Shown: one piece after another, positions 1-64,000 of the stretch | Position numbering within the stretch: position 1 is the first letter of the stretch | Layout of the letters: each line of letters opens with the position of its first letter | From: Sulfurivirga caldicuralii | Lineage (GTDB): Bacteria; Pseudomonadota; Gammaproteobacteria; Thiomicrospirales; Thiomicrospiraceae | Assembly: GCF_900141795.1 (NCBI RefSeq) | Contig: NZ_FSRE01000003.1 | Span: forward strand, 310,001-374,000 | Length of the DNA: 64,000 bases | Direction: 5' to 3' | The notes under the pieces: model-generated | Databases searched by the model: none | What the model saw: the letters and a program-made list of their open reading frames with translations, nothing else | Told to the model about the DNA's origin: nothing | Made by a program: the position numbers and the translations under genes

Positions 1-719
1 AAGTGCTGCGCAAGCTGGCCGGCTTCGGGCTGCTGGGCGTCAGCATTATGATCGGTACCTACTTCTGGTACGTGCAGACCGTTCCCGCCAATGCACTGGA
101 AGTGATGCATAACCGCATGCCGAGCTGGTTCGCGCCGGCCATCATCGCCACTTTCGGACTGATGCTGCTCTACTTCATCGTCGCCCTGTTCAACACTCGG
201 CTGCTGACGCCGGTAATTGCCGGGGCGATGGTGGTGGTGATTACCGTGCTGGGTCTGTTCCCGGAAGAGATTACCCGCGAGTCCATGCGCAAGCCTTATG
301 TGGCCGGGCAGTATGTCTACTCCAACCAGATCATCGCTCGCGACGTTCCGGGCATGGGCATCAAGGCGGAACTGCCCAAGGTAGAGAAATATGGCATTCT
401 GAAGGTTCACCCTTTCCTGCCGGATAATCTGCGCACCGTGACAGCCGAGAACAAGCTGGCCGTGGGCAAGCAGATCGCCGTGGTGATGTGTTCCAACTGC
501 CACCAGGTCACCAAAACGGAAGGCATCCGCCCGCTGACCGACTACTTTGGGGGTGAAACCAATGTGGATCGCATCAAGCGTTATCTGAAGGGCACCGTGG
601 TGGCCGGCAACATCATGTACATGCCGCGCATTCCGCTGAAGGAGGCCGAACTGGACGCACTGGCCACCTATATCGCCCATCTCAATGGCGATAACGCCAA
701 AACGCTTGCAGCGAAATAA
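1..719 (+). CDS. Membrane protein with C-terminal monoheme cytochrome c domain (5' partial)
   Basis: The reading frame is open at the left edge, so the true start probably lies outside; the GTG at 3 is only the first possible start visible. From that GTG there are three hydrophobic helices (about residues 5-27, 42-62 and 68-86), then a periplasmic-type domain with one heme c motif, CSNCH (163-167), and a methionine-containing stretch (NIMYMPRIP) that may give the axial ligand. AAGGAGG directly after its stop drives the next gene, so the two are one transcript. The family was not recognised with certainty; membrane-anchored cytochrome c modules linked to quinone-reactive membrane subunits look like this. 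Its place beside sulfide dehydrogenase genes suggests electron transfer between periplasmic cytochromes and the membrane (inference). Confidence 0.75.
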   Translation, partial: VLRKLAGFGLLGVSIMIGTYFWYVQTVPANALEVMHNRMPSWFAPAIIATFGLMLLYFIVALFNTRLLTPVIAGAMVVVITVLGLFPEEITRESMRKPYVAGQYVYSNQIIARDVPGMGIKAELPKVEKYGILKVHPFLPDNLRTVTAENKLAVGKQIAVVMCSNCHQVTKTEGIRPLTDYFGGETNVDRIKRYLKGTVVAGNIMYMPRIPLKEAELDALATYIAHLNGDNAKTLAAK

Positions 720-733
720 GGAGGAACCAAACA

Positions 734-1957
734 ATGGATATGAATCCAGCTGCAGTTCATGACATGCTGTATGCCCTGCGGGATCCTGCAGGCCTGCCCT
801 TCTTCCCGTGGGCATTCTGGGGCGTAGGCATTCTCACCTTCGCCATGCACTTCTTTGCCGTGGCCGTGATGATCGGCGGTGCAGGCGTGGCCCTCTACGG
901 CGTGCGCCAGGACAACCCCTACTGGCGCAAGCTGGGCTACGCCATGGCCGACGTGAGCAAGATCGCCGTGTCCGTCGCCATCGTGCTGGGCGTGGCGCCC
1001 CTGCTGGCCGTGCAGGTGTATTACGACCCCATGTGGTACACCTCCAACGTGCTCAGCGCCTACTGGGTCATTACCTTCGTGCTGGCGCTGATCGTGGCCT
1101 ACTCACTGCACTATGTGTTCTATTTCCGCAACAAGAAGCGCGAGGGCACGCCCAAGTCGCTGTGGTCACTGGGCGGTGCGCTGCTGGGCTACCTGCTGGT
1201 GGGCTTCATCATGCACAGCCTGGGTTATCAGACCCTGAGCCCGGAAAAGTGGCTGCAGTGGTATGCCCCCAATGGCGTGGTGGACAACAGTGGCACCAAG
1301 CTGCATGACTTCAACGTGATCCGCTATGTGTTCTTTATCCTGCTGAGCGTACCGGTGATCGGCACCTACCTGATGGCTTATGCCACTTACTGGTCCACCC
1401 GCAAGGATCAGGATGCGGCCTACCTTGAGTTCGCCTTTACCCTGGGTCGCAAGCTGGCCATGGTGGGGGCAGCGATTACCACAACACTGGCCATCGTCTA
1501 TCTGGCCACATTGCCCGAGAAACTGCATGCGTTCCAGACCTCCCTCTGGGCTGCGCTGTGGGTCATCGGCGCCCTGCTGCCTGCGCTAGTGGCCTGGCGT
1601 GCCGGCAAGGCCGGGTATCGCTGCGGCTACCGCCCGTTTATCGTGGCCTTTGTGGGCATGCTGCTGATTGCCATCGCCCGGGAAATGCTGCGCTATTATG
1701 CGGTTATCCCCTACTACAACTTCATGGACTACAAGGTGAATCTGGACTGGTTCACCACGGATGTGTTCCTGTTCACCTTCCTGGTACTCGGCTTCTCCAC
1801 TCTGGGTTATCTGCTGACCGTGGTATGGAAAGCCGGCAAGACCGAAGGCGTGTACGAAGCCTCGCCCATCATGCATGTATGGGCTCGCTTCAACATTGGT
1901 CTGATGGTCTTCTGGACCGCAGTCTATTTCCTGCTGATGACCATTCGCAGCTTCTGA
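734..1957 (+). CDS. Polytopic membrane protein, putative quinone-interacting subunit
   Basis: This is a 407-residue protein with roughly nine to ten hydrophobic helices and no cleavable signal. The start is set by AAGGAGG at 718-724. Notable stretches are HFFAVAVMIGG in helix 1, GVAPLLAVQVYYDP with the following YTSN, and FIMHSLGYQT. The histidines inside helices could be heme b ligands, but this was not verified. I do not recognise a named family with confidence; the helix layout distantly recalls the large subunit of bd-type quinol oxidases. It is followed after 13 bases by a small cytochrome c gene, so it belongs to the sulfide dehydrogenase operon and probably forms a complex with the heme c membrane protein upstream (inference). 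Confidence 0.7.
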   Translation: MDMNPAAVHDMLYALRDPAGLPFFPWAFWGVGILTFAMHFFAVAVMIGGAGVALYGVRQDNPYWRKLGYAMADVSKIAVSVAIVLGVAPLLAVQVYYDPMWYTSNVLSAYWVITFVLALIVAYSLHYVFYFRNKKREGTPKSLWSLGGALLGYLLVGFIMHSLGYQTLSPEKWLQWYAPNGVVDNSGTKLHDFNVIRYVFFILLSVPVIGTYLMAYATYWSTRKDQDAAYLEFAFTLGRKLAMVGAAITTTLAIVYLATLPEKLHAFQTSLWAALWVIGALLPALVAWRAGKAGYRCGYRPFIVAFVGMLLIAIAREMLRYYAVIPYYNFMDYKVNLDWFTTDVFLFTFLVLGFSTLGYLLTVVWKAGKTEGVYEASPIMHVWARFNIGLMVFWTAVYFLLMTIRSF

Positions 1958-1970
1958 GGGAGGGACGAAC

Positions 1971-2336
1971 ATGAAACGGATACTGCTTTTGAACCTGTTG
2001 CTGACGATCGGCCTGAACGCGTGGGCCGAGTCCGATATCTTTATTCCACCCGAGCGTTATGCCAAGGACCCGGCCGTGAGCGGCCGGGTGCTGGGGGACA
2101 ACTGCTCCGCCTGTCACGGTACCCGTGGCGCCGTGTTTGACGAAAGTATGCCGCCACTGGCCGGCATGGATCGGGACACCTTTATCAAGCTGATGAAGGA
2201 TTTCAAGAACGAGGTGCGTCCCACCATCGTCATGAACGACGTCGCCAAGGCCTACACGGACGAAGAGATCGAACGGATGGCGGATTATTTCTCCAGCATT
2301 CCCGCCTTGCCCTGGAAAAAACAAACGCTGCATTAA
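1971..2336 (+). CDS. Periplasmic monoheme cytochrome c
   Basis: This 121-residue protein has a signal peptide (cleavage near NAWA-ES at residues 16-20) and a class I heme site, CSACH, at residues 45-49. Methionines in ESMPPLAGM and the downstream IVMNDV are candidate axial ligands. A GAGGGAGG ribosome site precedes the ATG. It lies 15 bases before fccB. Small monoheme cytochromes of this kind are partners of the flavoprotein in flavocytochrome c sulfide dehydrogenases, so this could be the direct FccB partner, with the diheme cytochrome downstream as a further carrier, or the reverse. The sequence alone does not decide between them. Confidence 0.85.
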   Translation: MKRILLLNLLLTIGLNAWAESDIFIPPERYAKDPAVSGRVLGDNCSACHGTRGAVFDESMPPLAGMDRDTFIKLMKDFKNEVRPTIVMNDVAKAYTDEEIERMADYFSSIPALPWKKQTLH

Positions 2337-2351
2337 TGGGAGGAACCCATC

Positions 2352-3644
2352 ATGTTATTGACTCGCAGAGACCTGATTAAGCTGTTTGGCGCCTCGGCGG
2401 CCACAGCCGCGCTGGGTGTCAGCCCCAAAGCCTTTTCTGCGTCGGCACCCCACCTGGTGATCGTGGGCGGCGGCGTGGGTGGCACGGCCACCGCCAAATA
2501 CATGCGCATGCTGGACCCCAGCATTCGCATCACACTCATTGAGCCCAACAGGGAATACGTCTTCTGTCCGGGCAGCAACGAGGTGCTGAACGATGAGGTC
2601 ACCCTAGCGGAACAGACTGTCACCTATGACAGCATCCGCAACCGCTATGGCGTCAATGTGGTGCTGGACAAGGCCACCGCCATCGACTACGACAAGAAGA
2701 CCGTGCGCACCGCCAAGGGCGAGCGCATCGCTTACGACTGGCTGGTGGTCTCTCCCGGTCCGGATTTCGTCTTCGATGCGGTAGAAGGCTACAGCCGTGA
2801 ACTGGCAGAAGGCGACTTCCCGCACGCCTGGAAAGCTGGCCCACAGACCCTGAAGCTGAAAAAGCTGTATCAGGGCATGCGCACCGGCGGCGTGGTGGTG
2901 ATTTCCGCCCCGCCCATGCCTTACCGCTGCCCACCAGCACCCTATGAGCGCGCCAGCTTCATGGCGGAGTGGCTGAAGGAACACAACCCCACTGCGAAGA
3001 TCCTCATTCTGGACAGCAAACCGGATTTCATCTTCCAGCCCCACTATGAAACCTACTGGAAAGAAAAATTCGGCTATGGCACCGACAACGCCATGATCGA
3101 GTGGGTCGGGGAACACAATGGCGGCAAGGTGGTCAGCCTCGACCCGAATACCCGCAGCGTCAAAACCGCGGATGGCGAAACCATCAAGGCCGATGTCATC
3201 AATATCATCCCGGTGCACAAGGCCGGCAAGTTCGCCTTTGATACCGGCCTGACCATGGGCAAGCAGTGGGTACCGATCAATCCGTTCGACTTCCGCTCCA
3301 AAGTGGACAAGAACGTGTTTGTCATCGGCGATACCACCGAAGCAGATCCGATGGTAAAAACCGGCTACCTGGCCTCCAACCAGGCCAAGTGGGTGGCACA
3401 GGTGATCCTTGCCGAAATGACCGGCAAGGATCCCGGCTATCCACTGTGGACCAACAACTGTGTGGCCATGGCCGGCGAAGATTTCGGCATGACCATTACT
3501 GACACCTTCCGTTACCACGACGGCAAGATTGAGCTGCAGGAGACTATCCAGTCGCCCGTCAACCTCAATCCGCACCTGAACGCTGAACGGGTTGCCATCG
3601 CGCGCAACTGGCAGCGTACATTCCGTCGCGACATTTTTGAATAA
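2352..3644 (+). CDS. fccB: Sulfide dehydrogenase flavoprotein subunit (flavocytochrome c)
   Basis: FccB oxidises sulfide in the periplasm and passes electrons through FAD to a c-type cytochrome. The 430-residue protein starts with a twin-arginine signal (TRRDLIKLFGASAATAALG), expected for a cofactor-loaded exported protein. An FAD dinucleotide motif VIVGGGVGG lies at 37-45, and a second FAD contact VFVIGD at 322-327. Two cysteines, C193 (PYRCPPAPYE) and C370 (TNNCVAMAG), match in position and spacing the redox disulfide of the family once the signal is removed. The ribosome site is GGGAGG. It is followed after 12 bases by the diheme cytochrome gene. The assignment to the family is strong. Confidence 0.95.
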   Translation: MLLTRRDLIKLFGASAATAALGVSPKAFSASAPHLVIVGGGVGGTATAKYMRMLDPSIRITLIEPNREYVFCPGSNEVLNDEVTLAEQTVTYDSIRNRYGVNVVLDKATAIDYDKKTVRTAKGERIAYDWLVVSPGPDFVFDAVEGYSRELAEGDFPHAWKAGPQTLKLKKLYQGMRTGGVVVISAPPMPYRCPPAPYERASFMAEWLKEHNPTAKILILDSKPDFIFQPHYETYWKEKFGYGTDNAMIEWVGEHNGGKVVSLDPNTRSVKTADGETIKADVINIIPVHKAGKFAFDTGLTMGKQWVPINPFDFRSKVDKNVFVIGDTTEADPMVKTGYLASNQAKWVAQVILAEMTGKDPGYPLWTNNCVAMAGEDFGMTITDTFRYHDGKIELQETIQSPVNLNPHLNAERVAIARNWQRTFRRDIFE

Positions 3645-3656
3645 GGGAGGTGACCG

Positions 3657-4337
3657 ATGAACAAGCGACTTCTGCTTTTACTGGCCTTTGCCAGCCCCCT
3701 GTGGGCCGGCGAGCCTCAAAATACAGCCCCGGAATGGACGGCTGAAGCCTGGCATGAAACCCTGCGCAACATGCCCTATGGCAATGCAGCGCGAGGGGCA
3801 CAGCTGGCCAAGGAAGGCTACTGCTACACCTGCCATGGCGATCGCGGCTATGCACCGTCACGCAACGCGCCTTCCCTGGCCGGTCAGAACCAGGCCTACC
3901 TCTACAAGACCATGCTGGACTTTGCCAGCAAGCGCTGGTGGGCTGACCACAAGGATGACGTGATGCACAATGCAGCCATCACTTTCACCAAGCAGGACTA
4001 TGCCGACATGGCCGCCTACTATGCACAGCAGCCCAAGCCGTTTTTCAAGCGGGTGGAAAAGCCCAATCACGTGGCGGATCAACTGGCTCGCCGCGGCGAC
4101 CACACCCGCCTGCTGACACCCTGCAGCTCCTGCCACGGGGTGCGCGGTGAGGGCGGCGTGAATGAAACGCCCATGATCAGCGGCCAGAGTGCCTTCTACA
4201 TCAAGCGTCAGCTGGAAATGTACAAGTCCGGCAAGCGTCGCAACGATGTGGAAGAAGGCATGCGCTTTGTCGCCGAGCAGCTCACCGACGAGGAGATCGA
4301 GGCGCTGGCGCAGTACTACGGCAACGGACAGAAATAA
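3657..4337 (+). CDS. fccA: Diheme cytochrome c, FccA-type subunit
   Basis: The 226-residue exported protein has a signal peptide (cleavage near LWAGEP) and two class I heme c domains with motifs CYTCH (56-60) and CSSCH (156-160). This is the layout of the diheme cytochrome subunit of flavocytochrome c sulfide dehydrogenase, which accepts electrons from the FAD of FccB. The ribosome site GGGAGGTGA precedes the ATG. It is the last gene of the operon and a strong hairpin terminator follows. Because a monoheme cytochrome also flanks fccB, the symbol is tentative as to which one forms the stable complex. Confidence 0.85.
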   Translation: MNKRLLLLLAFASPLWAGEPQNTAPEWTAEAWHETLRNMPYGNAARGAQLAKEGYCYTCHGDRGYAPSRNAPSLAGQNQAYLYKTMLDFASKRWWADHKDDVMHNAAITFTKQDYADMAAYYAQQPKPFFKRVEKPNHVADQLARRGDHTRLLTPCSSCHGVRGEGGVNETPMISGQSAFYIKRQLEMYKSGKRRNDVEEGMRFVAEQLTDEEIEALAQYYGNGQK

Positions 4338-4360
4338 CCTGTCCTTCTGCCTGCCAACAA

Positions 4361-4386
4361 AAAGCCCCGCGCTGCGGGGCTTTTTT
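4361..4386. terminator. Bidirectional intrinsic terminator
   Basis: A perfect 7-bp stem GCCCCGC/GCGGGGC with loop GCT is flanked by A-tract and T6. It closes the fcc operon and can also end the convergent hydrolase gene on the minus strand. Confidence 0.9.
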
Positions 4387-4406
4387 ATACCGATATTGTC
4401 TGCCTG

Positions 4407-5222
4407 TCAGAACTCGCGCCGCAAAAGCTGCGCCAGCACCCAGCCATCACGCTTGTCCAGCTGATGGCCTGCCGACACCGGAATGGTCATGGCGCGCCCA
4501 CTCAGTGCGGGCACCCGTCGCAGATCCTGATACTTGGGCGGCACCATCATCCCCACCCAGTCATCCATGCGTCGCCCACCCCATTTGCGCATATGCACGA
4601 GACTGATGTATTTCACCCCTTCCGGATGGCGCATGTAAGCCATGCGGTGGATGGTGTTGCCGCGCTTGTCGGAGGCCAGCTCCCACAGCAGGTAGCGGGC
4701 GGCGTAGAGCCGCTCGGACTTGTCGTCCATCTCCTTGAGCATGCGCCCCATGGGAGAACGCAACATCTGCCAGCCCAGTTTTGCCCACGGCGTGCCCAGA
4801 TTGGGCGACGCAATGGTAATCACGCCCGCCACCGGTACACGCCATTTTTCCGGTGCCAGCGAATAGAGCCGCGCCACGATACCGCCGCTGGAGTGGCCGA
4901 CGAGAATCACAGGCTCCTTGCGCAGCGCATAAATGCGCCGCAACACCTGATCCAGATAGCGCGCCTGCGCTTCCAACGGCAGCCACCAGGGCATGCGCAC
5001 GGTATAAACCACATCCGGTGCCTTCTGCGCCGCCCAATTGGGCAGCATTGGCAACATGCCGCCATCTGCCCAGCCACTGGCCAGCAGCGGCTGAATGACC
5101 TTGTGCTTGTACCACGCATCCGGATTGCTCACCATGCCGTAAATCAGCACCGCCGTGCGCGCCCACGCACTGCCCGCAAGCAGCGAAACCAGCAGAATAA
5201 CCAGCAGCGTTGCACGTTTCAT
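4407..5222 (-). CDS. Secreted alpha/beta-hydrolase (lipase/esterase-like)
   Basis: This 271-residue exported hydrolase has a signal peptide (LLVILLVSLLAGSAWA) and a nucleophile elbow GHSSGG typical of lipases and esterases. A downstream histidine in SAGHQLDK is the likely catalytic base. The start was placed at 5222 because GAGGAGG lies just upstream; an in-frame codon 11 positions earlier lacks such a site. The substrate is unknown. It is transcribed alone, converging on the fcc operon and diverging from an outer-membrane protein gene. Confidence 0.8.
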   Translation of the reverse strand: MKRATLLVILLVSLLAGSAWARTAVLIYGMVSNPDAWYKHKVIQPLLASGWADGGMLPMLPNWAAQKAPDVVYTVRMPWWLPLEAQARYLDQVLRRIYALRKEPVILVGHSSGGIVARLYSLAPEKWRVPVAGVITIASPNLGTPWAKLGWQMLRSPMGRMLKEMDDKSERLYAARYLLWELASDKRGNTIHRMAYMRHPEGVKYISLVHMRKWGGRRMDDWVGMMVPPKYQDLRRVPALSGRAMTIPVSAGHQLDKRDGWVLAQLLRREF

Positions 5223-5397
5223 CACCCCCCTCCTCTGGTGGGGCATCCCGCACAATCTATCCCGAATGGTCGCAATGGGACGGGTTTGGCGCGGATGCCA
5301 TTGATATGATTGTAAAAAGGCCTATTTTTTGAGGCAAATGCTTGAGTTTTCGCTTATATAAGTGCCCCGCTGCGAGGATGTGAAAAAAATCGATTTC

Positions 5398-5417
5398 AAA
5401 AAGTCGGGGACCCCCCC
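5398..5417 (+). repeat. Dispersed GTCGGGGAC element, copy 1
   Basis: The core is A5 followed by GTCGGGGAC and a run of C. Weaker similarity extends upstream (GTGAAAAAAATCGATTTC). It lies in the 255-base gap between the divergent hydrolase and outer-membrane protein genes, in the sense direction of the latter, 60 bases before its start codon. The rest of the gap is A/T-rich and has only a weak Fur-like half site (CATTATCA) at the start codon. Confidence 0.85.
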
Positions 5418-5477
5418 TTACTCATCGGGAAAATCCCATTAGAATGCTTTCACCCAATACAAATGTGAACCATTATC

Positions 5478-6476
5478 ATGAGTAAGCACTCCCTTTCCTA
5501 TTTCTTTCTGATCTGGCTAGTCACAGTTAGCGCAACTGCTGCTGCACCCGCCGAAGTCAGCGGTAATCTGATGTGGACGCATCAGCGTTCCGATCTGGGA
5601 GCCGTTAAACCGGAAAACACCCTCTCCGGCGATTTCCTCGCCGAAGGACACTGGAAACAAATTGGCTGGCTGGTGCACCTGGAAGGCAACAACACCCCAG
5701 ACGCACGCGGCCCCAGTGCACTGGGTGCCCAGGCAGCAGCCGGTGTCGCCACCGACAAGGACGGCGAGGGCCGCATCCAGCTTTCCGAAGCCTTTGCCAG
5801 CTTCGGCATGTTAAACGGCCAACTCCACATTGGGCTGATCGATCTGGCCGGTTTTGCCGATACCTCTGACGTCGCCAATGACGAAACCACCCAGTTCCTC
5901 AATGCCGATCTGGTAAACAACAGCACCATTTCATTTCCGGATCACGACCTGGGCCTTGCCTGGACATCAGCGCGCCTCAATATTCTCTTGGCAAAAAACA
6001 CTGGCCTTGCTGATAACGGCAGCGACTATCACCGTCTCTTTTCTCTCACCAACCATCGCACTGGCATTTTTACCTTAGCTGAAACCCACTGGCTGAATGA
6101 ATCCCTGCATATCGGCGCATGGTATAGAGAAGGTGCAGAGGACGAAAAAGACAGCTGGGGAACCTATCTCACCACCGATCAATCACTGGGCGGGCTGGAC
6201 TGGAACCTGCGCCTGGGGTGGGCCGATGACACGGCCCAGGATGCGGCACGCTTCGCCAGCCTCGCTGCGCAAAAAAGCTGGAACCGCTGGACCCTTGGCC
6301 TTGGTCATGCCACCACACTGGGCAGCGGCCCGCTCAATGCGCCAGATCGCCATATGAGCGAAGGCTATCTGCGCTACCGTATCAATGCCCACTGGGATAT
6401 CAGCGCCGATGTGCAATTTATCCGCCAACAGACGGATACATGGGTCTATGGTGCCCGGGCACTGTGGCACTTTTAA
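5478..6476 (+). CDS. Outer-membrane beta-barrel protein (porin-like)
   Basis: A 332-residue protein with a signal peptide (cleavage near SATAAAPA) and alternating hydrophobic/polar strands throughout. It ends in an aromatic strand, GARALWHF, with terminal phenylalanine, the usual outer-membrane insertion signal. The final strands resemble carbohydrate-selective (OprB-type) porins, but the specificity is not known. The next reading frame, a degenerate cation-efflux gene, begins within 20 bases. Given the metal genes downstream, a role in metal acquisition is possible but unproven. A Fur-like half site overlaps the start region. Confidence 0.75.
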   Translation: MSKHSLSYFFLIWLVTVSATAAAPAEVSGNLMWTHQRSDLGAVKPENTLSGDFLAEGHWKQIGWLVHLEGNNTPDARGPSALGAQAAAGVATDKDGEGRIQLSEAFASFGMLNGQLHIGLIDLAGFADTSDVANDETTQFLNADLVNNSTISFPDHDLGLAWTSARLNILLAKNTGLADNGSDYHRLFSLTNHRTGIFTLAETHWLNESLHIGAWYREGAEDEKDSWGTYLTTDQSLGGLDWNLRLGWADDTAQDAARFASLAAQKSWNRWTLGLGHATTLGSGPLNAPDRHMSEGYLRYRINAHWDISADVQFIRQQTDTWVYGARALWHF

Positions 6477-6491
6477 GACGGGAGATCGTGC

Positions 6492-6863
6492 CTGAGCGAT
6501 TGCGGATGCGAAGTTGAAATCAAGGACGCCAGCCAGAAGAAAACCCTCCACTGGCTGTTGGGCATCAATGCCACCCTGTTCCTGCTGGAGATTATCGTCG
6601 GCTGGCTGGCCCAGTCCACAGCGCTCATCGCCGACTCGCTGGATACGCGCTGGCCGGATCTGATCATTGGACTCATTATCGCCGCCGTGGTCCTGCGCGG
6701 TGCCCGGCGCATTCTGGACGATGCGCGCAAGGAAGAAGCCATACTTTCCGGAGGCTGCAACGACAGCTGTAGCAGCAGACACAACAGCCAGAAAGGCGAA
6801 GCGGAAACCCCCAGCAGCGGTGGCGATGCCTGCACCACGACATGTTCGGCGGGACGTGAATAA
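6492..6863 (+). pseudogene. CDF cation-efflux transporter with large internal deletion
   Basis: The frame begins LSDCGCEVEIKDASQKKTL and runs through the first helix (WLLGINATLFLLEIIVGWL) to IADSLD, the start of the CDF metal-binding region. It then jumps directly at about 6645 to TRWPDLIIGLIIAAVVLRG, which in full-length family members is the last transmembrane region. About 120 residues in between appear to be missing, in frame. No ATG is available at the expected start: CTG stands where ATG would be (6492), and the only other in-frame starts are internal, such as TTG at 6558. A Cys/His-containing tail (GGCNDSC...DACTTTC) remains. It is most likely a pseudogene; a short two-helix product cannot be ruled out. 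Confidence 0.8.
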
Positions 6864-6914
6864 ATGAAAAGGCGTGCAGCCTGACGCGGCAGCACGCACG
6901 GTTGATTCCAGTCT

Positions 6915-7655
6915 TCAGGAAGACCGCAAGGGAATCAGACGACTTGCCAGCGCCACCGCCACGATACACCAGACGATCAGTGGCGCTGCAGGCAGGTCAT
7001 ACAGGCTGGAGAGCACCAGCCCCAAGGCATAGGCCATCACAGCGATGGCATAGCCCATGCCTGCCGCTCGCCACCCATGCAGATGGCGCACGGCAATCGC
7101 CGGCACAATCAGTGTCGCAAACACCAGATAGACCCCCAGCAACTGCACGGAAGCAGTCACCGCCAGTGCGAAGGCAATATAGAATGCCGCCCGCCCCAGC
7201 CAGCGCTGTGCGAACAGCAGCAGGCCCACAGCAACTGTCACACCAGCCAGCGGTATTAACTGATCCCACAGGGTCCACAGGATCTGCCCGCTGAGCAGGT
7301 CCCGCATGTGTTCACCCCCATGGGGGTTATTGGCCAGCAATAGCAGGCTGGCTGTCGATGCCAGCACAAAGGTGACACCGATCAGCGCTTCCTGAATAGC
7401 TGGCCAGTAGCGCTCACACAGCAGCAGCCATCCCGCACCGATCAGGGCGGCTGCACCTGCCGCAGCCTGCGCCTGAAAAGGTTGGTCCCAGTGCAACAGC
7501 TGCGCCATCAGATAGCCCAGCGCGGCAATCTGCGCCACGGCCAGATCCATGAAGATCACGCCGCGAGCGAGCACTTCCCGCCCCAGGGGCACATGGGTCA
7601 GCGCCACCAGCGCACCCGCCACAAAGGGCGGGAGCAACAGTCCCCAATCGAACAT
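6915..7655 (-). CDS. znuB: Metal ABC transporter permease (ZnuB-like, ABC-3 family)
   Basis: The 246-residue membrane protein has about eight helices and the ABC-3 family layout (FVAGALVALTHVPLGREVLARG near the N terminus). It would form the channel of a zinc- or manganese-type uptake system. Its ATG overlaps the stop of the binding-protein gene (TAATG), so translation is coupled. No ATPase gene is found anywhere in the window, so the energising subunit must come from elsewhere if the system works. The metal cannot be told from sequence; the symbol denotes the family. Confidence 0.85.
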   Translation of the reverse strand: MFDWGLLLPPFVAGALVALTHVPLGREVLARGVIFMDLAVAQIAALGYLMAQLLHWDQPFQAQAAAGAAALIGAGWLLLCERYWPAIQEALIGVTFVLASTASLLLLANNPHGGEHMRDLLSGQILWTLWDQLIPLAGVTVAVGLLLFAQRWLGRAAFYIAFALAVTASVQLLGVYLVFATLIVPAIAVRHLHGWRAAGMGYAIAVMAYALGLVLSSLYDLPAAPLIVWCIVAVALASRLIPLRSS

Positions 7656-8566
7656 TATGGTGTACCCACACCGGCGGCCTTGCGCAGGCGCGCCAGGGTG
7701 TCGTCAAACAGGGTAAACAGGTCCTTAGCTTGCGGTGTACCGCCCACGGTAAACGGCAGCACGACAGCCGGTGTGCCGGTTTTGGCCGACAGCCACTCGG
7801 ACGGTTTCGGATCCTGGTAGGGGGCACGGATAATCGCCCTGGCCGGCTTCACCTTCAGCAGCGCAACCAGTTTCTGCAGGTGTGCACTGGACGGCGGAAT
7901 GCCTGGCTTGGGCTCAAGCGTGGCAACCTCATTGAGCTGCAGCCAGTGAACAAGATAAGTCCAGCCCTTGTGATGGGTGACGATCGGCATGCCCTTCAGC
8001 GGCGCACCCAGGGCATTCCAGTGCTGCATGGCCTGCTGCCAACGGGTGGAGAAGGCCGCCCAGCGGACACGGTAATGGGCCGCGTGCTCGGGATCTATCT
8101 CCATCAAGCGTTGTGCCAGCGCCTGACCCACACGATAGATATTGCGTGGGTCCGTCTGAATGTGCGGATTGCCCTGTGGATGCACATCCCCTTCTGAGCG
8201 ATCCAGCCGCTGCGGCCGTTCAAGCAGTGGCACATGGGCCGCGGCTTCGAAATAGCCGGGCTGTCCCGGCAGCACTTTCGGGTTGGCACCGCGACGCAAC
8301 AGGACAGGCAGCCAGCCCACTTCCAAGTCCGCACCTGTGCATACCACCATGTCTGCACGATGTATTTTGGCGATCAGGCTGGGGCGCGCCTGAATGTGGT
8401 GCGGGTCCTGCAATGCGCTGGTAGCGACAAACACCTCTGCTGCATCGCCCGCCAGCTCACGCGTCAGCGCGCCCCATTCCGGTTCGCAAGCGAACACATT
8501 CAACTTGGCGTAAGCAGGCGCCTGAACCACCAACCAGGCCAATACAACCAATACAAACTTTTTCAT
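7655..8566 (-). CDS. znuA: Metal ABC transporter substrate-binding protein (ZnuA-like)
   Basis: This exported 303-residue protein belongs to the cluster A-I metal-binding proteins. The likely metal histidines are in DPHHIQ, GNPHIQTDP and VTHHKGW, and the family acidic site would be near AIIRAPYQDPKPSEWL. The usual His/Asp-rich zinc loop is short here (RSEGDVHPQGNPH). The ATG at 8566 was chosen over a GTG nine bases upstream because GAGGAG is correctly spaced. It lies 12 bases after the porin gene and overlaps the permease gene, so the three are one operon. Confidence 0.88.
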   Translation of the reverse strand: MKKFVLVVLAWLVVQAPAYAKLNVFACEPEWGALTRELAGDAAEVFVATSALQDPHHIQARPSLIAKIHRADMVVCTGADLEVGWLPVLLRRGANPKVLPGQPGYFEAAAHVPLLERPQRLDRSEGDVHPQGNPHIQTDPRNIYRVGQALAQRLMEIDPEHAAHYRVRWAAFSTRWQQAMQHWNALGAPLKGMPIVTHHKGWTYLVHWLQLNEVATLEPKPGIPPSSAHLQKLVALLKVKPARAIIRAPYQDPKPSEWLSAKTGTPAVVLPFTVGGTPQAKDLFTLFDDTLARLRKAAGVGTP

Positions 8567-8578
8567 GACCTTCACTCC

Positions 8579-9898
8579 TCAATAGCTGTGCGCGCCATGG
8601 GCACCCAGGCTCATGGTGTATTGCAGATACACCTGATCATCCGCCTTCCCACTGGATTCGTCGCGGTTGAACTGCAGGCGCACGCGGCTGAACTCGCTGT
8701 TGCTGTAATCCAGCATCACGCTGCTGCGACGGGGTGTTTTACCTTCCGCATCCAGCGCCGTTCCCTGCAATGCTGTCGGCACCTTATCCGGCGTCAACTC
8801 ATCGTAGCGGGCGCCGACACGCCAGCGCGGCATGAACTGATAGACGGCCTGCGCATACCAGCCCTTGCGGTGCAGATCGACCTTGCCCAGGCCATCATAG
8901 GTGCCCTTTTCGTTGTCCCAGAAATACTCCGCCTGCAGCTTTAAGTTGCGCACGGTGGTATTGCCATTGGGCGCCCACTTCCACACAAAATCCACTACAT
9001 TGACGCTGTTTTCGCCGGTAAAGATCAGATCATCCGTTTCGCGTTCCTTGGCGTCCCCATGAAGATGACCAAGTCCCAGCTGCCAGCTGGAACTCAGGCC
9101 CACATCACCGCCCAGCTTGGCAAACAGGGTATAGGTGCCCTGCCCGTCGTGGGCTGCTCCGGCGACGGGATAGCTGTCGCCGCGGAACACTTCGCCGCCG
9201 ATCAGCAGATAGGTGTCGGTGGGTGCCAGCCAGGTCAGCTGTACCCCATCATCCGCATACTGGCCCGCGAAGAAGGCGCGATAAACCAGCGGCTCATCCA
9301 CGAAGTCCCACACATGGCTGTGCTGGCTGTTGAGATAGCCGATGCCCGACTTGAAACGACCGAACTTGCCGGTCAACCCTGCCGGCAATGCCAGGGTCTG
9401 AATATAGGCCTCTTCCAACTCCACCTCGTTTTCCGGCGTCAGCGCAGCAGTAAGCTGACCGTAGAACCAGTTATCCACCGTAGCGGACAAGGTCAGCTCA
9501 GATTCACCCAACGAAAAACCCCGGCTGCCAGGGCCCACTTCTTCATCCCCCAGCACAAACCCCGCCAGGCGATAGTCTTCCGGATCCTTGCTCAGATTGG
9601 CATAGGTGCCTGTCAGAACGGCACTGATGGCCGGATTGAAACCGTTCGCTCGCGTAGTATCTCCAGCGGGTGCAGGCGTCACAGGTGCGGCAGCCACAGC
9701 AGCCTTGGATTGGGCGGCCGCCTGCTTTTTCAATGTTTCAATCTGCTGCTGCATGGCCTGCAGCTGCGCTTGATAAGTCTGCTGCAACTGCTTGAGCTGG
9801 GCTTCCAGCTGCTGCAGGCGCTGCTGTTCAGTCGTGTCAGCTGCATGGGCACTGGTGGCCAAGGCCAATGCCACAGCCAGATAATGTTTTTTAAACAT
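8579..9898 (-). CDS. Outer-membrane porin with N-terminal coiled coil, metal-uptake operon
   Basis: The 439-residue protein has a signal peptide (ALATSAHA), a Gln-rich coiled coil (about residues 24-62, QQLEAQLKQLQQTYQAQLQ), then a beta-barrel. The coiled coil recalls trimeric porins that anchor to the periplasm. The C-terminal end has a short His tail (GAHGAHSY), unusual for a porin and suggestive of metal contact. It lies directly upstream of the binding protein gene, consistent with bringing metal across the outer membrane (inference). Confidence 0.8.
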   Translation of the reverse strand: MFKKHYLAVALALATSAHAADTTEQQRLQQLEAQLKQLQQTYQAQLQAMQQQIETLKKQAAAQSKAAVAAAPVTPAPAGDTTRANGFNPAISAVLTGTYANLSKDPEDYRLAGFVLGDEEVGPGSRGFSLGESELTLSATVDNWFYGQLTAALTPENEVELEEAYIQTLALPAGLTGKFGRFKSGIGYLNSQHSHVWDFVDEPLVYRAFFAGQYADDGVQLTWLAPTDTYLLIGGEVFRGDSYPVAGAAHDGQGTYTLFAKLGGDVGLSSSWQLGLGHLHGDAKERETDDLIFTGENSVNVVDFVWKWAPNGNTTVRNLKLQAEYFWDNEKGTYDGLGKVDLHRKGWYAQAVYQFMPRWRVGARYDELTPDKVPTALQGTALDAEGKTPRRSSVMLDYSNSEFSRVRLQFNRDESSGKADDQVYLQYTMSLGAHGAHSY

Positions 9899-10018
9899 GG
9901 GATAACTCCTGTTCTGTTTTTATTAATTCAAGTCAATGCACACTACAAACCCTTGAACAGGAAAAAAACCTGATTCGATAGGCTTGCATTGTTTAAGGAT
10001 CAAAATTGGGAAAGCGAT

Positions 10019-10312
10019 TTAAAACAGAACAGGCGGTGCGCGGGGGTTGCCGTCAAAGCGAAAAAAATGTGAAAACAGCGGAAAGAAAAGCGGGGGATTC
10101 AGCCGCTGCCATGACAGGCTGACAAGCGTCCAATGAAAGGCAAGCGCCTCGGATGAGGCGTGCAGGGTATTAGCGAATTGAGCAATGAGGCAGTGATCGT
10201 CGCCATCCAAGCCGAGATGCACTTCATCGTGCACCACCACGATGGACTGGGCCAGCACGACAGCCAATGCCAGCAGTGCGGCCAGCCATGGTGCCTGTAT
10301 TCCGTGCTTCAT
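10019..10312 (-). CDS. Small exported or membrane protein, possible metal binder
   Basis: A 97-residue product has a hydrophobic N terminus (LAALLALAVVLAQSIVVVH) and a His/Asp-rich middle (HDEVHLGLDGDDHC) followed by HAS and FHW. It resembles the short DUF2946-like proteins found beside metal transporters, but the match is not firm. It is 120 bases upstream of the porin gene on the same strand and probably heads the metal operon. The role might be metal buffering or regulation in the periplasm. Confidence 0.55.
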   Translation of the reverse strand: MKHGIQAPWLAALLALAVVLAQSIVVVHDEVHLGLDGDDHCLIAQFANTLHASSEALAFHWTLVSLSWQRLNPPLFFPLFSHFFRFDGNPRAPPVLF

Positions 10313-10450
10313 CCCAACTCGCTTCGCTCAATCTCGACCGCGGGATTATAACCACAGCCCCCGGAGACAGGAAGACGGCAGACGCAAGATACCTGCCCCA
10401 CGCCATGCCCATATGGCTTGCGCCCAACCGCAAGGATTCAGGCGCCGCTG

Positions 10451-10611
10451 CTATCCCGTGGTGGAGGTGAGCGCCAGCGGCGCCAGCAGCAGCCAGGCGG
10501 CCATGCCCAGCGTGACATAGGGCTTTTCCAGCACCTGTGCGGGCAATTCATTGAGCAGAGATTCAGTTCAAACGCCAGCAGGTGCAGCGTGGCGTAGAAA
10601 AAGGCCAGCAG
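10451..10611 (-). pseudogene. msrQ remnant (heme-binding subunit of methionine sulfoxide reductase)
   Basis: The minus strand reads RLLAFFYATLHLLAFELN and, after a one-base shift, LLNELPAQVLEKPYVTLGM, AAWLLLAPLALTSTTG and stop. MsrQ proteins carry exactly this order (LLAFFYA.LHLL, KRPYIT.G..AFLLLLPLALTST), so this is a fragment of msrQ with a frameshift and no 5' or 3' remainder. Its 5' side is fused to a transposase fragment at the shared RLL. No msrP is present. Confidence 0.75.
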
Positions 10612-10773
10612 CCGCGCCGCCTCTTTTTGGGTCAGCCGTTTCTCGGTCCATCCCGTATAGGCTTCTTCGAATCGCATTTTCCGGATCTCCTGTAGCAGTT
10701 CTATCCGTCTCATAGCTCACCTCCTTGGTGATCATGAAACCGGACAAATCACGTGCTACAAGTCCGGACAGTT
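10606..10773 (-). mobile_element. IS remnant: transposase N terminus and left end
   Basis: The frame starting at 10713 reads MRRIELLQEIRKMRFEEAY and TEKRLTQKEAARLL, the helix-turn-helix start of a transposase class usually filed as ISNCY. After about 36 codons it runs into msrQ sequence. A good ribosome site (AAGGAGG) precedes it. Upstream, two direct copies of CCGGACA (10740-10746 and 10764-10770) probably mark the IS end. The catalytic part is absent, so the element is dead. Confidence 0.75.
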
Positions 10774-10846
10774 TATTTGCTCCCAACATATAAGTGATTG
10801 TCAGTAAAGGTTTTTTAGAGAAAAACCATGCTGGATAACTTGTAAA

Positions 10847-12505
10847 TCAACGATGATTGATAAAAATGGCTGAGGGTACTCCGCTGGCGCGATTGGGTTT
10901 GGCACCCACATGAACCTGTTCAAAACCCTGCCGCTGCCAGAACCGCTGCAAGCACGCTTCTGCGGCACAGCTGACGGAAACAAAATCCACCGGCGCCAGC
11001 AATACCGCCTGCACCAGCTGGCTGCCAATGCCCTGCCCCTGTAGCGCAGGATGTACGGCGATGCGGGTAATGCGCAGGCTGCGCTGGCGCAGCCAAAGCG
11101 AATCATCACGGAGCTGCGCCAGCCGCTGCGCCACCAGATGGCCGCGCACATGCCCTTCCACTGCATCCAGTCCGCCCTCCTCCAATGCCCATACGGCACC
11201 CACCACCTGACTCGCTCGCCACGCCAACCATACATGCTGCCCCGGCGCGTCCAGCAGCTGCAGGAGATCACGCGGGCGCGTCTGATAATGGGCCGTGCGC
11301 AACAGCGCCCAGAGGTGCGGCAACAGACGCATGTCATCCCGATTCCAGGGCACAATGCTGACCCCATCGCCGCACGGCGCCTCTGGGAGTTCGGCATGCA
11401 GCAGAAGGGTCTGATCGAGTATCCGCTCCAGCGCATCATCGGCTGACCAGCGGGTAGGCGTATTCAATTCAAACGTGCGCAGCACGCGCCCTGCGGGAAT
11501 GTGCTGATTCAGTTTGAGACGCAGCCCCTGCCCTGCGCCTTCATAGCCCTCGTCCGTGCTGGCCATGATAATGGGTGCAGGCGTCAACAGCAGCCGCGCC
11601 AGCACCGGCAGGGTCAGCCGCGCCGCCTCATCAATCAGCAGCAGATCACACGATGGGGATGTAGCCAGAAAGGTATCCGGCGCCATGATTTTCAATTCTG
11701 GAAGGGGGGTCCCCGACTTTTTCAACGGCACATTTTTCGCGGTTGCGCCAGTGCCTGCCTGCCAGGCGTTTCGGGCGGTTTTTTGCCATCCCAGTGCCTG
11801 CAGGCGGTTAAGAAAGGTGCGCAGCGCCGCGGGATGATTGCTGAGTAGGATCGTTCGGGCGGGCCGGGCAGCCTGCACCAGCTCGGCCAGTAGCGTGCTT
11901 TTGCCGCGACCACGGCGCCCGCGGATCAGCCAGATATCCGAGTCATTGAGGGTATGCAGCGCAGCCAGCACCTGCTGCTGATCATAGGTCAGCCCTTCAG
12001 GTCGTGGTTGAGGGGTACAGGTGGGTAGAGAAGGTAGTTCAGATAGTGAGCCCCGATAATGTTGCCACGGCTGGCCAAGCCAGGCGGCCAGGCGACTTTT
12101 GATCGGCAGCCGCTGGCCGGCACTCAGCCAGCGTTGCAGGGCCTGGTTGGATTGCTGCGACCAGTTCGGCGGCGTGAGCAACAGGCACACACCGCCGGCC
12201 TGTAGCGTAGCGCTCAGGGCCAGCAACATGTCCGGGTCAAAGCCGCTGAAGCCATCAACGATCAGCCCCTGCCATTCGCTACCCAGATAATGCTGCGCCT
12301 GATTGGGATACACCTGCACCACACCGTCTGGCACATGCAGGGGGGATACCCCGCCGCTGTCGAGCCAGAGCCACTGCGCTGGCTCAGTAAGCGCATCGAT
12401 CGCAGCTTGCAAAGCGCCCGGCTCATCGGCCAGCCACAACAGGCTGCGTTGACGACCGGCATGCAGGCGTTTCCTTGCCTGCTGCAGCCAGGCGTTCAGA
12501 CTCAT
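10847..12505 (-). CDS. tmcA: tRNA(Met) cytidine acetyltransferase, C-terminally short
   Basis: TmcA acetylates the wobble cytidine of elongator tRNA(Met) using ATP and acetyl-CoA. Present are the N-terminal domain, Walker A GRRGRGKST (about 196-204), Walker B-like LLIDEAA (289-295) and a GNAT acetyl-CoA motif (VHPALQGQGIGSQL). The protein stops right after the GNAT domain at 552 residues; E. coli TmcA has 671, so the tRNA-binding tail is missing. An IS remnant begins 75 bases downstream, which could explain the loss. Between the helicase motifs there is a stretch of about 25 extra residues ([19 protein letters not shown]) encoded by the dispersed element. The ATG overlaps the stop of the upstream lipoprotein gene (ATGA). 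Function is uncertain. Confidence 0.85.
   Translation of the reverse strand: MSLNAWLQQARKRLHAGRQRSLLWLADEPGALQAAIDALTEPAQWLWLDSGGVSPLHVPDGVVQVYPNQAQHYLGSEWQGLIVDGFSGFDPDMLLALSATLQAGGVCLLLTPPNWSQQSNQALQRWLSAGQRLPIKSRLAAWLGQPWQHYRGSLSELPSLPTCTPQPRPEGLTYDQQQVLAALHTLNDSDIWLIRGRRGRGKSTLLAELVQAARPARTILLSNHPAALRTFLNRLQALGWQKTARNAWQAGTGATAKNVPLKKSGTPLPELKIMAPDTFLATSPSCDLLLIDEAARLTLPVLARLLLTPAPIIMASTDEGYEGAGQGLRLKLNQHIPAGRVLRTFELNTPTRWSADDALERILDQTLLLHAELPEAPCGDGVSIVPWNRDDMRLLPHLWALLRTAHYQTRPRDLLQLLDAPGQHVWLAWRASQVVGAVWALEEGGLDAVEGHVRGHLVAQRLAQLRDDSLWLRQRSLRITRIAVHPALQGQGIGSQLVQAVLLAPVDFVSVSCAAEACLQRFWQRQGFEQVHVGAKPNRASGVPSAIFINHR
11704..11722 (-). repeat. Dispersed GTCGGGGAC element, copy 2 (inside tmcA)
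   Basis: The element lies in the coding strand of tmcA and is translated. Homology with the bioD copy goes well beyond the core: both read CAGGCAC(C/T)GG, then ACCG and A-rich DNA, then GCCG(T/C)TGAAAAAGTCGGGG, about 60 bp in all (roughly 11704-11763). The encoded peptide GTGATAKNVP is absent from the family consensus. Confidence 0.9.
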
Positions 12506-13041
12506 TCAAGCCGTCCGTACGGCCCCAGAATGGTATTGATACGTGCCGGATCGGGCCGCCAGCTGTCGGGGGCATCCTGCGGATCGCCATCGCTGAGCCG
12601 TCCGGCACAGGTAAGGCGCAGCACATTCGGTTGCCGGGGACTGTGCAGGTAAAGATGCACGGCATCCATGGTCTGAGGCCGCTCCTGCCCTCCAAGCGCC
12701 AGCGCCACGCCGCCCTTCCACAGTGCGGCCAGCTGCACACCCGGACGCACCGCCACCTCCATTTCATCCAGCTGAACGCGGGTGATGGCAAAGGTATCGG
12801 GCTGGACGGTTGTGGCCGTTTCCTTCAGGGTGCGCACTTCCAACGCACACCATGGTGCATACCAGTCCACCGCCATATAGGGCTTGGCGACACCCTGCTG
12901 AAAGAAGGTGCGTGTCGTGCCGGCAGCAATGGCCACAGGCTTCTCAAGCATGAAATGCTTGATGCCCGCATAGGGACGGGGGGACGTGCTCTGGCACCCC
13001 GCCAGTATCAGCGCGGCTAGAAAAAGGGTTAACAAGCGCAT
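12502..13041 (-). CDS. Putative lipoprotein of unknown function
   Basis: The 179-residue product begins with a lipoprotein signal peptide with lipobox LILAGC, so it should be acylated and held in the envelope. The start at 13041 follows GGAG at a nine-base spacing; an upstream in-frame start lacks one. The rest shows mixed strands (KHFMLEKPVAIAAGTTRTFF) and no motif I recognise. It overlaps tmcA by four bases (ATGA), although the products seem unrelated in role. Confidence 0.65.
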   Translation of the reverse strand: MRLLTLFLAALILAGCQSTSPRPYAGIKHFMLEKPVAIAAGTTRTFFQQGVAKPYMAVDWYAPWCALEVRTLKETATTVQPDTFAITRVQLDEMEVAVRPGVQLAALWKGGVALALGGQERPQTMDAVHLYLHSPRQPNVLRLTCAGRLSDGDPQDAPDSWRPDPARINTILGPYGRLE

Positions 13042-13084
13042 AATGCATGACTCCGTTTGTGACAACTTTCATCATAGCAAAACG

Positions 13085-13117
13085 AAAAAACCCCGCGCCC
13101 TTTCGGGCTGCGGGGTT
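13085..13117 (-). terminator. Intrinsic terminator of groES-groEL
   Basis: On the minus strand an inverted repeat AACCCCGC..GCGGGGTT with inner stem GCCC/GGGC is followed by TTTTTTCG, 27 bases after the groEL stop. Confidence 0.9.
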
Positions 13118-13143
13118 CGCGTTGAAGCAACGAGGAGGCTTGA

Positions 13144-14793
<1,650 letters not shown>

Positions 14794-14815
14794 TTAGCTG
14801 TGGAATTCCGTTGGA

Positions 14816-15103
14816 TTACTCGATGATGGCCACGATGTCGTCTTCACGCATCACCAGCAGCTCTTCGCCGTCCACGGTGATGTCCTGACCGGCATACTTG
14901 CCAAACAGCACGGTATCGCCCACTTTTACACTCATGGGGATGGTCTGACCATTGTCAGCCACCTTGCCGGGGCCTACGGCCACCACTTCACCCTTCAGGG
15001 GTTTTTCCTTAGCCGTATCGGGCAGCACGATGCCGCCTGCAGTGACTTCTTCCTCTTCCATGCGACGGATAATGACGCGATCGTGCAGAGGTTTAACAGC
15101 CAT
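14816..15103 (-). CDS. groS: Co-chaperonin GroES (10 kDa)
   Basis: This 95-residue protein caps the GroEL ring. It starts [19 protein letters not shown] and contains the GroEL-binding mobile loop ([15 protein letters not shown]). The start at 15103 is fixed by AAAGGAG seven bases upstream; the open frame continues further but those codons are the leader with the operator. It is the first gene of the heat-shock operon. Confidence 0.98.
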
Positions 15104-15156
15104 AGTTCCACTCCTTTGTTTGAATTCGGTTCCGGTAATTGACTCAAGCGCTGCTG

Positions 15157-15183
15157 TTAGCACTCCCCGGACGAGAGTGCTAA
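15157..15183 (-). promoter_or_regulatory. CIRCE operator (HrcA site) of groES-groEL
   Basis: A perfect CIRCE element, TTAGCACTC-N9-GAGTGCTAA, lies 54 bases before the groES ATG. It binds the HrcA repressor, which therefore should exist elsewhere in the genome. It begins two bases after the -10 box, so repressor binding blocks initiation, and it also lies in the 5' leader of the mRNA. Confidence 0.97.
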
Positions 15184-15185
15184 CA

Positions 15186-15213
15186 ATTGTAGCCAGCACT
15201 CACAGCGTGTCAA
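15186..15213 (-). promoter_or_regulatory. Sigma-70 promoter of groES-groEL
   Basis: On the minus strand, -35 TTGACA (15208-15213) and -10 TACAAT (15186-15191) are 16 bases apart and sit directly upstream of CIRCE. A vegetative promoter under HrcA fits; no sigma-32-type sequence was needed or seen. Confidence 0.9.
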
Positions 15214-15342
15214 CTATCCAATGGGGATGAAAAAACAGCTTTCAAGAGGTCAAAACCACTTTTTCAAGGCAAGCTGGCAACTTGAGCGTCATCAACGGTA
15301 GCATGCCAATAAAGCACCCCCGTCAAGCTGCGGGTGCTGAGC

Positions 15343-15852
15343 ATGTACAGCGCCATTGCAGTCACTCTGATCATTTGTTCAATGGCTGCCTGCCAAATCC
15401 ACCTTGCAGCAGGAACAGGCACGGATCGTTTCTATCAAACCTTTCCCGCCTAATCGCTACGACGCACGCTTCATTAATGACGATGGCAGGCAGCTCAGCT
15501 GCGCGGAAAAAAGCGTTGCGCGCCTGGCCGCCCGTGCCCGTAAACCGTTGCCCTGTCGATACCCTTGCCGCACATGTTGAGTGAACCGGTGACTGTGCTC
15601 CACAATGGCCAGGACGTCCATGAGGCCAGGCAGAGGGAGCAGGTTTTGCCCGATATAGTGCCTTACGCCGGGCGCAGCTCGGGCTGCTGATCGTGGCGCT
15701 GATTCTGGTCGGGTTTGCCGTCCACTACTGGCGCAAGCCAGCTATCTGATTCCGAAGGGAATGGAACAGAACAACAAAGCGTGCGAGATTACCGCTGGGC
15801 AGATGTGAGCGAAGCGTTTCTGAAACGGCTCACCCCCAATCCGGACGCCTAG
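15343..15852 (+). pseudogene. Decayed locus, unrecognised gene(s)
   Basis: This stretch has protein-like pieces in changing plus-strand frames: a lipoprotein-like start at 15343 (MYSAIAVTLIICSMAAC), a stretch RYDARFINDDGRQLSCAEK, a hydrophobic helix (LGLLIVALILVGFAVHYW) and a final YRWADVSEAFLKRL ending at 15852. Stops and frame changes separate them, so no single product can be made. It converges on the RND pump gene. A hairpin AGCACCC/GGGTGCT lies just before it (15313-15338). The identity is unknown and the pieces might come from more than one gene. Confidence 0.35.
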
Positions 15853-18800
15853 GCGCGCATCTTCTCACCGGCCAACTGCTCGTACAGACTGAGCAGCACC
15901 GGCACCACCAGCAGGATCAGCAGCGTGGAGGCCATCAGACCAAAGGCGATGGCAGTGGCCATGGGGATAAGGAACTGCGCCTGCAAGGACTTTTCAAACA
16001 GCAGCGGCAGCAACCCGCCGATGGTGGTGAGCGAAGTGAGCAGCACCGCGCGCACCCGCTGCACGGAGGCCTCTTCCAGTGCCTGCTGCACCGCCATGCC
16101 CTTTTGGCGCAACTGCTTGTAGAAAGTCACCAGAATAATGGAGTCGTTGACCACGATCCCCGCCAGCGCAAAGAAACCGAACAGGGACAAAATGGTCAGG
16201 TCCAGCCCCATGACCCAGTGGCCGAAAATCGCACCGATCAGGCCAAATGGGATCGCCATCATCACCAGCAGCGGCCAGCCGTAGCTGGCCAGCACCCAGG
16301 CAAGAATCAGATAGATCAGCGCCAGCCCCACCAACATGCCGATCTTCATGTTCTCCAGCGTTGCCTTCTGGTCGCGGGCGCGCCCCTGCTCGCTGAACTT
16401 CACCCCATATTCCTGCGCCAGCTGCGGGAACAGCGTCTTTTCAAACTGCGCACGCAGGGCATTGGCATTGTTGCGCGTATGATCCACATCTGCCCGCACG
16501 GTCACACCCAGGCGGCCATCCACATGGCGCAATACCTCAAAGCCCTGCTTCTCTTCGATGTGGACCAGCTGATCCAGTGGCGCCCAGCCCTGCGGCGTCC
16601 TGATCTGCAGCGCGCGCCAGGTGGCCAGCTCGGTGCGCTGCGCCTGCGGCAGCTGTACGCGCAGCTCCACCTCGTCCTCGCCGTGGGTAAAGATCTGCAC
16701 CAGTCTGCTAGCAAAGGCGGACGAAAGCTGGGCTGCGAGATCCTCCACTGTCATGCCCAGCGCCTGCGCCGCGGGCGTCAGATGCAGCACCCACTGCACC
16801 TTGCCAAAGGGCAGGTCATCTTCGATGGCATACACGCCCGGCTGCTCGGAGAGCGCCTGCTGCAGGCGCAGGGACGCCGCCTTCAATTTCTCCAGCGGGG
16901 CGCCGTACATCTGCACCTCGAAATCCGCGCCCTGTGGCCCCATTTTGGGCGTGGCAATGATCAGACTGTCCAGTCCTGGCGGCTCCGGCCCAATGCGCTT
17001 GCGCCACTCTTCGATAAAGGTGGTGTTGCGCGTCTGGCGCTGGTCGGAATCCACAAACTCCAGATCCACCGTCGCGTAGTGCTGACCGGTCGCCGCACGG
17101 GTCTTGTTCAGGCGCAGAATCGCCACCTTGAGCATGCCCGGCTCCAGCGCATCGGCAGTATCCAGCGCCGCCTGACGTACCCGCTGCGCATAGGCCTGCG
17201 TATCCTCCGCAGGCGTCCCGGCAACAAACTGAATGTAGGCACTCACCTTGTTGGACTCGGGTGAGGGGAAGAAGGTAAACGGCACGCGCCCGCCCGCCAG
17301 CAGGCCGATGGCGAGAATCATCAGCCCCAGCGTGGCGCTGAGCACGAGGGCGCGGTTGGCCAGCGCCCAGCGCACCACTGCACGGAACCACACAAAACGA
17401 AAATGGTCGATGCCTCGTTCCAGCTTCTGGCGAATGGGATTGGGCTTTTGGGGGTCGATTTTGGCCAGTGCATGACGCAGGTGCCCGGGCAGCACCAGAA
17501 AGCTTTCCAGCAGCGAGGCCGCCACCACCGCCACCATCACCATGGGAATGGGTTCGAGAATGTTGCCCATGGTGCCTGTGAGCATCATCAGCGGCAGAAA
17601 CGCCGCAATGGTCGTCAGACTGGCGGCGGTGACCGGCGCGGCCATGCGGTGGGCGCCCCCTTCGGCGGCCTGAAGCGGCGGCTCGCCCCGCTCATAGTGG
17701 GCCAGTGCGTCCTCGCCCACCACGATGGCATCATCCACGATAATCCCCAGCGCCATAATGAGCGCGAACAGGCTCACCATATTGATGCTGCCACCGGTGA
17801 GCCACATGATCGCCAGCGTGGCGGCAAAACTGGTGGGGATACCCACCGCCACCCAGAAGGCCACCCGACCGTTCATGAAAATGAACAGCACTGCCAGCAC
17901 CAGCAGGAGGCCCCCCAGACCATTGTTGACCAGCAGCATGATGCGCTGCTTGACCAGACTCCAGGTTTCGTCGTGGATCACCAGCTTCATGCCCTGCGGC
18001 AGTTCGGCACGGGCCCGCTGCAGCCAGTCATAGACGATTTTGGCCGACTTGAGGGTGTTGCCGTTTTCCGAGCGCTGCACCTCAAGCGTTACGGCACGGG
18101 CCTGCCCCAGCCACTCCAGCGGCGCCGAGGAGGAGACCGCCCAGCGCGCCGTGCCGATATCGCGCAGGCGCAGATCCGGCACATCCGCTGTCGGCACGGA
18201 CAGGTTGGCCACTGCCGTGGGCGATTCGCGCTTTTCGCTGAAGCGCAGGTCGCGGGCGCTCTCCCGCTCGCCCACGCTGCCCAACGGCAGGTCCCGGCTC
18301 TGGCGGGCGATCAGGCTGCCCCACTGAGGCAGCGTCTGATCTGAGCGAATCAGGTTTTCCTGCGGGATTTCCACCCGCAGGCGCAGATCCGGCAGACCGG
18401 AAAAGATCACCCGATCCACGCCCGCATCCAGCAGCTCCCGCTCAAAGCGCTGCGCCCAGGCACGCAGCGCCATCAGGTCGCCCTGCTCGCTCACCAGCGT
18501 GATCTTGGCGATGCGCTCGTAGCGCTGCACATGCTCGATCACCGGCTTTTGCGCATCCTCGGGCAGGTTGCGCAGCGCAGTAACCTTCTGGCGTACCCGT
18601 TCCAGCGCCTCGATCATATTGGTGCCGTCCAGATACTTAAGCATGATCACCGCCATGCCTTCCGACGAGGTGGAGCTCATCTGATCCAGTCCATCTTCCG
18701 TGCGCAAGGCGCGCTCAATGGACCGGGTAATGCTGCGCTCCACATCCTCCGCATTAGCGCCCGGCCAGATCACCCTGATCTGGATCATCTCCAGCTGAAA

Positions 18801-18935
18801 GTTGGGAAAGAACTGTACATTGAGCTTCATCAGCGCCACGGCACCCAGCAGCAGTATGATGATCATGGTCAGGTTCGCCGCCACAGGATGGCGGGCGAAG
18901 GCGCCAATCAGGCCATGGGAGTGAACCTTAGCCAT
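15849..18935 (-). CDS. RND family efflux transporter, inner-membrane pump
   Basis: The 1028-residue protein has the AcrB/HAE architecture: helix 1, a large periplasmic domain, a block of helices with the proton-relay aspartates (IIVDDAIVVGEDA), a second periplasmic domain and a second helix block (GIVVNDSIILV). It would export lipophilic or toxic compounds with the membrane-fusion protein encoded just upstream (8-base overlap). No outer-membrane channel gene is adjacent, so a TolC-like protein must be supplied elsewhere. The substrate is unknown. The sequence appears intact. Confidence 0.93.
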   Translation of the reverse strand: MAKVHSHGLIGAFARHPVAANLTMIIILLLGAVALMKLNVQFFPNFQLEMIQIRVIWPGANAEDVERSITRSIERALRTEDGLDQMSSTSSEGMAVIMLKYLDGTNMIEALERVRQKVTALRNLPEDAQKPVIEHVQRYERIAKITLVSEQGDLMALRAWAQRFERELLDAGVDRVIFSGLPDLRLRVEIPQENLIRSDQTLPQWGSLIARQSRDLPLGSVGERESARDLRFSEKRESPTAVANLSVPTADVPDLRLRDIGTARWAVSSSAPLEWLGQARAVTLEVQRSENGNTLKSAKIVYDWLQRARAELPQGMKLVIHDETWSLVKQRIMLLVNNGLGGLLLVLAVLFIFMNGRVAFWVAVGIPTSFAATLAIMWLTGGSINMVSLFALIMALGIIVDDAIVVGEDALAHYERGEPPLQAAEGGAHRMAAPVTAASLTTIAAFLPLMMLTGTMGNILEPIPMVMVAVVAASLLESFLVLPGHLRHALAKIDPQKPNPIRQKLERGIDHFRFVWFRAVVRWALANRALVLSATLGLMILAIGLLAGGRVPFTFFPSPESNKVSAYIQFVAGTPAEDTQAYAQRVRQAALDTADALEPGMLKVAILRLNKTRAATGQHYATVDLEFVDSDQRQTRNTTFIEEWRKRIGPEPPGLDSLIIATPKMGPQGADFEVQMYGAPLEKLKAASLRLQQALSEQPGVYAIEDDLPFGKVQWVLHLTPAAQALGMTVEDLAAQLSSAFASRLVQIFTHGEDEVELRVQLPQAQRTELATWRALQIRTPQGWAPLDQLVHIEEKQGFEVLRHVDGRLGVTVRADVDHTRNNANALRAQFEKTLFPQLAQEYGVKFSEQGRARDQKATLENMKIGMLVGLALIYLILAWVLASYGWPLLVMMAIPFGLIGAIFGHWVMGLDLTILSLFGFFALAGIVVNDSIILVTFYKQLRQKGMAVQQALEEASVQRVRAVLLTSLTTIGGLLPLLFEKSLQAQFLIPMATAIAFGLMASTLLILLVVPVLLSLYEQLAGEKMRA

Positions 18936-20010
18936 TGGCCGCGCTCACCTTGACGCGAAGACCGTCGATGGCATTGGGCAGATGGGTGATCATAACCTGC
19001 GCACCATCCGGCACGCCTTCGAGCAGCGCCCAGGTCTTGCCATCGCGGCGGATTTCGCCACGCCACTGCACTGGCTGACGGTGCAGGATACCGTCCTGCA
19101 CCAGATAGACATGATCCTCGCCATACAGAGCGCTGTAAGGCAGCGCCACCACATCGGTCAGCGGCGGCAGCTTTAGCGTCAGCTTGCGCAGGTCACCCAG
19201 GCGGGCGGTGTTATCGGCCCGAAACCAGAGTGTCTTGCCCAGCGGCGAAACCTGTTCTGCTGCGCGATCAAAAGCATACTGGTGCACGCCGTCAGTCAGT
19301 GCCAGTTCATGCAAATGCGTTTCAACCTGCCGCCAGACACTTTCCGGCAGCACCACCTGATAGCGCACATCCTCGGGGCGGTAGCCCATTACCAGCGTCT
19401 GCCCCACATTGACACGCTGTCCTGCAGCCACCTTCACCTCAGTAATGCGCACGTCCGCATCCGCCTTCAGCACCGGTTCGGCTGTATCCCGCTGCACCTG
19501 TTTCAGCTGCGCCCGCGCCTGCTTCAGCTGGACCTGCAGCTCCTTGAGCTGCTGACGGAAGGTTTCCACATCCAGTTCGCCGGCCAATTTCTGGCGCGCC
19601 AGCTTCTGGCGTGCCTTGAGCTGCTGACGGGTCAGGGCAATCTTCGCCTCCAGCTGGGCCACCTGTGCTTCGGCATTGACCCGCGCCACCACCGCATCAG
19701 TAGCATCCAGCTTTACCAGCGAGGTGCCTACCTGCACCTGATCACCCGGCTTGACGGGCACAGCACGCACCCAAGCGGCAAAGGGCGCCTGCAGCTGCCA
19801 GCCGCTGCCCAGCAGCACCACATCGGCGAAGACCTCACGCACCGGCACATATTCGCCGGGCATAGCCGTGACCACCGCCACCGGCCAGCTTTTCGATGGC
19901 AGACTGCTCTGCGGCGGAGTAGGCCTTGTCTGCTTTAGCCAGACAAACCCGCCCACGGCGGCCGCTAGAATCACCAGCGCCAGAAAGCCCTTGAATAGTT
20001 TCATGCCCAT
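18928..20010 (-). CDS. RND efflux membrane-fusion protein
   Basis: The 360-residue periplasmic adaptor has an N-terminal membrane anchor (LFKGFLALVILAAAVGGFVW), a split biotinyl-lipoyl motif (WVRAVPVKPGDQVQVG and later DVRITEVKVAAGQRVNVG) and between them a long coiled coil rich in QLK/ARQ repeats (about residues 118-175). These are the domains of MFP/HlyD-type partners of RND pumps. It is the first gene of the pair. No local repressor gene is seen. Confidence 0.93.
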   Translation of the reverse strand: MGMKLFKGFLALVILAAAVGGFVWLKQTRPTPPQSSLPSKSWPVAVVTAMPGEYVPVREVFADVVLLGSGWQLQAPFAAWVRAVPVKPGDQVQVGTSLVKLDATDAVVARVNAEAQVAQLEAKIALTRQQLKARQKLARQKLAGELDVETFRQQLKELQVQLKQARAQLKQVQRDTAEPVLKADADVRITEVKVAAGQRVNVGQTLVMGYRPEDVRYQVVLPESVWRQVETHLHELALTDGVHQYAFDRAAEQVSPLGKTLWFRADNTARLGDLRKLTLKLPPLTDVVALPYSALYGEDHVYLVQDGILHRQPVQWRGEIRRDGKTWALLEGVPDGAQVMITHLPNAIDGLRVKVSAANG

Positions 20011-20035
20011 GTCCCTGAAATGTCAGGCGTTCATT

Positions 20036-21182
20036 TTAAGAGCTTGTGCACCGCCGCCACCAGAAAAACAGCGCCGCGGCAAAGAAGGCGGCGTGCACCC
20101 CCCAGAAGGCATCCGCCGCCGGATGCACGACAAACAGTGGCACCACCACACTGGCCACCGCCGCATTACCCATCATCTGCACCGCACCCTGCAGGGAGGT
20201 GGCGAGCCCGCGCTGCGTGGGCAGGCTATCCATCACCAGCAGGCTCAACGCCGGCATGGCCATGCCCAGACCTGAGGCGAATAGCATCAGCGCCCCCACC
20301 AGCAGCCACAGGGAAAACGGCATCAGCTGCAGGAGCAATCCCTGCCCGCCAACTGCCAGCAACATCACGGCAAGCCCTGCCTTCACCACCCGATCCGGCG
20401 CCCAATGTCCACTCAGACGAGCCGATAGTAATGAACTTGCCATCATTCCTGCCACCATAGGGATGAACTGGGCGCCAAAGTCGAGCCCCCAGGCCCAGCA
20501 GGTCATGCAACAGCGTGGGCGCCCCGGCTATATAGAGAAAAAGGGCGGCGAACACCATCATCGCAGTGAGAATCGTGTTGCGGAAGGTGCGATCTGCGAG
20601 CGCATCGCGGTAACGACACGCAACGGCTCGCCAGTGCAGGGACTGGCGGTGGGCATCCGGCAGTGTTTCCGGCAAGCGCCACCTCAGCAGCAACAGGATT
20701 GCCGCATAGAGCAGAAGAAAGCTAAACACGCTGCGCCAGCCGAAGGCGTGATCCAGCCAGTCGCCCAGCACCGGCGCCAGCGCCGGCGCGATGGTAAACC
20801 AGAACATGACCTGCGGCGCGGGGCCGTCAAGCAGCAGCGCACGGCCTGCCACGAAAGCCCCAGCCCCCCCTTGCAGCAATCGGCCTACAAGCAGGACATC
20901 CACCTGAGGCGCCAACACTGCCAGCGCCAAGCCCAGCAGATAGAGCCACAATCCCAGCCGGATCGTTTTTCTGCGTCCGACACTGTCGACCACCGGCCCC
21001 CAGATCAGCGCACTGACCGCAAAAGCAAACAGATAAAGTCCCAGCGCCTGACTCATGGCCGCGCGGTCGCTGTTGAGCGCCTGCTCTATATCCGGGAAGG
21101 ATGGGAGATAGGCATCGATGCTGAAAGGGCCCAGCATCGACAGCAGCACCACGATAGCGATCAGGCGTCGGTCAGACATCAC
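20036..21182 (-). pseudogene. MFS drug-resistance transporter (Bcr/CflA-type), frameshifted
   Basis: Two frames together make one 12-helix transporter. The first (from 21182) covers helices 1 to about 8, including the DRRLIAIVVLLSMLGPFSIDAYLPSFPD-type start and the motif WGPVVDSVGRRKTIRLG. The second resumes with LDFGAQFIPMVAGMMASSLL and ends at 20036. The break falls in a run of five G on the coding strand (plus strand C5 at 20486-20490); removal of one base gives LLGLGLDFGAQF and restores the frame. A sequencing error in the homopolymer is as likely as a real mutation. The gene overlaps cytochrome b561 by ATGA. Confidence 0.85.
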
Positions 21183-21733
21183 GGCGGGTCATTTCCACCA
21201 TGCACTAGGGCCGAAATGCGACAGCCTTTCTGCCGCCATTCGTGATAAAACACCATCAGCACATGCCCGCTCGCCAGCACGAGCAACACCAGCGCCAGCA
21301 CCCCATGCACGGATTTGAGCGCATCCACGCCCTGCAGATAGATCAGCGCGCCCAGCAAGCCCTGCAGCAGCAACAGCGCGAACAGCAGCAGATAAACCAT
21401 GCCCGCCAGCGGATTATGCCCCTGCCAGTCGGGATCGGGCGCGCGCCCGAGGGTCAGATAGTGTCTGAGCGTGGCACGAAAAACGGCGCGCTGCCCGGCA
21501 GTCAGCGGCACCATGTCGCGCCAGTGGGCGCGCGGCTGTTCAGAATCGAATAGCGCCGCAATGCGGATCAGCAGGCTGGTCATCAGCGCGAAACCCGTAA
21601 GGGCATGGGCGTGCACAAGCCAGCCGAGGGCGGCATCGCCCTCAAGCCAGAGCACCCCGCCACTGAGCCACAACAGACTCAGTAGCAGAACATTCACCCA
21701 ATGGGTGGCGCGAACGACCGCAGGCCAGCTCAT
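21179..21733 (-). CDS. Cytochrome b561-type membrane protein
   Basis: This 184-residue protein has four to five helices and the pattern of the b-type cytochromes of the Ni-Fe hydrogenase/b561 superfamily: RATHWVNVLLL at the N terminus, VHAHALTGFAL, KSVHGVLALVLLVLASGHVL. The helix histidines would bind two hemes b. It may pass electrons between quinone and a periplasmic or cytoplasmic partner. It overlaps genes on both sides (ATGA), so it is part of a compact operon with the small membrane protein upstream and the MFS gene downstream. Confidence 0.8.
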   Translation of the reverse strand: MSWPAVVRATHWVNVLLLSLLWLSGGVLWLEGDAALGWLVHAHALTGFALMTSLLIRIAALFDSEQPRAHWRDMVPLTAGQRAVFRATLRHYLTLGRAPDPDWQGHNPLAGMVYLLLFALLLLQGLLGALIYLQGVDALKSVHGVLALVLLVLASGHVLMVFYHEWRQKGCRISALVHGGNDPP

Positions 21734-22143
21734 GCCTTGGCATCATTGCGATACTGGGCAAAGCCCAGCGCCATCAGCACCATGACGGCTATCAGCGCAA
21801 TGGCGCCAATCGGTGTCAATGCTGCGGCACCGCCTACCCCAAGACCGGTGAGATAGAGCATGCCGGAGTGGAAAATCGCCGCAACGATCAGCAAAAGGCT
21901 TACCGTGCGCGCGATCCAAGCCTTAAGCGCGAATTTCATCAGCACAAGACCGATGACAATATTCAGCAAACTTTCCATATTGCCATGCACATGGGCCGCC
22001 TTTAGCATGGCATGATGCGGTGACTGCATCCATGCCTGCAGCGCCTCGGGCGGCTGCTGAAACTTGCTGGCCAGATACATGCCCAGCGCCAGCGTGGTAA
22101 CGAAATAGGCAAACCCGAATACAACATTGATTTTTCCTGACAT
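21730..22143 (-). CDS. Small four-helix membrane protein, unknown function
   Basis: The 137-residue protein has about four helices and conserved-looking polar residues near the second (SPHHAMLKAAHVHGNMESLLN). The clustered histidines in HHAM and HVHGN could bind metal or heme. I do not recognise a named family. It overlaps the cytochrome b561 gene by four bases, so a redox or heme-linked role is possible. AAAAGGAGGAC precedes the start. Confidence 0.65.
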   Translation of the reverse strand: MSGKINVVFGFAYFVTTLALGMYLASKFQQPPEALQAWMQSPHHAMLKAAHVHGNMESLLNIVIGLVLMKFALKAWIARTVSLLLIVAAIFHSGMLYLTGLGVGGAAALTPIGAIALIAVMVLMALGFAQYRNDAKA

Positions 22144-22181
22144 GTCTTGTCCTCCTTTTATGACTTTTAAGAAAAAAATTC

Positions 22182-22745
22182 TTACAGACCCCGCCAGGCC
22201 AGCGTGGCACGCGCCACACGCTCCCCCAGCAGTGCAGCCGTTTCCCTGTCTGCCTGCGGCGGGGCCACATCCGGTCCCTCGTCGTTATTGGCCTGCGCCA
22301 TCGCGCCCAGATAGCTGCCGACACGGTTGAGGTCCTGCGGCGTGCCCTTGGAACTGTTGTAACCGGGCAATACATCCAGCCCGACCCAGATCATGCCGTG
22401 CTGCACCGCGAAGATCGCCATCTGGATCAACGTATTCAGTTTGTCGCCGGACCAGCTGGCCGAACAGGCAAATCCCGCCGCCAGCTTGTTGCACCACTTT
22501 CTCTCGAACCACCGATGGGAGGTTTGATCCATGAACGCCTTGAAGGGCGCCGACACGCTGCCCATATAGGTGGGCGAGCCAAAAATGATGGCGTCGGCCG
22601 CATCCAGCCGGTCCCAGTCCAGCGCCTCCACAGGCTGGAGATTCACCTCGATCCCTTCCACCCGCGCAGCCCCTGTTTGCACGGCTTCTGCGAGGGTTGC
22701 CGTATGGCCATAACCTGAGTGATAGACAATTTCCACATGCTTCAT
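22182..22745 (-). CDS. Flavodoxin-like NAD(P)H:quinone or FMN reductase
   Basis: The 187-residue protein has the flavodoxin fold: FMN phosphate loop YHSGYGHTATLAEAV at residues 8-22, then FGSPTYMGSVSAPFK and the third FMN loop near ACSASWSGDK. It resembles the WrbA/flavodoxin reductase group and NADPH-dependent FMN reductases, which reduce quinones by two electrons. It diverges from the LysR regulator gene across a 104-base gap that holds an inverted repeat, so regulation by that protein is likely. Confidence 0.82.
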   Translation of the reverse strand: MKHVEIVYHSGYGHTATLAEAVQTGAARVEGIEVNLQPVEALDWDRLDAADAIIFGSPTYMGSVSAPFKAFMDQTSHRWFERKWCNKLAAGFACSASWSGDKLNTLIQMAIFAVQHGMIWVGLDVLPGYNSSKGTPQDLNRVGSYLGAMAQANNDEGPDVAPPQADRETAALLGERVARATLAWRGL

Positions 22746-22807
22746 TCCATTTCCTCCCGATGGCGAATCAAACCCGCACGAATAGATTACCGCCCGTCCT
22801 CTCCGTT

Positions 22808-22835
22808 AAAATTGAAAAACAATAACAACAATTTT
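22808..22835. promoter_or_regulatory. Inverted repeat, probable LysR-type operator
   Basis: Perfect 7-bp arms AAAATTG and CAATTTT are separated by 14 bases in the gap between the divergent flavodoxin-like and LysR genes. LysR proteins usually bind interrupted dyads of this kind beside their own gene. The inference rests on position and symmetry. Confidence 0.6.
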
Positions 22836-22849
22836 CGAGATTATGCAAA

Positions 22850-23746
22850 ATGAAGCCGCTTCCTCTGGATGCCCTACAGGTTTTTCTGTCCCTGTGCGAA
22901 CATGGCAGCCTTACTGCTGCCAGTGAACACCTGCACAAGAGCCCATCCACACTTCATCACAGCATCAAAAAACTGGAACAGCATCTGGGGACACCGCTCA
23001 TTGCCCGTGCAGGGCCACACCTCAAGCTCACCGCTGCAGGCGAACTTCTGCGCCAAGAGGGCGCGCAACTGCTCACCGGCGCCCAACAGCTGCAGCGCCA
23101 CGTGCAAACGGTCGCCAGCGGCTGGGAACGGTGTCTACGAGTTGCCGTGGACGACATCGTCCCCATTGAGCCCGTGTTGAAACTGTGTGAGAACTATCTG
23201 AATATAGCGCCGGACATGTGCGAGTTAGCACTGCATCGCGAGGTGCTCAACGGGTGCTGGGATGCGCTGGTCATGGATCGGGCTGACCTGGTGATTGGCG
23301 CTCCAGAGCCCCGACCCGAGCTGCCCAACACGGAAGCCATGACACTGGGCACGGTAAAAATGGTGTTTGCAGTGGTGCCGCACCACCCGCTCGCACGCCT
23401 CAAACGCCCCCTCACGGCCGACGATATCCGACAACATCGCATCGTAACCGTCGCAGACAGTGCACAGAAATTGCCACAACGCAGTATCGGACTGCAACCG
23501 GGCCAACCCGTCTTTCGGGTCGGCACACTCGCGCAAAAAGTGGAAGCTCAAAAACTGGGGCTGGGGTGCGGCTGGCTACCCTACCATCTGATTGACAAGG
23601 CCATTGCGGCTGGCGAACTGGTTGTACTGCCAACGCAAGAGCAGCCGCCCGCGCCGAGCCTTAACGCTGCCTGGCTCACACCACTTACAGGAAAAGGGTT
23701 GCACTGGCTGGTAGAGCAGCTCAAGGCTGGTGCACTAAGGCTTTAA
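22850..23746 (+). CDS. LysR-family transcriptional regulator
   Basis: The 298-residue protein has the LysR winged helix-turn-helix at the N terminus (LDALQVFLSLCEHGSLTAAS, then SPSTLHHSIKKLEQHLG) and an effector-binding domain (residues about 90-290). The closest known pattern is that of regulators next to reductases or oxidoreductases. The partner gene on the other side is the flavodoxin-like reductase. Nothing shows the inducer. The sequence is intact. Confidence 0.92.
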   Translation: MKPLPLDALQVFLSLCEHGSLTAASEHLHKSPSTLHHSIKKLEQHLGTPLIARAGPHLKLTAAGELLRQEGAQLLTGAQQLQRHVQTVASGWERCLRVAVDDIVPIEPVLKLCENYLNIAPDMCELALHREVLNGCWDALVMDRADLVIGAPEPRPELPNTEAMTLGTVKMVFAVVPHHPLARLKRPLTADDIRQHRIVTVADSAQKLPQRSIGLQPGQPVFRVGTLAQKVEAQKLGLGCGWLPYHLIDKAIAAGELVVLPTQEQPPAPSLNAAWLTPLTGKGLHWLVEQLKAGALRL

Positions 23747-23802
23747 GGCACCCAGCAGAGGGAAAAATGAGCCTGCACACCGCAGCGCGAAAAAGGGGCT
23801 TG

Positions 23803-23821
23803 AAAAAAGTCGGGGACCCCC
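23803..23821 (+). repeat. Dispersed GTCGGGGAC element, copy 3
   Basis: The element (TTGAAAAAAGTCGGGGACC) follows the LysR gene by 56 bases, in its sense direction. Upstream similarity includes GCGCGAAAAAGGGGC. Nothing else was recognised in the 277-base gap 23747-24023 apart from a possible -10 box TATAAT at 23983-23988 before rimB. Confidence 0.88.
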
Positions 23822-24023
23822 TCTGTTAGTGATCCTCCTGCCGACGCCAGTACACGGCGGAAGTGAAATTGAAAGGCCTTTCACGCCGACCTGTGGCTTG
23901 GGATAGATGCGCCCTTCTTCTTCCAGCCTTAAACAGCGGACACACGATCAGTCTGTTTTATCACGCCCTGATCTCCCTGGCCTATAATGTGTTTAAATTA
24001 ACCTTACGTCAATAGGTGATCCG

Positions 24024-24491
24024 ATGACGCACCATCCTGAACCTGATCTTCCTATCATCGGCTGGCAGGAATGGGTGATACTCCCCGCGCTGGAAATCCC
24101 GCCCGTGCTGGCCAAGATAGACACAGGCGCACGTACCAGTGCCCTGCACGCCTACTACACGGAACCCTGCGAAATCGACGGCATCCCCCATGTGCGCTTC
24201 GGCCTGCACCCGCTGCATGGTGATGACTCCATGGCGGTGGAGCGGGTGCTGCCCGTCAAGGACAGACGGCCGGTTCGCAGCTCAAACGGCGAGGTGGAGG
24301 AACGCTTTGTGATTGAAACACCGCTTGAAATGGGGAACCAGCGTTATTTGATCGAAATGACCCTGACCGCGCGAGATACCATGCAGTTTCGCATGCTAGT
24401 GGGACGCACCGCACTGGCGAACCACTTTCTGGTGGACTGCCGCCTGAAACAAACGCTGGGACACCCCACTCATTTAAAAGACACACCATGA
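24024..24491 (+). CDS. rimB: Retropepsin-like aspartic protease (RimB-type)
   Basis: The 155-residue protein has the aspartic active-site stretch [14 protein letters not shown] (about residues 29-42), the mark of the ATP-dependent zinc protease/retropepsin-like family linked to RimK. In Pseudomonas, RimB is reported to trim glutamate tails that RimK adds to ribosomal protein S6. The gene overlaps rimK (ATGA), supporting the same role. The single Asp site implies a homodimer. Confidence 0.85.
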
Positions 24492-25393
24492 AAATCGCAC
24501 TGCTTTCCCGCAACCCGAAACTGTACTCCACCCGTCGGCTGGTCGAAGCTGCTGAAGCGCGCGGGCATGAAATCCATGTGATCGACACCCTGCGCTGTTA
24601 CATGAACATTGCCTCGCACCGCCCCGAGATCCATTACCGCGGCCAGGCGCTCACCGGCTTCGACGCTGTCATCCCGCGCATTGGCGCTTCCATCACCTTC
24701 TATGGCACGGCGGTGGTGCGCCAGTTCGAAATGATGGGCGTCTATCCGTTGAACGAATCGGTCGCCATCTCCCGCGCCCGCGACAAGCTGCGCTCGCTGC
24801 AACTGCTGGCGCGCAGGGGCATCGGCATGCCGGTGACGGGCTTCGCCCACTCGCCAGACGATGTGGACGATCTGCTCAAGATGGTGGGCGGCGCACCGGT
24901 GGTGATAAAACTGCTGGAAGGCACCCAGGGCATCGGCGTGGTGCTGGCGGAGACGCAGAAGGCGGCGGAAAGCGTTATCGAGGCCTTCATGGGCCTCAAA
25001 CAGAATATCCTCGTGCAGGAATTCATTCAGGAGGCCGGCGGCGCCGATATCCGCTGCTTCGTCATTGGCGACCGCGTGGTCGGCGCCATGATGCGCAAGG
25101 CCAAGGAGGGCGAATTCCGCTCAAACCTACACCGCGGCGGCGAGGCCAAGGTGGTGCGCATCACACCGGAGGAGCGCTCCGTTGCCGTGCGCGCCGCCAA
25201 GGTCATGGGACTGAATGTGGCCGGCGTGGATCTGCTGCGTTCCAACCACGGACCGCTGGTGATGGAAGTCAACTCCTCGCCGGGACTAGAGGGCATCGAA
25301 AAGGCCACCGGCAAGGACATCGCCGGTATGATCATCCAGTTTCTCGAGCGCAACGCGGCCAAGGGCACCACGCGCACGCGCGGCAAGGGCTGA
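24488..25393 (+). CDS. rimK: Ribosomal protein S6 glutamate ligase
   Basis: The 301-residue ATP-grasp enzyme adds glutamates to a protein C terminus, classically S6 (RpsF). The ATP-grasp motifs are [18 protein letters not shown] (about 138-155), an [20 protein letters not shown] block and [17 protein letters not shown] near the end. Its length matches E. coli RimK (300). It is translationally coupled to rimB, and a deacylase gene begins four bases after its stop. Confidence 0.94.
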
Positions 25394-25396
25394 TCC

Positions 25397-26446
25397 ATGC
25401 GCACCAAGGCGGAAGCGATCGAAATTGCCGGCACACGAGTGGCGCCCGGCAGCCGACAAACCCTCGATATCCCCATCGCCAAACTCTACACCCACACGCC
25501 CGTCGTTATGCCGGTGCACATCATTCATGGACGCCGCCCGGGCCCGAAGGTGTTTGTCTGCGCGGGCATTCACGGCGACGAAATCAACGGCGTGGAAACC
25601 GCCCGACGGCTGATCAAGTCTTCCGCGCTGCGGCATGTGCGCGGCACCCTGCTGATCATCCCGGTGGTGAATGTATGGGGCTTTCTGAACAAGAGCCGCT
25701 ACCTGCCCGACCGGCGGGATCTTAACCGCTCCTTTCCCGGCAGCCCCAGCGGTTCCATGGCCGCTCGGCTGGCGGACGCCTTCCTGCAGCTGGTAAAGGG
25801 CTTCGACTGCGGCATCGATCTGCACACGGCCGCCATTTACCGCACCAATCTGCCGCAGATTCGCTGCGATCTGAAGGATGAGCGCACCCAAACCCTCAGC
25901 GAAGCCTTTGGCGCACCCGTGGTGCTGCACGCCCCCCTGCGCCCCGGCTCTCTGCGGGAAACGTTGCACGCGGAGGGACATACCCCAGTGCTGGTCTATG
26001 AAGCCGGTGAAGCGCTGCGCTTTGATGAAGTGTCCATTCGTGCGGGAACCCGTGGCGTCATTAACGTGTTGCGCCAGGCAGGCATGATTCCATCCAAACA
26101 CGCCGGTCAGGAAAATCGGGGTAGTCCGATGAAAATCTACCGCTCCAGCTGGGTGCGCGCGCCGGAAAGCGGCCTGCTCCACCTCGCCGTCAAGCTGGGC
26201 AGCCACGTGAGCACTGGACAGATTCTGGGGCAGATAACCGATCCCTATGGCAGCAACCGCATCGATCTTTATGCACCCTACGACGGCGTCATTATCGGTA
26301 CGGCAACCCTCCCGCTGGTCAATGAAGGTGAAGCCATAATTCACATTGGCTGTATCGAAGCCGCGCAGGCGGCAACCCTCGCCTCCGAGCTGAATGCGTT
26401 CGATGATCAGGAAGACCCCTTCCTGCCGCCCTGGCAGCTGCTCTGA
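25397..26446 (+). CDS. Succinylglutamate desuccinylase/aspartoacylase-family hydrolase
   Basis: The 349-residue protein is a zinc carboxypeptidase-like deacylase (M14/AstE-AspA group). The zinc ligands are seen in CAGIHGDEINGVE (HxxE) and the later IDLHTAAIY. The last third (from about residue 240) is a beta-rich extension resembling lipoyl/barrel-like tails of this subgroup. It is the third gene of the rimB-rimK operon. The substrate is unknown; hydrolysis of N-acyl or glutamyl groups would fit the context. Confidence 0.85.
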   Translation: MRTKAEAIEIAGTRVAPGSRQTLDIPIAKLYTHTPVVMPVHIIHGRRPGPKVFVCAGIHGDEINGVETARRLIKSSALRHVRGTLLIIPVVNVWGFLNKSRYLPDRRDLNRSFPGSPSGSMAARLADAFLQLVKGFDCGIDLHTAAIYRTNLPQIRCDLKDERTQTLSEAFGAPVVLHAPLRPGSLRETLHAEGHTPVLVYEAGEALRFDEVSIRAGTRGVINVLRQAGMIPSKHAGQENRGSPMKIYRSSWVRAPESGLLHLAVKLGSHVSTGQILGQITDPYGSNRIDLYAPYDGVIIGTATLPLVNEGEAIIHIGCIEAAQAATLASELNAFDDQEDPFLPPWQLL

Positions 26447-26470
26447 CTATACCGTAGAATCCTCTCAGGT

Positions 26471-27655
26471 TTAACCGCCCGGTTGAGAAAGATCCTCCAC
26501 CACCACGACCTGCGGTTTGGGGTAGAAGTTGAATTCGGTGGCGGAGGCCAGCGTGTAGGCACCCATCATGCGCGCCACTAGCAGATCGCCGATCTGCAGT
26601 TCCGGCAGGTCGATGTCTTCGTCGATGACGTCGATGGAGTCGCAGGTGGGGCCTGCAAGCACACTGGGCTGCAGGTCATCTTCGCGCGGCTCCAGCAGGC
26701 AGATGGGATAGAGCGCATGGTCGTAGATCTGGCCGGACAGCGCGCCATAGACGCCGTCGTCCAGGTAGTACCACATGCGCGTGCCGCGGCGGGCGCGCCC
26801 CATGACGCAGAGCAGTTCCACCATGCTGGGGGCGGCGATGTAGCGACCCGGCTCGGCCCAGATTTCAATATTCTCCGGTACCTGTGCGAGCGCTTCGCGG
26901 ATGGGTGCGCAGAAGTCCTCAATTTCCATTACCGGCGTCTGGTAGCTCACGGGAAAGCCTCCGCCGATATCGAGCCATTTCCAGTCGATCTGATCAAAGG
27001 TGCGCATGGCCTCAATGGATGCCTCAATGGCCTTCACATGCGCCGCCGGGCTGCCGGACTGCGATCCCACATGAAAGGACAGACCATGAATCGTCAATCC
27101 CTGGGTTTGCGCATGCTCGAGCAGCGTGTGCAGTTCCTCCAGCGCGCAGCCGAACTTGCGGCTCAGATCCACCACCGCATCCTGACTGCGGTAGCTGACG
27201 CGCACGATCAGCTGCACCCTGTCCTTGTAAGGCACGAACTTGTCCACTTCCGCCAGATTGTCCACCACAAAGCGCGTGCAGCCAAAATCCAGCGCTTCAC
27301 GGATCTCGCTATCCTTCTTGATGGGATGGGTGTGAATGCAGCGCTCGGCCACAATGCCCAGATCGCGCACCATGTTCACCTCGCCGGCCGTGGCCAGGTC
27401 AAAGTGCCCGCCCAGTTGATTGAGGCGCATCAGCAGCGCCGGATGGGCCAGCGCCTTGACGGCATAGAATAGCTTGACGCCTGGCAGCGCCGCCTGCAGA
27501 CGCTGATACTGTTCGTCCACCCGTTTCAGATTGAGCACCAGCAGCGGCGTGCCATGAATCTGGGCCAGCTGCCGCAGCGTTTGTCGGTCCAGATCACTCA
27601 GAGGCTGGGAGTGGCTGTGGGTGGCGAACTGGTGGTTGAGCGCTTGTGAATCCAT
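26471..27655 (-). CDS. Ornithine decarboxylase (PLP fold III)
   Basis: The 394-residue enzyme of the eukaryote-like ornithine/diaminopimelate decarboxylase family makes putrescine from ornithine. PLP-binding Lys67 is in FYAVKALAHP, the phosphate site is in LDIGGGFPVSYQ, and the substrate cysteine C338 is in GPTCDSIDV. GLSFHVGSQ is the family histidine. Lysine or carboxynorspermidine substrates cannot be excluded. It lies 41 bases downstream of speE behind a terminator-like hairpin, so it may be expressed partly on its own. Confidence 0.87.
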   Translation of the reverse strand: MDSQALNHQFATHSHSQPLSDLDRQTLRQLAQIHGTPLLVLNLKRVDEQYQRLQAALPGVKLFYAVKALAHPALLMRLNQLGGHFDLATAGEVNMVRDLGIVAERCIHTHPIKKDSEIREALDFGCTRFVVDNLAEVDKFVPYKDRVQLIVRVSYRSQDAVVDLSRKFGCALEELHTLLEHAQTQGLTIHGLSFHVGSQSGSPAAHVKAIEASIEAMRTFDQIDWKWLDIGGGFPVSYQTPVMEIEDFCAPIREALAQVPENIEIWAEPGRYIAAPSMVELLCVMGRARRGTRMWYYLDDGVYGALSGQIYDHALYPICLLEPREDDLQPSVLAGPTCDSIDVIDEDIDLPELQIGDLLVARMMGAYTLASATEFNFYPKPQVVVVEDLSQPGG

Positions 27656-27669
27656 GCTGGGCTCCAGAC

Positions 27670-27692
27670 AAAAAAGCCGCCTGACGGCGGCT
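27670..27692 (-). terminator. Hairpin with T-tract between speE and the decarboxylase gene
   Basis: On the minus strand AGCCGCC-GTCA-GGCGGCT is followed by a run of T. It should stop or attenuate transcripts leaving speE before the decarboxylase gene. Confidence 0.75.
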
Positions 27693-27696
27693 GGTA

Positions 27697-28551
27697 TCAG
27701 GCCTTCATCAAGTCCTGCACATATTTGGGGAGGGCAAAGCTGCCCACATGCAGTTCGGGCGTGTAGTAGCGGGTGTCGATACCGCTGGCTTCGTAGCGTT
27801 CGCGGATCACCTCCACCGGCTGCTGACGCTTGGTCGGATCATCGCTCGCCCAGGCGAAGGTCATGCTGCCGCCCACATAGGTGGGCACCGCGCTGTGGTA
27901 GAAGGCGGCATCCGCAAACAGGGGCGAGAGCCGCTTGTAGGTGGTTTCCACCTCGTCCGCCTGCATGAAGGCCACGCCGTTTTGCGCCACAAAAATGCCG
28001 CCCGGGTTCAGGCAGCGCTTGATGCCTTTGTAAAAGGGAGAGGTAAACAGCACTTCGCCCGGCCCCATAGGGTCGGTGGAGTCGGAAATGATGACATCAA
28101 AGGTTTCGCGCGTGGACTGCACGAAGCGGATGCCGTCGTCGATGACCAGATTCAGGCGCGGGTCGTCGAAGGCCCCGGCGGAATGGTTGGGCAAATACTG
28201 TTTGCACATTTCCACCACCTTGCCGTCGATCTCCACCATGGTGATGGCCTCGATGCGCTTGTGGCGCGCCACTTCCCGCAGGATGCCGCCGTCGCCGCCG
28301 CCAATGATCAGCACCTTCTTGGCTTCACCATGGGCGAGGATGGGCACATGCGTCATCATCTCATGATAGATGAACTCATCACGCTCGGTGGTCTGAATGA
28401 CGCCGTCAAGCGCCATGACGGTGCCCCAGAAGGGGTTCTTGAAGATCACCAGATGCTGGTGTTCGGTACGCACCTCGAACAGAATGCGCTCCACCTCGAA
28501 AGTCTGCCACCAGCCGCGGTGCAACGTTTCCGAAAACAGCATGGCGCTCAT
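27697..28551 (-). CDS. speE: Spermidine synthase
   Basis: The 284-residue aminopropyltransferase moves the aminopropyl group of decarboxylated AdoMet to putrescine. The signature motif [15 protein letters not shown] lies near residue 80; [13 protein letters not shown] holds the catalytic aspartate. Its ATG overlaps the stop of speD (ATGA), so the two are made together. The length is normal. Confidence 0.96.
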
Positions 28552-29033
28552 TCTTTCACCTCGCCACGCAGGACGGTATGCAACTCGACACGATCAGGCG
28601 TAAAGGCTTCCTTCAGCACCTCGATCGCCTTTTCCGGCTCGGAATCACCGCACATGAAGACGTCAAAGGCGGCGAAATCGCGCTCCGGCCAGCTGTGCAC
28701 GGAAATGTGCGACTCCGCCAGCACGGCCACGCCGGAAATGCCGCCATTGGGGGTGAAGTGATGTAGGTGAATATGCAGCAGCGTCGCCTTTGCCTTCTCT
28801 ACCGCCTTGCGCAGCGCCGCCTCCATCAGCTTGAGGTCGTCCAGCCGACTCGCCCCCCAGAAATCGGCGATCAGATGCGTGCCGGCAAAAACCTTGCCGT
28901 CGCGCACGATAAAATGGTCCAGCGTGCTATCGGCAACGGCCTGGTCATGGGTGGGCCAGCTATCGTCCACCAGCGTCGTTTTTTCCACCACTTCGAAATG
29001 GTCGTTCTTGGTTACCAGAACGTTTTCTGACAT
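28548..29033 (-). CDS. speD: S-adenosylmethionine decarboxylase proenzyme
   Basis: The 161-residue protein supplies decarboxylated AdoMet for SpeE. It is self-cleaved between E107 and S108 in [13 protein letters not shown], creating the pyruvoyl group. [13 protein letters not shown] and the C-terminal catalytic cysteine region (VFMCGD) are family features. The length is closer to the short class 1B enzymes than to E. coli SpeD (264). The 5' leader of about 190 bases carries a large hairpin. Confidence 0.95.
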
Positions 29034-29112
29034 GGTCTGTATTCACCTCATCACAAGGGCGGCGTGCTCAACGCTCGCCCATCCATACCAAAGTGCACAT
29101 GCACCCCAGCCC

Positions 29113-29161
29113 AAAACAAAAACCTCTGATTGGGTGATGCGATCACCGCCAACCAGAGGTT
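29113..29161 (-). terminator. Long hairpin and T-tract before speD: terminator or attenuator
   Basis: On the minus strand arms AACCTCTG and CAGAGGTT enclose inner arms TGG/CCA and GGTGAT/ATCACC. A run TTTTTGTTTT follows at once. It lies between the osmC stop and speD. It may simply end the trp transcript, but its length (17 bp paired in three blocks) and place 80 bases before speD would also suit attenuation. Confidence 0.75.
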
Positions 29162-29225
29162 CTGCTTTCGCCCGTTTGTTTCACGGGATCGAATTTGTAA
29201 ATATTAGCGCTTTTTAATAGGCATG

Positions 29226-29663
29226 TCAATCACTTGGCGCAGTTTCGTCCACGATTTCAAAGTCGTGGGTCACCTCTGCGGCCTGCTCCAGCATTTTCGA
29301 AACCGAGCAGTACTTCTCGGCAGAGAGCTTGACCGCCCGCTCCACCTTTTTCGGATCGAGATTGTGGCCACTGACCACATAGTGCACGTGGATTTTGGTA
29401 TAGACCTTCGGCACCGTGTCGGCCCGTTCGGCATAAACTTCCACGCGGCAATCGCGTACCTGTTCACGCGCCTTCTGCAGAATCATGATCACATCCACGC
29501 TGGTGCAGCCGCCCAGGCCCACCAGCACCATTTCCATGGGACGTGGGCCCAGATTCCGGCCGCCAATGTCGGGCGGACCATCCATCACCAGCGCATGGCC
29601 GGAGGCGGTTTCCGCCACCATGGTGAGGTTGTCGAGCCATTTAACCGTGGTAATTTTTTCCAT
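29226..29663 (-). CDS. OsmC family peroxiredoxin-like protein
   Basis: The 145-residue protein has the OsmC/Ohr-like fold with the two redox cysteines in VGLGGCTSVDV and AEKYCSVSKML. It belongs to the YhfA-like branch rather than to classical Ohr. Such proteins reduce organic peroxides. The ATG at 29663 was preferred because AAGGGG is eight bases upstream; a GTG at 29672 overlapping the trpC stop is an alternative. It is the last gene of the trp cluster. Confidence 0.85.
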   Translation of the reverse strand: MEKITTVKWLDNLTMVAETASGHALVMDGPPDIGGRNLGPRPMEMVLVGLGGCTSVDVIMILQKAREQVRDCRVEVYAERADTVPKVYTKIHVHYVVSGHNLDPKKVERAVKLSAEKYCSVSKMLEQAAEVTHDFEIVDETAPSD

Positions 29664-29668
29664 TTTGT

Positions 29669-30478
29669 TCACCCCTTGAAAAACAGTTCTGCCAGCTTCT
29701 CGCCCGGTTCATCGGCGCGCATGAACGCTTCCCCCACCAGAAACGCATTCACGCCGTGGCTGCGCATCAGTGCCACATCGTCCGGCCCCAGTATGCCGCT
29801 CTCCGTCACCACAAGACGGTCTTCGGGAATCTGCGGCAGCAGATCCAGCGTGGTCTGCAGGCTCACCTCAAAGGTGTGCAGATTGCGGTTGTTGATGCCC
29901 ACCATGCGCAACGGCGTGGACAGCGCCAGCGTACGTTCAAGCTCGTCCGCATTGTGCACTTCTACCAGCACCGCCATGCCCAATGCCTTCGCCTGCGCCG
30001 CCAATTCATCCATTTGCGCATCGCTCAGGCAGGCGGCAATCAGCAGAATGCAGTCGGCACCCATGACGCGTGCTTCCACCACCTGATAGGAGTCGATCAT
30101 GAAATCCTTGCGCAGCACCGGCAGAGCGGAGGCATTACGCGCCTGCTGCAGGTATTCCGGCGCCCCCTGAAAGAAATCCCGATCGGTCAGCACAGACAGA
30201 CAGGCGGCCCCGTGCTCGGCATAGCTGCGTCCAATGGCAGCTGGATCGAAACCTTCCCGCAGCACACCCTTTGAAGGCGAGGCCTTTTTTACCTCAGCAA
30301 TCACCGCGCTCTGCCCGGCATCCAGTTTCGTCTGCAGCGCGCCGACAAAGTCGCGCACGGGCGGGGCATCCGCCAACCGTGCTTCCAGTTCACGCAGGGG
30401 CACCCGCGTTTTAGCGTCGGCCACTTCCTCCGCCTTGCGGGCGACAATCTTTTTCAAAATGGTAGGCGTATCGTTCAT
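29669..30478 (-). CDS. trpC: Indole-3-glycerol phosphate synthase
   Basis: The 269-residue TIM barrel closes the indole ring in tryptophan synthesis. Family features are [18 protein letters not shown] with the catalytic lysine, [22 protein letters not shown] and [12 protein letters not shown]. It is a stand-alone enzyme without the TrpF fusion seen in E. coli. It overlaps trpD by four bases (ATGA). Confidence 0.97.
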
Positions 30479-31500
30479 GACGCAAACTGCTGCGTTGCTT
30501 GGATAAATTCGTCCAGTTTCTGCTGCGCGGCACCGCTGGCGAGCACCTTACGAGCCTCGCGCACGCCTTCGGCGTAGTCGGCGGCCAGTCCAGCCACATA
30601 CAGGGCGGCACCGGCGTTGAGGGCGATAATGTCGGCGTGCGGTCCTGTCTCCCCAGCAAAGGCCGAACGGATCATGGCAAGACTTTCCTCGGCACTGGAA
30701 ACCTTCAGCGGCTCGAGGCTTTCGTGAGCCGCGTCGAACTCGGCCGGATCGATCCACCACGGCTTGATGGTGTCGCTCTTCAGCTCGCTGACGCGGGTGG
30801 GACTGGCGATGCTAATTTCATCCAGACCATCTTCCGCATGCACCGCCATTACATGGGCGCTGCCGAGGCGCTGCAATACCTCGGTAAATACATCGCACAG
30901 CTCAGCGTCATACACCCCGACCACCTGATTGGGCGCGCCGGCGGGGTTGGTGAGCGGCCCCAGCATGTTGAAAATCGTGCGCACGCCCAACTCGCGGCGC
31001 GGACCGATGACATGCTTCATGGCAGAATGGTGCGCCGGGGCGAACATGAAGCCCACACCCACGGTTTCGATGCATTCGGCCACCTCTTCCGGTGTCAGGT
31101 TCAGATTGACACCAGCCGCTTCCAGCACATCGGCGCTGCCAGTGCTGCTGGAGACGGAGCGATTGCCGTGCTTGGCCACCCTCGCACCGCCCGCCGCCGC
31201 CACAAAGGCGACCGCAGTGGAAATGTTGAAGGTGTTGACCCCGTCGCCGCCGGTGCCGCAGGTATCCACCAGATGGGCCACGCTGCGCACCGGCACCCTG
31301 GCAGAGAGTTCACGCATCACTTCAGCCGCAACGGCAATCTCCGCCGGCGTTTCACCCTTCATGCGCAGGGCAATCAGCACGGCACCGATCTGCGCTGGGG
31401 TGGCCTCACCCTGCATCAGCGCCTGCATGAGGGCATGCATTTCATCGTGGTGCAGATCGTGACGGTCGAGCAGTTTTTGCAGAATCGCCTTGAAGTTCAT
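30475..31500 (-). CDS. trpD: Anthranilate phosphoribosyltransferase
   Basis: This 341-residue enzyme joins anthranilate to PRPP. The PRPP site [17 protein letters not shown] lies at about residues 79-95, and the KHGNRSVSS stretch follows. The protein is separate from TrpG. It overlaps trpG (31497-31500) and trpC at both ends, so it is central in a coupled operon. Confidence 0.97.
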
Positions 31501-32081
31501 CGCGCTTGCTCCAGAAAGTTGCTGAGCATCTTGTGCCCCGCCTCGGTCAAAATGGACTCCGGATGGAACTGCACACCTTCCACCGGCAGGGTCTTGTGGC
31601 GCACACCCATGATCTCGTCAAACTCGCCTTGCGGCGTCTGCGTCCAGGCCGTGACTTCCAGTTCATCCGGCAGGCTATCACGGTCGATGACCAACGAGTG
31701 GTAGCGGGTCACCGTGACCGGGTTGGCCACCCCCTTGAATACGCCCACACCCTTGTGATACACCGGCGAGGTCTTGCCGTGCATCACCTCTTTGGCACGC
31801 ACGATTCTGGCGCCGAACGCCTGGCCGATAGACTGATGACCCAGACACACGCCCAGGATGGGAATCTCCCCGGCAAAGCGGCGGATGGCGGCCACAGAAA
31901 TGCCCGCCTCGTTGGGCGTACACGGCCCGGGCGAGATGACCAGATAATCCGGCTTCAGCGCTGCGATCTCATCCAGCGTGATCTGGTCGTTGCGGTGCAC
32001 CACCACGTCCTGCCCCAGCTCGCCAAAATACTGCACCAGGTTGTAGGTAAACGAATCGTAGTTGTCGATCATCAACAACAT
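31497..32081 (-). CDS. trpG: Anthranilate synthase glutamine amidotransferase subunit
   Basis: The 194-residue class I amidotransferase supplies ammonia to TrpE. The catalytic triad is C79 in [10 protein letters not shown] and H/E in GVQFHPESI. The start at 32081 has AAGGAA at six bases; upstream in-frame codons do not. Like many such enzymes it could also serve para-aminobenzoate synthesis (PabA). A broken small gene separates it from trpE. Confidence 0.95.
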
Positions 32082-32091
32082 GGTAAATTCC

Positions 32092-32421
32092 TTATAGTAA
32101 ACGTTGCCCTGTGGCAAAGGCCTGCCGAACCACAGCAGGCCCAGTGGTCGATCGGCGGCTGTACCCTAAAAAATCGACCGGCATATCCAGCGCATCCTCC
32201 GCCACCAGCAGAATATCCACATCGCCACCGCGGGCACGCTCATCCAGCAACCCCTTACGCTCCAGCAGCATGCTCTCCTACACATCGAGCGCCGCAAGCC
32301 GTTCCTCGTTCAGCGGAAAAAGTGGCACAACGACGTTGCGGGCCTGATCAAGACCTTCCCGTTGCCGGTTCAGTTTGTCAAGCACGCCTTGCGCCTGTTG
32401 CAACAATATCTGCGGCGTCAC
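32092..32421 (-). pseudogene. Small gene between trpE and trpG, split by in-frame TAG
   Basis: From a GTG overlapping the trpE stop (GTGA) a frame of 110 codons ends with TAA 11 bases before trpG. It is closed by one internal TAG at codon 48 (32278-32280). The first part ([20 protein letters not shown]) is a helical, Gln-rich sequence; the second (LLDERARGGDVDILLVAEDA) remains protein-like up to its end. One nonsense mutation in an otherwise intact gene is the simplest reading; stop-codon readthrough, or two short proteins, would be alternatives. I do not recognise the family. Confidence 0.65.
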
Positions 32422-33902
32422 GGCTGCAGGCCTTCGCTGACAAACTGGGCGGCACGGAACATAGCGCGAGCCTTGTTCATGGTCTCCTTCCACTCCAGCT
32501 CGGGAATGGAGTCGGCCACGATGCCCGCACCAGCCTGAATATTGAGCACATTGTCCTTGAGCACGGCGGTGCGGATGGCAATGGCGGTATCCATATTGCC
32601 ATGCCAGCCCAGATAGCCCACCGCACCGGCGTAGATGCCACGACGCACCGGCTCCAGCTCATCAATAATCTCCATGGCGCGGATCTTGGGCGCGCCGGAG
32701 ACTGTGCCCGCCGGGAAGGTGGCCTTGAGCACGTCCATGGCGCTCATGCCCGAACGCAGCCGACCGGTCACATTGGAGACAATATGCATCACGTGGGAAT
32801 AGCGCTCGATCACCATCTTGTCGGTGAGTTTGACGCTGCCCATCTGGGCGATACGGCCCACATCGTTGCGCCCCAGGTCGATAAGCATGAGATGCTCGGC
32901 GATCTCCTTCGGATCGTTGAGCAGCTCCTGCTCCAGCGCCCGATCCTGCTCCGGCGTGGCGCCGCGTTTGCGCGTGCCGGCGATGGGGCGCACGGTGACT
33001 TCCTCGTCTTCCAGCCGCACCAGAATCTCCGGCGAGGAACCAACGATGTGATGATCCTTAAGATCCAGATAATACATATAGGGTGACGGATTCAGGTGCC
33101 GAAGCGCGCGGTAGAGATCCATACTGTGGCTTTGTTCGAACGGAATGGAGAGCCGCTGAGAGATCACCACCTGCATCACGTCGCCTGCGAGGATGTATTC
33201 CTTGATGCGGGCGACGGCGTCCTTGAAGGCGTTCTCGCCAAAGCTGGAGACAAACTGGCTCTCGTCCAGCGGCTGCGCCAGTGGCTTGTCGTCCGGCATG
33301 GCCAGGGGCTGGCGCAGGGCACGCTGCAAATCATCCAGCCGCGCCTGCGCCGCCTCATAGGCCCCCGCTTCGGTGGGATCGGCGTGCACGATCACGTGCA
33401 CCTGACCGGAAAGATTATCGAACACCACCACTTCGTCGGAACGCATCAGCAGAATATCCGGCGTGCCCAGCGGGTCGTTCTTTGGCGCAGTTTCAGCCAG
33501 ACGCGGTTCGATCAGGCGCACTGTGTCGTAGCCGAAATAGCCCACCAGCCCGCCATGGAACTTGGGCAACCCTTCCACCGGGGCAACGCGATAGCTTTGC
33601 CGCAGCTGCTCCACCCAGGCCAGTGGATCGTCATGGGTAATGGTTTGCTCATGCCCATCGGCATGCACATGGCGCAGCTGATGGCCGCGGATTTCCACCC
33701 GCTCTTTCGCCGGCAGGCCGATGATGGAATAGCGCCCCCACTTCTCGCCGCCCTGCACCGACTCCAGCAGATAGGCCCACGGCCCATCCACCAGCTTGTG
33801 ATACACCGACAGCGGCGTATCGAAGTCGGACAGCACCGTGCGCATCAGCGGCACGGCGCGATAGCCTTGCTCGGCGTAGGCGGTGAAGCGGGCAGCGTCC
33901 AT
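32418..33902 (-). CDS. trpE: Anthranilate synthase component I
   Basis: The 494-residue chorismate-using enzyme makes anthranilate with TrpG. The C-terminal catalytic domain shows [34 protein letters not shown] and [25 protein letters not shown]. The N terminus has the LLES tryptophan-feedback motif ([10 protein letters not shown]). The ATG at 33902 was chosen because GAGG lies nine bases upstream; a GTG one codon earlier is possible. It follows gph by a few bases. Confidence 0.97.
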
Positions 33903-33906
33903 CACG

Positions 33907-34593
33907 TCAGGCCTCGCCCTTCGCTTTCAGATACTTGGGCAGATCGGCAAAGCTGTCGATGACCACATCCGGTTCATAGGCACGGATGTCCTCGCCGTGG
34001 TTGTAGCCGTAGGGCACACAGAAAATACGGAAGCCGGCGGCGCGCGCGGCCTTGACGTCCGACTTGGAGTCGCCAATCATCAACGCATGGTCGGGAGCGA
34101 CGCCCATCTGCTTCGCGGCATACAGCAGTGGCTCGGGATCGGGTTTCTTCTTGCTGCAGGTGTCGCCACTGACCACCACTTCAAAGTAATCGTACAGACC
34201 CTTGTCCTTGAGCAGCGGGATGGTAAAGGCTTCTGCCTTGTTGGTAACGCAGCCGATACGGTAGTCATTCGCCTTGAGCCAATCCAGCCCTTCCTTGACG
34301 CCGGGATAGACCACGGAACGCTGCGAGGTGTTCTCGGCATAGAGTTCCTTGAAAATCGGCAGCGCCCTGGCATAAAGCTCAGGGTCGGGCTCGCCATCGA
34401 TGGCGTTTATCAGCGCACGCTGCACCAGGCGCTCTACGCCATTGCCCACCCAGTTGCGTACCGAGGCTTCACCGCGGACAGGCATATCCAGGCGCTTCAT
34501 CATTTCATCGACGCAGTAGGCCAGGTCAGGTACCGAGTCGATCAGCGTTCCATCCAGATCAATGAGCACGAAATCGGGTCGCATTTTTTCCAT
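33907..34593 (-). CDS. gph: Phosphoglycolate phosphatase
   Basis: The 228-residue HAD-family hydrolase removes phosphate from 2-phosphoglycolate, a product of Rubisco oxygenation or DNA repair. Motifs are DLDGTLIDS (motif I, about 12-20), a K in VTNKAEAF and [16 protein letters not shown] (motif IV). The order rpe-gph-trpE is common in gammaproteobacteria and supports the name. Confidence 0.93.
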
Positions 34594-34613
34594 GTATTCA
34601 ATCCTTACAACAA

Positions 34614-34631
34614 AGCCGCCACACGGCGGCT
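34614..34631 (-). repeat. Hairpin between rpe and gph
   Basis: AGCCGCC-ACAC-GGCGGCT is nearly identical to the hairpin after speE. On the minus strand only a short T-rich stretch follows, so it is a weak terminator or an RNA-processing site. Confidence 0.5.
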
Positions 34632-34659
34632 CCGCAGGGTTTGTTTCGGCGTGCGCGAT

Positions 34660-35367
34660 TCAGCCAACCTTGGCCAGCTCGTCACGCATCTGCTGGATAA
34701 CCGTGTCGAAACGGTTCGGGTCGTTGGGGTTCGCCTTCCCGAAGATGCCGGAACCGGACACGAAGGTATCACAGCCGGCTGCCGCCACTTCGGCGATATT
34801 GTCCACCTTCACGCCGCCGTCGATTTCCAGGCGAATGTCATAGCCGCTTTCGTCAATGCGCTGACGGGCTTCCTTCAGCTTGCGAAGGGCGGTAGGAATG
34901 AAGCTTTGACCGCCGAAGCCCGGGTTAACGGACATGATCAGAATCATGTCGATCTTGTCCATGACGTAATCCAAGTAGTCCAGCGGGGTCGCCGGGTTGA
35001 ATACCAGCCCGGACTTGCAGCCGCTGTCGCGGATCAGTTGCAGGGAACGGTCGATGTGCTCGGACGCTTCCGGGTGGAAGGTGATGTAACTGGCACCCGC
35101 GTTGGCGAAGTCGGGAATAATGCGATCCACCGGCTTAACCATCAGGTGCACGTCGATGGGCGCTTCCAGCCCTTCGCGGCTCATGTAGTTGGCCAGCGAC
35201 TCGCACACCAGCGGCCCGATGGTCAGGTTGGGCACATAGTGGTTGTCCATGACGTCAAAGTGCACCACGTCGGCACCGGCGTTCAATACATCCTTCACAT
35301 CCTGACCCAGCTGCGCGAAGTCCGCAGACAGAATGGAAGGCGCGATCCAGTTTTCTTTCTTGGCCAT
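34660..35367 (-). CDS. rpe: Ribulose-phosphate 3-epimerase
   Basis: This 235-residue TIM barrel interconverts ribulose 5-phosphate and xylulose 5-phosphate in the pentose-phosphate and Calvin cycles. Metal and catalytic residues are in [34 protein letters not shown] and LEIDGGV. The start at 35367 ([17 protein letters not shown]) follows GAGGA; the open frame continues upstream without a ribosome site. Confidence 0.96.
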
Positions 35368-35474
35368 GTTTTCATCCTCATTCAAAAATGCATTCAGCAA
35401 AAGCTGTGCGGCCTTTGCCGAATGCACTAAAATTCTCACCTATCGCATTTTATCACGACTGCAAAGGCGACCGA

Positions 35475-35966
35475 ATGTCTGAACGTCTTGAACGCACCCT
35501 GGCCCAGGTCGGCAAGAAAAGCATCCACCTGCTGGAAATCGTTGGTCTGATCATTATCGCCATCGCCACCATCTTCGCAGCGGTGGAAGATATCGGCAAC
35601 ATGATCAACGCCCACCGCGTCACGCTGGCGGACCTGCTCATGCTCTTCCTCTACCTGGAGGTGCTGGCCATGACCGCCATCTATCTGGACAGCGGCAAGC
35701 TGCCGATTCGCCTACCCATCTACATCGCCATTGTGGCGCTAGCGCGCTTTCTGGTACTGGACATGAAGGAGCTGGACGCCCTGTCCATGCTGATTATCGC
35801 CGCCACCATCCTGCTGCTGGCAGGCGCGGTGCTGGTGCTGCGTTACGGCCATCAGAAGTTCCCGTACAAGAACAGCGAGCGTTGGGGGGCCCGCAAGATT
35901 CCGGGGCGTCAAGCACCAGGGCGCCACCCCGAGCCCCCATTCACCCGCCAGCGCATTGACGACTGA
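35475..35966 (+). CDS. psiE: Phosphate-starvation-inducible PsiE family membrane protein
   Basis: The 163-residue protein has four helices and the PsiE pattern (HLLEIVGLIIIAIATIFAAV, LLMLFLYLEVLAMTAIYLDSG, ALARFLVLDMKELD). Function in the family is unknown, although E. coli psiE responds to phosphate limitation. The start at 35475 has AAAGG upstream. It has a Pro/Arg-rich tail. It lies nine bases before purC, in the same direction. Confidence 0.82.
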   Translation: MSERLERTLAQVGKKSIHLLEIVGLIIIAIATIFAAVEDIGNMINAHRVTLADLLMLFLYLEVLAMTAIYLDSGKLPIRLPIYIAIVALARFLVLDMKELDALSMLIIAATILLLAGAVLVLRYGHQKFPYKNSERWGARKIPGRQAPGRHPEPPFTRQRIDD

Positions 35967-35975
35967 GGAACCCAC

Positions 35976-36869
35976 ATGGACGCCGTTTACGAAACCCATC
36001 TGACCAGCCTGCCCCTGCTTGCCCGTGGCAAGGTGCGCGACATTTACGATATCGATGACGAACGCATGCTCATCGTCACCACCGACCGCATCAGTGCATT
36101 CGACGTCATCCTGCCCACCCCCATTCCAGGCAAGGGGCGCATCCTCACCGAAGTGGCCGAGTTCTGGTTTCACAAGACGGCGCACATGATCCCCAACCAT
36201 CTGGACGAGGATTTTGACGTCAACCCCCTGCTTACGCCTGAAGAACGTAAGCAGATCAGCCGCCGCGCTATGGTGGTGAAAAAGCTCAAGCCGCTGCCCA
36301 TCGAGGCCATCGTGCGCGGCTACCTGATCGGTTCCGGCTGGAAGGAGTACCAGCAGTCCGGCACCGTCTGCGGCATTCCACTGCCGGAAGGGCTGCCCAA
36401 GGCGGCCAAATTGCCCGAGCCGCTGTTCACCCCCTCCACCAAGGCCGACGTGGGTGATCACGACATCAATATCACCTTTGAGGAAATGGCCGAGCGCATC
36501 GGACGCGAACTGGCCGAGCAGGTGCGCGACATCAGCCTGAAACTCTACACCTTCGCCGCCGACTACGCCCTCAAGCGCGGCATCATCATCGCCGACACCA
36601 AGTTCGAGTTCGGACTGGATGAGGCTGGCACACTTTACCTGATCGACGAGGCGCTCACACCCGACAGCTCCCGCTTCTGGTCAGCCCGGGACTACCAGCC
36701 AGGCACCGATCCCAAGAGCTTCGACAAGCAGTACATCCGCGACTATTTGGAAAGTCTCGACTGGGACAAGACCCCGCCGGGTCCGGAGCTGCCGAATGAC
36801 GTGGTGCGCAAGACCATCGAGAAATACACCGAAGCCAAGGACCGCCTGGTCGAAAACCCGGATGACTGA
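35976..36869 (+). CDS. purC: Phosphoribosylaminoimidazole-succinocarboxamide synthase
   Basis: The 297-residue enzyme condenses CAIR and aspartate in purine synthesis. It is of the longer, yeast-like form (E. coli has 237). Markers are [22 protein letters not shown]-like start, [20 protein letters not shown] and [22 protein letters not shown] precedes the ATG. Its end overlaps bioD by eight bases. Confidence 0.96.
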
Positions 36870-37587
36870 GCTGCCCAAACGGGGACTGTTCGTCACCGGC
36901 ACCGATACCGACGTCGGCAAGACGTGGGTGAGCCAAAACCTGCTTAAAAGCCTTAAAAACCCTGCCTTTTCAGGCACCGGTTCCACCGGAAAAAAACCGG
37001 CCGCTGAAAAAGTCGGGGACCCCCCTCCCGTGAGCGCCCGCAAGCCCGTCGCCAGCGGTGCCCAGCGCACGCGCCGCGGACTGTGGGCACCTGACACCCT
37101 TGCCCTTGCCGATGCCACCGGCGAGCCACTGCAGCGCATCACCCCCTACACCTTTGAACCACCCATCTCCCCCGCCGAGGCGGCACGGCAGGCAGGCTGC
37201 GATACATCGTTGGAAAAGCTGATCGATGCCTGCCGCGTGCCGGAAAGGCGCTGGACGCTGGTGGAAGGCGCCGGCGGCTTCTACTCCCCACTGGGCTCTG
37301 ACGGCAGCCTTAATGCCGACCTAGCCGAAGCGCTTGGCCTGCCGGTCCTGCTGGTGGTGGCGCATAGACTGGGATGCATTAACCACACCCTGCTTACACT
37401 GGAAGCGATTGAGCGCCGCGGGCTGAAACTGGCGGGCGTGGTGCTCAATGACGGGCCGCTGCCAGTTGAAAACAGCCCTACGCCTCAGGAATTGAAACGT
37501 TATCTAAAAGAAAAGCCGCTGTGGCACTGTGGCCCGCAGCGGCTCGATCCGGCACTGAGCGCGTGGATTACTGCAGTTTATAGCTGA
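36862..37587 (+). CDS. bioD: Dethiobiotin synthetase with inserted repeat element
   Basis: The 241-residue enzyme makes dethiobiotin from 7,8-diaminopelargonate, CO2 and ATP. The P-loop GTDTDVGKT (13-21), KPVASG with active-site K61, [11 protein letters not shown] and a C-terminal base-recognition region are present. In E. coli the two lysines of P-loop and KPVASG are 22 residues apart; here the gap is 41, so about 19 residues (57 bases) are extra. The added stretch, [19 protein letters not shown], is encoded by the dispersed element, in frame. The start overlaps purC. The other bio genes are not near. Activity is probable but not certain. Confidence 0.92.
37007..37025 (+). repeat. Dispersed GTCGGGGAC element, copy 4 (inside bioD)
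   Basis: The core AAAAAGTCGGGGACC is in the coding strand of bioD and keeps the frame. The homologous stretch reaches upstream to about 36970 (CAGGCACCGG, ACCGG, A7, GCCGCTG), matching the tmcA copy. Confidence 0.92.
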
Positions 37588-38266
37588 TCCCCAGCCCGGC
37601 AGAGGTGGTGCTGTTGTTGTCATAACCACCGAAAAGGCTCACGCTCCACTGAGCATTCACCTTATGCCCAATAAACAGCGACCCGCCAAAGGTGTCGTCC
37701 AGCTTGCGGTTGGTGGCCTGTGTCCAGTCCAGTGAAACACCGCCCGTCCAGCCGGTTGCAAGCACACGGCCGATGCCTGCTGACAGATAAACGCCGTTCT
37801 GATAGTCGGGTTTGTCATCCTGACCACCCTTAAAGGTATAGCCAGCGGTTGCGAAGAAGGAATGACGGTTATCCAGCGTAGCGAAGTAATCCACCTGCAC
37901 CTTGGTGTCGTTAAAGCCGGTGGTCAGGCCCTTGTCCTTGTCCGCCGTGGTAAACTTCTCCTTCAGACTGACACTCCAGGCGTCATTCAGGTCGTAGCTG
38001 ACCGTTGCTGTGACATCCCCCATGCCAGACTCGGCCTTGCTGCCCTTGTTCTTGATTTCCAGCCAGCTGCTGCCAAGGCGCAGCCCCCAGGGCCCCTCCT
38101 TGATCTTGACGCTGAATGGCACCGACTGAATGGTGCTGTCCGGTGTATTCAAATCATTGCTCTGACCATCGGCATAGAAATAGCCCGTAGACAGCTTCAC
38201 AGTGGGCGCTGCCTGCACGGAAGCTGCAACACCCAAGGCGCACAATCCCAATACAATGCGTTTCAT
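37568..38266 (-). CDS. Outer-membrane beta-barrel protein, unknown function
   Basis: A 232-residue exported protein with a signal peptide (LGLCALGVAASVQAA) and an alternating-strand pattern throughout, ending in GLGISYKLQ. It resembles small 8- to 10-strand barrels. The ATG at 38266 follows AAGGAG. Its 3' end overlaps that of bioD by 20 bases on the opposite strand. A TTTTTACATC motif at 38289-38298 lies just upstream. Confidence 0.7.
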   Translation of the reverse strand: MKRIVLGLCALGVAASVQAAPTVKLSTGYFYADGQSNDLNTPDSTIQSVPFSVKIKEGPWGLRLGSSWLEIKNKGSKAESGMGDVTATVSYDLNDAWSVSLKEKFTTADKDKGLTTGFNDTKVQVDYFATLDNRHSFFATAGYTFKGGQDDKPDYQNGVYLSAGIGRVLATGWTGGVSLDWTQATNRKLDDTFGGSLFIGHKVNAQWSVSLFGGYDNNSTTSAGLGISYKLQ

Positions 38267-38288
38267 ACGCATCTCCTTCATTCAAATA

Positions 38289-38298
38289 TTTTTACATC
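38289..38298 (+). promoter_or_regulatory. TTTTTACAT motif, site 1
   Basis: The motif TTTTTACATC lies 23 bases before the outer-membrane protein gene. Two further copies occur before the neighbouring genes at 39115-39124 and 39190-39199. The meaning is unknown. Confidence 0.35.
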
Positions 38299-38352
38299 AA
38301 TAAAGCGCGAAGGCCATTATAGACCGTCGCGCCTTGCCTGTACCGGGGTATA

Positions 38353-39084
38353 TCAGAGCTGCCCGGTTGTATCCGCTACAGCTGTTGTACCAGCAGTATC
38401 GGTTGTACCAGCAGTATCGGTTGTACCAGCAGTATCGGTTGTACCAGCAGTATCGGCTGTATCAGTTGTACCGGCAGCATCAGTAGCCCCGGTTGTATCG
38501 GTTGCACCGGCTACGGGCTCGACAACAACGGTGTTGTCCACCTCGGTTGAGCTCTCAATGGTCATTGCTGTGCTGCCGTCGCCTTCCATGTCATTTTCAT
38601 GTTCGACCTCAACATCATGCTCAACCTCAACGCCTTCGGCCTTTTCGATGAACTTGGCTTTCATTTCTGCCGCTTTCTCCTGCATGCGATCGGCCTTTTC
38701 TTCAAACTTCTCGCGCATGTGCTCGGCACGCTCTTTCATCTTTTCCGACTTCTCGGCGAAGCGCTCATGCATGTCCTCGGCCTTTTCCTGCATATGTTCG
38801 GCCTTTTCAGCAAAGCGTTCCTGCATATGCTCAGCCTTCTCCTGCATATGCTCCGCCTTTTCAGCAAAACGTTCCTGTATGTCGTCAGCCCGTTCCTGCA
38901 TGCGTTCGGCTTTCTCGGCAAAGCGCTCCTGCATGCGCTCAGCCTTCTCCTGCAGTCGAACAGCCTTTTCTGCATGTTCTTCCTGCACTTCCATGCTTGC
39001 GCTTACGTCCATATCTGCGTACACAGGCGCTGCACTTATGACACCTGCAACAATCAAGACTTGAGCAACCGCTTTCATTTTCAT
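38353..39084 (-). CDS. Exported protein with 18-residue helical repeats and TDTAGT tail
   Basis: The 243-residue product starts with a signal peptide (VLIVAGVISAAPVYA). Residues about 35-142 are six 18-residue repeats, each a heptad plus an 11-residue unit (ERFAEKAEHMQ then EKAEHMQ). Eighteen residues equal five helical turns, so an Ala/Met/Phe stripe runs straight along one face of a long charged helix, as in lipid-binding or bundle-forming helices. An acidic stretch follows, then a Thr/Asp/Ala/Gly tail with hexapeptide TDTAGT repeats. ATG 39084 has AAGGAG seven bases upstream; a GTG just before is less well placed. The family is unknown. It diverges from the DUF6502-like gene. Confidence 0.75.
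   Translation of the reverse strand: MKMKAVAQVLIVAGVISAAPVYADMDVSASMEVQEEHAEKAVRLQEKAERMQERFAEKAERMQERADDIQERFAEKAEHMQEKAEHMQERFAEKAEHMQEKAEDMHERFAEKSEKMKERAEHMREKFEEKADRMQEKAAEMKAKFIEKAEGVEVEHDVEVEHENDMEGDGSTAMTIESSTEVDNTVVVEPVAGATDTTGATDAAGTTDTADTAGTTDTAGTTDTAGTTDTAGTTAVADTTGQL
38384..38455 (-). repeat. Four exact 18-bp tandem repeats encoding TDTAGT
   Basis: The unit GTTGTACCAGCAGTATCG (plus strand) repeats four times without change; diverged copies continue to about 38510. It encodes the hexapeptide tail. Identity at the DNA level points to recent slippage and a variable copy number. Confidence 0.95.
38659..38982 (-). repeat. Six 54-bp coding repeats (18-residue helical units)
   Basis: The protein periodicity of 18 residues is mirrored in imperfect 54-bp DNA repeats with frequent TTCTGCATATGCTC-like and CGCAAAGC pieces. 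The units differ at many positions, so they are older than the 18-bp tail repeats. Confidence 0.85.
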
Positions 39085-39114
39085 CACACTTCTCCTTTTT
39101 GCTTAAATGGGAAA

Positions 39115-39124
39115 TTTTTACATT
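39115..39124 (+). promoter_or_regulatory. TTTTTACAT motif, site 2
   Basis: TTTTTACATT lies 30 bases upstream of the helical-repeat gene, in the divergent intergenic gap. Confidence 0.35.
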
Positions 39125-39189
39125 CTGTGTGTCTGCATTGTAATGACACTCGGAGCAGGGTCAACCCCTTCTCAATAAAAAATGGTGTT

Positions 39190-39216
39190 TTTTTACATTT
39201 GATATGTAGGTATAAT
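39190..39216 (+). promoter_or_regulatory. TTTTTACAT motif (site 3) and -10 box before the DUF6502-like gene
   Basis: TTTTTACATT (39190-39199) overlaps a small dyad TACAT-TTGAT-ATGTA and is followed by TATAAT at 39211-39216, nine bases before the ATG at 39225. The dyad would be well placed for a repressor. The -35 region is poor, so transcription may need an activator. Confidence 0.45.
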
Positions 39217-39224
39217 AAAAATCC

Positions 39225-40061
39225 ATGGATACTGGGACACCTCAACACTCAGCGCTACTCAAGGCCCTGCGCAACGCCCTGCGGCCGCTTTTTCGTCTGT
39301 TCGTGCGAAAAGGCATCGCCCTGCAGGCGCTTCAGGAACTGGCGAAACAGTTATATGTAGAAGCTGCGCTGGCCGAAGAAGAGCGGAAAGAAGGCAGGGT
39401 GACCGTAAGCCGTCTGAGCACCTTGACCGGCATCCACCGCAAGGAGATCAAGCGCCTGCTGGAAACCCTCGACCAACCCAAAAGTCTGGAAGAACGCAAG
39501 GCATCCGTCTCCGCCCAGATCGTCAGCCAATGGCTTGGTAGCGACGCCACAACCCTCAGCGATGGCCGCCCTCGCCCCCTTCCATACCAAAGTGATGAGC
39601 CAGACACGCCGTCGTTTTATGCGCTGGTTCGGGGCATTACGCAGGATGTTCATCCGAGAACGCTGCTGGAATCACTCAAAATCGTCGGATTGGTGCAGCA
39701 ACGGGAAGATGGTCTGATCGAACTTGCAGAAGCGGGCTATGTGCCTGACCAGAGCTGGGAAGAAAAGCTGTTTTTTGCCGGCAAGAATCTGGGCGCCCAC
39801 AGCGATACTGTCGTCCACAATCTGCTCAAAGAACAGCCTCCGCGCCTTGACCGCGCCGTCTATTACTACCACCTGACCCCCGAGGCGGCAGACACGCTGG
39901 AAGAGTGGGCGCGCGAGCATGCCCTGGAGTTGCTGATACGCTTCAACAAGGAGGCGGCGCGACTCCAGTTCGAGAGCCTCGAAACACCTGAAGAAGCGAC
40001 CGAGCAGGTTCACCTGGGTGCCTATTTCTATCGCGATCGAGACGCCTCGGAGCCATCATGA
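39225..40061 (+). CDS. DUF6502-like protein
   Basis: A 278-residue cytoplasmic protein without signal. The N-terminal third (LRPLFRLFVRKGIALQALQELAKQLY, then VTVSRLSTLTGIHRKEIKRLL) looks like a winged helix-turn-helix, as in the DUF6502 family, which often precedes DUF5666 genes. The rest is helical. It may regulate the next gene, which it overlaps by four bases (ATGA). The start codon is only nine bases from the TATAAT box, so the mRNA might be leaderless. Confidence 0.7.
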   Translation: MDTGTPQHSALLKALRNALRPLFRLFVRKGIALQALQELAKQLYVEAALAEEERKEGRVTVSRLSTLTGIHRKEIKRLLETLDQPKSLEERKASVSAQIVSQWLGSDATTLSDGRPRPLPYQSDEPDTPSFYALVRGITQDVHPRTLLESLKIVGLVQQREDGLIELAEAGYVPDQSWEEKLFFAGKNLGAHSDTVVHNLLKEQPPRLDRAVYYYHLTPEAADTLEEWAREHALELLIRFNKEAARLQFESLETPEEATEQVHLGAYFYRDRDASEPS

Positions 40062-41218
40062 TTCGTTTGCTGATGATTCTGAGCCTGCTGCTTGCAAGCT
40101 GTGCCCAGCCTGTCGGGACACAACTGGCTGCCGAGTCCGGCTTTGGCGGCACCGGAATGGCGCCAAGCTGCCCGGCTGCCGCCCTCCTCCCCGGCGATAG
40201 CGGCTTTGGCGGCACTGGCCATACCGCTGACTGCGGTTTTGGCGGCACCGGCGTCATCGGCACCATTACGGATTTTGGCTCCATCTGGGTCAATGGCCTC
40301 GAGATCGAACTGGCCTCTGGCCTGACCATCACCAGCAATCTAGGCCACCCTGTCGAACTCGCAATCGGCCAACAAGTGATCACCCGCACCCGGCAAGACG
40401 CCCTGCTGACCGACTATGTGGAAGTGTTTTATCCCATAAGCGGACAGGTTCAGCAACGGGACGGTAACCGCATTGTGGTCAATGGCCAACTGATTACCCT
40501 CGACGCACACACCCGCGGTCTGAAAACACTGCAGCCGGGCGACTGGGTTGCAGTTAGCGGCTGGCCGCAGGGCACGGATCGCTGGCTGGCGACGCGCATC
40601 GATCCAAACCCGACCCATATGGCCCGCGTGGAAAAACCCGCCCTTGATGCCCTCAACAGCCGCAAGGCGCTGATTGAAGGGGGCGTCGTAATTCGGGACG
40701 GCAGCGCCTGGCTGGAGCCCTACCATCTCAAACTGGGCGATGCCGCAGACTGGCGTGGCGAGCGCCTCGCGCTTGCAGCCGTGGAGCAGCAGCGTGCAGG
40801 CTGGCGCATGACGGCCGTGCGCGCCCTGCATAGCTGGCAGGTGGACTGGCACGAACTGGTGCGGGAGCGGTACGAACAGATGGCACAGCCAAGAGTGTAT
40901 CGTAACCGCCTCGACGTTGAACACACCCGCGAAGCCATGCACGAACGGACCGAGCACCTGAAGAACCAGCGCGACGTGCTCAAGGAGCAGCGGGAAGCAT
41001 TGCAGGAAAGTCGGGAAGCGCTTCAAGAAAGCAAGCACGAGCTGAAGGATCAGCAGGACATGCTCAAGGCGCAGAAGTCTCTGCTGGAAGAACAGCGAGA
41101 TGCGCTCAAAGACCAGCAGGAGCAACTCAAGGAACAGCGGGAAGCGCTTAAGGAACAGCGCGAAATGATCAAGGATATCAAGGAACAAAAAGAGGGCTAC
41201 GGGAGGCAGGACGACTGA
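40058..41218 (+). CDS. DUF5666-type lipoprotein with GFGGTG repeats and long coiled coil
   Basis: The 386-residue protein has a lipobox LLLASC, three copies of (S/C)GFGGTG within the first 70 residues, and beta-rich DUF5666-like domains up to about residue 250 (TDFGSIWVNGLEI, GQLITLDAHT). The last third, about residues 290-380, is an unbroken heptad coiled coil made of units like LKEQREA. It is probably an envelope protein whose coiled coil reaches into the periplasm or off the surface. It is coupled to the DUF6502-like gene and lies near another exported helical repeat protein. Confidence 0.72.
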   Translation: MIRLLMILSLLLASCAQPVGTQLAAESGFGGTGMAPSCPAAALLPGDSGFGGTGHTADCGFGGTGVIGTITDFGSIWVNGLEIELASGLTITSNLGHPVELAIGQQVITRTRQDALLTDYVEVFYPISGQVQQRDGNRIVVNGQLITLDAHTRGLKTLQPGDWVAVSGWPQGTDRWLATRIDPNPTHMARVEKPALDALNSRKALIEGGVVIRDGSAWLEPYHLKLGDAADWRGERLALAAVEQQRAGWRMTAVRALHSWQVDWHELVRERYEQMAQPRVYRNRLDVEHTREAMHERTEHLKNQRDVLKEQREALQESREALQESKHELKDQQDMLKAQKSLLEEQRDALKDQQEQLKEQREALKEQREMIKDIKEQKEGYGRQDD

Positions 41219-41316
41219 TTAAGCTCGCCTTTTCCCTTTTCCATTCATTTTCTCCTACCTTTCCCTTTTTCTATAATGAACGATCCTATCACTTGACTCA
41301 GACAAGGCGCTCGCTC

Positions 41317-41688
41317 ATGCCCCAGCACTACACTCAGGGCACCATTCATATCAAGAACCTGCTGTTGCGCACCTACGTTGGCATCAACCCGGAAGAAAAG
41401 GTCAAGAAGCAGGACGTCCTCATCAACATCACCCTGCGCTGCAGCCGCATCCTCAACGCACCCGAAGGCGCCATCGACCAGACCCTGGACTACAAGAAGG
41501 TGGTCAAGACCATCATCCCATTTGTAGAGGAAAACCGCTTCGAGCTGCTGGAAGTCATGGTGCGACAGGTGCTCGACAAAGTCATGGCTTTCGAAGGGGT
41601 CGAGTGGGCCCGCGTGGAGATCGACAAGCCCCACGCCATCCGCTTTGCCGAATCCGTCTCCATTGCCCTGGAAGCCGAACGTACATGA
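41317..41688 (+). CDS. folX: Dihydroneopterin triphosphate 2'-epimerase
   Basis: The 123-residue protein is of the FolB/FolX fold. FolX rather than FolB is suggested by IHIKNLLLRTYVGINPEEK and VEIDKPHAIRFAESVS, which closely follow E. coli FolX (IKNLRLRTFIGI and EIDKLHALRYADSVS). FolX converts dihydroneopterin to dihydromonapterin triphosphate. The ATG at 41317 was chosen over a TTG at 41293. It overlaps the diguanylate cyclase gene. With FolE2 and FolM in the window it makes a monapterin pathway. Confidence 0.85.
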   Translation: MPQHYTQGTIHIKNLLLRTYVGINPEEKVKKQDVLINITLRCSRILNAPEGAIDQTLDYKKVVKTIIPFVEENRFELLEVMVRQVLDKVMAFEGVEWARVEIDKPHAIRFAESVSIALEAERT

Positions 41689-42821
41689 TCCGCTTAATCC
41701 GCCGACACTTCGCCCGCCTGCTCTATGGCAAGCAGGATGCGCTGTCTGACACCTTGCTGAACCCCGATCTCGTGCGTCTCATTCTGCTGACCAATGCCGC
41801 GCTGATGGGGTTTTTCCTTGTCACAGGGTTAGCAGGTCTTTTCCCGCTGGGCAGCCTGCACGCCGTCGTGCTGGGAGCACTCATTTTTATCCATCTGGGC
41901 AGTGCGGCGGCCACCTGGCTGTCCCCAGAACGCAGTGGTACTATCCTGCTTTTCAACCTGCTCATCTACTGTGCGGGACTCGTGCCCATCATCCTTTCCG
42001 TTCCGACGCTTTTTCCGGCTCTGTTCACCGCGCTGATTCCAGTCATGCTCGCGTTCCTGATCATAAATAGCTCAGCCGGGCTGCTGACCACGGCCGTAGC
42101 AGCGACCTTGCCCTTCCTGCTCGAAGCGGGCAACCAGGAGATGCTTTCATATGTCCAGATTCTAATCTACGAAATGACGCTGGGTGCCTCGGCACTGGTT
42201 ACCGGAACGCTCGGCATGCTGCTGCGCTCCCTGCTGCAACGACTGCATGCCACACTGGAAAAACTGAGCCATTCGGCCACCCACGACCCTTTGACCGGCG
42301 CACTCAACCGCCGCGGACTTAAGGAACATGGCGAAGTCCTGTTCAACACCCATTACCGCACCGTATCCCCGCTTGCTCTTGCCGTGATTGACCTGGACTA
42401 TTTCAAGCACGTAAACGACACCTTCGGCCACGATGCAGGCGATCACGTCCTCAAATATCTCACGGACCTGATACATCGTTTTTTCAAACGCAAGAGTGAC
42501 CTGGTCGCCCGTCTGGGTGGGGATGAGTTTGTGCTCATTGCCGCGAATACCCCATTGGACCTTGCTCACCAGCGATTGACAGAAATGGCCCGGCACCTGC
42601 AGGAAAACCCGCCGCGCTGGAATGGTGAACCGCTCCCTGTTGCACTGTCCATCGGTGTAGAAGCTCTGGACATCAACTCGCATCATGCACTCAAGGATCT
42701 GCTCAAGGCGGCCGACAAACTGGTCTATCGTGCCAAGGAAAAGGGACGCAGCCACGTATGTGCGCCGCATGCATGCACCCCAATTCTGCTCTCTTTCGAA
42801 CCGCCAACCGCAGCACGCTAA
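41685..42821 (+). CDS. Membrane diguanylate cyclase (GGDEF)
   Basis: The 378-residue protein has about six helices (residues 20-190) and a C-terminal GGDEF domain. The catalytic motif RLGGDEFVLIA is intact, and the substrate region DYFKHVNDTFGHDAGD is also typical. It should make cyclic di-GMP in response to a membrane signal; the sensor region was not recognised. Its ATG overlaps the folX stop. The neighbouring cheV gene points to motility control. Confidence 0.92.
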   Translation: MIRLIRRHFARLLYGKQDALSDTLLNPDLVRLILLTNAALMGFFLVTGLAGLFPLGSLHAVVLGALIFIHLGSAAATWLSPERSGTILLFNLLIYCAGLVPIILSVPTLFPALFTALIPVMLAFLIINSSAGLLTTAVAATLPFLLEAGNQEMLSYVQILIYEMTLGASALVTGTLGMLLRSLLQRLHATLEKLSHSATHDPLTGALNRRGLKEHGEVLFNTHYRTVSPLALAVIDLDYFKHVNDTFGHDAGDHVLKYLTDLIHRFFKRKSDLVARLGGDEFVLIAANTPLDLAHQRLTEMARHLQENPPRWNGEPLPVALSIGVEALDINSHHALKDLLKAADKLVYRAKEKGRSHVCAPHACTPILLSFEPPTAAR

Positions 42822-42874
42822 ACTGGCATCAATCCTGCTTGTTTTTTAGGCATCAAAATGCAATAGCGCCCATT

Positions 42875-43834
42875 ATGAAATCCGACCTGCTATCCCGTAT
42901 TGAAACCAGCACCGGCACCGGCAAGAGTGCTGGTCAGCTGGAACTGCTGCTGTTCCGTCTGGACGACAGGACGCTGTATGGCATCAATGTCTTCAAGATC
43001 AAGGAAATCCTGCCCTGCCCACCGGTAAACCTGGTGCCCATGGCCGATCCGCGCACTATCGGCCTGATCGACCTGCGCGGCCAGATCCTGTCGGTGGTCG
43101 ATCTGGCCCGCGCCCTTGAGCTGCCGCCGCTCGATCCCCAGGGCGAAGAAGCCACCTGCCTCTATACCGAATTCAGCCGCCAGCAGCTGGGTTTTCTGGT
43201 GCGCAATGTGGAGCGAATCATCTACGTTCACTGGCATGACGTGCGCCTGCCACCGGAAACCCTGTCTCACAACCCCTATCTCACCGCCATCACCCCCTTT
43301 GAAGGCGAACTGGTGCAGATCATCGACATCGAGCGCGTGCTGGCCGATATTCTGCCGGAGAGCTTGGAACTGGACAGCACAGTCGATATTGATCCTGAAC
43401 AAATGAAGCGGTTCACCGTTATCGGCGTGGACGATTCGCGCGTGGCGCGTAATCACCTCAAAAAGATTTTCGAGCACCTGGGTGTGGACTTCCAGCTGGC
43501 AGAGGACGGCAAGAAAGCGCTCGACCTGCTCGGCAGGATGGTGATGGACGCAGAGGACGGCATGGCACCGCCCGTGCACGAACGCCTGCTGGCGGTGGTG
43601 AGCGATGTGGAAATGCCGGAAATGGATGGCTATATGCTGACAGAAGCCATTCGCCGCCACCCCCAGTTGAAAACAACACCCATTATCCTCAACTCCTCCA
43701 TCAGCTCAGAGATCGGCGAGCAGGCCGCCATGCGAGCCGGTGCCAGCGACTTCCTTACCAAGTGGGACGCCAACACCCTCGCTGAACGTCTGCTGGCGCT
43801 GGCTCAGCAACGTTTGAGCAAACAAACGGGCTAA
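42875..43834 (+). CDS. cheV: Chemotaxis coupling protein CheV
   Basis: The 319-residue protein has a CheW domain (residues about 20-165: LELLLFRLDDRTLYGINVFKIKEIL) and a C-terminal receiver domain (TVIGVDDSRVARNHLKK, phospho-acceptor in VVSDVEMPEMDG). It links receptors to CheA and is itself phosphorylated. The start at 42875 was chosen as the first ATG giving a full CheW domain; no clear ribosome site exists. Other che genes are outside the window. Confidence 0.92.
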   Translation: MKSDLLSRIETSTGTGKSAGQLELLLFRLDDRTLYGINVFKIKEILPCPPVNLVPMADPRTIGLIDLRGQILSVVDLARALELPPLDPQGEEATCLYTEFSRQQLGFLVRNVERIIYVHWHDVRLPPETLSHNPYLTAITPFEGELVQIIDIERVLADILPESLELDSTVDIDPEQMKRFTVIGVDDSRVARNHLKKIFEHLGVDFQLAEDGKKALDLLGRMVMDAEDGMAPPVHERLLAVVSDVEMPEMDGYMLTEAIRRHPQLKTTPIILNSSISSEIGEQAAMRAGASDFLTKWDANTLAERLLALAQQRLSKQTG

Positions 43835-43845
43835 TCCCCGCGCCG

Positions 43846-45063
43846 TCAGGCCGCCCCGAGGAACCACAGGTTCAGCGCAATAATCAGCAGGGCGCACGCC
43901 CACGCCAGGTTGAGCTGCCACTGTGGTGGACGGAATTCGCCCATCAGCGAACGACTGCTCACGAACAGAATCAGCGGAACCAGCGTAAATGGCAGCTGCA
44001 TGGACAGAATCACCTGCGACAGCACCAGCAGACTCAATGGCTTGGCGGTCAGCAGGATGGCGATCACCGCCGGGATCATGGTGGCAAGGCGCAGCCACAG
44101 CCTGACCTTGGCCACATTCACCTTGCGGCCAAGGAAAGGCTCGAACACGATCTGCCCCGCCATGGTCGCCGTGGTCGAGCTGGCAATCCCCGATGCCAGC
44201 AGTGCAAAACCAAACGTCAGTGCTGCCGCCTCGCCAAACAGGGGTCCCAGCGTTACATAGGCCTGATCGATATCGGTAATCAGCAGCCCTTTTTCGTGAA
44301 AGGCAGCCGCCGCGGTGATCAGAATCGCCGAATTGACCAGCCATGCGGCTGTCAAGGCGCCCACCGTATCCCAGCGCATCAACTTGAGTATCCGGCGCCT
44401 GTCATGATCCCCCTCATCACTCATGCGCGTCAGCACCTGCGAGGAGTGCAGAAAAATGTTGTGCGGCATCACCGTGGCGCCGATGATGCCCAGTGCAATA
44501 AACAGCGCTGTATTGTCAAACACCTGCGCATTGGGCACAAACCAGTTGACCGCCACATCCGTCCAGTCCGGCTGCACAATCCACAGTTCCACCACATAGC
44601 CCAAGCCGATAGTAGCCACAAAGGCAATGATGGTCATCTCCACCCAGCGGAAACCGAAACGCTCCAGCCACAGGATCAGCAGCACGTCAAAAACGGTCAG
44701 GAAAATGGCCAGCACTAGCGGAATGTCCAGCAGCAGGTTCAACGCCACCGCCACACCGAGAAACTCGGCCAGATCCGTGGCCATCATCGCCAGCACCGCC
44801 GTGCTCAAAAGCCCCCTGGCACGCCACCCCTTGTAGCGGGTCGCGATCAGCTGCGCCAGATCCTGCCCGGTGACCACACCCAACCGTGCGGCCAGCAGCT
44901 GCATCAGAATGGCAATGGCGGACGCCAGGGTGATGACCCACAGCAGGGCGTAGCCATAGCGACTGCCCGCTTCCAGGGATGTGGCCCAGTTGCCGGGGTC
45001 CATATAGCCCACCGACACCAGAAAGGCCGGTCCAAGATAAAACCAGAAAGGACGACGCAACAT
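43846..45063 (-). CDS. mntH: Manganese/divalent metal symporter (Nramp)
   Basis: The 405-residue Nramp protein with about eleven helices takes up Mn(II) with protons. The metal site residues are in MDPGNWATSL (helix 1) and VMPHNIFLHSS (helix 6). It diverges from the DtxR-type regulator gene across a gap that carries tandem palindromes, the expected operator. The N-terminal segment MLRRPFWFYLG is intact. Confidence 0.95.
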   Translation of the reverse strand: MLRRPFWFYLGPAFLVSVGYMDPGNWATSLEAGSRYGYALLWVITLASAIAILMQLLAARLGVVTGQDLAQLIATRYKGWRARGLLSTAVLAMMATDLAEFLGVAVALNLLLDIPLVLAIFLTVFDVLLILWLERFGFRWVEMTIIAFVATIGLGYVVELWIVQPDWTDVAVNWFVPNAQVFDNTALFIALGIIGATVMPHNIFLHSSQVLTRMSDEGDHDRRRILKLMRWDTVGALTAAWLVNSAILITAAAAFHEKGLLITDIDQAYVTLGPLFGEAAALTFGFALLASGIASSTTATMAGQIVFEPFLGRKVNVAKVRLWLRLATMIPAVIAILLTAKPLSLLVLSQVILSMQLPFTLVPLILFVSSRSLMGEFRPPQWQLNLAWACALLIIALNLWFLGAA

Positions 45064-45085
45064 ATCAATACCCCTAAAATCATTT

Positions 45086-45112
45086 TTTAGCCTTGCCTAA
45101 ATTATAATTTAG
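45086..45112. promoter_or_regulatory. Palindromic operator between mntH and mntR
   Basis: A perfect 16-bp palindrome CTAAATTATAATTTAG (45097-45112) is joined to a second half-site, TTTAG-CCTTGC-CTAAA. The site suits a DtxR/MntR dimer pair and lies 23 bases from mntH. Confidence 0.8.
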
Positions 45113-45165
45113 ACACCTTCAACCAGCAACCTTGTCGCTAAAATACGGAAAAAAGTTTTCTGCCC

Positions 45166-45822
45166 ATGCCCGATATGCACAGCCGCAGCGTTCAGGATTA
45201 CCTCAAAGCGCTCTATAAACTGCAACACAACGATACGCCGGTCAGCACTTCGGAGCTGGCGGCACGCCTGCATGTCGCGCCGGCATCGGCCACCGCCATG
45301 ATCAAGAAACTGGCGGACGCCGGTCTGGTCGAACACGTCCCCTATCAGGGCAGCCGTCTCACCGAAAGCGGCCGCCGCGAAGCGGTCAACATGGTGCGCC
45401 GCCACCGCATCATCGAGCAGTTCCTGCAGGAAGTCCTGCACTATCGCTGGGACGAGGTGGATGAAGAGGCCGAGGTACTGGAGCACGCCGTCTCCGACAA
45501 GATGGTGGATCGCATGTGGGAAGTCCTCGGCCGTCCCAGCCACGACCCTCACGGCTCGCCGATTCCGGATGCCGATGGCCATGTGCCGCACCAGCCAGGC
45601 ACGCCGCTGAGCGAATGGCCCGATAACACCCCTGCGACCATCGTGCGTCTGGTGGAGCGCTCGCCCGAAGAGCTGCGCTACTTCGCCCAGCAGGGCATCC
45701 GCCCCGGCGAAGCGGTGCAGATTGTGCAACGCGCGCCCTTTGATGGCCCCATCACCATACGCACCGCCAGCGGCGAAACCAGCCTCTCGCCGGAACTGGC
45801 GCAGGCCATTCACGTGCAATGA
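45166..45822 (+). CDS. mntR: DtxR/MntR-family metal-dependent repressor
   Basis: The 218-residue protein has the DtxR winged helix (TSELAARLHVAPASATAMIKK at about 26-46), a metal-binding dimerisation domain (VRRHRIIEQFLQEVL, EVDEEAEVLEHAVSD) and a C-terminal SH3-like (FeoA-type) domain, absent from the short MntR of B. subtilis. Divergent mntH favours manganese as effector, though iron is possible. It overlaps the COG0523 gene by ATGA. Confidence 0.9.
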   Translation: MPDMHSRSVQDYLKALYKLQHNDTPVSTSELAARLHVAPASATAMIKKLADAGLVEHVPYQGSRLTESGRREAVNMVRRHRIIEQFLQEVLHYRWDEVDEEAEVLEHAVSDKMVDRMWEVLGRPSHDPHGSPIPDADGHVPHQPGTPLSEWPDNTPATIVRLVERSPEELRYFAQQGIRPGEAVQIVQRAPFDGPITIRTASGETSLSPELAQAIHVQ

Positions 45823-46787
45823 GCACCACACCCGTTCACCTGATTACCGGCCTGCTCGGCAGCGGCAAGACCACTTTGCTGCAAAACCTGCTGAAACAGA
45901 AGCCGTCCGAAGAAAAGTGGGGCATTATCATCAATGACTTTGGCCCACTCACCATTGACGCGACGCTGGTTGCCGGCGCCGATAAAATCGTCGAAGTGCG
46001 CGGCGGCTGTGTGTGCTGCAGCGCCCAGCACGGCCTGCGTCAGGCGCTGGATGCCCTGCTGAAAGCGGGTATTACCCGCATTCTGGTCGAACCCACCGGC
46101 GTCAGCCACCCCGCCGAGATCACCGATCTGTTTCTGCACCATCCCGCGCTCGAGCTGCAGGCCATTGTCGCCGTCATGACCCCGCAACAGCTCACACCGG
46201 CACGCTGGGAAAAGTCGGCTCTCATGCGCGATCTGGCCATGCTGGCCGATCTCGTCGTGCTGAACAAGATTGACCTGGCCACGGCTGACGTAATCCAACA
46301 GGCGGAACAACTGCTGTGCCAGCAACCACGTCCGCCGCAAACAATCCTGCGCGCCAGCCATGCAGACTGCCAGCTGCATGACCTTTTGAAACCCCACAGC
46401 CCGCCGCCGCTGCTCATCTGGCAGCACAAACCCCATCAATGCACGTCGTTCATGCCCCACGAAACCGATCTGCCGGGGCTGATCGACGCTCAACGAAGCG
46501 AAAGCGACGGACTTATTACCCTCGGCTATCGCTGGGGACCGGAGGCGGTCTTTTCCCGGCCTGCCCTGCGGCAGGTCTTTGCCGATACCGCCCCGCACCG
46601 CGGCAAGGGGCTGATTCGCACCGGCAAGCGCTGGCAGAGTCTGCAATGGGCCGACAATATCCTGTCGCTTCAGGAAACAGCCTGGCAACGCGACAGCCGC
46701 CTGCTTGTTTTTTTCGATCGTGCGGACGCCATTGAGCCATTTGAAACCCGCCTCAAAGACTCGATTCTGCTGAAGCTGGCACAATAA
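45819..46787 (+). CDS. COG0523-family metal chaperone GTPase (CobW/ZigA-like)
   Basis: The 322-residue G3E GTPase has Walker A GLLGSGKTT (11-19), the signature metal site GGCVCCS (about 63-69), a Walker B-like VEPTGVSHP and NKID. Members deliver zinc or other metals to target enzymes and are often induced by metal starvation. The C-terminal domain is short and His-poor. It is coupled to mntR, linking it to manganese control here (inference). Confidence 0.88.
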   Translation: MSTTPVHLITGLLGSGKTTLLQNLLKQKPSEEKWGIIINDFGPLTIDATLVAGADKIVEVRGGCVCCSAQHGLRQALDALLKAGITRILVEPTGVSHPAEITDLFLHHPALELQAIVAVMTPQQLTPARWEKSALMRDLAMLADLVVLNKIDLATADVIQQAEQLLCQQPRPPQTILRASHADCQLHDLLKPHSPPPLLIWQHKPHQCTSFMPHETDLPGLIDAQRSESDGLITLGYRWGPEAVFSRPALRQVFADTAPHRGKGLIRTGKRWQSLQWADNILSLQETAWQRDSRLLVFFDRADAIEPFETRLKDSILLKLAQ

Positions 46788-46830
46788 GTGCTTAATTTCC
46801 GGATGGTTTGATTCGACAAGGTGAATTCCC

Positions 46831-48012
46831 GTGCGCCCTAGCATTCTGAGACGCCTGCTGCTGTCCTATCTGGCCTTCGGGCTGGTCATGGGCATTATTT
46901 TTCCGTTTTTCGCCAGCCTGTTCGTGGAATGGAAGCCGGGCATGTATGGCTGGTTTGTGGCGGCCGCACTGGTGGCCGGTGTCATGGTCGGGCTGATCAA
47001 CTACTGGATGATGCGCATCATTCTGCTGGGCAAGCTACAGCGCATCGCCGAAATTGCCGATGCCGTGAGCAATCGCGACGTCAGTCACGCCTGCACCATG
47101 CAGAGTGCCGATACCCTCGGAGAAATCATCGACAGCATCAACCGCATGACCGCGAACCTGCGCGATATCGTGCAGCAACTGAACAGCAACGCCACCCAAC
47201 TGGACTCGGTTTCCAAACACTTGGGTGAACGGGCCGACGCATCCTGCGAAGAAGTACTATCGCAACGCGCCGAGGCCGAAAACATTCAGCAGGAAATGCA
47301 ACAGGTCAAGGAAACGGCCCAGGGCGTCACCATCCGCAGCGAGCGGGCCAGAGATGCCGTGGAACGCGCCCGTCAGCTGACGCGCGAAGGCAGCCAGCAG
47401 ATCCAGGCCACCCTGCACTCGATCCAGTCGCTGGCGGAAAGCACCGAAGAGATCGCCCAGCGCATCGAGCGCCTGACTCAGGCGAGTGACGCCATGAATA
47501 CCATCCTGCAAGTGATTCGTGAAATCGCCGAACAAACCAACCTGCTGGCGCTGAATGCCGCCATCGAAGCGGCCCGCGCGGGCGAACACGGTCGCGGCTT
47601 TGCCGTCGTCGCCGATGAAGTGCGCGAGCTGGCAAGCCGCACCGAAACCTCCGTAAGTGAAATCCAGCAGATGGTCAGCGATGTGCAGGAGCAGGCGCGG
47701 GGCACCCAGGCACGTGCCGCTTCCGCCCGCGAACTGGCACAGGAGAGCACCAGGCAAAGCTCGCAAGCCAAGCAGGCGCTCGAGCGCATTGAGCAAGAGG
47801 TGAACAGCGTGCACCAGCTCAACCGCGAAATTGCCGAGGCCAGCCGCCATCAGGATCAACTGGTAGCCACCGCCAGCCAGCGAATCGAAACCCTGAACAT
47901 CTCTTTTGCAGACGTGGACAAGGCCGCACAGGACCTGCATTCTGCCAGTGCTCAGCTGTATGAACTCGTACAGGCTCTCGAAACGCTGGTACGCAGCTTC
48001 AAGACCCGGTAA
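46831..48012 (+). CDS. Methyl-accepting chemotaxis protein without ligand domain
   Basis: The 393-residue receptor starts with GTG after AAGGTG. Two helices (residues 12-30 and 42-62) are separated by about 10 residues, so there is no periplasmic sensor. A HAMP-like part follows, then the signalling tip [21 protein letters not shown]. Input must come from membrane state or partners. It stands before the PAS protein and the second receptor, in the same direction. Confidence 0.92.
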
Positions 48013-48024
48013 GGAGTGCCCACA

Positions 48025-48573
48025 ATGACAACACACACCCCTCATGAAGTCCCTGTACCGGAAGACCGCTTCATCATCAGCAAGACCGATCCCCGAGGAA
48101 TCATCACCTACGTCAACCGCACGTTCATGGAGGTGGCGGACTATCCCCATGTCATGGTGATCGGTCAGCCGCATAACATCATTCGCCATCCTGACATGCC
48201 AAAGGCCGCGTTCTATCACCTCTGGCACACCATAAAACGGGGGGAGGAGTGGTTTGGCTATGTCAAGAACCGAACCCGCACCGGCAACTACTATTGGGTG
48301 TTTGCCCATGTCACCACTGATTATCAGGATGGCAAACCCATCGGCTACTACTCAGTACGACGCACCATGCCCGATGCACTCAAGCCCACCATTGAAACGC
48401 TGTATGCCGAAATGCGTCAGATCGAAAGCCGATACGGCGACAAGGCGGACATGGAGGCGGCACTAAAACACCTGATGGCGGCCATCCACCAGGCAGGTTA
48501 TGCAAGCTACCGGGACTTTATCCTTCAGAGCTATCTGCAGCACGCACCAGCGTGTGAGGAGGCGTTTGCATGA
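48025..48573 (+). CDS. PAS-domain sensor protein, Aer-like
   Basis: The 182-residue soluble protein has one PAS domain (about 15-125) with Aer-type stretches [26 protein letters not shown] and [20 protein letters not shown], so a flavin or heme cofactor is likely. It lacks a receptor part. The ATG at 48025 has AAGGAG eight bases upstream; a GTG at 48016 is an alternative. It overlaps the next receptor gene (ATGA), so the pair may be a split energy-taxis receptor. Confidence 0.88.
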
Positions 48574-50069
48574 GACAGCACATCAGCGCCCGAATCCCGC
48601 TATTGCGCCGCAAGATTCAAGTCCTGCTGGCTGTCCCCCCTCTTTTTACCGCCCTGTTGCTCGTGGCGAACATCGTCATGGAGGGCGCTGACCTGTTTAC
48701 CGTGCTGCTGGGCATTGCCCTGCTTGTCTTTTCGGGCATCTCCGCCTGGACCTGGCGCACCTTCAAACAGGCTGGCCGCGCTCTTGAAGGAGTGAAAACC
48801 AGCCTGAACGAAGCGCTCGCCGGCAATACCGCCTACCGCGTCCTGGATACCCAAGGTCTCGGCGAACTGGGCGAAATCATCTGGGATCTGAATGACTTTT
48901 TCGACATCGTGGAAATCTTCCTCAAGGAAGCGGACAATGTCTTTGCCGCCGCCAGCCGCAACGACTACGCTCGCAAGCCCATTCAGCAGGGCTTCCCGGC
49001 CAACTGGCGCATGACACTGGGCAATATTGACGCCGGCATTGAGGCCATGCACCAGTCGCACGAGTTTGCGCAGCGCAACCGCCTCATGGGCGAACTGCAT
49101 CACCTCAATATCACCAATCTGGTGCCCTCGCTGCTGGCCAATCAGCAATCCGTCGTCCAGGTCAACAATCAGCTGGAAGAAGTCATGACCGTCTCCGAAG
49201 CCAATCGCCAGCAGGCTTCTGCCAGCCGCAAGGTGGTCGCCGGCATCACCGCCACCGTGGAAACATTCCATCAGCAGATGGACGCCATGGGCGCCGATGC
49301 TGAACAGCTCGATCGGGCCAGCGCCTCCATCGGTGAAACGGTCAATGTCATCAAGGATATTGCCGAGCAGACCAATCTTCTTGCGCTTAACGCCTCCATC
49401 GAAGCGGCCCGTGCGGGCGAACACGGCCGCGGCTTTGCCGTCGTCGCCGACGAAGTGCGTCAGCTGGCAGAGCGCACCGCCCACGCCACCGAAGACATCC
49501 AACAGATCATTGACTCCCTGCAGGGGCGCATCAATGAAATGGTTACCAGCACCCAGCAGATGCGTGAACAGAGCGCGGCCATTCATGAGGAAATCGCCCG
49601 TTTCGAGCAGCAGTTCGCGCAGCTGGCAAAAAGTTCGGAGCAGATCGCCGACGCTCTGCGCAAGGGAGAAGACTGGCTATTCGGCGCACTGGTCAAGCTG
49701 GATCACATCATCTACATGCAGCGCGCCTTTATCGCCACAGAAAAAGGCGCCGACAGTGACGAAGCGAAAGCCGTGTTCGTGGACCATCACAACTGCCGTC
49801 TCGGCAAGTGGTATTACGAAGGCTATGGCAAGAAACGCTTTGCAGATCTGCCCGCCTATCGCGAACTGGAGCCCTGGCATGCGCAGGTGCATACCGGCGT
49901 GCACCGGGCCCTGGAGGCCGCCCGCGAGGACTGGATGCACGATGACCACGCGCTGGAAAGCATCATCACCGCCATGCGTGAGGCGCAGGAAGCCAGCCAT
50001 CATGTAATCCAGCTGATCGACGCGCTGCTGCAGCAGCGCCACAGCGAAAACCCGCCAAAAAATGCATGA
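48570..50069 (+). CDS. Chemoreceptor with C-terminal CZB zinc-binding domain
   Basis: The 499-residue receptor has two N-terminal helices (19-37 and 44-63) with almost no periplasmic loop, a linker, the signalling tip [21 protein letters not shown] and a CZB domain at the end ([35 protein letters not shown]). CZB domains bind zinc through three His and one Cys and can sense zinc or oxidants. It probably works with the PAS protein, which is translationally coupled. Confidence 0.92.
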
Positions 50070-50143
50070 AAATGGGGGTGATCAATAGGCAGGCACGAAT
50101 CTGCTAAAATGCGATTCTTTACGAAACTTGGTGGTTAAATTCC

Positions 50144-51094
50144 ATGAAAAAGCCCCTGCCTGACGTCGCCTGTGAAGCCCAGTCCGAAACCCGGGGTCGC
50201 CTCAACTGGGTCGGCATGAGCCAGATCGAGCTGCCCATCGAAGTGCTGGACGGTGAAGATCAGCCTGTACGCGTACCCACACTGGCTGACGCGTTCGTCA
50301 ATCTGATCGATCCCAACAGCAAGGGCATCCACATGTCGCGCCTCTATCTGCGACTGGATCAGTTCTCGCTGGGGGGGGCTGTCAGTGTCGAGCGGCTACA
50401 GGGACTGCTGGCCGACTTTATCGACTCGCATGCGGGACTCAGCGACCGCGCGCATGTGGCGTTTCGCTTCGACTACTACGAGCGCCGCGCCTCGCTGCTC
50501 AGCGACAATAGCGGCTGGAAGCACTACCCGGCCGAAATCCGTGCCCAGCTCGGTCCGGGCGGCTTTATGTGCGAACTGGGGGTTGAAATTCCCTACTCAT
50601 CCACCTGCCCCTGCTCCGCCGCACTGTCCCGCCAGCTGATCATGGAACACTTTGCCGAACGCTTCGCCGGACAGGAATCGGTGGCGCTGGACGAAGCGCT
50701 AGCCTGGCTGGCCACCCCCGAAGGCGTCAATGCCACCCCGCACAGCCAGCGCTCCATCGCCCAGATCCGCGTACGCCTGCAACCCGGGCAGGAAATCGAT
50801 ATTTCCGCACTGATCAGCCTGATTGAAGGGGCGCTGCAGACGCCGGTACAGGCTGCTGTCAAGCGCGAGGATGAGCAGGAGTTCGCCCGTCTGAACGCCG
50901 CCAATCTCATGTTCTGCGAAGATGCTGCGCGCCGCCTGCAGGCCGCGCTGAATGCGGCGGAGAGCCATTTCGCCGACTTCTGGGCACGCGTCAACCACTA
51001 CGAAAGCCTGCACCCCCACGACGCCGTGGCCGTGGTCACCAAGGGCGTGCCCGGGGGCTATTCAGACGATCCCGAACTGGTCTGCAAGCGCTAA
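50144..51094 (+). CDS. folE2: GTP cyclohydrolase IB (zinc-independent type)
   Basis: The 316-residue enzyme makes 7,8-dihydroneopterin triphosphate from GTP, the first step of folate and monapterin synthesis. The COG1469 features are LPDVACEAQSETRGRLNWVGM and the catalytic cysteine region SSTCPCSAALSR. FolE2 can use metals other than zinc and often replaces FolE under zinc starvation. A consensus Zur box was not found upstream, so it may be the housekeeping form here. Confidence 0.95.
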   Translation: MKKPLPDVACEAQSETRGRLNWVGMSQIELPIEVLDGEDQPVRVPTLADAFVNLIDPNSKGIHMSRLYLRLDQFSLGGAVSVERLQGLLADFIDSHAGLSDRAHVAFRFDYYERRASLLSDNSGWKHYPAEIRAQLGPGGFMCELGVEIPYSSTCPCSAALSRQLIMEHFAERFAGQESVALDEALAWLATPEGVNATPHSQRSIAQIRVRLQPGQEIDISALISLIEGALQTPVQAAVKREDEQEFARLNAANLMFCEDAARRLQAALNAAESHFADFWARVNHYESLHPHDAVAVVTKGVPGGYSDDPELVCKR

Positions 51095-51173
51095 AACACG
51101 CCTGATCCATCGTTTTATGCCCTTACAACCGTTCAGGGGCCAATCCTTTCCACCCGCGAAGAAATTGCTTCTT

Positions 51174-51194
51174 AAAAAAGTCGGGGACCCCCCC
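51174..51194 (+). repeat. Dispersed GTCGGGGAC element, copy 5
   Basis: The core A6-GTCGGGGAC-C7 is 80 bases downstream of folE2 in its sense direction and ends next to the yidD stop (opposite strand). Upstream similarity: CCCGCGAAGAAATTGCTTCTT. Confidence 0.9.
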
Positions 51195-51196
51195 TA

Positions 51197-51478
51197 TTAC
51201 TCAGGCTCCTGATGCTTCTCGTCGCAGTGGCAGCCGCAGGACGGCACGGGATCCACACCCCCCTCGCTGCCCGGATGACAGCGGCCGATGCGTCTGATGG
51301 CCAGCCAGCCGCCGCAAATCAATCCATGCCGCCGCAGCGCCTCGATGGTGTAACTGGAACAGGTGGGATAAAAACGGCAGCGCGGCCCCAGCAGCGGGCT
51401 GATAAACAGCTGATAGCCACGGACCAGCAGGATGACCGGCCAGGTGGTGACCTTGCGGATCAGCTCGGATGGCCCCAT
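51197..51478 (-). CDS. yidD: Membrane protein insertion efficiency factor YidD
   Basis: The 93-residue protein has the family signature [18 protein letters not shown] with the two cysteines, then EALRRHG and [18 protein letters not shown]. It has an amphipathic N terminus and a Cys-rich tail (CGCHCDE). The start at 51478 fits the family length. The gene normally lies in rpmH-rnpA-yidD-yidC; here it stands apart, downstream of an EAL gene, with an 19-base overlap. Confidence 0.93.
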
Positions 51479-53451
51479 ACTTTCGCCACGATAACAGGAT
51501 AGTCGGTAAGCGCCCACTGTTGGAAGTCCTCCGCCTTCATGGGGCGGCCCAGGTAATAGCCCTGTAACAGGTCGTAGCCAGCGCGGTACAGCCAGTGCAC
51601 CTGTTCACCCGTCTCTACACCTTCGGCCACGACTTTCATGTCAAGACTGTGCGCCAGCGAAACAATGGCGTTGGCGATGGCGCAGGCGCCTTCGTCATCC
51701 GGAATAGGATCCACGAACTGCTTGTCGACCTTCAGCACCGACAGGGGGAACTTCTGCAGATAGGCCAGCGACGAGTAACCGGTACCGAAGTCATCCACCG
51801 CCAGATCGAACCCATGGGCGCGAATAGCCTGGAAGCGCGATACGTTTTCGGCCGCATCGGTCATCACCACGCGCTCGGTCAATTCCAGCTCGAGCAGGTC
51901 GGGCGCAACGCCAGCCTGCTTCAGCTTCCGTTGAAGGCGATCCAGCAGTGTTTTGTCCTCCAGCTGCACACTGCTGAGATTAATGGCAATGCGGATATTC
52001 TTGAGAACTGGCATTTCTCGCCAGCGCACCAGTTGGCGAATGGACTCATCAATGACCCACTCGCCGATGGCACTGATCAGCCCGACATGCTCGGCCACAC
52101 TGATAAACTCGTCGGGCGGAATAAAGCCTTCCTCGGGATGAATCCAGCGAATCAGCGCTTCACACCCCACCAGCGCACCCGTCTGTGCGCTAAACTGCGG
52201 CTGATAGACCAGGAAAAACTGATTCTGCGCCAATGCCTCGTGCAGCGCATGTTCGATCAATTTGGTGCGCATGAGGCGCGTTTCCATGCTCTCATCGAAG
52301 AAGTGGCACAGGTTTTCCTCATCCCGCTTGGCTGCAGCCAGGGCCAAATCGGCCTGCCGATGCAGCTGCTCAATGGCTGCGCCACCATTCTCCAGACTCG
52401 CGCCCATGCTGAAATTGACGCTAATCTGCTCGCACTTGCCTTCGATCTCGTAGGGTTGCTTCAGACGCTCGTGAACACGCTGACAAATCCGCTCCACCAG
52501 ACTGATCTGCCTGTCATGTTCACCAGCAATGCGCGGCAGCCACAGCAATATGGCAAACTCGTTTGGTCCCGTGCGTGCGAGCAGGTTCACATTCCGACTG
52601 CGCACGGTTCCACGCAGCCGCTGTGCGATAATTTTAAGCAGTTCATCGCCCCCCTCCTGCCCCAGAAAATCGTTGGTTTCGCGGAAACGGCGCACATCAA
52701 TCAGGATCAGAGCCAGTGCATCATTCTCTTTTATTTGCGAGGCCAGTCGCCGCACCCGCTCAAACAGACCATTTCGGTTCAGCAAATGGGTCAGCTGATC
52801 ATAGTAGGCCAGGTGCATGATGTGCTTACGCGTTTTTTCCTCCTCGGTGACGTCACGAAAGACCACCAGCGCAAGCGGACGCGTCCCCTCTCCCTGGGTA
52901 GCTGGCACTTCCACCACGGTGACATCCACATCCAGCTTGACCTCGCGGCCGCTTTTCAACACCGCCTCGAGCCGTGCACAGACCTGCTGACCCGGTTGAT
53001 CAAAGTTCACCCCCAGCGCCTGCAGCACGCCACCCTGACTTTCCTCATCCAGCTCAAAGTCGGCAATGGCATCGATGGTCTGACCACAGACGTTCTCGCT
53101 GATGACATCAAACAGCTGCTCGGCCGCCCCATTGAAACGCACCACGTGACCAGCCCGATCCACCTCGACCAGCGCAAGCGGCACCGACTGCGCCAGTGCT
53201 GTCAGGTGCGCATTTTCCAGTGCCAGATCACGCTCCATGCGCAATGTGCGCCGATAAAGTGCGGTCAGCCAGACGACAATTGCCAGCGCTACCGCAACGA
53301 CGAGAGCAAGCTGTCCCCACGAAAAGTGATAGTCCGATACATGCATCCCGGCCCATCGCTGCCAGAACACATTAAACAGCACCGTACCGACAAAAAAGAG
53401 CACCAGCATGGCATACACCAGCCGCTGGTATTTTTTCATGGGTGTCTTCAT
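51460..53451 (-). CDS. Cyclic di-GMP phosphodiesterase (PAS-GGDEF-EAL)
   Basis: The 663-residue protein has two N-terminal helices (about residues 9-60), a PAS domain (to about 190), a GGDEF-like domain and an EAL domain (from about 390). The GGDEF motif is degenerate ([11 protein letters not shown]), so no cyclase activity is expected. The EAL motif (CEALIRW) and [13 protein letters not shown] are intact, so it should hydrolyse cyclic di-GMP. ATG 53451 follows GGAG; an upstream open frame has no site. Confidence 0.93.
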
Positions 53452-53582
53452 CAGAACTCCCAAAAAATGTGATGCATCAAACCTTATCACACAGGGCCGA
53501 AAATCAAAATATACAAATCCGCCTCACCCATGATTTGTGGGCATAATAGAAAAATGACACACTAACGATAACGAGACACACC

Positions 53583-54917
53583 ATGAACACCTTTCTCATC
53601 AAAAACGCCACCCTCGTCAACGAAGGGGCGCAAACCCAAGCCGACGTACTGATTCGCAATGGCCGCATCGAAAAAATCGCACCCACCATCGACATCCGCG
53701 CCACCCGCACCATTGACGCCGAAGGCCTGACCCTGCTGCCCGGCATGATCGATGATCAGGTGCATTTCCGTGAACCGGGCCTCACCCATAAAGCCGACAT
53801 CGCATCTGAATCGCGCGCGGCGGTTGCCGGCGGCACCACCACCTTCATGGAAATGCCCAATGTCAATCCACCCACGGTCACGCTGGAAGCGCTCGAAGCC
53901 AAACACGCCCGCGCTGCCGAAGTTAGCTGGGCCAACTACAGCTTCTATCTGGGCGCCACCAATGACAATATCGAAGAAATCAAGCGCCTCGATCCCAAAC
54001 AGGCGTGCGGGGTAAAAATCTTCATGGGCAGCTCCACCGGCAACATGCTGGTGGATCGCGACGAAGCATTGCGGCAGGTTTTTACCCACAGCCCGGTGCT
54101 CATCGCTACCCACTGCGAAGATACACCCATGATTCAGGCCCGAGAGGCAGAGTATCGGCAACGCTATGGCGACGACGTCCCCTTCAGCGCCCACCCGGAG
54201 ATCCGCTGCCGAGAAGCCTGCTACAAATCCTCCTCCCACGCCGTGGCGCTGGCGAAAGAGACCGGCGCGCAGCTGCATATCCTGCACATCACCACCGCCG
54301 AGGAGCTAAATCTGTTCGAGCCCGGCCCCGTCACCGGCAAGCAGATTACCAGTGAAGCCTGCACGCATCATCTGTGGTTCTGCGGCGACGAGGACTATGA
54401 CGCCAAGGGCAGCCTGATCAAGTGCAACCCCGCGATCAAAAGCTGCGCCGACCGCGACGCCATCCGCCAGGCCGTCATCGACGGGCGCATCGATGTGATC
54501 GCCACCGACCACGCCCCGCACACGCTCGAGGAAAAGGCGCAGCCCTACTTCAAGGCGCCCGCCGGCCTGCCGCAGGTGCAGCGCAGCCTGCAGGCGCTGC
54601 TGGATCTGTACCATCAGGGCGTGTTCCCGCTGGAACTGATCGTTGAAAAGACCAGCCACGCCGTGGCCGAACGCTTCCAAATCAGGGACCGCGGCTATAT
54701 CCGCGAAGGCTACTGGGCCGATCTGGTGCTGGTGGACCTCAACCGACCCGAAACCGACACCCGCGACAAGGCGCTCTACAAGTGCGGCTGGTCGCCGTGG
54801 GAAGGACACACCTTCAAGAGCACCATTGTCGGCACACTGGTCAATGGCGAACTGAAGTACTGGGAAGGCGCCTTCAGCGACTTCACACCGGGCAAGCGGC
54901 TAGAATTCAACCGATAG
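53583..54917 (+). CDS. pyrC: Dihydroorotase (class I type)
   Basis: This 444-residue zinc amidohydrolase forms dihydroorotate in pyrimidine synthesis. Metal ligands: DDQVHFREPG (about 57-66), the carboxylated lysine in GVKIFMGSS, HCED, LHILHIT and ATDHAPH. It is longer than E. coli PyrC (348) and belongs to the class I group. An allantoinase or related role is less likely. It is followed after nine bases by an aldehyde dehydrogenase gene. Confidence 0.92.
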   Translation: MNTFLIKNATLVNEGAQTQADVLIRNGRIEKIAPTIDIRATRTIDAEGLTLLPGMIDDQVHFREPGLTHKADIASESRAAVAGGTTTFMEMPNVNPPTVTLEALEAKHARAAEVSWANYSFYLGATNDNIEEIKRLDPKQACGVKIFMGSSTGNMLVDRDEALRQVFTHSPVLIATHCEDTPMIQAREAEYRQRYGDDVPFSAHPEIRCREACYKSSSHAVALAKETGAQLHILHITTAEELNLFEPGPVTGKQITSEACTHHLWFCGDEDYDAKGSLIKCNPAIKSCADRDAIRQAVIDGRIDVIATDHAPHTLEEKAQPYFKAPAGLPQVQRSLQALLDLYHQGVFPLELIVEKTSHAVAERFQIRDRGYIREGYWADLVLVDLNRPETDTRDKALYKCGWSPWEGHTFKSTIVGTLVNGELKYWEGAFSDFTPGKRLEFNR

Positions 54918-54926
54918 GAGTAGGTC

Positions 54927-56303
54927 ATGGCTCAGGAATTCATTTCCATCAACCCCGCCACCGAGGAAGAAAACGCCCGCATCCCCGTCTGGGATGACGA
55001 CAAGCTGGACACGGCGCTGCGCTACGCCGGCTACGCACAACGCGACTGGGCGCAGCAGACACCCCTTGAAACCCGATGTGAACTGCTGCGCAATGTCGCA
55101 GAACTGCTGCGCGTCAAAAAGCGCGAACTGGCCGAACTGGCCACGCGGGAAATGGGCAAGCGCATCGGCGAGGCCGAAGCCGAAGTGGAAAAGTGCGCCT
55201 GGGTGTGCGACTTCTATGCTGATCAGGCCCCCGCCATGCTGGCGGACGAGGTGGTGGAAACGGAAGCCACTCGCTCACTGGTGGTCTATCAGCCGCTGGG
55301 CGTCATCCTCGCTGTCATGCCGTGGAACTTCCCCTACTGGCAGGTATTCCGCGCCGCAGCGCCGGCACTGGTGGCCGGCAACGGCGTCGTGCTCAAGCAC
55401 GCCAGCAATGTGCCCCTGTGTGCGCTGGCCATCGAAGGACTGTTCAAGGAAGCCGGCTTCCCCGAAGACCTGTTCCAGAGCCTGATGATCACCTCCGCGC
55501 AGGTGGAACGCGCCATCTGTCATCCCGACGTGCGCGGCGTGACGCTCACCGGCTCGGAACCCGCCGGCCGCGCCGTGGCCAGCATCGCCGGACGTGAACT
55601 GAAAAAGACTGTGCTAGAGCTGGGCGGCTCCGACCCCTTTGTGATCCTGCCCGATGCTGATCTGGACGAAGTGGTCCCCATGGCGCTCAAGGCCCGCTTT
55701 ATCAACATGGGGCAAAGCTGCATTGCGGCCAAGCGCTTTCTGGTGGATAAAACCATGCACGATGAATTTGTGGCGCGCTTCAAGGTCGCCATTGAAGACT
55801 ACTTTGTGCCCGGCGATCCCATGGACCCTGCCACCACCCTCGGCCCCATGGCACGCCGCGACCTGATGGAGGAGCTGCACAACCAGGTGATCCGCGCTCA
55901 GGATTATGGTGCCACGGTGGAAACCGGCGGCCAGACACTGGATCGCCCCGGCGCCTACTATGCGCCCACGCTGTTGACCAATGTCACCACCAGCAACCCG
56001 GCGTTTCAGGAAGAACTGTTCGGCCCGGTGGCAACGGTCACAACTTACACCGAACCCTCTCATGCGCTGGGGCTAGCCAATGCCACCCGCTTTGGGCTGG
56101 GTGGCTCCGTGTGGACGACGGACATCGCCACTGGCGAGGCCATCGCCCGCGGCATGCAGTGCGGCTGCGCTTTTGTCAACGACATGGTCAGGTCCGACCC
56201 GCGCCTGCCCTTTGGCGGCATCAAGGACTCCGGCTATGGGCGCGAACTGAGCGTATATGGCATCCGTGAGTTTGTGAACATCAAGACCCTGTGGATAAAG
56301 TAA
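54927..56303 (+). CDS. NAD(P)-dependent succinate-semialdehyde dehydrogenase family enzyme
   Basis: The 458-residue aldehyde dehydrogenase has the general base E in LELGGSDPFVI, the nucleophile C in NMGQSCIAAKRF and the dinucleotide region VMPWNFPYWQVFRAAAPALV. It best resembles GabD/Sad-type enzymes. The substrate cannot be settled. TAGGAGTAGGTC precedes the ATG. It is co-directional with the dihydroorotase gene, although no pathway links them. Confidence 0.9.
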   Translation: MAQEFISINPATEEENARIPVWDDDKLDTALRYAGYAQRDWAQQTPLETRCELLRNVAELLRVKKRELAELATREMGKRIGEAEAEVEKCAWVCDFYADQAPAMLADEVVETEATRSLVVYQPLGVILAVMPWNFPYWQVFRAAAPALVAGNGVVLKHASNVPLCALAIEGLFKEAGFPEDLFQSLMITSAQVERAICHPDVRGVTLTGSEPAGRAVASIAGRELKKTVLELGGSDPFVILPDADLDEVVPMALKARFINMGQSCIAAKRFLVDKTMHDEFVARFKVAIEDYFVPGDPMDPATTLGPMARRDLMEELHNQVIRAQDYGATVETGGQTLDRPGAYYAPTLLTNVTTSNPAFQEELFGPVATVTTYTEPSHALGLANATRFGLGGSVWTTDIATGEAIARGMQCGCAFVNDMVRSDPRLPFGGIKDSGYGRELSVYGIREFVNIKTLWIK

Positions 56304-56391
56304 ATACGCTTTCGTTACCGCAGGCAAAACCCGAACCACAGGCGTAAACGGACTCAAGTTCAGGTGATCTACTGCGCAGTTGCGCCATCGT

Positions 56392-56441
56392 GCCGCAACC
56401 CCATGGGGCAGGGCGCTTTTGCGCCCATGGGACGTTGCGGC
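56392..56441. repeat. Long imperfect hairpin in the 305-base gap
   Basis: Outer arms GCCGCAAC/GTTGCGGC enclose CCCAT/ATGGG and GGGCGC-TTTT-GCGCCC, 19 paired bases in all with two small bulges. The rest of the gap (56304-56608) shows no gene and no clear promoter. There is no T-tract, so it is not a classic terminator. Confidence 0.8.
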
Positions 56442-56608
56442 TCGCGTGCATGGGATGACCATGCTGCGCTCGTCACACCCTGCCCTGGGACAAACTCGCT
56501 ACTGTCGCGACCATTCAGTGGCGTGCGAAAGTGCCTGCATCACTTGAAAACCCCTGAATCGGGGCCATGAAAATCACAGCGACATTTTTTCAATGAGGAG
56601 GTGACACC

Positions 56609-57172
56609 ATGAGTATCTATTTTGAAATCGGCCCCGAACCGGTGGCGGAAAAGCTGGGCAAGCAGACCTTCTGGCTGGGCATCGCCCTGCTGATCGTCGG
56701 TGCGATCGGGATTTTCCTGCCAGAGTTTCTGGCGCTGACCATCAACTACTTTCTCGCCTGGCTGCTGATTCTGGCCGCCGTGTTCATGGGCTATCTCACC
56801 TGGATTACCCCCTATAAGGACCTGTCCAGCTGGCTCAAGCCCATCCTACTGCTGGCGGTAGGCATTCTGCTGTTCGTCTTTCCGACGGCAGGTATTGCCA
56901 CACTGACCCTGCTGCTGGCGCTCTATTTCATCATGGATGCCGCCATCAACTTCGCGCTGGCCAGGCAGATTTATCCCATGAAAGGCTGGGGCTGGATGGT
57001 GTTCAACGGCATCGTCACCTTTGTGCTGGCCCTGCTGGCGGCTTATGGCTGGCCGGAAACATCGGGCGTTTTCCTCGGCGTGATTGTGGGCATCAGCCTG
57101 TTTCTGGACGGCGCCGTATTTACCCGCGTCGGCTGGGAGCTGAAGAAAAAGCATAAGGTGGAAATCGAATAA
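56609..57172 (+). CDS. HdeD-family membrane protein
   Basis: The 187-residue protein has six helices and the HdeD pattern (GIALLIVGAIGIFLPEFLAL, LLLAVGILLFVFPTAG, FNGIVTFVLALLAAYGWPETSG). In E. coli HdeD is linked to acid resistance at high density; its chemistry is unknown. GAGGAGGTGACACC precedes the ATG. It stands alone and ends at a terminator. Confidence 0.85.
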   Translation: MSIYFEIGPEPVAEKLGKQTFWLGIALLIVGAIGIFLPEFLALTINYFLAWLLILAAVFMGYLTWITPYKDLSSWLKPILLLAVGILLFVFPTAGIATLTLLLALYFIMDAAINFALARQIYPMKGWGWMVFNGIVTFVLALLAAYGWPETSGVFLGVIVGISLFLDGAVFTRVGWELKKKHKVEIE

Positions 57173-57201
57173 GCTTATGCTCCGTTGGCTCTTTCATAAA
57201 T

Positions 57202-57226
57202 AGCGCACCCACGGGTGCGCTTTTTG
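57202..57226 (+). terminator. Intrinsic terminator
   Basis: AGCGCACCC-AC-GGGTGCGCT with T5 follows the HdeD-like gene by 29 bases. Between it and the folM end (57355) nothing was recognised. Confidence 0.9.
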
Positions 57227-57354
57227 TTTGCCCGACCAGATGAAACGGTGGTGCGTCTGGGCGATCGCCTGCGCAGCCGCTCCAAGCCCCATCCATGCGA
57301 AGTTCATGACATCCCCTCCCTGTTGCCTGAACGATGGACAGCTGTCCGCCTTCT

Positions 57355-58074
57355 TTATACCACACTGCGCCCGCCGTCGAGAGGAATGGATGTGGCGGTG
57401 AGATAGCGGTTTTCCATGATGAATTTCACCGTCTGCCATACCACTTCGGGCCCCGGCTCGATCTGCAGCAGGGATTTTTTCAGGCGCTGCGCACGATATT
57501 CTTCGCTGTCGTCTTCGTTGAACAGGATCAGCGCCGGCGCAATGTCGTTGACCTTGATTTCGGGCGCATACTTCTTGGCAAAGGACTTGGTCAGGTTCTG
57601 CAACCCGGCCTTGGTGGCCAGATAGAAGGCATGCTGATCCGAACCGCGGGCAGTATTGAAGTCGGAAATGGAGATAATGTCCTTCAGTTCGGCATCGCTG
57701 GCGCGCAGCCACGGCTCCAGCAGGATATTGAGCTCATAGGGCACCTGCAGGTGCAGCCGCATCAGCGCCGCCAGATTCTGCGGGCTGTTGCGCAGCTCCA
57801 CATCCTTGAGCCACACCGAGGCATTGTGAATCACGCAGCGCAGAGACAACGCATGCTCGGCCACAAAGCCTACCACCTTCTGGCTGGCATCCGCTTCCGC
57901 CAGATCCACCAGCAGGCCATGGGCACCCTTTGCTTCCAGCGCTGCAACACTGGGCCGCGGCGTGCGGTAGGTAAACAGCACCGGATGGCCTTCATCCAGA
58001 AAACGTTCGGCCAGATGCAGACCGATGCGCTGGCCCGCACCGGTGATCAAAATGGCATTACGCACGTGCGACAT
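57355..58074 (-). CDS. folM: Dihydromonapterin/dihydrofolate reductase
   Basis: The 239-residue short-chain dehydrogenase has ILITGAGQRIGLHLA at the cofactor site and the active Tyr-Lys in HAFYLATKAG. E. coli FolM shares ILITGGGRRIGL, LHNASAWM, ERGSDKH.AYAASKAAL and SIAPSLILFNE with the matching stretches here (IHNASVWL, ARGSDQHAFY, DIAPALILFNE). FolM makes tetrahydromonapterin. GGAG precedes the ATG. It is the last gene of the rsmD-coaD cluster. Confidence 0.88.
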   Translation of the reverse strand: MSHVRNAILITGAGQRIGLHLAERFLDEGHPVLFTYRTPRPSVAALEAKGAHGLLVDLAEADASQKVVGFVAEHALSLRCVIHNASVWLKDVELRNSPQNLAALMRLHLQVPYELNILLEPWLRASDAELKDIISISDFNTARGSDQHAFYLATKAGLQNLTKSFAKKYAPEIKVNDIAPALILFNEDDSEEYRAQRLKKSLLQIEPGPEVVWQTVKFIMENRYLTATSIPLDGGRSVV

Positions 58075-58086
58075 GGCTTCTCCAGA

Positions 58087-58108
58087 GGGGGGGGTCCCCG
58101 ACTTTTTT
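58087..58108 (-). repeat. Dispersed GTCGGGGAC element, copy 6
   Basis: The element is in the sense strand of the cyclotransferase-like gene; its TTTGAAAAAAGTCGGGG contains that gene's TGA stop. It ends 13 bases before the folM ATG. Confidence 0.92.
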
Positions 58109-58505
58109 CAAACGCGAAATTTCTGACAGCGGCGATCTGCCGCCCAAGCGGGCCTGGGGGTGCGCAAGGCGGCGGCAATCAGCCGTTTATCGCGAGCAAA
58201 CCAGCACCAGGCGGCCTGTTCGCCCATTTTTGTGCACACCCTAATCTGCCTACGTGCATACAGTGTGCCTTCGTCTTCGAAGGCGTCCAGCTGGCGCAGC
58301 AATGTCTGCGACACACCATACAATTCACCGCAGATGGACGCCTTGAGCGCATCCGGCGCTTCATCGATCAATAGCGGCCAGCGCCAGCCCGTGTGCAGAA
58401 AATAGGGCTCACAGGTGCGCGCCTCCCCCAGATAGCGCGCCCGCGCCAGCAGATAATGACCCTCGCCACCCCGCATCAGGCTGCCATAGACGAACACCCG
58501 TCCCA

Positions 58506-58506
<1 letters not shown>
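58108..58506 (-). CDS. Gamma-glutamylcyclotransferase-like protein
   Basis: The 132-residue protein has FVYGSLMRGG at the N terminus, the glutamyl-binding loop of the GGCT/AIG2 fold, and the catalytic glutamate likely in LDAFEDEGTLY. The last residues (QKFRV) and stop come from the dispersed element, so the original C terminus may differ. The ATG overlaps the coaD stop (TGATG). Confidence 0.85.
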
Positions 58507-59568
<1,062 letters not shown>

Positions 59569-59569
<1 letters not shown>

Positions 59570-59796
59570 CAATCATCCCAGCGGCCAAACATATCATCGG
59601 TGTGGGCCCAGTCATCAAAGGGGTCACTCCATGTATCACCAAAGCTGTCTGAAAACGTGTCAGAAAACAGCGCATCACTTACGCCGCTATGCAGCCTATT
59701 CTCGCCAGTACCATAGGAATTGCCAGCCACATCCATGCTGCAATCCGCCATGGGCAGCCCCGTTGCCGGATTCACTGTGGGGCAGGACGGATCCAA
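59569..59796 (-). CDS. Small acidic protein with NPATGLPM motif
   Basis: The 75-residue protein starts at TTG 59796, nine bases after GGGAGG, giving MDPSCPTVNPATGLPM. Small proteins with this start (DP.CP..NPATGLPM, then DVAGN.YG) occur widely in gammaproteobacteria; their function is unknown. The C terminus is rich in Asp, Ser and Phe (DTFSDSFGDTWSDPFDDW). The longer frame up to 59979 has no such motif. It is coupled to rsmD. Confidence 0.75.
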
Positions 59797-60225
59797 ACCA
59801 TCACGCCTCCCAACGTCCAAAGGCCCATCCGCAAAACCTCTGCACGGTCGCGACAGTGGCAATTTTGGTTCAAGGACGCACCAAACGGTCATTTCACCAC
59901 CTGGTATAACACTGCATTGCGTCAAAATCACCTGATACCTCCGGGTTGCGACAAAATGACAGCATCGACTGCGTTGCACATCCGGGATTTGAACACGCCA
60001 AACCCTGCAACGCGCATCTTGTATCGGCTGTCATGCACCTGCAACGCAAGCCCATTCAGAGATGTTGCGCTGGTGCCTAAACAAAATGGAATAACTCCCC
60101 CGGTATGACCAGCCCCTGCAGGCCGCGACCCACACTGGAAATGGCATACTGCTTCCCTGCCACGCCCAGCGCTTCCACCAACGCACTCTTGATGCGGTTC
60201 TTGCGATCACGCACAAAGGCATGTG
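59797..60225. other. Gap with an unassigned minus-strand frame
   Basis: No gene was recognised. A minus-strand frame (60077-60349) contains protein-like sequence, HTLERDGMTHAFVRDRKNRI and KSALVEALGVAGKQYAISS, and stops at 60077. It overlaps the cas remnant in another frame and might be the shifted continuation of it or debris of another gene. The rest, 59797-60076, shows nothing I can name. Confidence 0.4.
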
Positions 60226-60366
60226 TCATGCCGTCGCGCTCAAGCGTGTGGTCAGCAACCAGATTCCATCCGGCAACGAGGGGGCGGGCTGGTGTGCCAG
60301 CGCCTAGACCGTTTCCGTCACCACCTGCGGCGACAGACCCGATACGCACAGCAGCACCTTACGCAC
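60226..60366 (-). pseudogene. Remnant of a CRISPR-associated gene (NE0113/Csm6-like family)
   Basis: From a GTG at 60366, seven bases after GGAG, the frame reads MRKVLLCVSGLSPQVVTETV, then TAG, then ALAHQPAPSLPDGIWLLTT and a further stop. Proteins of the Cas_NE0113 family, found in type III CRISPR loci, begin with ILLAVTGLSPQVVTETLYAL and then IHLITT. Here the tyrosine codon after TETV has become TAG, and the frame is lost soon after. It is a dead fragment of about 45 codons. No repeats or other cas genes are visible. Confidence 0.7.
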
Positions 60367-61393
60367 TGACACACTCCAACGAGGATCCCTGCTGAATTTT
60401 GTACTCCAGCATCCGCGGCTCGCGCGCTTGCAGCGCTTCAAGCGTTTGTTCCAATCGCTGGCGCACCCAGCCATGGTAGTGGAGCACCTCAATTGCGCCT
60501 GAGTCATCCGCAACCCGATCACGCAATACCTTGGCCAGCGTGCGGTTGAAGCAGACCAGCGCAACAGGCTTGACGCCGGCCTGGGCCAGCAGGCGGGCGC
60601 GCGTCATCAGCACCAGTGTCTTGCCGGAGCCTGATACCCCATGAATGACCCGATGACCATCCCCCAGCGAGCGGGCCAGTCGTTCCTGTTTCCGATCCAG
60701 CAGGCGGATCTGTTCATCCAACGGCAGCGCTTCCACATCATCGAACAACTGCGTCTGCTGACCGACCCGGACTTCAGGAAAAAGATGCCAGCGCACACGA
60801 TCCACCATCGCGGGTGACAAGGGACGCTGAAAGCGGTATTCACACATTCCCCACAGACGCTGACGGAAAGCGCCTGCGTCAATACTACCTGTCATTTCGT
60901 CGGCGCAGAGCACCTGTTCGGCTGGCATCACGCCATCCAGTCCCAGCGCCTCGAAACGCTTGCGTGTCAAGTTTGGAAAAACAACACCGTGGGCATAATT
61001 GAAGGCGAGATTGCCTCGATAGGCACCGTCCTTCTGTACAAGCACAGGATCCTTTTGCAGCCGTTGCACCAGCGCCAGCAGGTTGCGCCATGCCTGCTGC
61101 CGGGGATTGGCCACCCGCTTGGGGCCCTGGGGCGTCTGAATTTCAAAGTTTTCCGGATCGGCAGAGAGGATGGTTTCCGCCTTCCAGTCCTTCACCTCTA
61201 GCAGCAGAATGCCCTGTTCCGGACTGAGAATGACGAAGTCGGCCCATGCGCCCCTCTGCTTCATGGGCTGGTCGTACCAGAACCAGTCATCGGGCAGAAG
61301 TTTTTTCTGCAGCTGCTGATACAGACGGCGCTCGCCCGCCGTCATGCGCGCCTGAACGGTCCCCAGACTGGGAAAGGCGTTTTCGGTGGCCAT
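60359..61393 (-). CDS. NERD-domain protein with N-terminal part of a UvrD-type helicase (truncated)
   Basis: The 344-residue product has a NERD nuclease-related domain (about residues 20-130, GILLLEVKDWKAE) and the first helicase domain with Walker A HGVSGSGKTLVLM and FNRTLAKVLRDRV. Full-length relatives run to about 600 residues with helicase motifs II-VI; these are absent. The frame ends in unrelated sequence (SSLECVSA) that overlaps the cas remnant, so a deletion probably joined them. The ATG follows the M16 gene stop directly (61394/61393). It is probably non-functional. Confidence 0.72.
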   Translation of the reverse strand: MATENAFPSLGTVQARMTAGERRLYQQLQKKLLPDDWFWYDQPMKQRGAWADFVILSPEQGILLLEVKDWKAETILSADPENFEIQTPQGPKRVANPRQQAWRNLLALVQRLQKDPVLVQKDGAYRGNLAFNYAHGVVFPNLTRKRFEALGLDGVMPAEQVLCADEMTGSIDAGAFRQRLWGMCEYRFQRPLSPAMVDRVRWHLFPEVRVGQQTQLFDDVEALPLDEQIRLLDRKQERLARSLGDGHRVIHGVSGSGKTLVLMTRARLLAQAGVKPVALVCFNRTLAKVLRDRVADDSGAIEVLHYHGWVRQRLEQTLEALQAREPRMLEYKIQQGSSLECVSA

Positions 61394-62713
61394 TTACTGC
61401 GCCTTGGACGCCTTGAATCCACCCACCATGACCTTGACGAGGCGGTCGGGATGGATGTGACGTCGCCAGGCTGCCAACACATCATCAGCAGTGAGGCGCT
61501 CGATCTCCCTGGGGAAGCGCTCCAGATAATCCAGCGGCAGATCGTAAAAGCCGATCATGTTGATATAGCCGAGGATCTTGGCGTTGCTATCGAAGCGCAG
61601 CGGCCAGCCGCCGAGCAGATTGTCCTTGATGGCCTGCAGCTTGTCGGGGTCGATGTGCTGCATGAAGGCCTTCAGCGTCTGGCGCACCACCTTGTCAGCC
61701 TCGTATGCAGTGGCATTTTTGGTGGATAGACTCACCAACCACGGGCCCGGCTGTTTCAACGGCAGGAAGTAGCTGTATACGCTGTACACCAGCCCGCGTT
61801 TTTCGCGCACCTCTTCCATCAGCAGGCTGCCGAAACCGGCGCCACCGAGCAGATGGTTGCCGAGAAACAGGGCGTAATAGTCCGCATCGCCGCGCTTGAT
61901 GCCCAGCTGACCCAGGTAGTAGTAGGTCTGGGTGGACTGAAATGGTTTTTCGATGTCCACGGCCTTGTCCAGTGGCTTGGGTGCAGGCAGCGGCGCGGCT
62001 TTTTTACCGGCAGGCAGGGCACCCATAATGCGCTCGGCCAACGCTTCGGCCTGCTTGCGATCAACGGCACCGACGATGCTGATCAGGCCGTTTTTGGCCA
62101 CATAGTAGCGCTTGTAAAAGGCGCGCACCTGCTCCAGTTGCAGCCCTTTCACCGTCTCCGGCAGGCCGCTGACGGGATGAGCGTAGGGGTGATCACCGTA
62201 AAGCGCTTTCCAGAAGGCGCGTGCGGCCAACGTGGAGGGTTTCATTTCCTCCTCCTTCAGCGCCGTCAGCGTATTGCGTTTGACGCGCACAAAGGGACCC
62301 TCCGGAAAGGCAGGCTGGCTGAGCACTTCGGTAAACAGCGCTACCGCCTCGTCCATGATGGGCTGGCGTGCCAGGGTGCGCAGCGTGAGTGAGGCCATGT
62401 CCCGGTCGGCACTGGTGCCGAACTGTGCGCCCAGCGCGTTGAAGCCCTCGGCAATGGCGTTTTCATCGTGCCCTTTCGTGCCGGCATCCAGCAGCGCATT
62501 GGTTATGGCAGCCAGCCCCCATGCCTTGCCGTCCCGGGCCGAACCGGCATCAAAAGTGACTTCGATATCCACCATGGGCAGATCGGGGGTATGCACATAG
62601 AGCACCTTCGCGCCGTTGGCGGTGTGCCAGGTTTCAATTTTGGGCGCCGTCCAGCCCGTTGCCAGCCAGGCCAGCAACAGCAGGCCCGTCATTACACGCA
62701 TGATCGCTTTCAT
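61394..62713 (-). CDS. M16 peptidase-like protein, non-catalytic subunit
   Basis: The 439-residue exported protein (signal LLLAWLATGWTA) has the M16 fold but no HxxEH zinc motif; ITNALLDAGTKG stands where it should be. In bacterial M16 pairs, one subunit is inactive and completes the chamber. It overlaps the catalytic gene upstream by ATGA. GGWPLRFDSNAKILGYI-like C-terminal sequences and an R/Y region near EEVREKRGLVYSVYSYF are intact. Confidence 0.9.
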   Translation of the reverse strand: MKAIMRVMTGLLLLAWLATGWTAPKIETWHTANGAKVLYVHTPDLPMVDIEVTFDAGSARDGKAWGLAAITNALLDAGTKGHDENAIAEGFNALGAQFGTSADRDMASLTLRTLARQPIMDEAVALFTEVLSQPAFPEGPFVRVKRNTLTALKEEEMKPSTLAARAFWKALYGDHPYAHPVSGLPETVKGLQLEQVRAFYKRYYVAKNGLISIVGAVDRKQAEALAERIMGALPAGKKAAPLPAPKPLDKAVDIEKPFQSTQTYYYLGQLGIKRGDADYYALFLGNHLLGGAGFGSLLMEEVREKRGLVYSVYSYFLPLKQPGPWLVSLSTKNATAYEADKVVRQTLKAFMQHIDPDKLQAIKDNLLGGWPLRFDSNAKILGYINMIGFYDLPLDYLERFPREIERLTADDVLAAWRRHIHPDRLVKVMVGGFKASKAQ

Positions 62714-64000
62714 CGCAGGTGTCCTCCCATGGCTGCCGGCATTGCCGCCTTTTTCGGTGCCTCACCGTTGGGGTAGAGGATGCCCACCGTCAGGTTGTCT
62801 TGGGTGAAATACTTTTTCGCCACCGCCTGAATGTCTGCGGGGGTGATCGCGCGCAGCTTGTCCGCCCATTTTTCGTCCAGATCCGGCGGCAACCCGACAG
62901 CGGAAAGGATGCCCATCACCATCGCCTGCCCCATGACCGAATCTTTGCTGTACACCCGGCTGGCTTCCACCTGGGCCAGTACCCGCGCCAGTTCCTTCTC
63001 GGAGACGGGCGTCGTCTTGAGACGCTCCACCTGCTCCAGCAATGCCTGTTTCAGCTTTTCAATGCTGACGCCATCCGCCGGCGTACCCTCCAGCACAAAC
63101 AAAGGGTCCCACTTGCTGATACTGTTGTAGCCGGCACCCGCAGCCGCCGCCAGCTGCTTGCCGCGCACCAGCTCCGTGCTCAGGCGCGAACTGCTGTCGC
63201 CATCCAGAATGGCTGCTGCCAGCTCCAGCGCCCAGGCCTCTTTCTTATCCTTCGCCGTTACCAGCGAGGGCACATGAAAGCCCATGAGGAGCTGCGGCAC
63301 TTTTACCGGCCCTTTCATCTCCATCGTGCGGACGCCGCTCTGCCCGATCTCCTTCTGCGGCTTGGGCGGCACGATGGTTTCCGGCTTGAGCGGGCCGTAG
63401 TGCTTTTTCGCCAACGAGACCACCTGTTCGGGCGTTACGTCGCCCACCACCACGAGAATGGCATTGTTGGGCGCATACCAGCGTTGATACCACTGTCGCA
63501 GGTCATCAATGGTGTAGTGTTCAATATCGGTCATCCACCCGATAACAGGATGATGGGGCGGGCTGTTGACGAACGCGGCCGCATTAAACAGCTCGAACAG
63601 CTTGGCTGGCGGCTGATCCTCCACGCGCCAGCGTCGCTCCTCCATCACCACCTGCCGTTCCTTCTGAAACTCTTTATCGTCCAGCTTCAAATGGCGCATG
63701 CGGTCGGCTTCCAATGCCATCACATCATTCAGATGCTGCTTGCCGACGATCTGGAAATAGGCGGTGTAGTCACGGCTGGTAAAGGCGTTCTCCCGCCCCC
63801 CCATGCGCGACACGCGGCGGGAAAACTCGCCCGGCCCCAGTGTTTCGGTGCCCTTGAACATCATGTGTTCCAGCATGTGGCTGATGCCGGTAATGCCGTT
63901 GGGCTCGTAATTGGAACCCACGCGATACCACACCATGTGTGCGACCACGGGTGCACGGTGATCCGGCTTGACCAGCACCGTCAGGCCGTTCTCCAGCTGT
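62710..64000 (-). CDS. M16 zinc peptidase, catalytic subunit (5' partial)
   Basis: The frame is open to the right edge (first residues QLENGLTVLVKPDHRAPVV), so the signal peptide is outside the window. The inverted zinc motif HMLEH with downstream glutamate (ISHMLEHMMFKGTETLG) is intact, as is the C-terminal R/Y region. It is the active half of a periplasmic M16 pair such as PqqL or mitochondrial-processing-like proteases. About 30-40 residues are missing at the start. Confidence 0.93.
   Translation of the reverse strand, partial: QLENGLTVLVKPDHRAPVVAHMVWYRVGSNYEPNGITGISHMLEHMMFKGTETLGPGEFSRRVSRMGGRENAFTSRDYTAYFQIVGKQHLNDVMALEADRMRHLKLDDKEFQKERQVVMEERRWRVEDQPPAKLFELFNAAAFVNSPPHHPVIGWMTDIEHYTIDDLRQWYQRWYAPNNAILVVVGDVTPEQVVSLAKKHYGPLKPETIVPPKPQKEIGQSGVRTMEMKGPVKVPQLLMGFHVPSLVTAKDKKEAWALELAAAILDGDSSSRLSTELVRGKQLAAAAGAGYNSISKWDPLFVLEGTPADGVSIEKLKQALLEQVERLKTTPVSEKELARVLAQVEASRVYSKDSVMGQAMVMGILSAVGLPPDLDEKWADKLRAITPADIQAVAKKYFTQDNLTVGILYPNGEAPKKAAMPAAMGGHLR

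What the first reader, a model, noticed from the sequence alone, without database searches (positions are those of the whole stretch)
6492..6863. CDF efflux gene reduced to its first and last helices
An in-frame loss of about 120 residues joins IADSLD to TRWPDL, leaving a two-helix protein with a Cys-rich tail and no ATG. It sits next to a metal uptake operon, so efflux may have been lost or moved.
Basis: partly seen in the sequence, partly recalled or inferred. Interest (0 to 1): 0.5.

Follow-up and report, generated by a model that had tools for sequence, protein, structure and literature searches.

The report
Broken metal-exporter gene, middle deleted
A bacterial gene for a small metal-export pump has recently lost its start codon and its middle 345 bases, leaving a probably dead remnant, while the cell still carries other intact metal exporters: an ordinary decayed gene.

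Summary
Window 6492-6863 (+) is one open frame holding the first 51 residues and the last part of a short (about 200-residue) cation diffusion facilitator (CDF) transporter. Against 35 distinct intact homologues exactly 115 codons (345 nt) are missing between ADSLD and TRWPDL. All 35 have the same spacing. The first codon is CTG, where 34 of 35 homologues begin with ATG. The deletion removes helices 2-5. By alignment only the first of four transport-site positions stays.

No other short form turned up: 66 of 369 class genomes, 12 of 62 order genomes and 19 plasmid records hold a match. Only one other frame is short by damage, a frameshifted copy. The retained halves show no faster change than intact relatives, so the loss looks recent.

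The Cys-rich tail is not a new feature: 10 of 35 intact relatives have one. Efflux as such is not shown lost: the genome keeps two intact CDF genes and a cadmium/zinc-type P-type ATPase. The neighbouring znuA and znuB are real, but the complete znuABC lies elsewhere. Best reading: a recent pseudogene. Interest is low.

The parts
6492..6644 (+). retained 5' part: N-terminal CGC motif, helix 1 and the first residues of helix 2 (to ADSLD), 51 codons starting with CTG
   Evidence: 75% identical over residues 1-51 to the intact gene in L037
6645..6863 (+). retained 3' part: loop TRWPDL, helix 6 and Cys-rich tail, with stop
6639..6650 (+). deletion junction CTGGAT|ACGCGC; 115 codons absent relative to all 35 homologues read; LD codons occur at the right edge in 13 of the 35
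6480..6494 (+). GGGAG Shine-Dalgarno-like stretch and CTG in the place of the start codon
5478..6476 (+). outer-membrane-like protein gene, 15 nt upstream on the same strand; probably the same transcript
   Evidence: no Pfam match at E 0.1
6915..7655 (-). znuB-like ABC permease gene (PF00950), convergent neighbour
7655..8575 (-). znuA-like binding protein gene (PF01297)

Best explanation
The stretch is a recent pseudogene of a short, tail-bearing CDF metal exporter that lacks the usual C-terminal domain. A single in-frame deletion of 345 nt, probably by replication slippage between two short repeats coding Leu-Asp (one at the start of helix 2, one in the loop before helix 6), removed helices 2-5. 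The start codon also changed from ATG to CTG. The product, if made at all from CTG, would be a two-helix hairpin with both ends in the cytoplasm, keeping one of four transport-site positions and unable to carry metal. Shown: the exact gap, the missing start, the absence of other short forms in the genomes searched, the intact state of homologues and the presence of other exporter genes. Inferred: the slippage mechanism, recency, loss of expression and loss of function.
For: The gap is exactly 115 codons against 35 of 35 distinct intact homologues. Start codons are ATG in 34 of 35; in the remaining one (L053) my script placed the start at a GGC and a Val codon lies three codons on, at VSGCGC; the window has CTG. 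Right-edge residues are LD in 13 of 35 homologues; identical bases before the two edges reach 5-8 nt in 5 of 35, but the same-genus intact gene (L031/L006) has 0 contiguous (TTGGAT against CTGGAC). In a profile alignment to ZnT8 (6xpe), residues D51 and D55 of the family fall on the HxxxD pair of helix 2, and F/D of IFSAND on the HxxxD of helix 5; the window keeps only D51. The transport site of the E. coli CDF YiiP is D45/D49 of TM2 and H153/D157 of TM5 (passages read in PMC4995437). The window protein misses both family cut-offs (PF01545 19.9 of 26.6 bits, TIGR01297 29 of 82.35), while intact relatives pass Pfam in 3 of 3 and TIGR01297 in 2 of 3. No other genome searched has the short form. 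Two intact CDF genes and a P-type ATPase gene are in the same genome.
Against: The remaining frame is fully open for 124 codons and keeps the sequence expected of a constrained gene: 25 of 26 columns conserved at 85% or more match, and its mean non-synonymous difference to relatives (0.309) is below the mean of the intact ones (0.325). This fits a recent loss, but also a short form still in use. GGGAG is still well placed before CTG, and CTG can start translation weakly (general knowledge). The deletion is in frame and leaves a topology that could insert in the membrane. No second strain of the species was available, so an error of this one assembly cannot be excluded.
Confidence: 0.85

Rival explanations
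1. A functional two-helix microprotein: translated from CTG, the hairpin places its Cys-rich ends in the cytoplasm and binds metal, or pairs with the remaining CDF dimers and dampens them.
For: Open frame, constrained-looking sequence, Shine-Dalgarno-like GGGAG before CTG, plausible N-in/C-in hairpin, six Cys; a faint resemblance to FeoB-associated Cys-rich membrane proteins (PF12669, E 0.015, below its cut-off).
Against: No other short form in 369 class, 62 order or 57 relatives' genomes, nor over 80% of the query in 19 plasmid records; no normal start codon; the Cys-rich tail is inherited from the intact family.
Confidence: 0.06
2. An assembly or sequencing artefact: the genome really holds the intact gene.
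For: No second genome of the species was available for comparison; the retained parts look fully constrained.
Against: Two separate lesions (CTG for ATG, and a clean 345-nt in-frame gap) lie in a 390,849-base contig of a 7-contig, 99.99% complete genome; the missing middle is not found elsewhere in the genome.
Confidence: 0.07
3. A regulatory or coupling leader: the remnant is kept only as a transcribed tail of the outer-membrane gene upstream.
For: It lies 15 nt after that gene on the same strand.
Against: In the one relative where I saw both (G007), the upstream gene's homologue is followed by other genes before an ATG-started CDF gene that runs off the contig. No terminator was found at the remnant.
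Confidence: 0.02

Closest known systems
Short CDF cation transporters (about 200 aa, PF01545, TIGR01297), annotated 'cation transporter' or 'cation efflux protein' on Alteromonas and Glaciecola plasmids
   Same: N-terminal CGC motif, helix 1, helix 6, optional Cys-rich tail; up to 75% identity over the first 51 residues
   Different: The window lacks helices 2-5, three of four transport-site positions and the ATG
E. coli YiiP and human ZnT8 (solved CDF structures)
   Same: The family profile aligns to ZnT8 over the six-helix part (E 2.9e-7)
   Different: The window keeps two helices only; its intact relatives, at about 200 residues, are too short for the C-terminal cytoplasmic domain
FeoB-associated Cys-rich membrane protein (PF12669)
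   Same: Short membrane helix followed by a Cys-bearing tail
   Different: 15.9 bits against a cut-off of 27; clear descent from a CDF gene
Frameshifted relative in G327 contig C63
   Same: Another damaged gene of the same family
   Different: Broken into two overlapping frames, not by an in-frame deletion

Membership tests
CDF transporters (PF01545 / TIGR01297) | profile score over the curated cut-off | tested here: not met
   19.9 of 26.6 and 29 of 82.35 bits; intact relatives 3 of 3 over the Pfam cut-off and 2 of 3 over TIGR01297
CDF transporters (PF01545 / TIGR01297) | six transmembrane helices | tested here: not met
   two hydrophobic stretches and two predicted helices; alignment lacks helices 2-5
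CDF transporters (PF01545 / TIGR01297) | transport site on helices 2 and 5 | tested here: not met
   by alignment only D51 of four positions remains (site definition from passages of PMC4995437)
CDF transporters (PF01545 / TIGR01297) | descent from the family (homology of the retained parts) | tested here: met
CDF transporters (PF01545 / TIGR01297) | metal transport | not testable with these tools
   needs an assay
FeoB-associated Cys-rich membrane protein (PF12669) | profile score over the curated cut-off | tested here: not met
   15.9 of 27 bits
Pseudogene | loss of essential parts relative to intact homologues | tested here: met
   start codon and 115 codons lost
Pseudogene | relaxed constraint in the remnant | tested here: inconclusive
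   no acceleration seen; fits a recent event
Pseudogene | no functional product | not testable with these tools
   needs expression data
Conserved microprotein | short form kept in other genomes | tested here: not met

The most novel reading that the evidence does not exclude
A CDF exporter gene has been turned in one step into a two-helix, Cys-tailed membrane microprotein, weakly translated from CTG, that binds metal at the inner membrane face or dampens the two remaining CDF dimers.
Probability: 0.05. Interest if true: 0.6.

Novelty: new member of a known kind. Interest (0 to 1): 0.12.

Why it matters
Mainly as an annotation caution: the frame should be marked as a CDF pseudogene, not as a small Cys-rich membrane protein, and the genome should not be scored as lacking metal efflux. 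It is a clean example of an in-frame deletion between the two Leu-Asp positions of a CDF protein. If the short form were made, it would be an unusual birth of a microprotein from a transporter.

Tried and rejected
Short form conserved elsewhere: rejected, none found; the one other short frame (G327, 105 aa) is a frameshifted copy, and the 39-aa frame in G007 runs into the end of its contig.

The missing middle moved elsewhere: searched with the 115-residue middle of the same-genus intact gene; only a weak match to another CDF gene.

Matches of L038 and L039 over query 1-87 looked like short forms at first; their reading frames are full length, 197 and 210 residues.

A sequence search of the intact same-genus protein against solved structures found nothing at E 0.01; the alignment profile did. 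Rfam found nothing in the window. Promoter and terminator scans gave nothing useful at the remnant. Paper searches on CTG starts and on microhomology deletions found no paper; on CDF pseudogenes and truncated CDFs I saw only the listings and nothing there that describes such a remnant; one search was seen as a listing only, and one search returned only PMC4995437.

My first script read loci on the wrong strand for minus-strand matches; those rows were discarded and redone.

Full report
WHAT IS THERE. Window 6492-6863 (+) reads as 123 residues and a stop. It begins with CTG, 15 nt after the stop of an outer-membrane-like gene (5478-6476); GGGAG at 6480-6484 stands in front of it. The only ATG/GTG/TTG codons in frame after the upstream stop are TTG 6558 and GTG 6687, each inside a helix; the GTG at 6488 is in another frame and stops after nine codons. 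Residues 1-51 end in IADSLD and run straight into TRWPDL; the junction follows base 6644.

RELATIVES. I read 37 homologous loci in full: L005-L009, the four, and L044-L071. Two proteins are duplicates (L045 equals L038, L046 equals L039), leaving 35. Other matches were seen only as table rows. All 35 are full-length short CDF proteins or carry one. In all 35 the distance between the two junction points is 115 residues, without exception. So the window lacks 345 nt, in frame. Start codons are ATG in 34 of 35; in the exception (L053) my script placed the start at a GGC, and a Val codon lies three codons on. In 13 of 35 homologues the right edge, like the left, reads LD; identical bases before the edges reach 5-8 nt in 5 of 35 and are 0 contiguous in the same-genus gene L006/L031. 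Slippage between two LD-coding repeats is therefore likely but inferred.

WHAT WAS LOST. Helices 2-5 are missing. A profile of the family aligns to the six-helix part of ZnT8. In that alignment D51 and D55 of the family lie on the HxxxD of helix 2, and the F and D of IFSAND on the HxxxD of helix 5. The window keeps D51 alone. In E. coli YiiP the transport site is D45/D49 of TM2 and H153/D157 of TM5 (passages read in PMC4995437). A two-helix hairpin remains by hydropathy and in a low-confidence model (mean pLDDT 58.8). In a CDF both ends are cytoplasmic, and the fused loop was periplasmic on both sides, so the hairpin could still insert (general knowledge of CDF topology, inference).

IS IT CONSERVED? 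In 57 relatives' genomes (9 with matches at E 0.001, the own genome included in the table), 369 class genomes (66 with matches at E 1e-6, the own included) and 62 order genomes (12 with matches, the own included), no other listed frame joins the two halves. In one search every listed frame other than the own (128) and G327 (105) is at least 198 residues; G327 is frameshifted into two overlapping frames. In one search the only other short frame is a 39-residue one cut by a contig end (G007). In the plasmid collection 19 records match and none covers 80% of the query. These genome sets overlap.

AGE AND CONSTRAINT. Over 84 retained columns the window differs from a residue conserved in at least 85% of relatives at 1 of 26 columns; intact sequences differ at 0-3. 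Mean non-synonymous difference to the others is 0.309, against 0.325 (sd 0.022) for the intact ones; its terminal branch (0.335) is mid-range. The remnant has hardly decayed. A recent loss explains this; a short form still in use is not excluded by it.

THE CYS-RICH TAIL. 10 of 35 intact relatives have two or more Cys in the tail, among them the same-genus gene (L006, three). The N-terminal CxC is in 32 of 35. The tail is inherited.

THE REST OF THE GENOME. Two intact CDF genes (C5:100083, C4:26029; frames) and a cadmium/zinc-type P-type ATPase gene (TIGR01512, over its cut-off with neighbouring stretches) remain. Their substrates were not tested. The neighbouring znuA and znuB genes are real, with a porin-like gene beside them, and I saw no ABC ATPase gene among the ORFs listed to 14 kb (read by eye). 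A complete znuA-znuC-znuB set lies at C5:6-9 kb (the znuC match is 296 bits, below the curated 306; znuA and znuB there were recognised by eye).

VERDICT. A recent pseudogene of a short CDF exporter (0.85). A functional microprotein is the boldest open reading (0.05).

Noticed in passing
window 6915-9898 (-): A three-gene set porin, znuA, znuB without a visible ATPase gene. The same set recurs in other genomes of the class (L094-L100), and in L106 no ABC ATPase gene was seen among the listed ORFs around it. It may borrow the ATPase of the complete znuABC elsewhere.
   Followed up: partly
L032 7245-9075 (G001, same genus): In a same-genus genome a CDF gene with an N-terminal extension lies beside the homologue of the window's hydrolase gene 4407-5255, close to groEL; the roughly 7 kb stretch of the window with the znu genes and the CDF remnant is not between them there.
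   Followed up: partly
L072 4759-5345 (G327): A second damaged gene of the same CDF family, split by a frameshift.
   Followed up: no
window 5360-5437: Pieces of this stretch recur at 17 further places in the genome at 81-100% identity over 23-57 bases, like a small dispersed repeat.
   Followed up: no

Follow-up and report, generated by a model that had tools for sequence, protein, structure and literature searches.

Dispersed chromosome-organising sites are known from matS/MatP, parS/ParB and the SlmA sites, in which a short strict core recurs at many chromosomal places. The uptake sequences USS of Haemophilus and DUS of Neisseria also have a strict short core that is found genome-wide on both strands, often within genes, and that forms dialects, of which the Neisseriaceae have eight (PMC3630211). 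In addition, the USS carries A/T flanks; in H. influenzae these tracts confer a bent shape, and the USS arises by point mutation (PMC7811141). Helically phased A/T and G/C over more than 100 bp, indicating wrapped DNA, characterizes the phage Mu SGS and the E. coli gyrase motif. E. coli gyrase wraps DNA, and its ~130-bp motif, in which GC content is phased with the helix, is degenerate and symmetric, with two 47-bp arms and a period of 10.75 bp (PMC6379681). Finally, Rickettsia palindromic elements (RPE) are repeats that can lie in frame within genes, and REP elements can lie at gene ends. Dispersed recognition sites that form dialects are already known, but the anatomy and spacing of the site described here match none of them. 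The open-access literature searched yielded no relevant paper on regularly spaced phased-arm motifs, nor on uptake sequences with Thiomicrospira.

We analyzed a stretch of 64,000 nucleotides from Sulfurivirga caldicuralii ("the window"), whose gene content suggests a sulphur-oxidising gammaproteobacterium, together with a genus set consisting of S. caldicuralii (G000) and the congeners G001, G002 and G003; the genomes of the latter three are fragmented and were partly read.

Results

A strict core recurs in tmcA, in bioD and throughout the genome

The first-pass annotation had proposed that an inserted element of about 60 bp is translated within two genes of the window, tmcA and bioD. Translation confirmed that tmcA encodes the peptide claimed at 11704-11763, and one element is indeed read in both genes in frames one base apart, giving KKSGTP in one and EKVGDP in the other. 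The DNA match between the genes is likewise real and beyond chance, yet it is an inverted repeat of 38 nt with 87% identity (11700-11737 and 36992-37029) and not a homologous element of 60 bp. What the copies have in common is just an exact core and A/T phasing.

The core AAAAGTCGGGGACCCCC occurs in 131 exact copies in the 1.67-Mb genome, 6 of which lie in the window (Table 1), while the reversed control pattern has 0 copies genome-wide. In S. caldicuralii it is made up of an A-tract and GGGG-A-CCCC, and AAAA is present at 131 of 131 copies of the 13-mer GTCGGGGACCCCC. Allowing up to 2 mismatches added merely 17 further sites, and a comparison of the flanks of all 131 sites revealed no common sequence outside the core. 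The core is thus strict and over-represented on both strands (73 forward, 58 reverse), genes included, and the shared unit is this strict core of 17-18 bp plus helically phased A/T tracts. At two places, C7:97886/97934 and C7:551556/551605, sites form inverted pairs 48-49 bp apart that share the middle A/T tract. Among the genomes searched the exact core is private to S. caldicuralii: a search of 85k genomes gave just three isolated 18-mer matches. A viral origin was rejected, with 0 copies in IMG/VR.

Table 1. Positions of the core sites, their arms and the two site-bearing genes discussed in the text (coordinates of the window).
Feature	Position	Strand	Arm	Remarks
Site 1 core	5399..5415	+	~5263-5398	intergenic, divergent neighbours
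tmcA, tRNA(Met) cytidine acetyltransferase	10847..12505	-		Pfam NAT10_TcmA helicase + GNAT domains
Site 2 core, AAAAGTCGGGGACCCCC	11705..11721	-		in tmcA, in-frame KKSGTPL
Site 2 arm	11722..11857	-		upstream helically phased A/T, within the tmcA reading frame
Site 3 core	23805..23821	+	~23669-23804	intergenic, directly past gene 22850-23746
bioD-like dethiobiotin synthetase	36862..37587	+		AAA_26 domain; named bioD in the first-pass annotation and from its DTDVGKT and KPVASG motifs
Site 4 core	37008..37024	+	~36872-37007	in bioD, loop preceding ARKPVASG, translated EKVGDPP
Site 5 core	51176..51192	+	~51040-51175	intergenic, convergent neighbours
Site 6 core	58090..58106	-	~58107-58242	short gap separating two minus-strand genes

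The window also carries repeats of other kinds: a tandem array of 9/18-bp repeats at 38364-38516 (family D1), repeats in a 21-bp register at 40958-41176 (family D2) that probably encode a coiled coil, and a direct repeat of 124 bp at 47521-47644 and 49356-49479, 85% identical and 1835 bp apart.

Translated copies lie in a variable loop of TmcA and in a linker of PrmC

About 25 residues had been described as added between the helicase blocks of TmcA. The tmcA product aligns with E. coli TmcA (2ZPA), and a multiple alignment of TmcA proteins does not bear out a cleanly inserted segment. The loop that separates the blocks measures 50 residues here, 43 in G003 and 42 in G001, ranges from 22 to 58 residues across aligned homologues, and is matched in homologues by unrelated loops of comparable length, the observation that the first-pass annotation had named as refuting its proposal. 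It is a naturally length-variable helicase loop that has gained 7-8 residues relative to the congeners. A site-like sequence is present in the same loop of G001 tmcA, on the opposite strand.

PrmC offers a clearer gain of translated sites than TmcA. The G001 gene (L176, contig C15) contains three in-frame tandem dialect copies 93 bp apart, compared with one in S. caldicuralii; they read DPAKTGETP, DPAKMGETP and DPAKSGETP and add a long linker ahead of DLGTGSGA.

A helically phased A/T arm extends from one side of the core

On the A-tract side of the core, A/T content oscillates for ~115 bp, with peaks at -18, -33, -44, -54.5, -65, -75, -85, -95, -105 and -115 and weaker ones to -136, while the opposite side gives a weak signal. 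The period of the arm is 10.23 bp (95% CI 10.18-10.28), and 10.1 bp in its outer part. Both A and T occur in the tracts at -18, as expected if shape is read rather than bases. Arms within genes are as strong as intergenic ones (score 1.37 versus 1.30), 80% of site arms surpass the 95th percentile of controls, and the median AA/TT phasing is 8.5 at sites compared with 2.8 in control windows. Taken alone, the arm in tmcA is unremarkable (86th percentile of the controls); the phasing emerges statistically from the sites as a set, in which many single arms are not exceptional. The arm decays gradually, and its end defines no fixed wrap length.

Sites are evenly spaced and rare between divergent genes

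The gaps between sites have a mean of 12.2 kb and a median of ~12 kb. Their coefficient of variation (CV) is 0.66, compared with 0.98±0.08 for random placement, and none of 20000 simulations was as even; gaps of 6-18 kb account for 67.5% of the total versus 38.5% expected. Once close pairs were merged and three near-match sites included, the CV was 0.60, which contrasts with 0.92±0.08 under a null restricted to gene boundaries. Near-match sites lie in two of the three largest gaps, and those at C7:484962 and 497072 divide a 39.5-kb gap into steps of 12-14 kb. The remaining big gap, 63.6 kb at C7:196310-259927 (L241-L244), is free of sites. Reading the translated sequences of this region, we identified RubisCO/carboxysome genes, tuf twice, rpoBC and ribosomal-protein operons; the absence of sites from ribosomal operons may just reflect too few permissive positions.

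With gene calls that are approximate, coming from a simple codon-usage gene caller, 59 of the 131 sites fall in genes, 70 are intergenic and 2 are partly in genes. Coding sequence makes up ~91% of the window, yet about half of the sites are intergenic. The neighbours of intergenic sites are convergent in 27 cases, tandem in 39 and divergent in 4. Intragenic sites lie near termini or in apparent linkers or loops, and across the 59 genes the motif is translated in five of the six frames, which bears out the earlier suggestion that it is tolerated in more than one. The sites show no replication-strand polarity (GC skew of the site strand averages -0.007±0.007), and a KOPS-like replication-strand signal was rejected on these grounds.

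Congeners keep the positions and change the core

The architecture A4-N(1-4)-G4-N(1-4)-C4 is strongly enriched in all four genus members, with 343, 295, 130 and 96 overlapping matches against 0-7 for controls, but not in 110 relatives; the rest of the family lacks the motif. Within the genus we distinguished three core dialects. Next to that of S. caldicuralii there is the dialect of G001, whose top over-represented k-mers have the form AAAA[A/T][T/C]GGGGGAGACCCCGT, likewise flanked by an arm on one side, and which G002 shares, and that of G003, A6-7T[A/C]GGGGGACCCC. Counted from GGGG, the arm peaks of G003 fall at the same positions as those of G000, and those of G001 at nearly the same. A k-mer scan of the first 180 kb of G003 found no matching repeat because the dialect is sparse in this genome; the architecture pattern detected it. 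Site density differs by species, from one per ~12 kb here to far sparser in G003 and clustered in G001, where tandem copies are spaced 93, 102-103 or 123 bp apart, equal to whole helical turns.

For 13 of the 21 sites mappable to G001 contigs, a count that includes one variant core (L180) added by eye, a G001 site lies within 100 bp of the orthologous place (P = 3e-13), and 12 of these 13 are on the same strand (P = 0.002). Site 6 has a dialect copy at its orthologous place in G001 (locus L175), and the inverted pair C7:551556/551605 is also inverted in G001 (L181), there 51 bp apart. Orthologous sites are thus kept in place while their cores have changed together. In DNA shared by G001 and G002, which have the same dialect, fixed core positions at six sites differ at 1 of 72 compared with 11.6% in the flanks (P = 0.0015); the former value is our own count from paired sites of draft genomes, a small sample, with the degenerate A/G position omitted. 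The core and its positions are maintained, as selection would do, though biased uptake could have this effect too.

PilT was found in all four genus members. ComEC (PF03772) is present in G000, G003 and most relatives and was not found in the drafts of G001 (99% complete) and G002 (84% complete). The Y1/RAYT transposase family (PF01797) is absent from all four species. So is the histone fold PF00808, the single histone family searched, and a histone-wrapped positioning sequence was rejected as an explanation.

Discussion

We give an even chance to the reading that these are genus-specific chromosome-organising sites, at which a putative protein reads the core and wraps the phased arm. From three features of the sites we infer that such a protein exists, that it wraps the arm and that the sites have an architectural role. 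A strict core next to an arm whose helical geometry is constant speaks for a protein that recognizes the former and bends or wraps the latter; the dialects suggest co-evolution with that reader; and regular spacing combined with tolerance in genes argues for selection for the presence of a site rather than for local regulation. In such a mechanism, a DNA-binding protein would recognize the strict core, and the ~115 bp on its A-tract side, with A/T-rich minor grooves every 10.1-10.25 bp, would be bent or wrapped on the protein or an oligomer. Selection would retain one nucleoprotein complex per ~12 kb at the least harmful places: mostly directly past genes, and otherwise in protein N-termini, linkers and loops, with the site simply being translated. 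The likely outcome would be chromosomal loops that are pinned or bounded. A more specific form of this proposal falls a little short of even in our estimation: a new genus-specific system would partition the chromosome at ~12-kb steps, wrapping ~115 bp of helically phased DNA next to each strict core, the "language" of the core would shift in concert across retained positions when the reader protein changes, and sites would be written into tolerant coding loops, linkers and termini. Compared with matS, parS and SlmA sites, those described here occur at genome-wide intervals of ~12 kb instead of in one macrodomain, have a long bent arm and show concerted core turnover between congeners. Several observations sit less well with chromosome organisation. 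Spacing varies among species, implying no fixed domain length; there is no replication-strand polarity; the arm fades gradually and many arms are unexceptional; and DNA uptake sequences, too, are evenly spaced and randomly oriented, have copies within genes and form dialects.

A sequence of the USS/DUS type accounts for most features, and we consider it a serious if rather unlikely alternative. A type IV pilus would prefer DNA containing the core, biased uptake and recombination would spread and keep the sites, and the phased tracts would aid kinking. Besides the properties just listed, the flanking A-tracts, the closely spaced inverted pairs (48-51 bp), one of them conserved between species, and the distribution of PilT and, in G000 and G003, of ComEC are in line with uptake. 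However, the failure to detect ComEC in the drafts of G001 and G002, in which sites are dense and conserved, argues against it, the 131 copies are about ten times fewer than the 1,465 USS cores of H. influenzae (PMC7811141), the ~115-bp one-sided arm is far longer than USS tracts, and tandem arrays in helical register are left unexplained; the genus also lies outside both families in which such sequences are known. Helical phasing and even ~12-kb spacing, which would suit supercoil domains, could alternatively point to strong DNA gyrase sites, with cleavage at or near the core, wrapping of the phased arm by the C-terminal domains and regular entry points for supercoiling. We regard this as improbable, as the arm is one-sided instead of symmetric, its confidence interval excludes the 10.75-bp period of the E. 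coli motif, the core is exact instead of degenerate, and strict-core dialects of individual species are not expected of gyrase.

The abundance of copies, their in-frame position in genes, the net 7-8 extra residues in TmcA and the three copies translated in tandem in G001 PrmC are what a short mobile element of the REP, MITE or Rickettsia-palindrome type, inserting in genes and intergenic DNA alike, could produce. This origin is nevertheless very doubtful: the flanks are unrelated and the copies lack defined ends, with only core and phase in common, orthologous cores have changed in concert, and the database searches returned no viral copies and almost none in other genomes. Unlike RPE and REP, the site is neither a copied unit nor a hairpin, and none of the four species encodes a RAYT. 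Least credible of all, in our judgement, is a transcription terminator or RNA element. Although half of the sites are intergenic, with convergent pairs favoured, and inverted pairs could form stems, 45% sit inside genes, where they are translated and occur in either orientation, the core lacks a proper hairpin loop, the tmcA site has no Rfam match, and A/T phasing along the helix belongs to DNA rather than to RNA.

If the sites are true wrapped-DNA marks at ~12-kb intervals, the basis of bacterial loop or supercoil domains would become directly testable. If they are instead uptake sequences, they would be ones from outside the Pasteurellaceae and Neisseriaceae that have a long bent arm and persist where ComEC is missing, which would revise ideas on the origins of such sequences. 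In either case, selection at the DNA level writes peptides (KKVGDPP, GGVPDFF and others) into unrelated proteins, and such "insertions" are therefore not to be read as protein adaptations.
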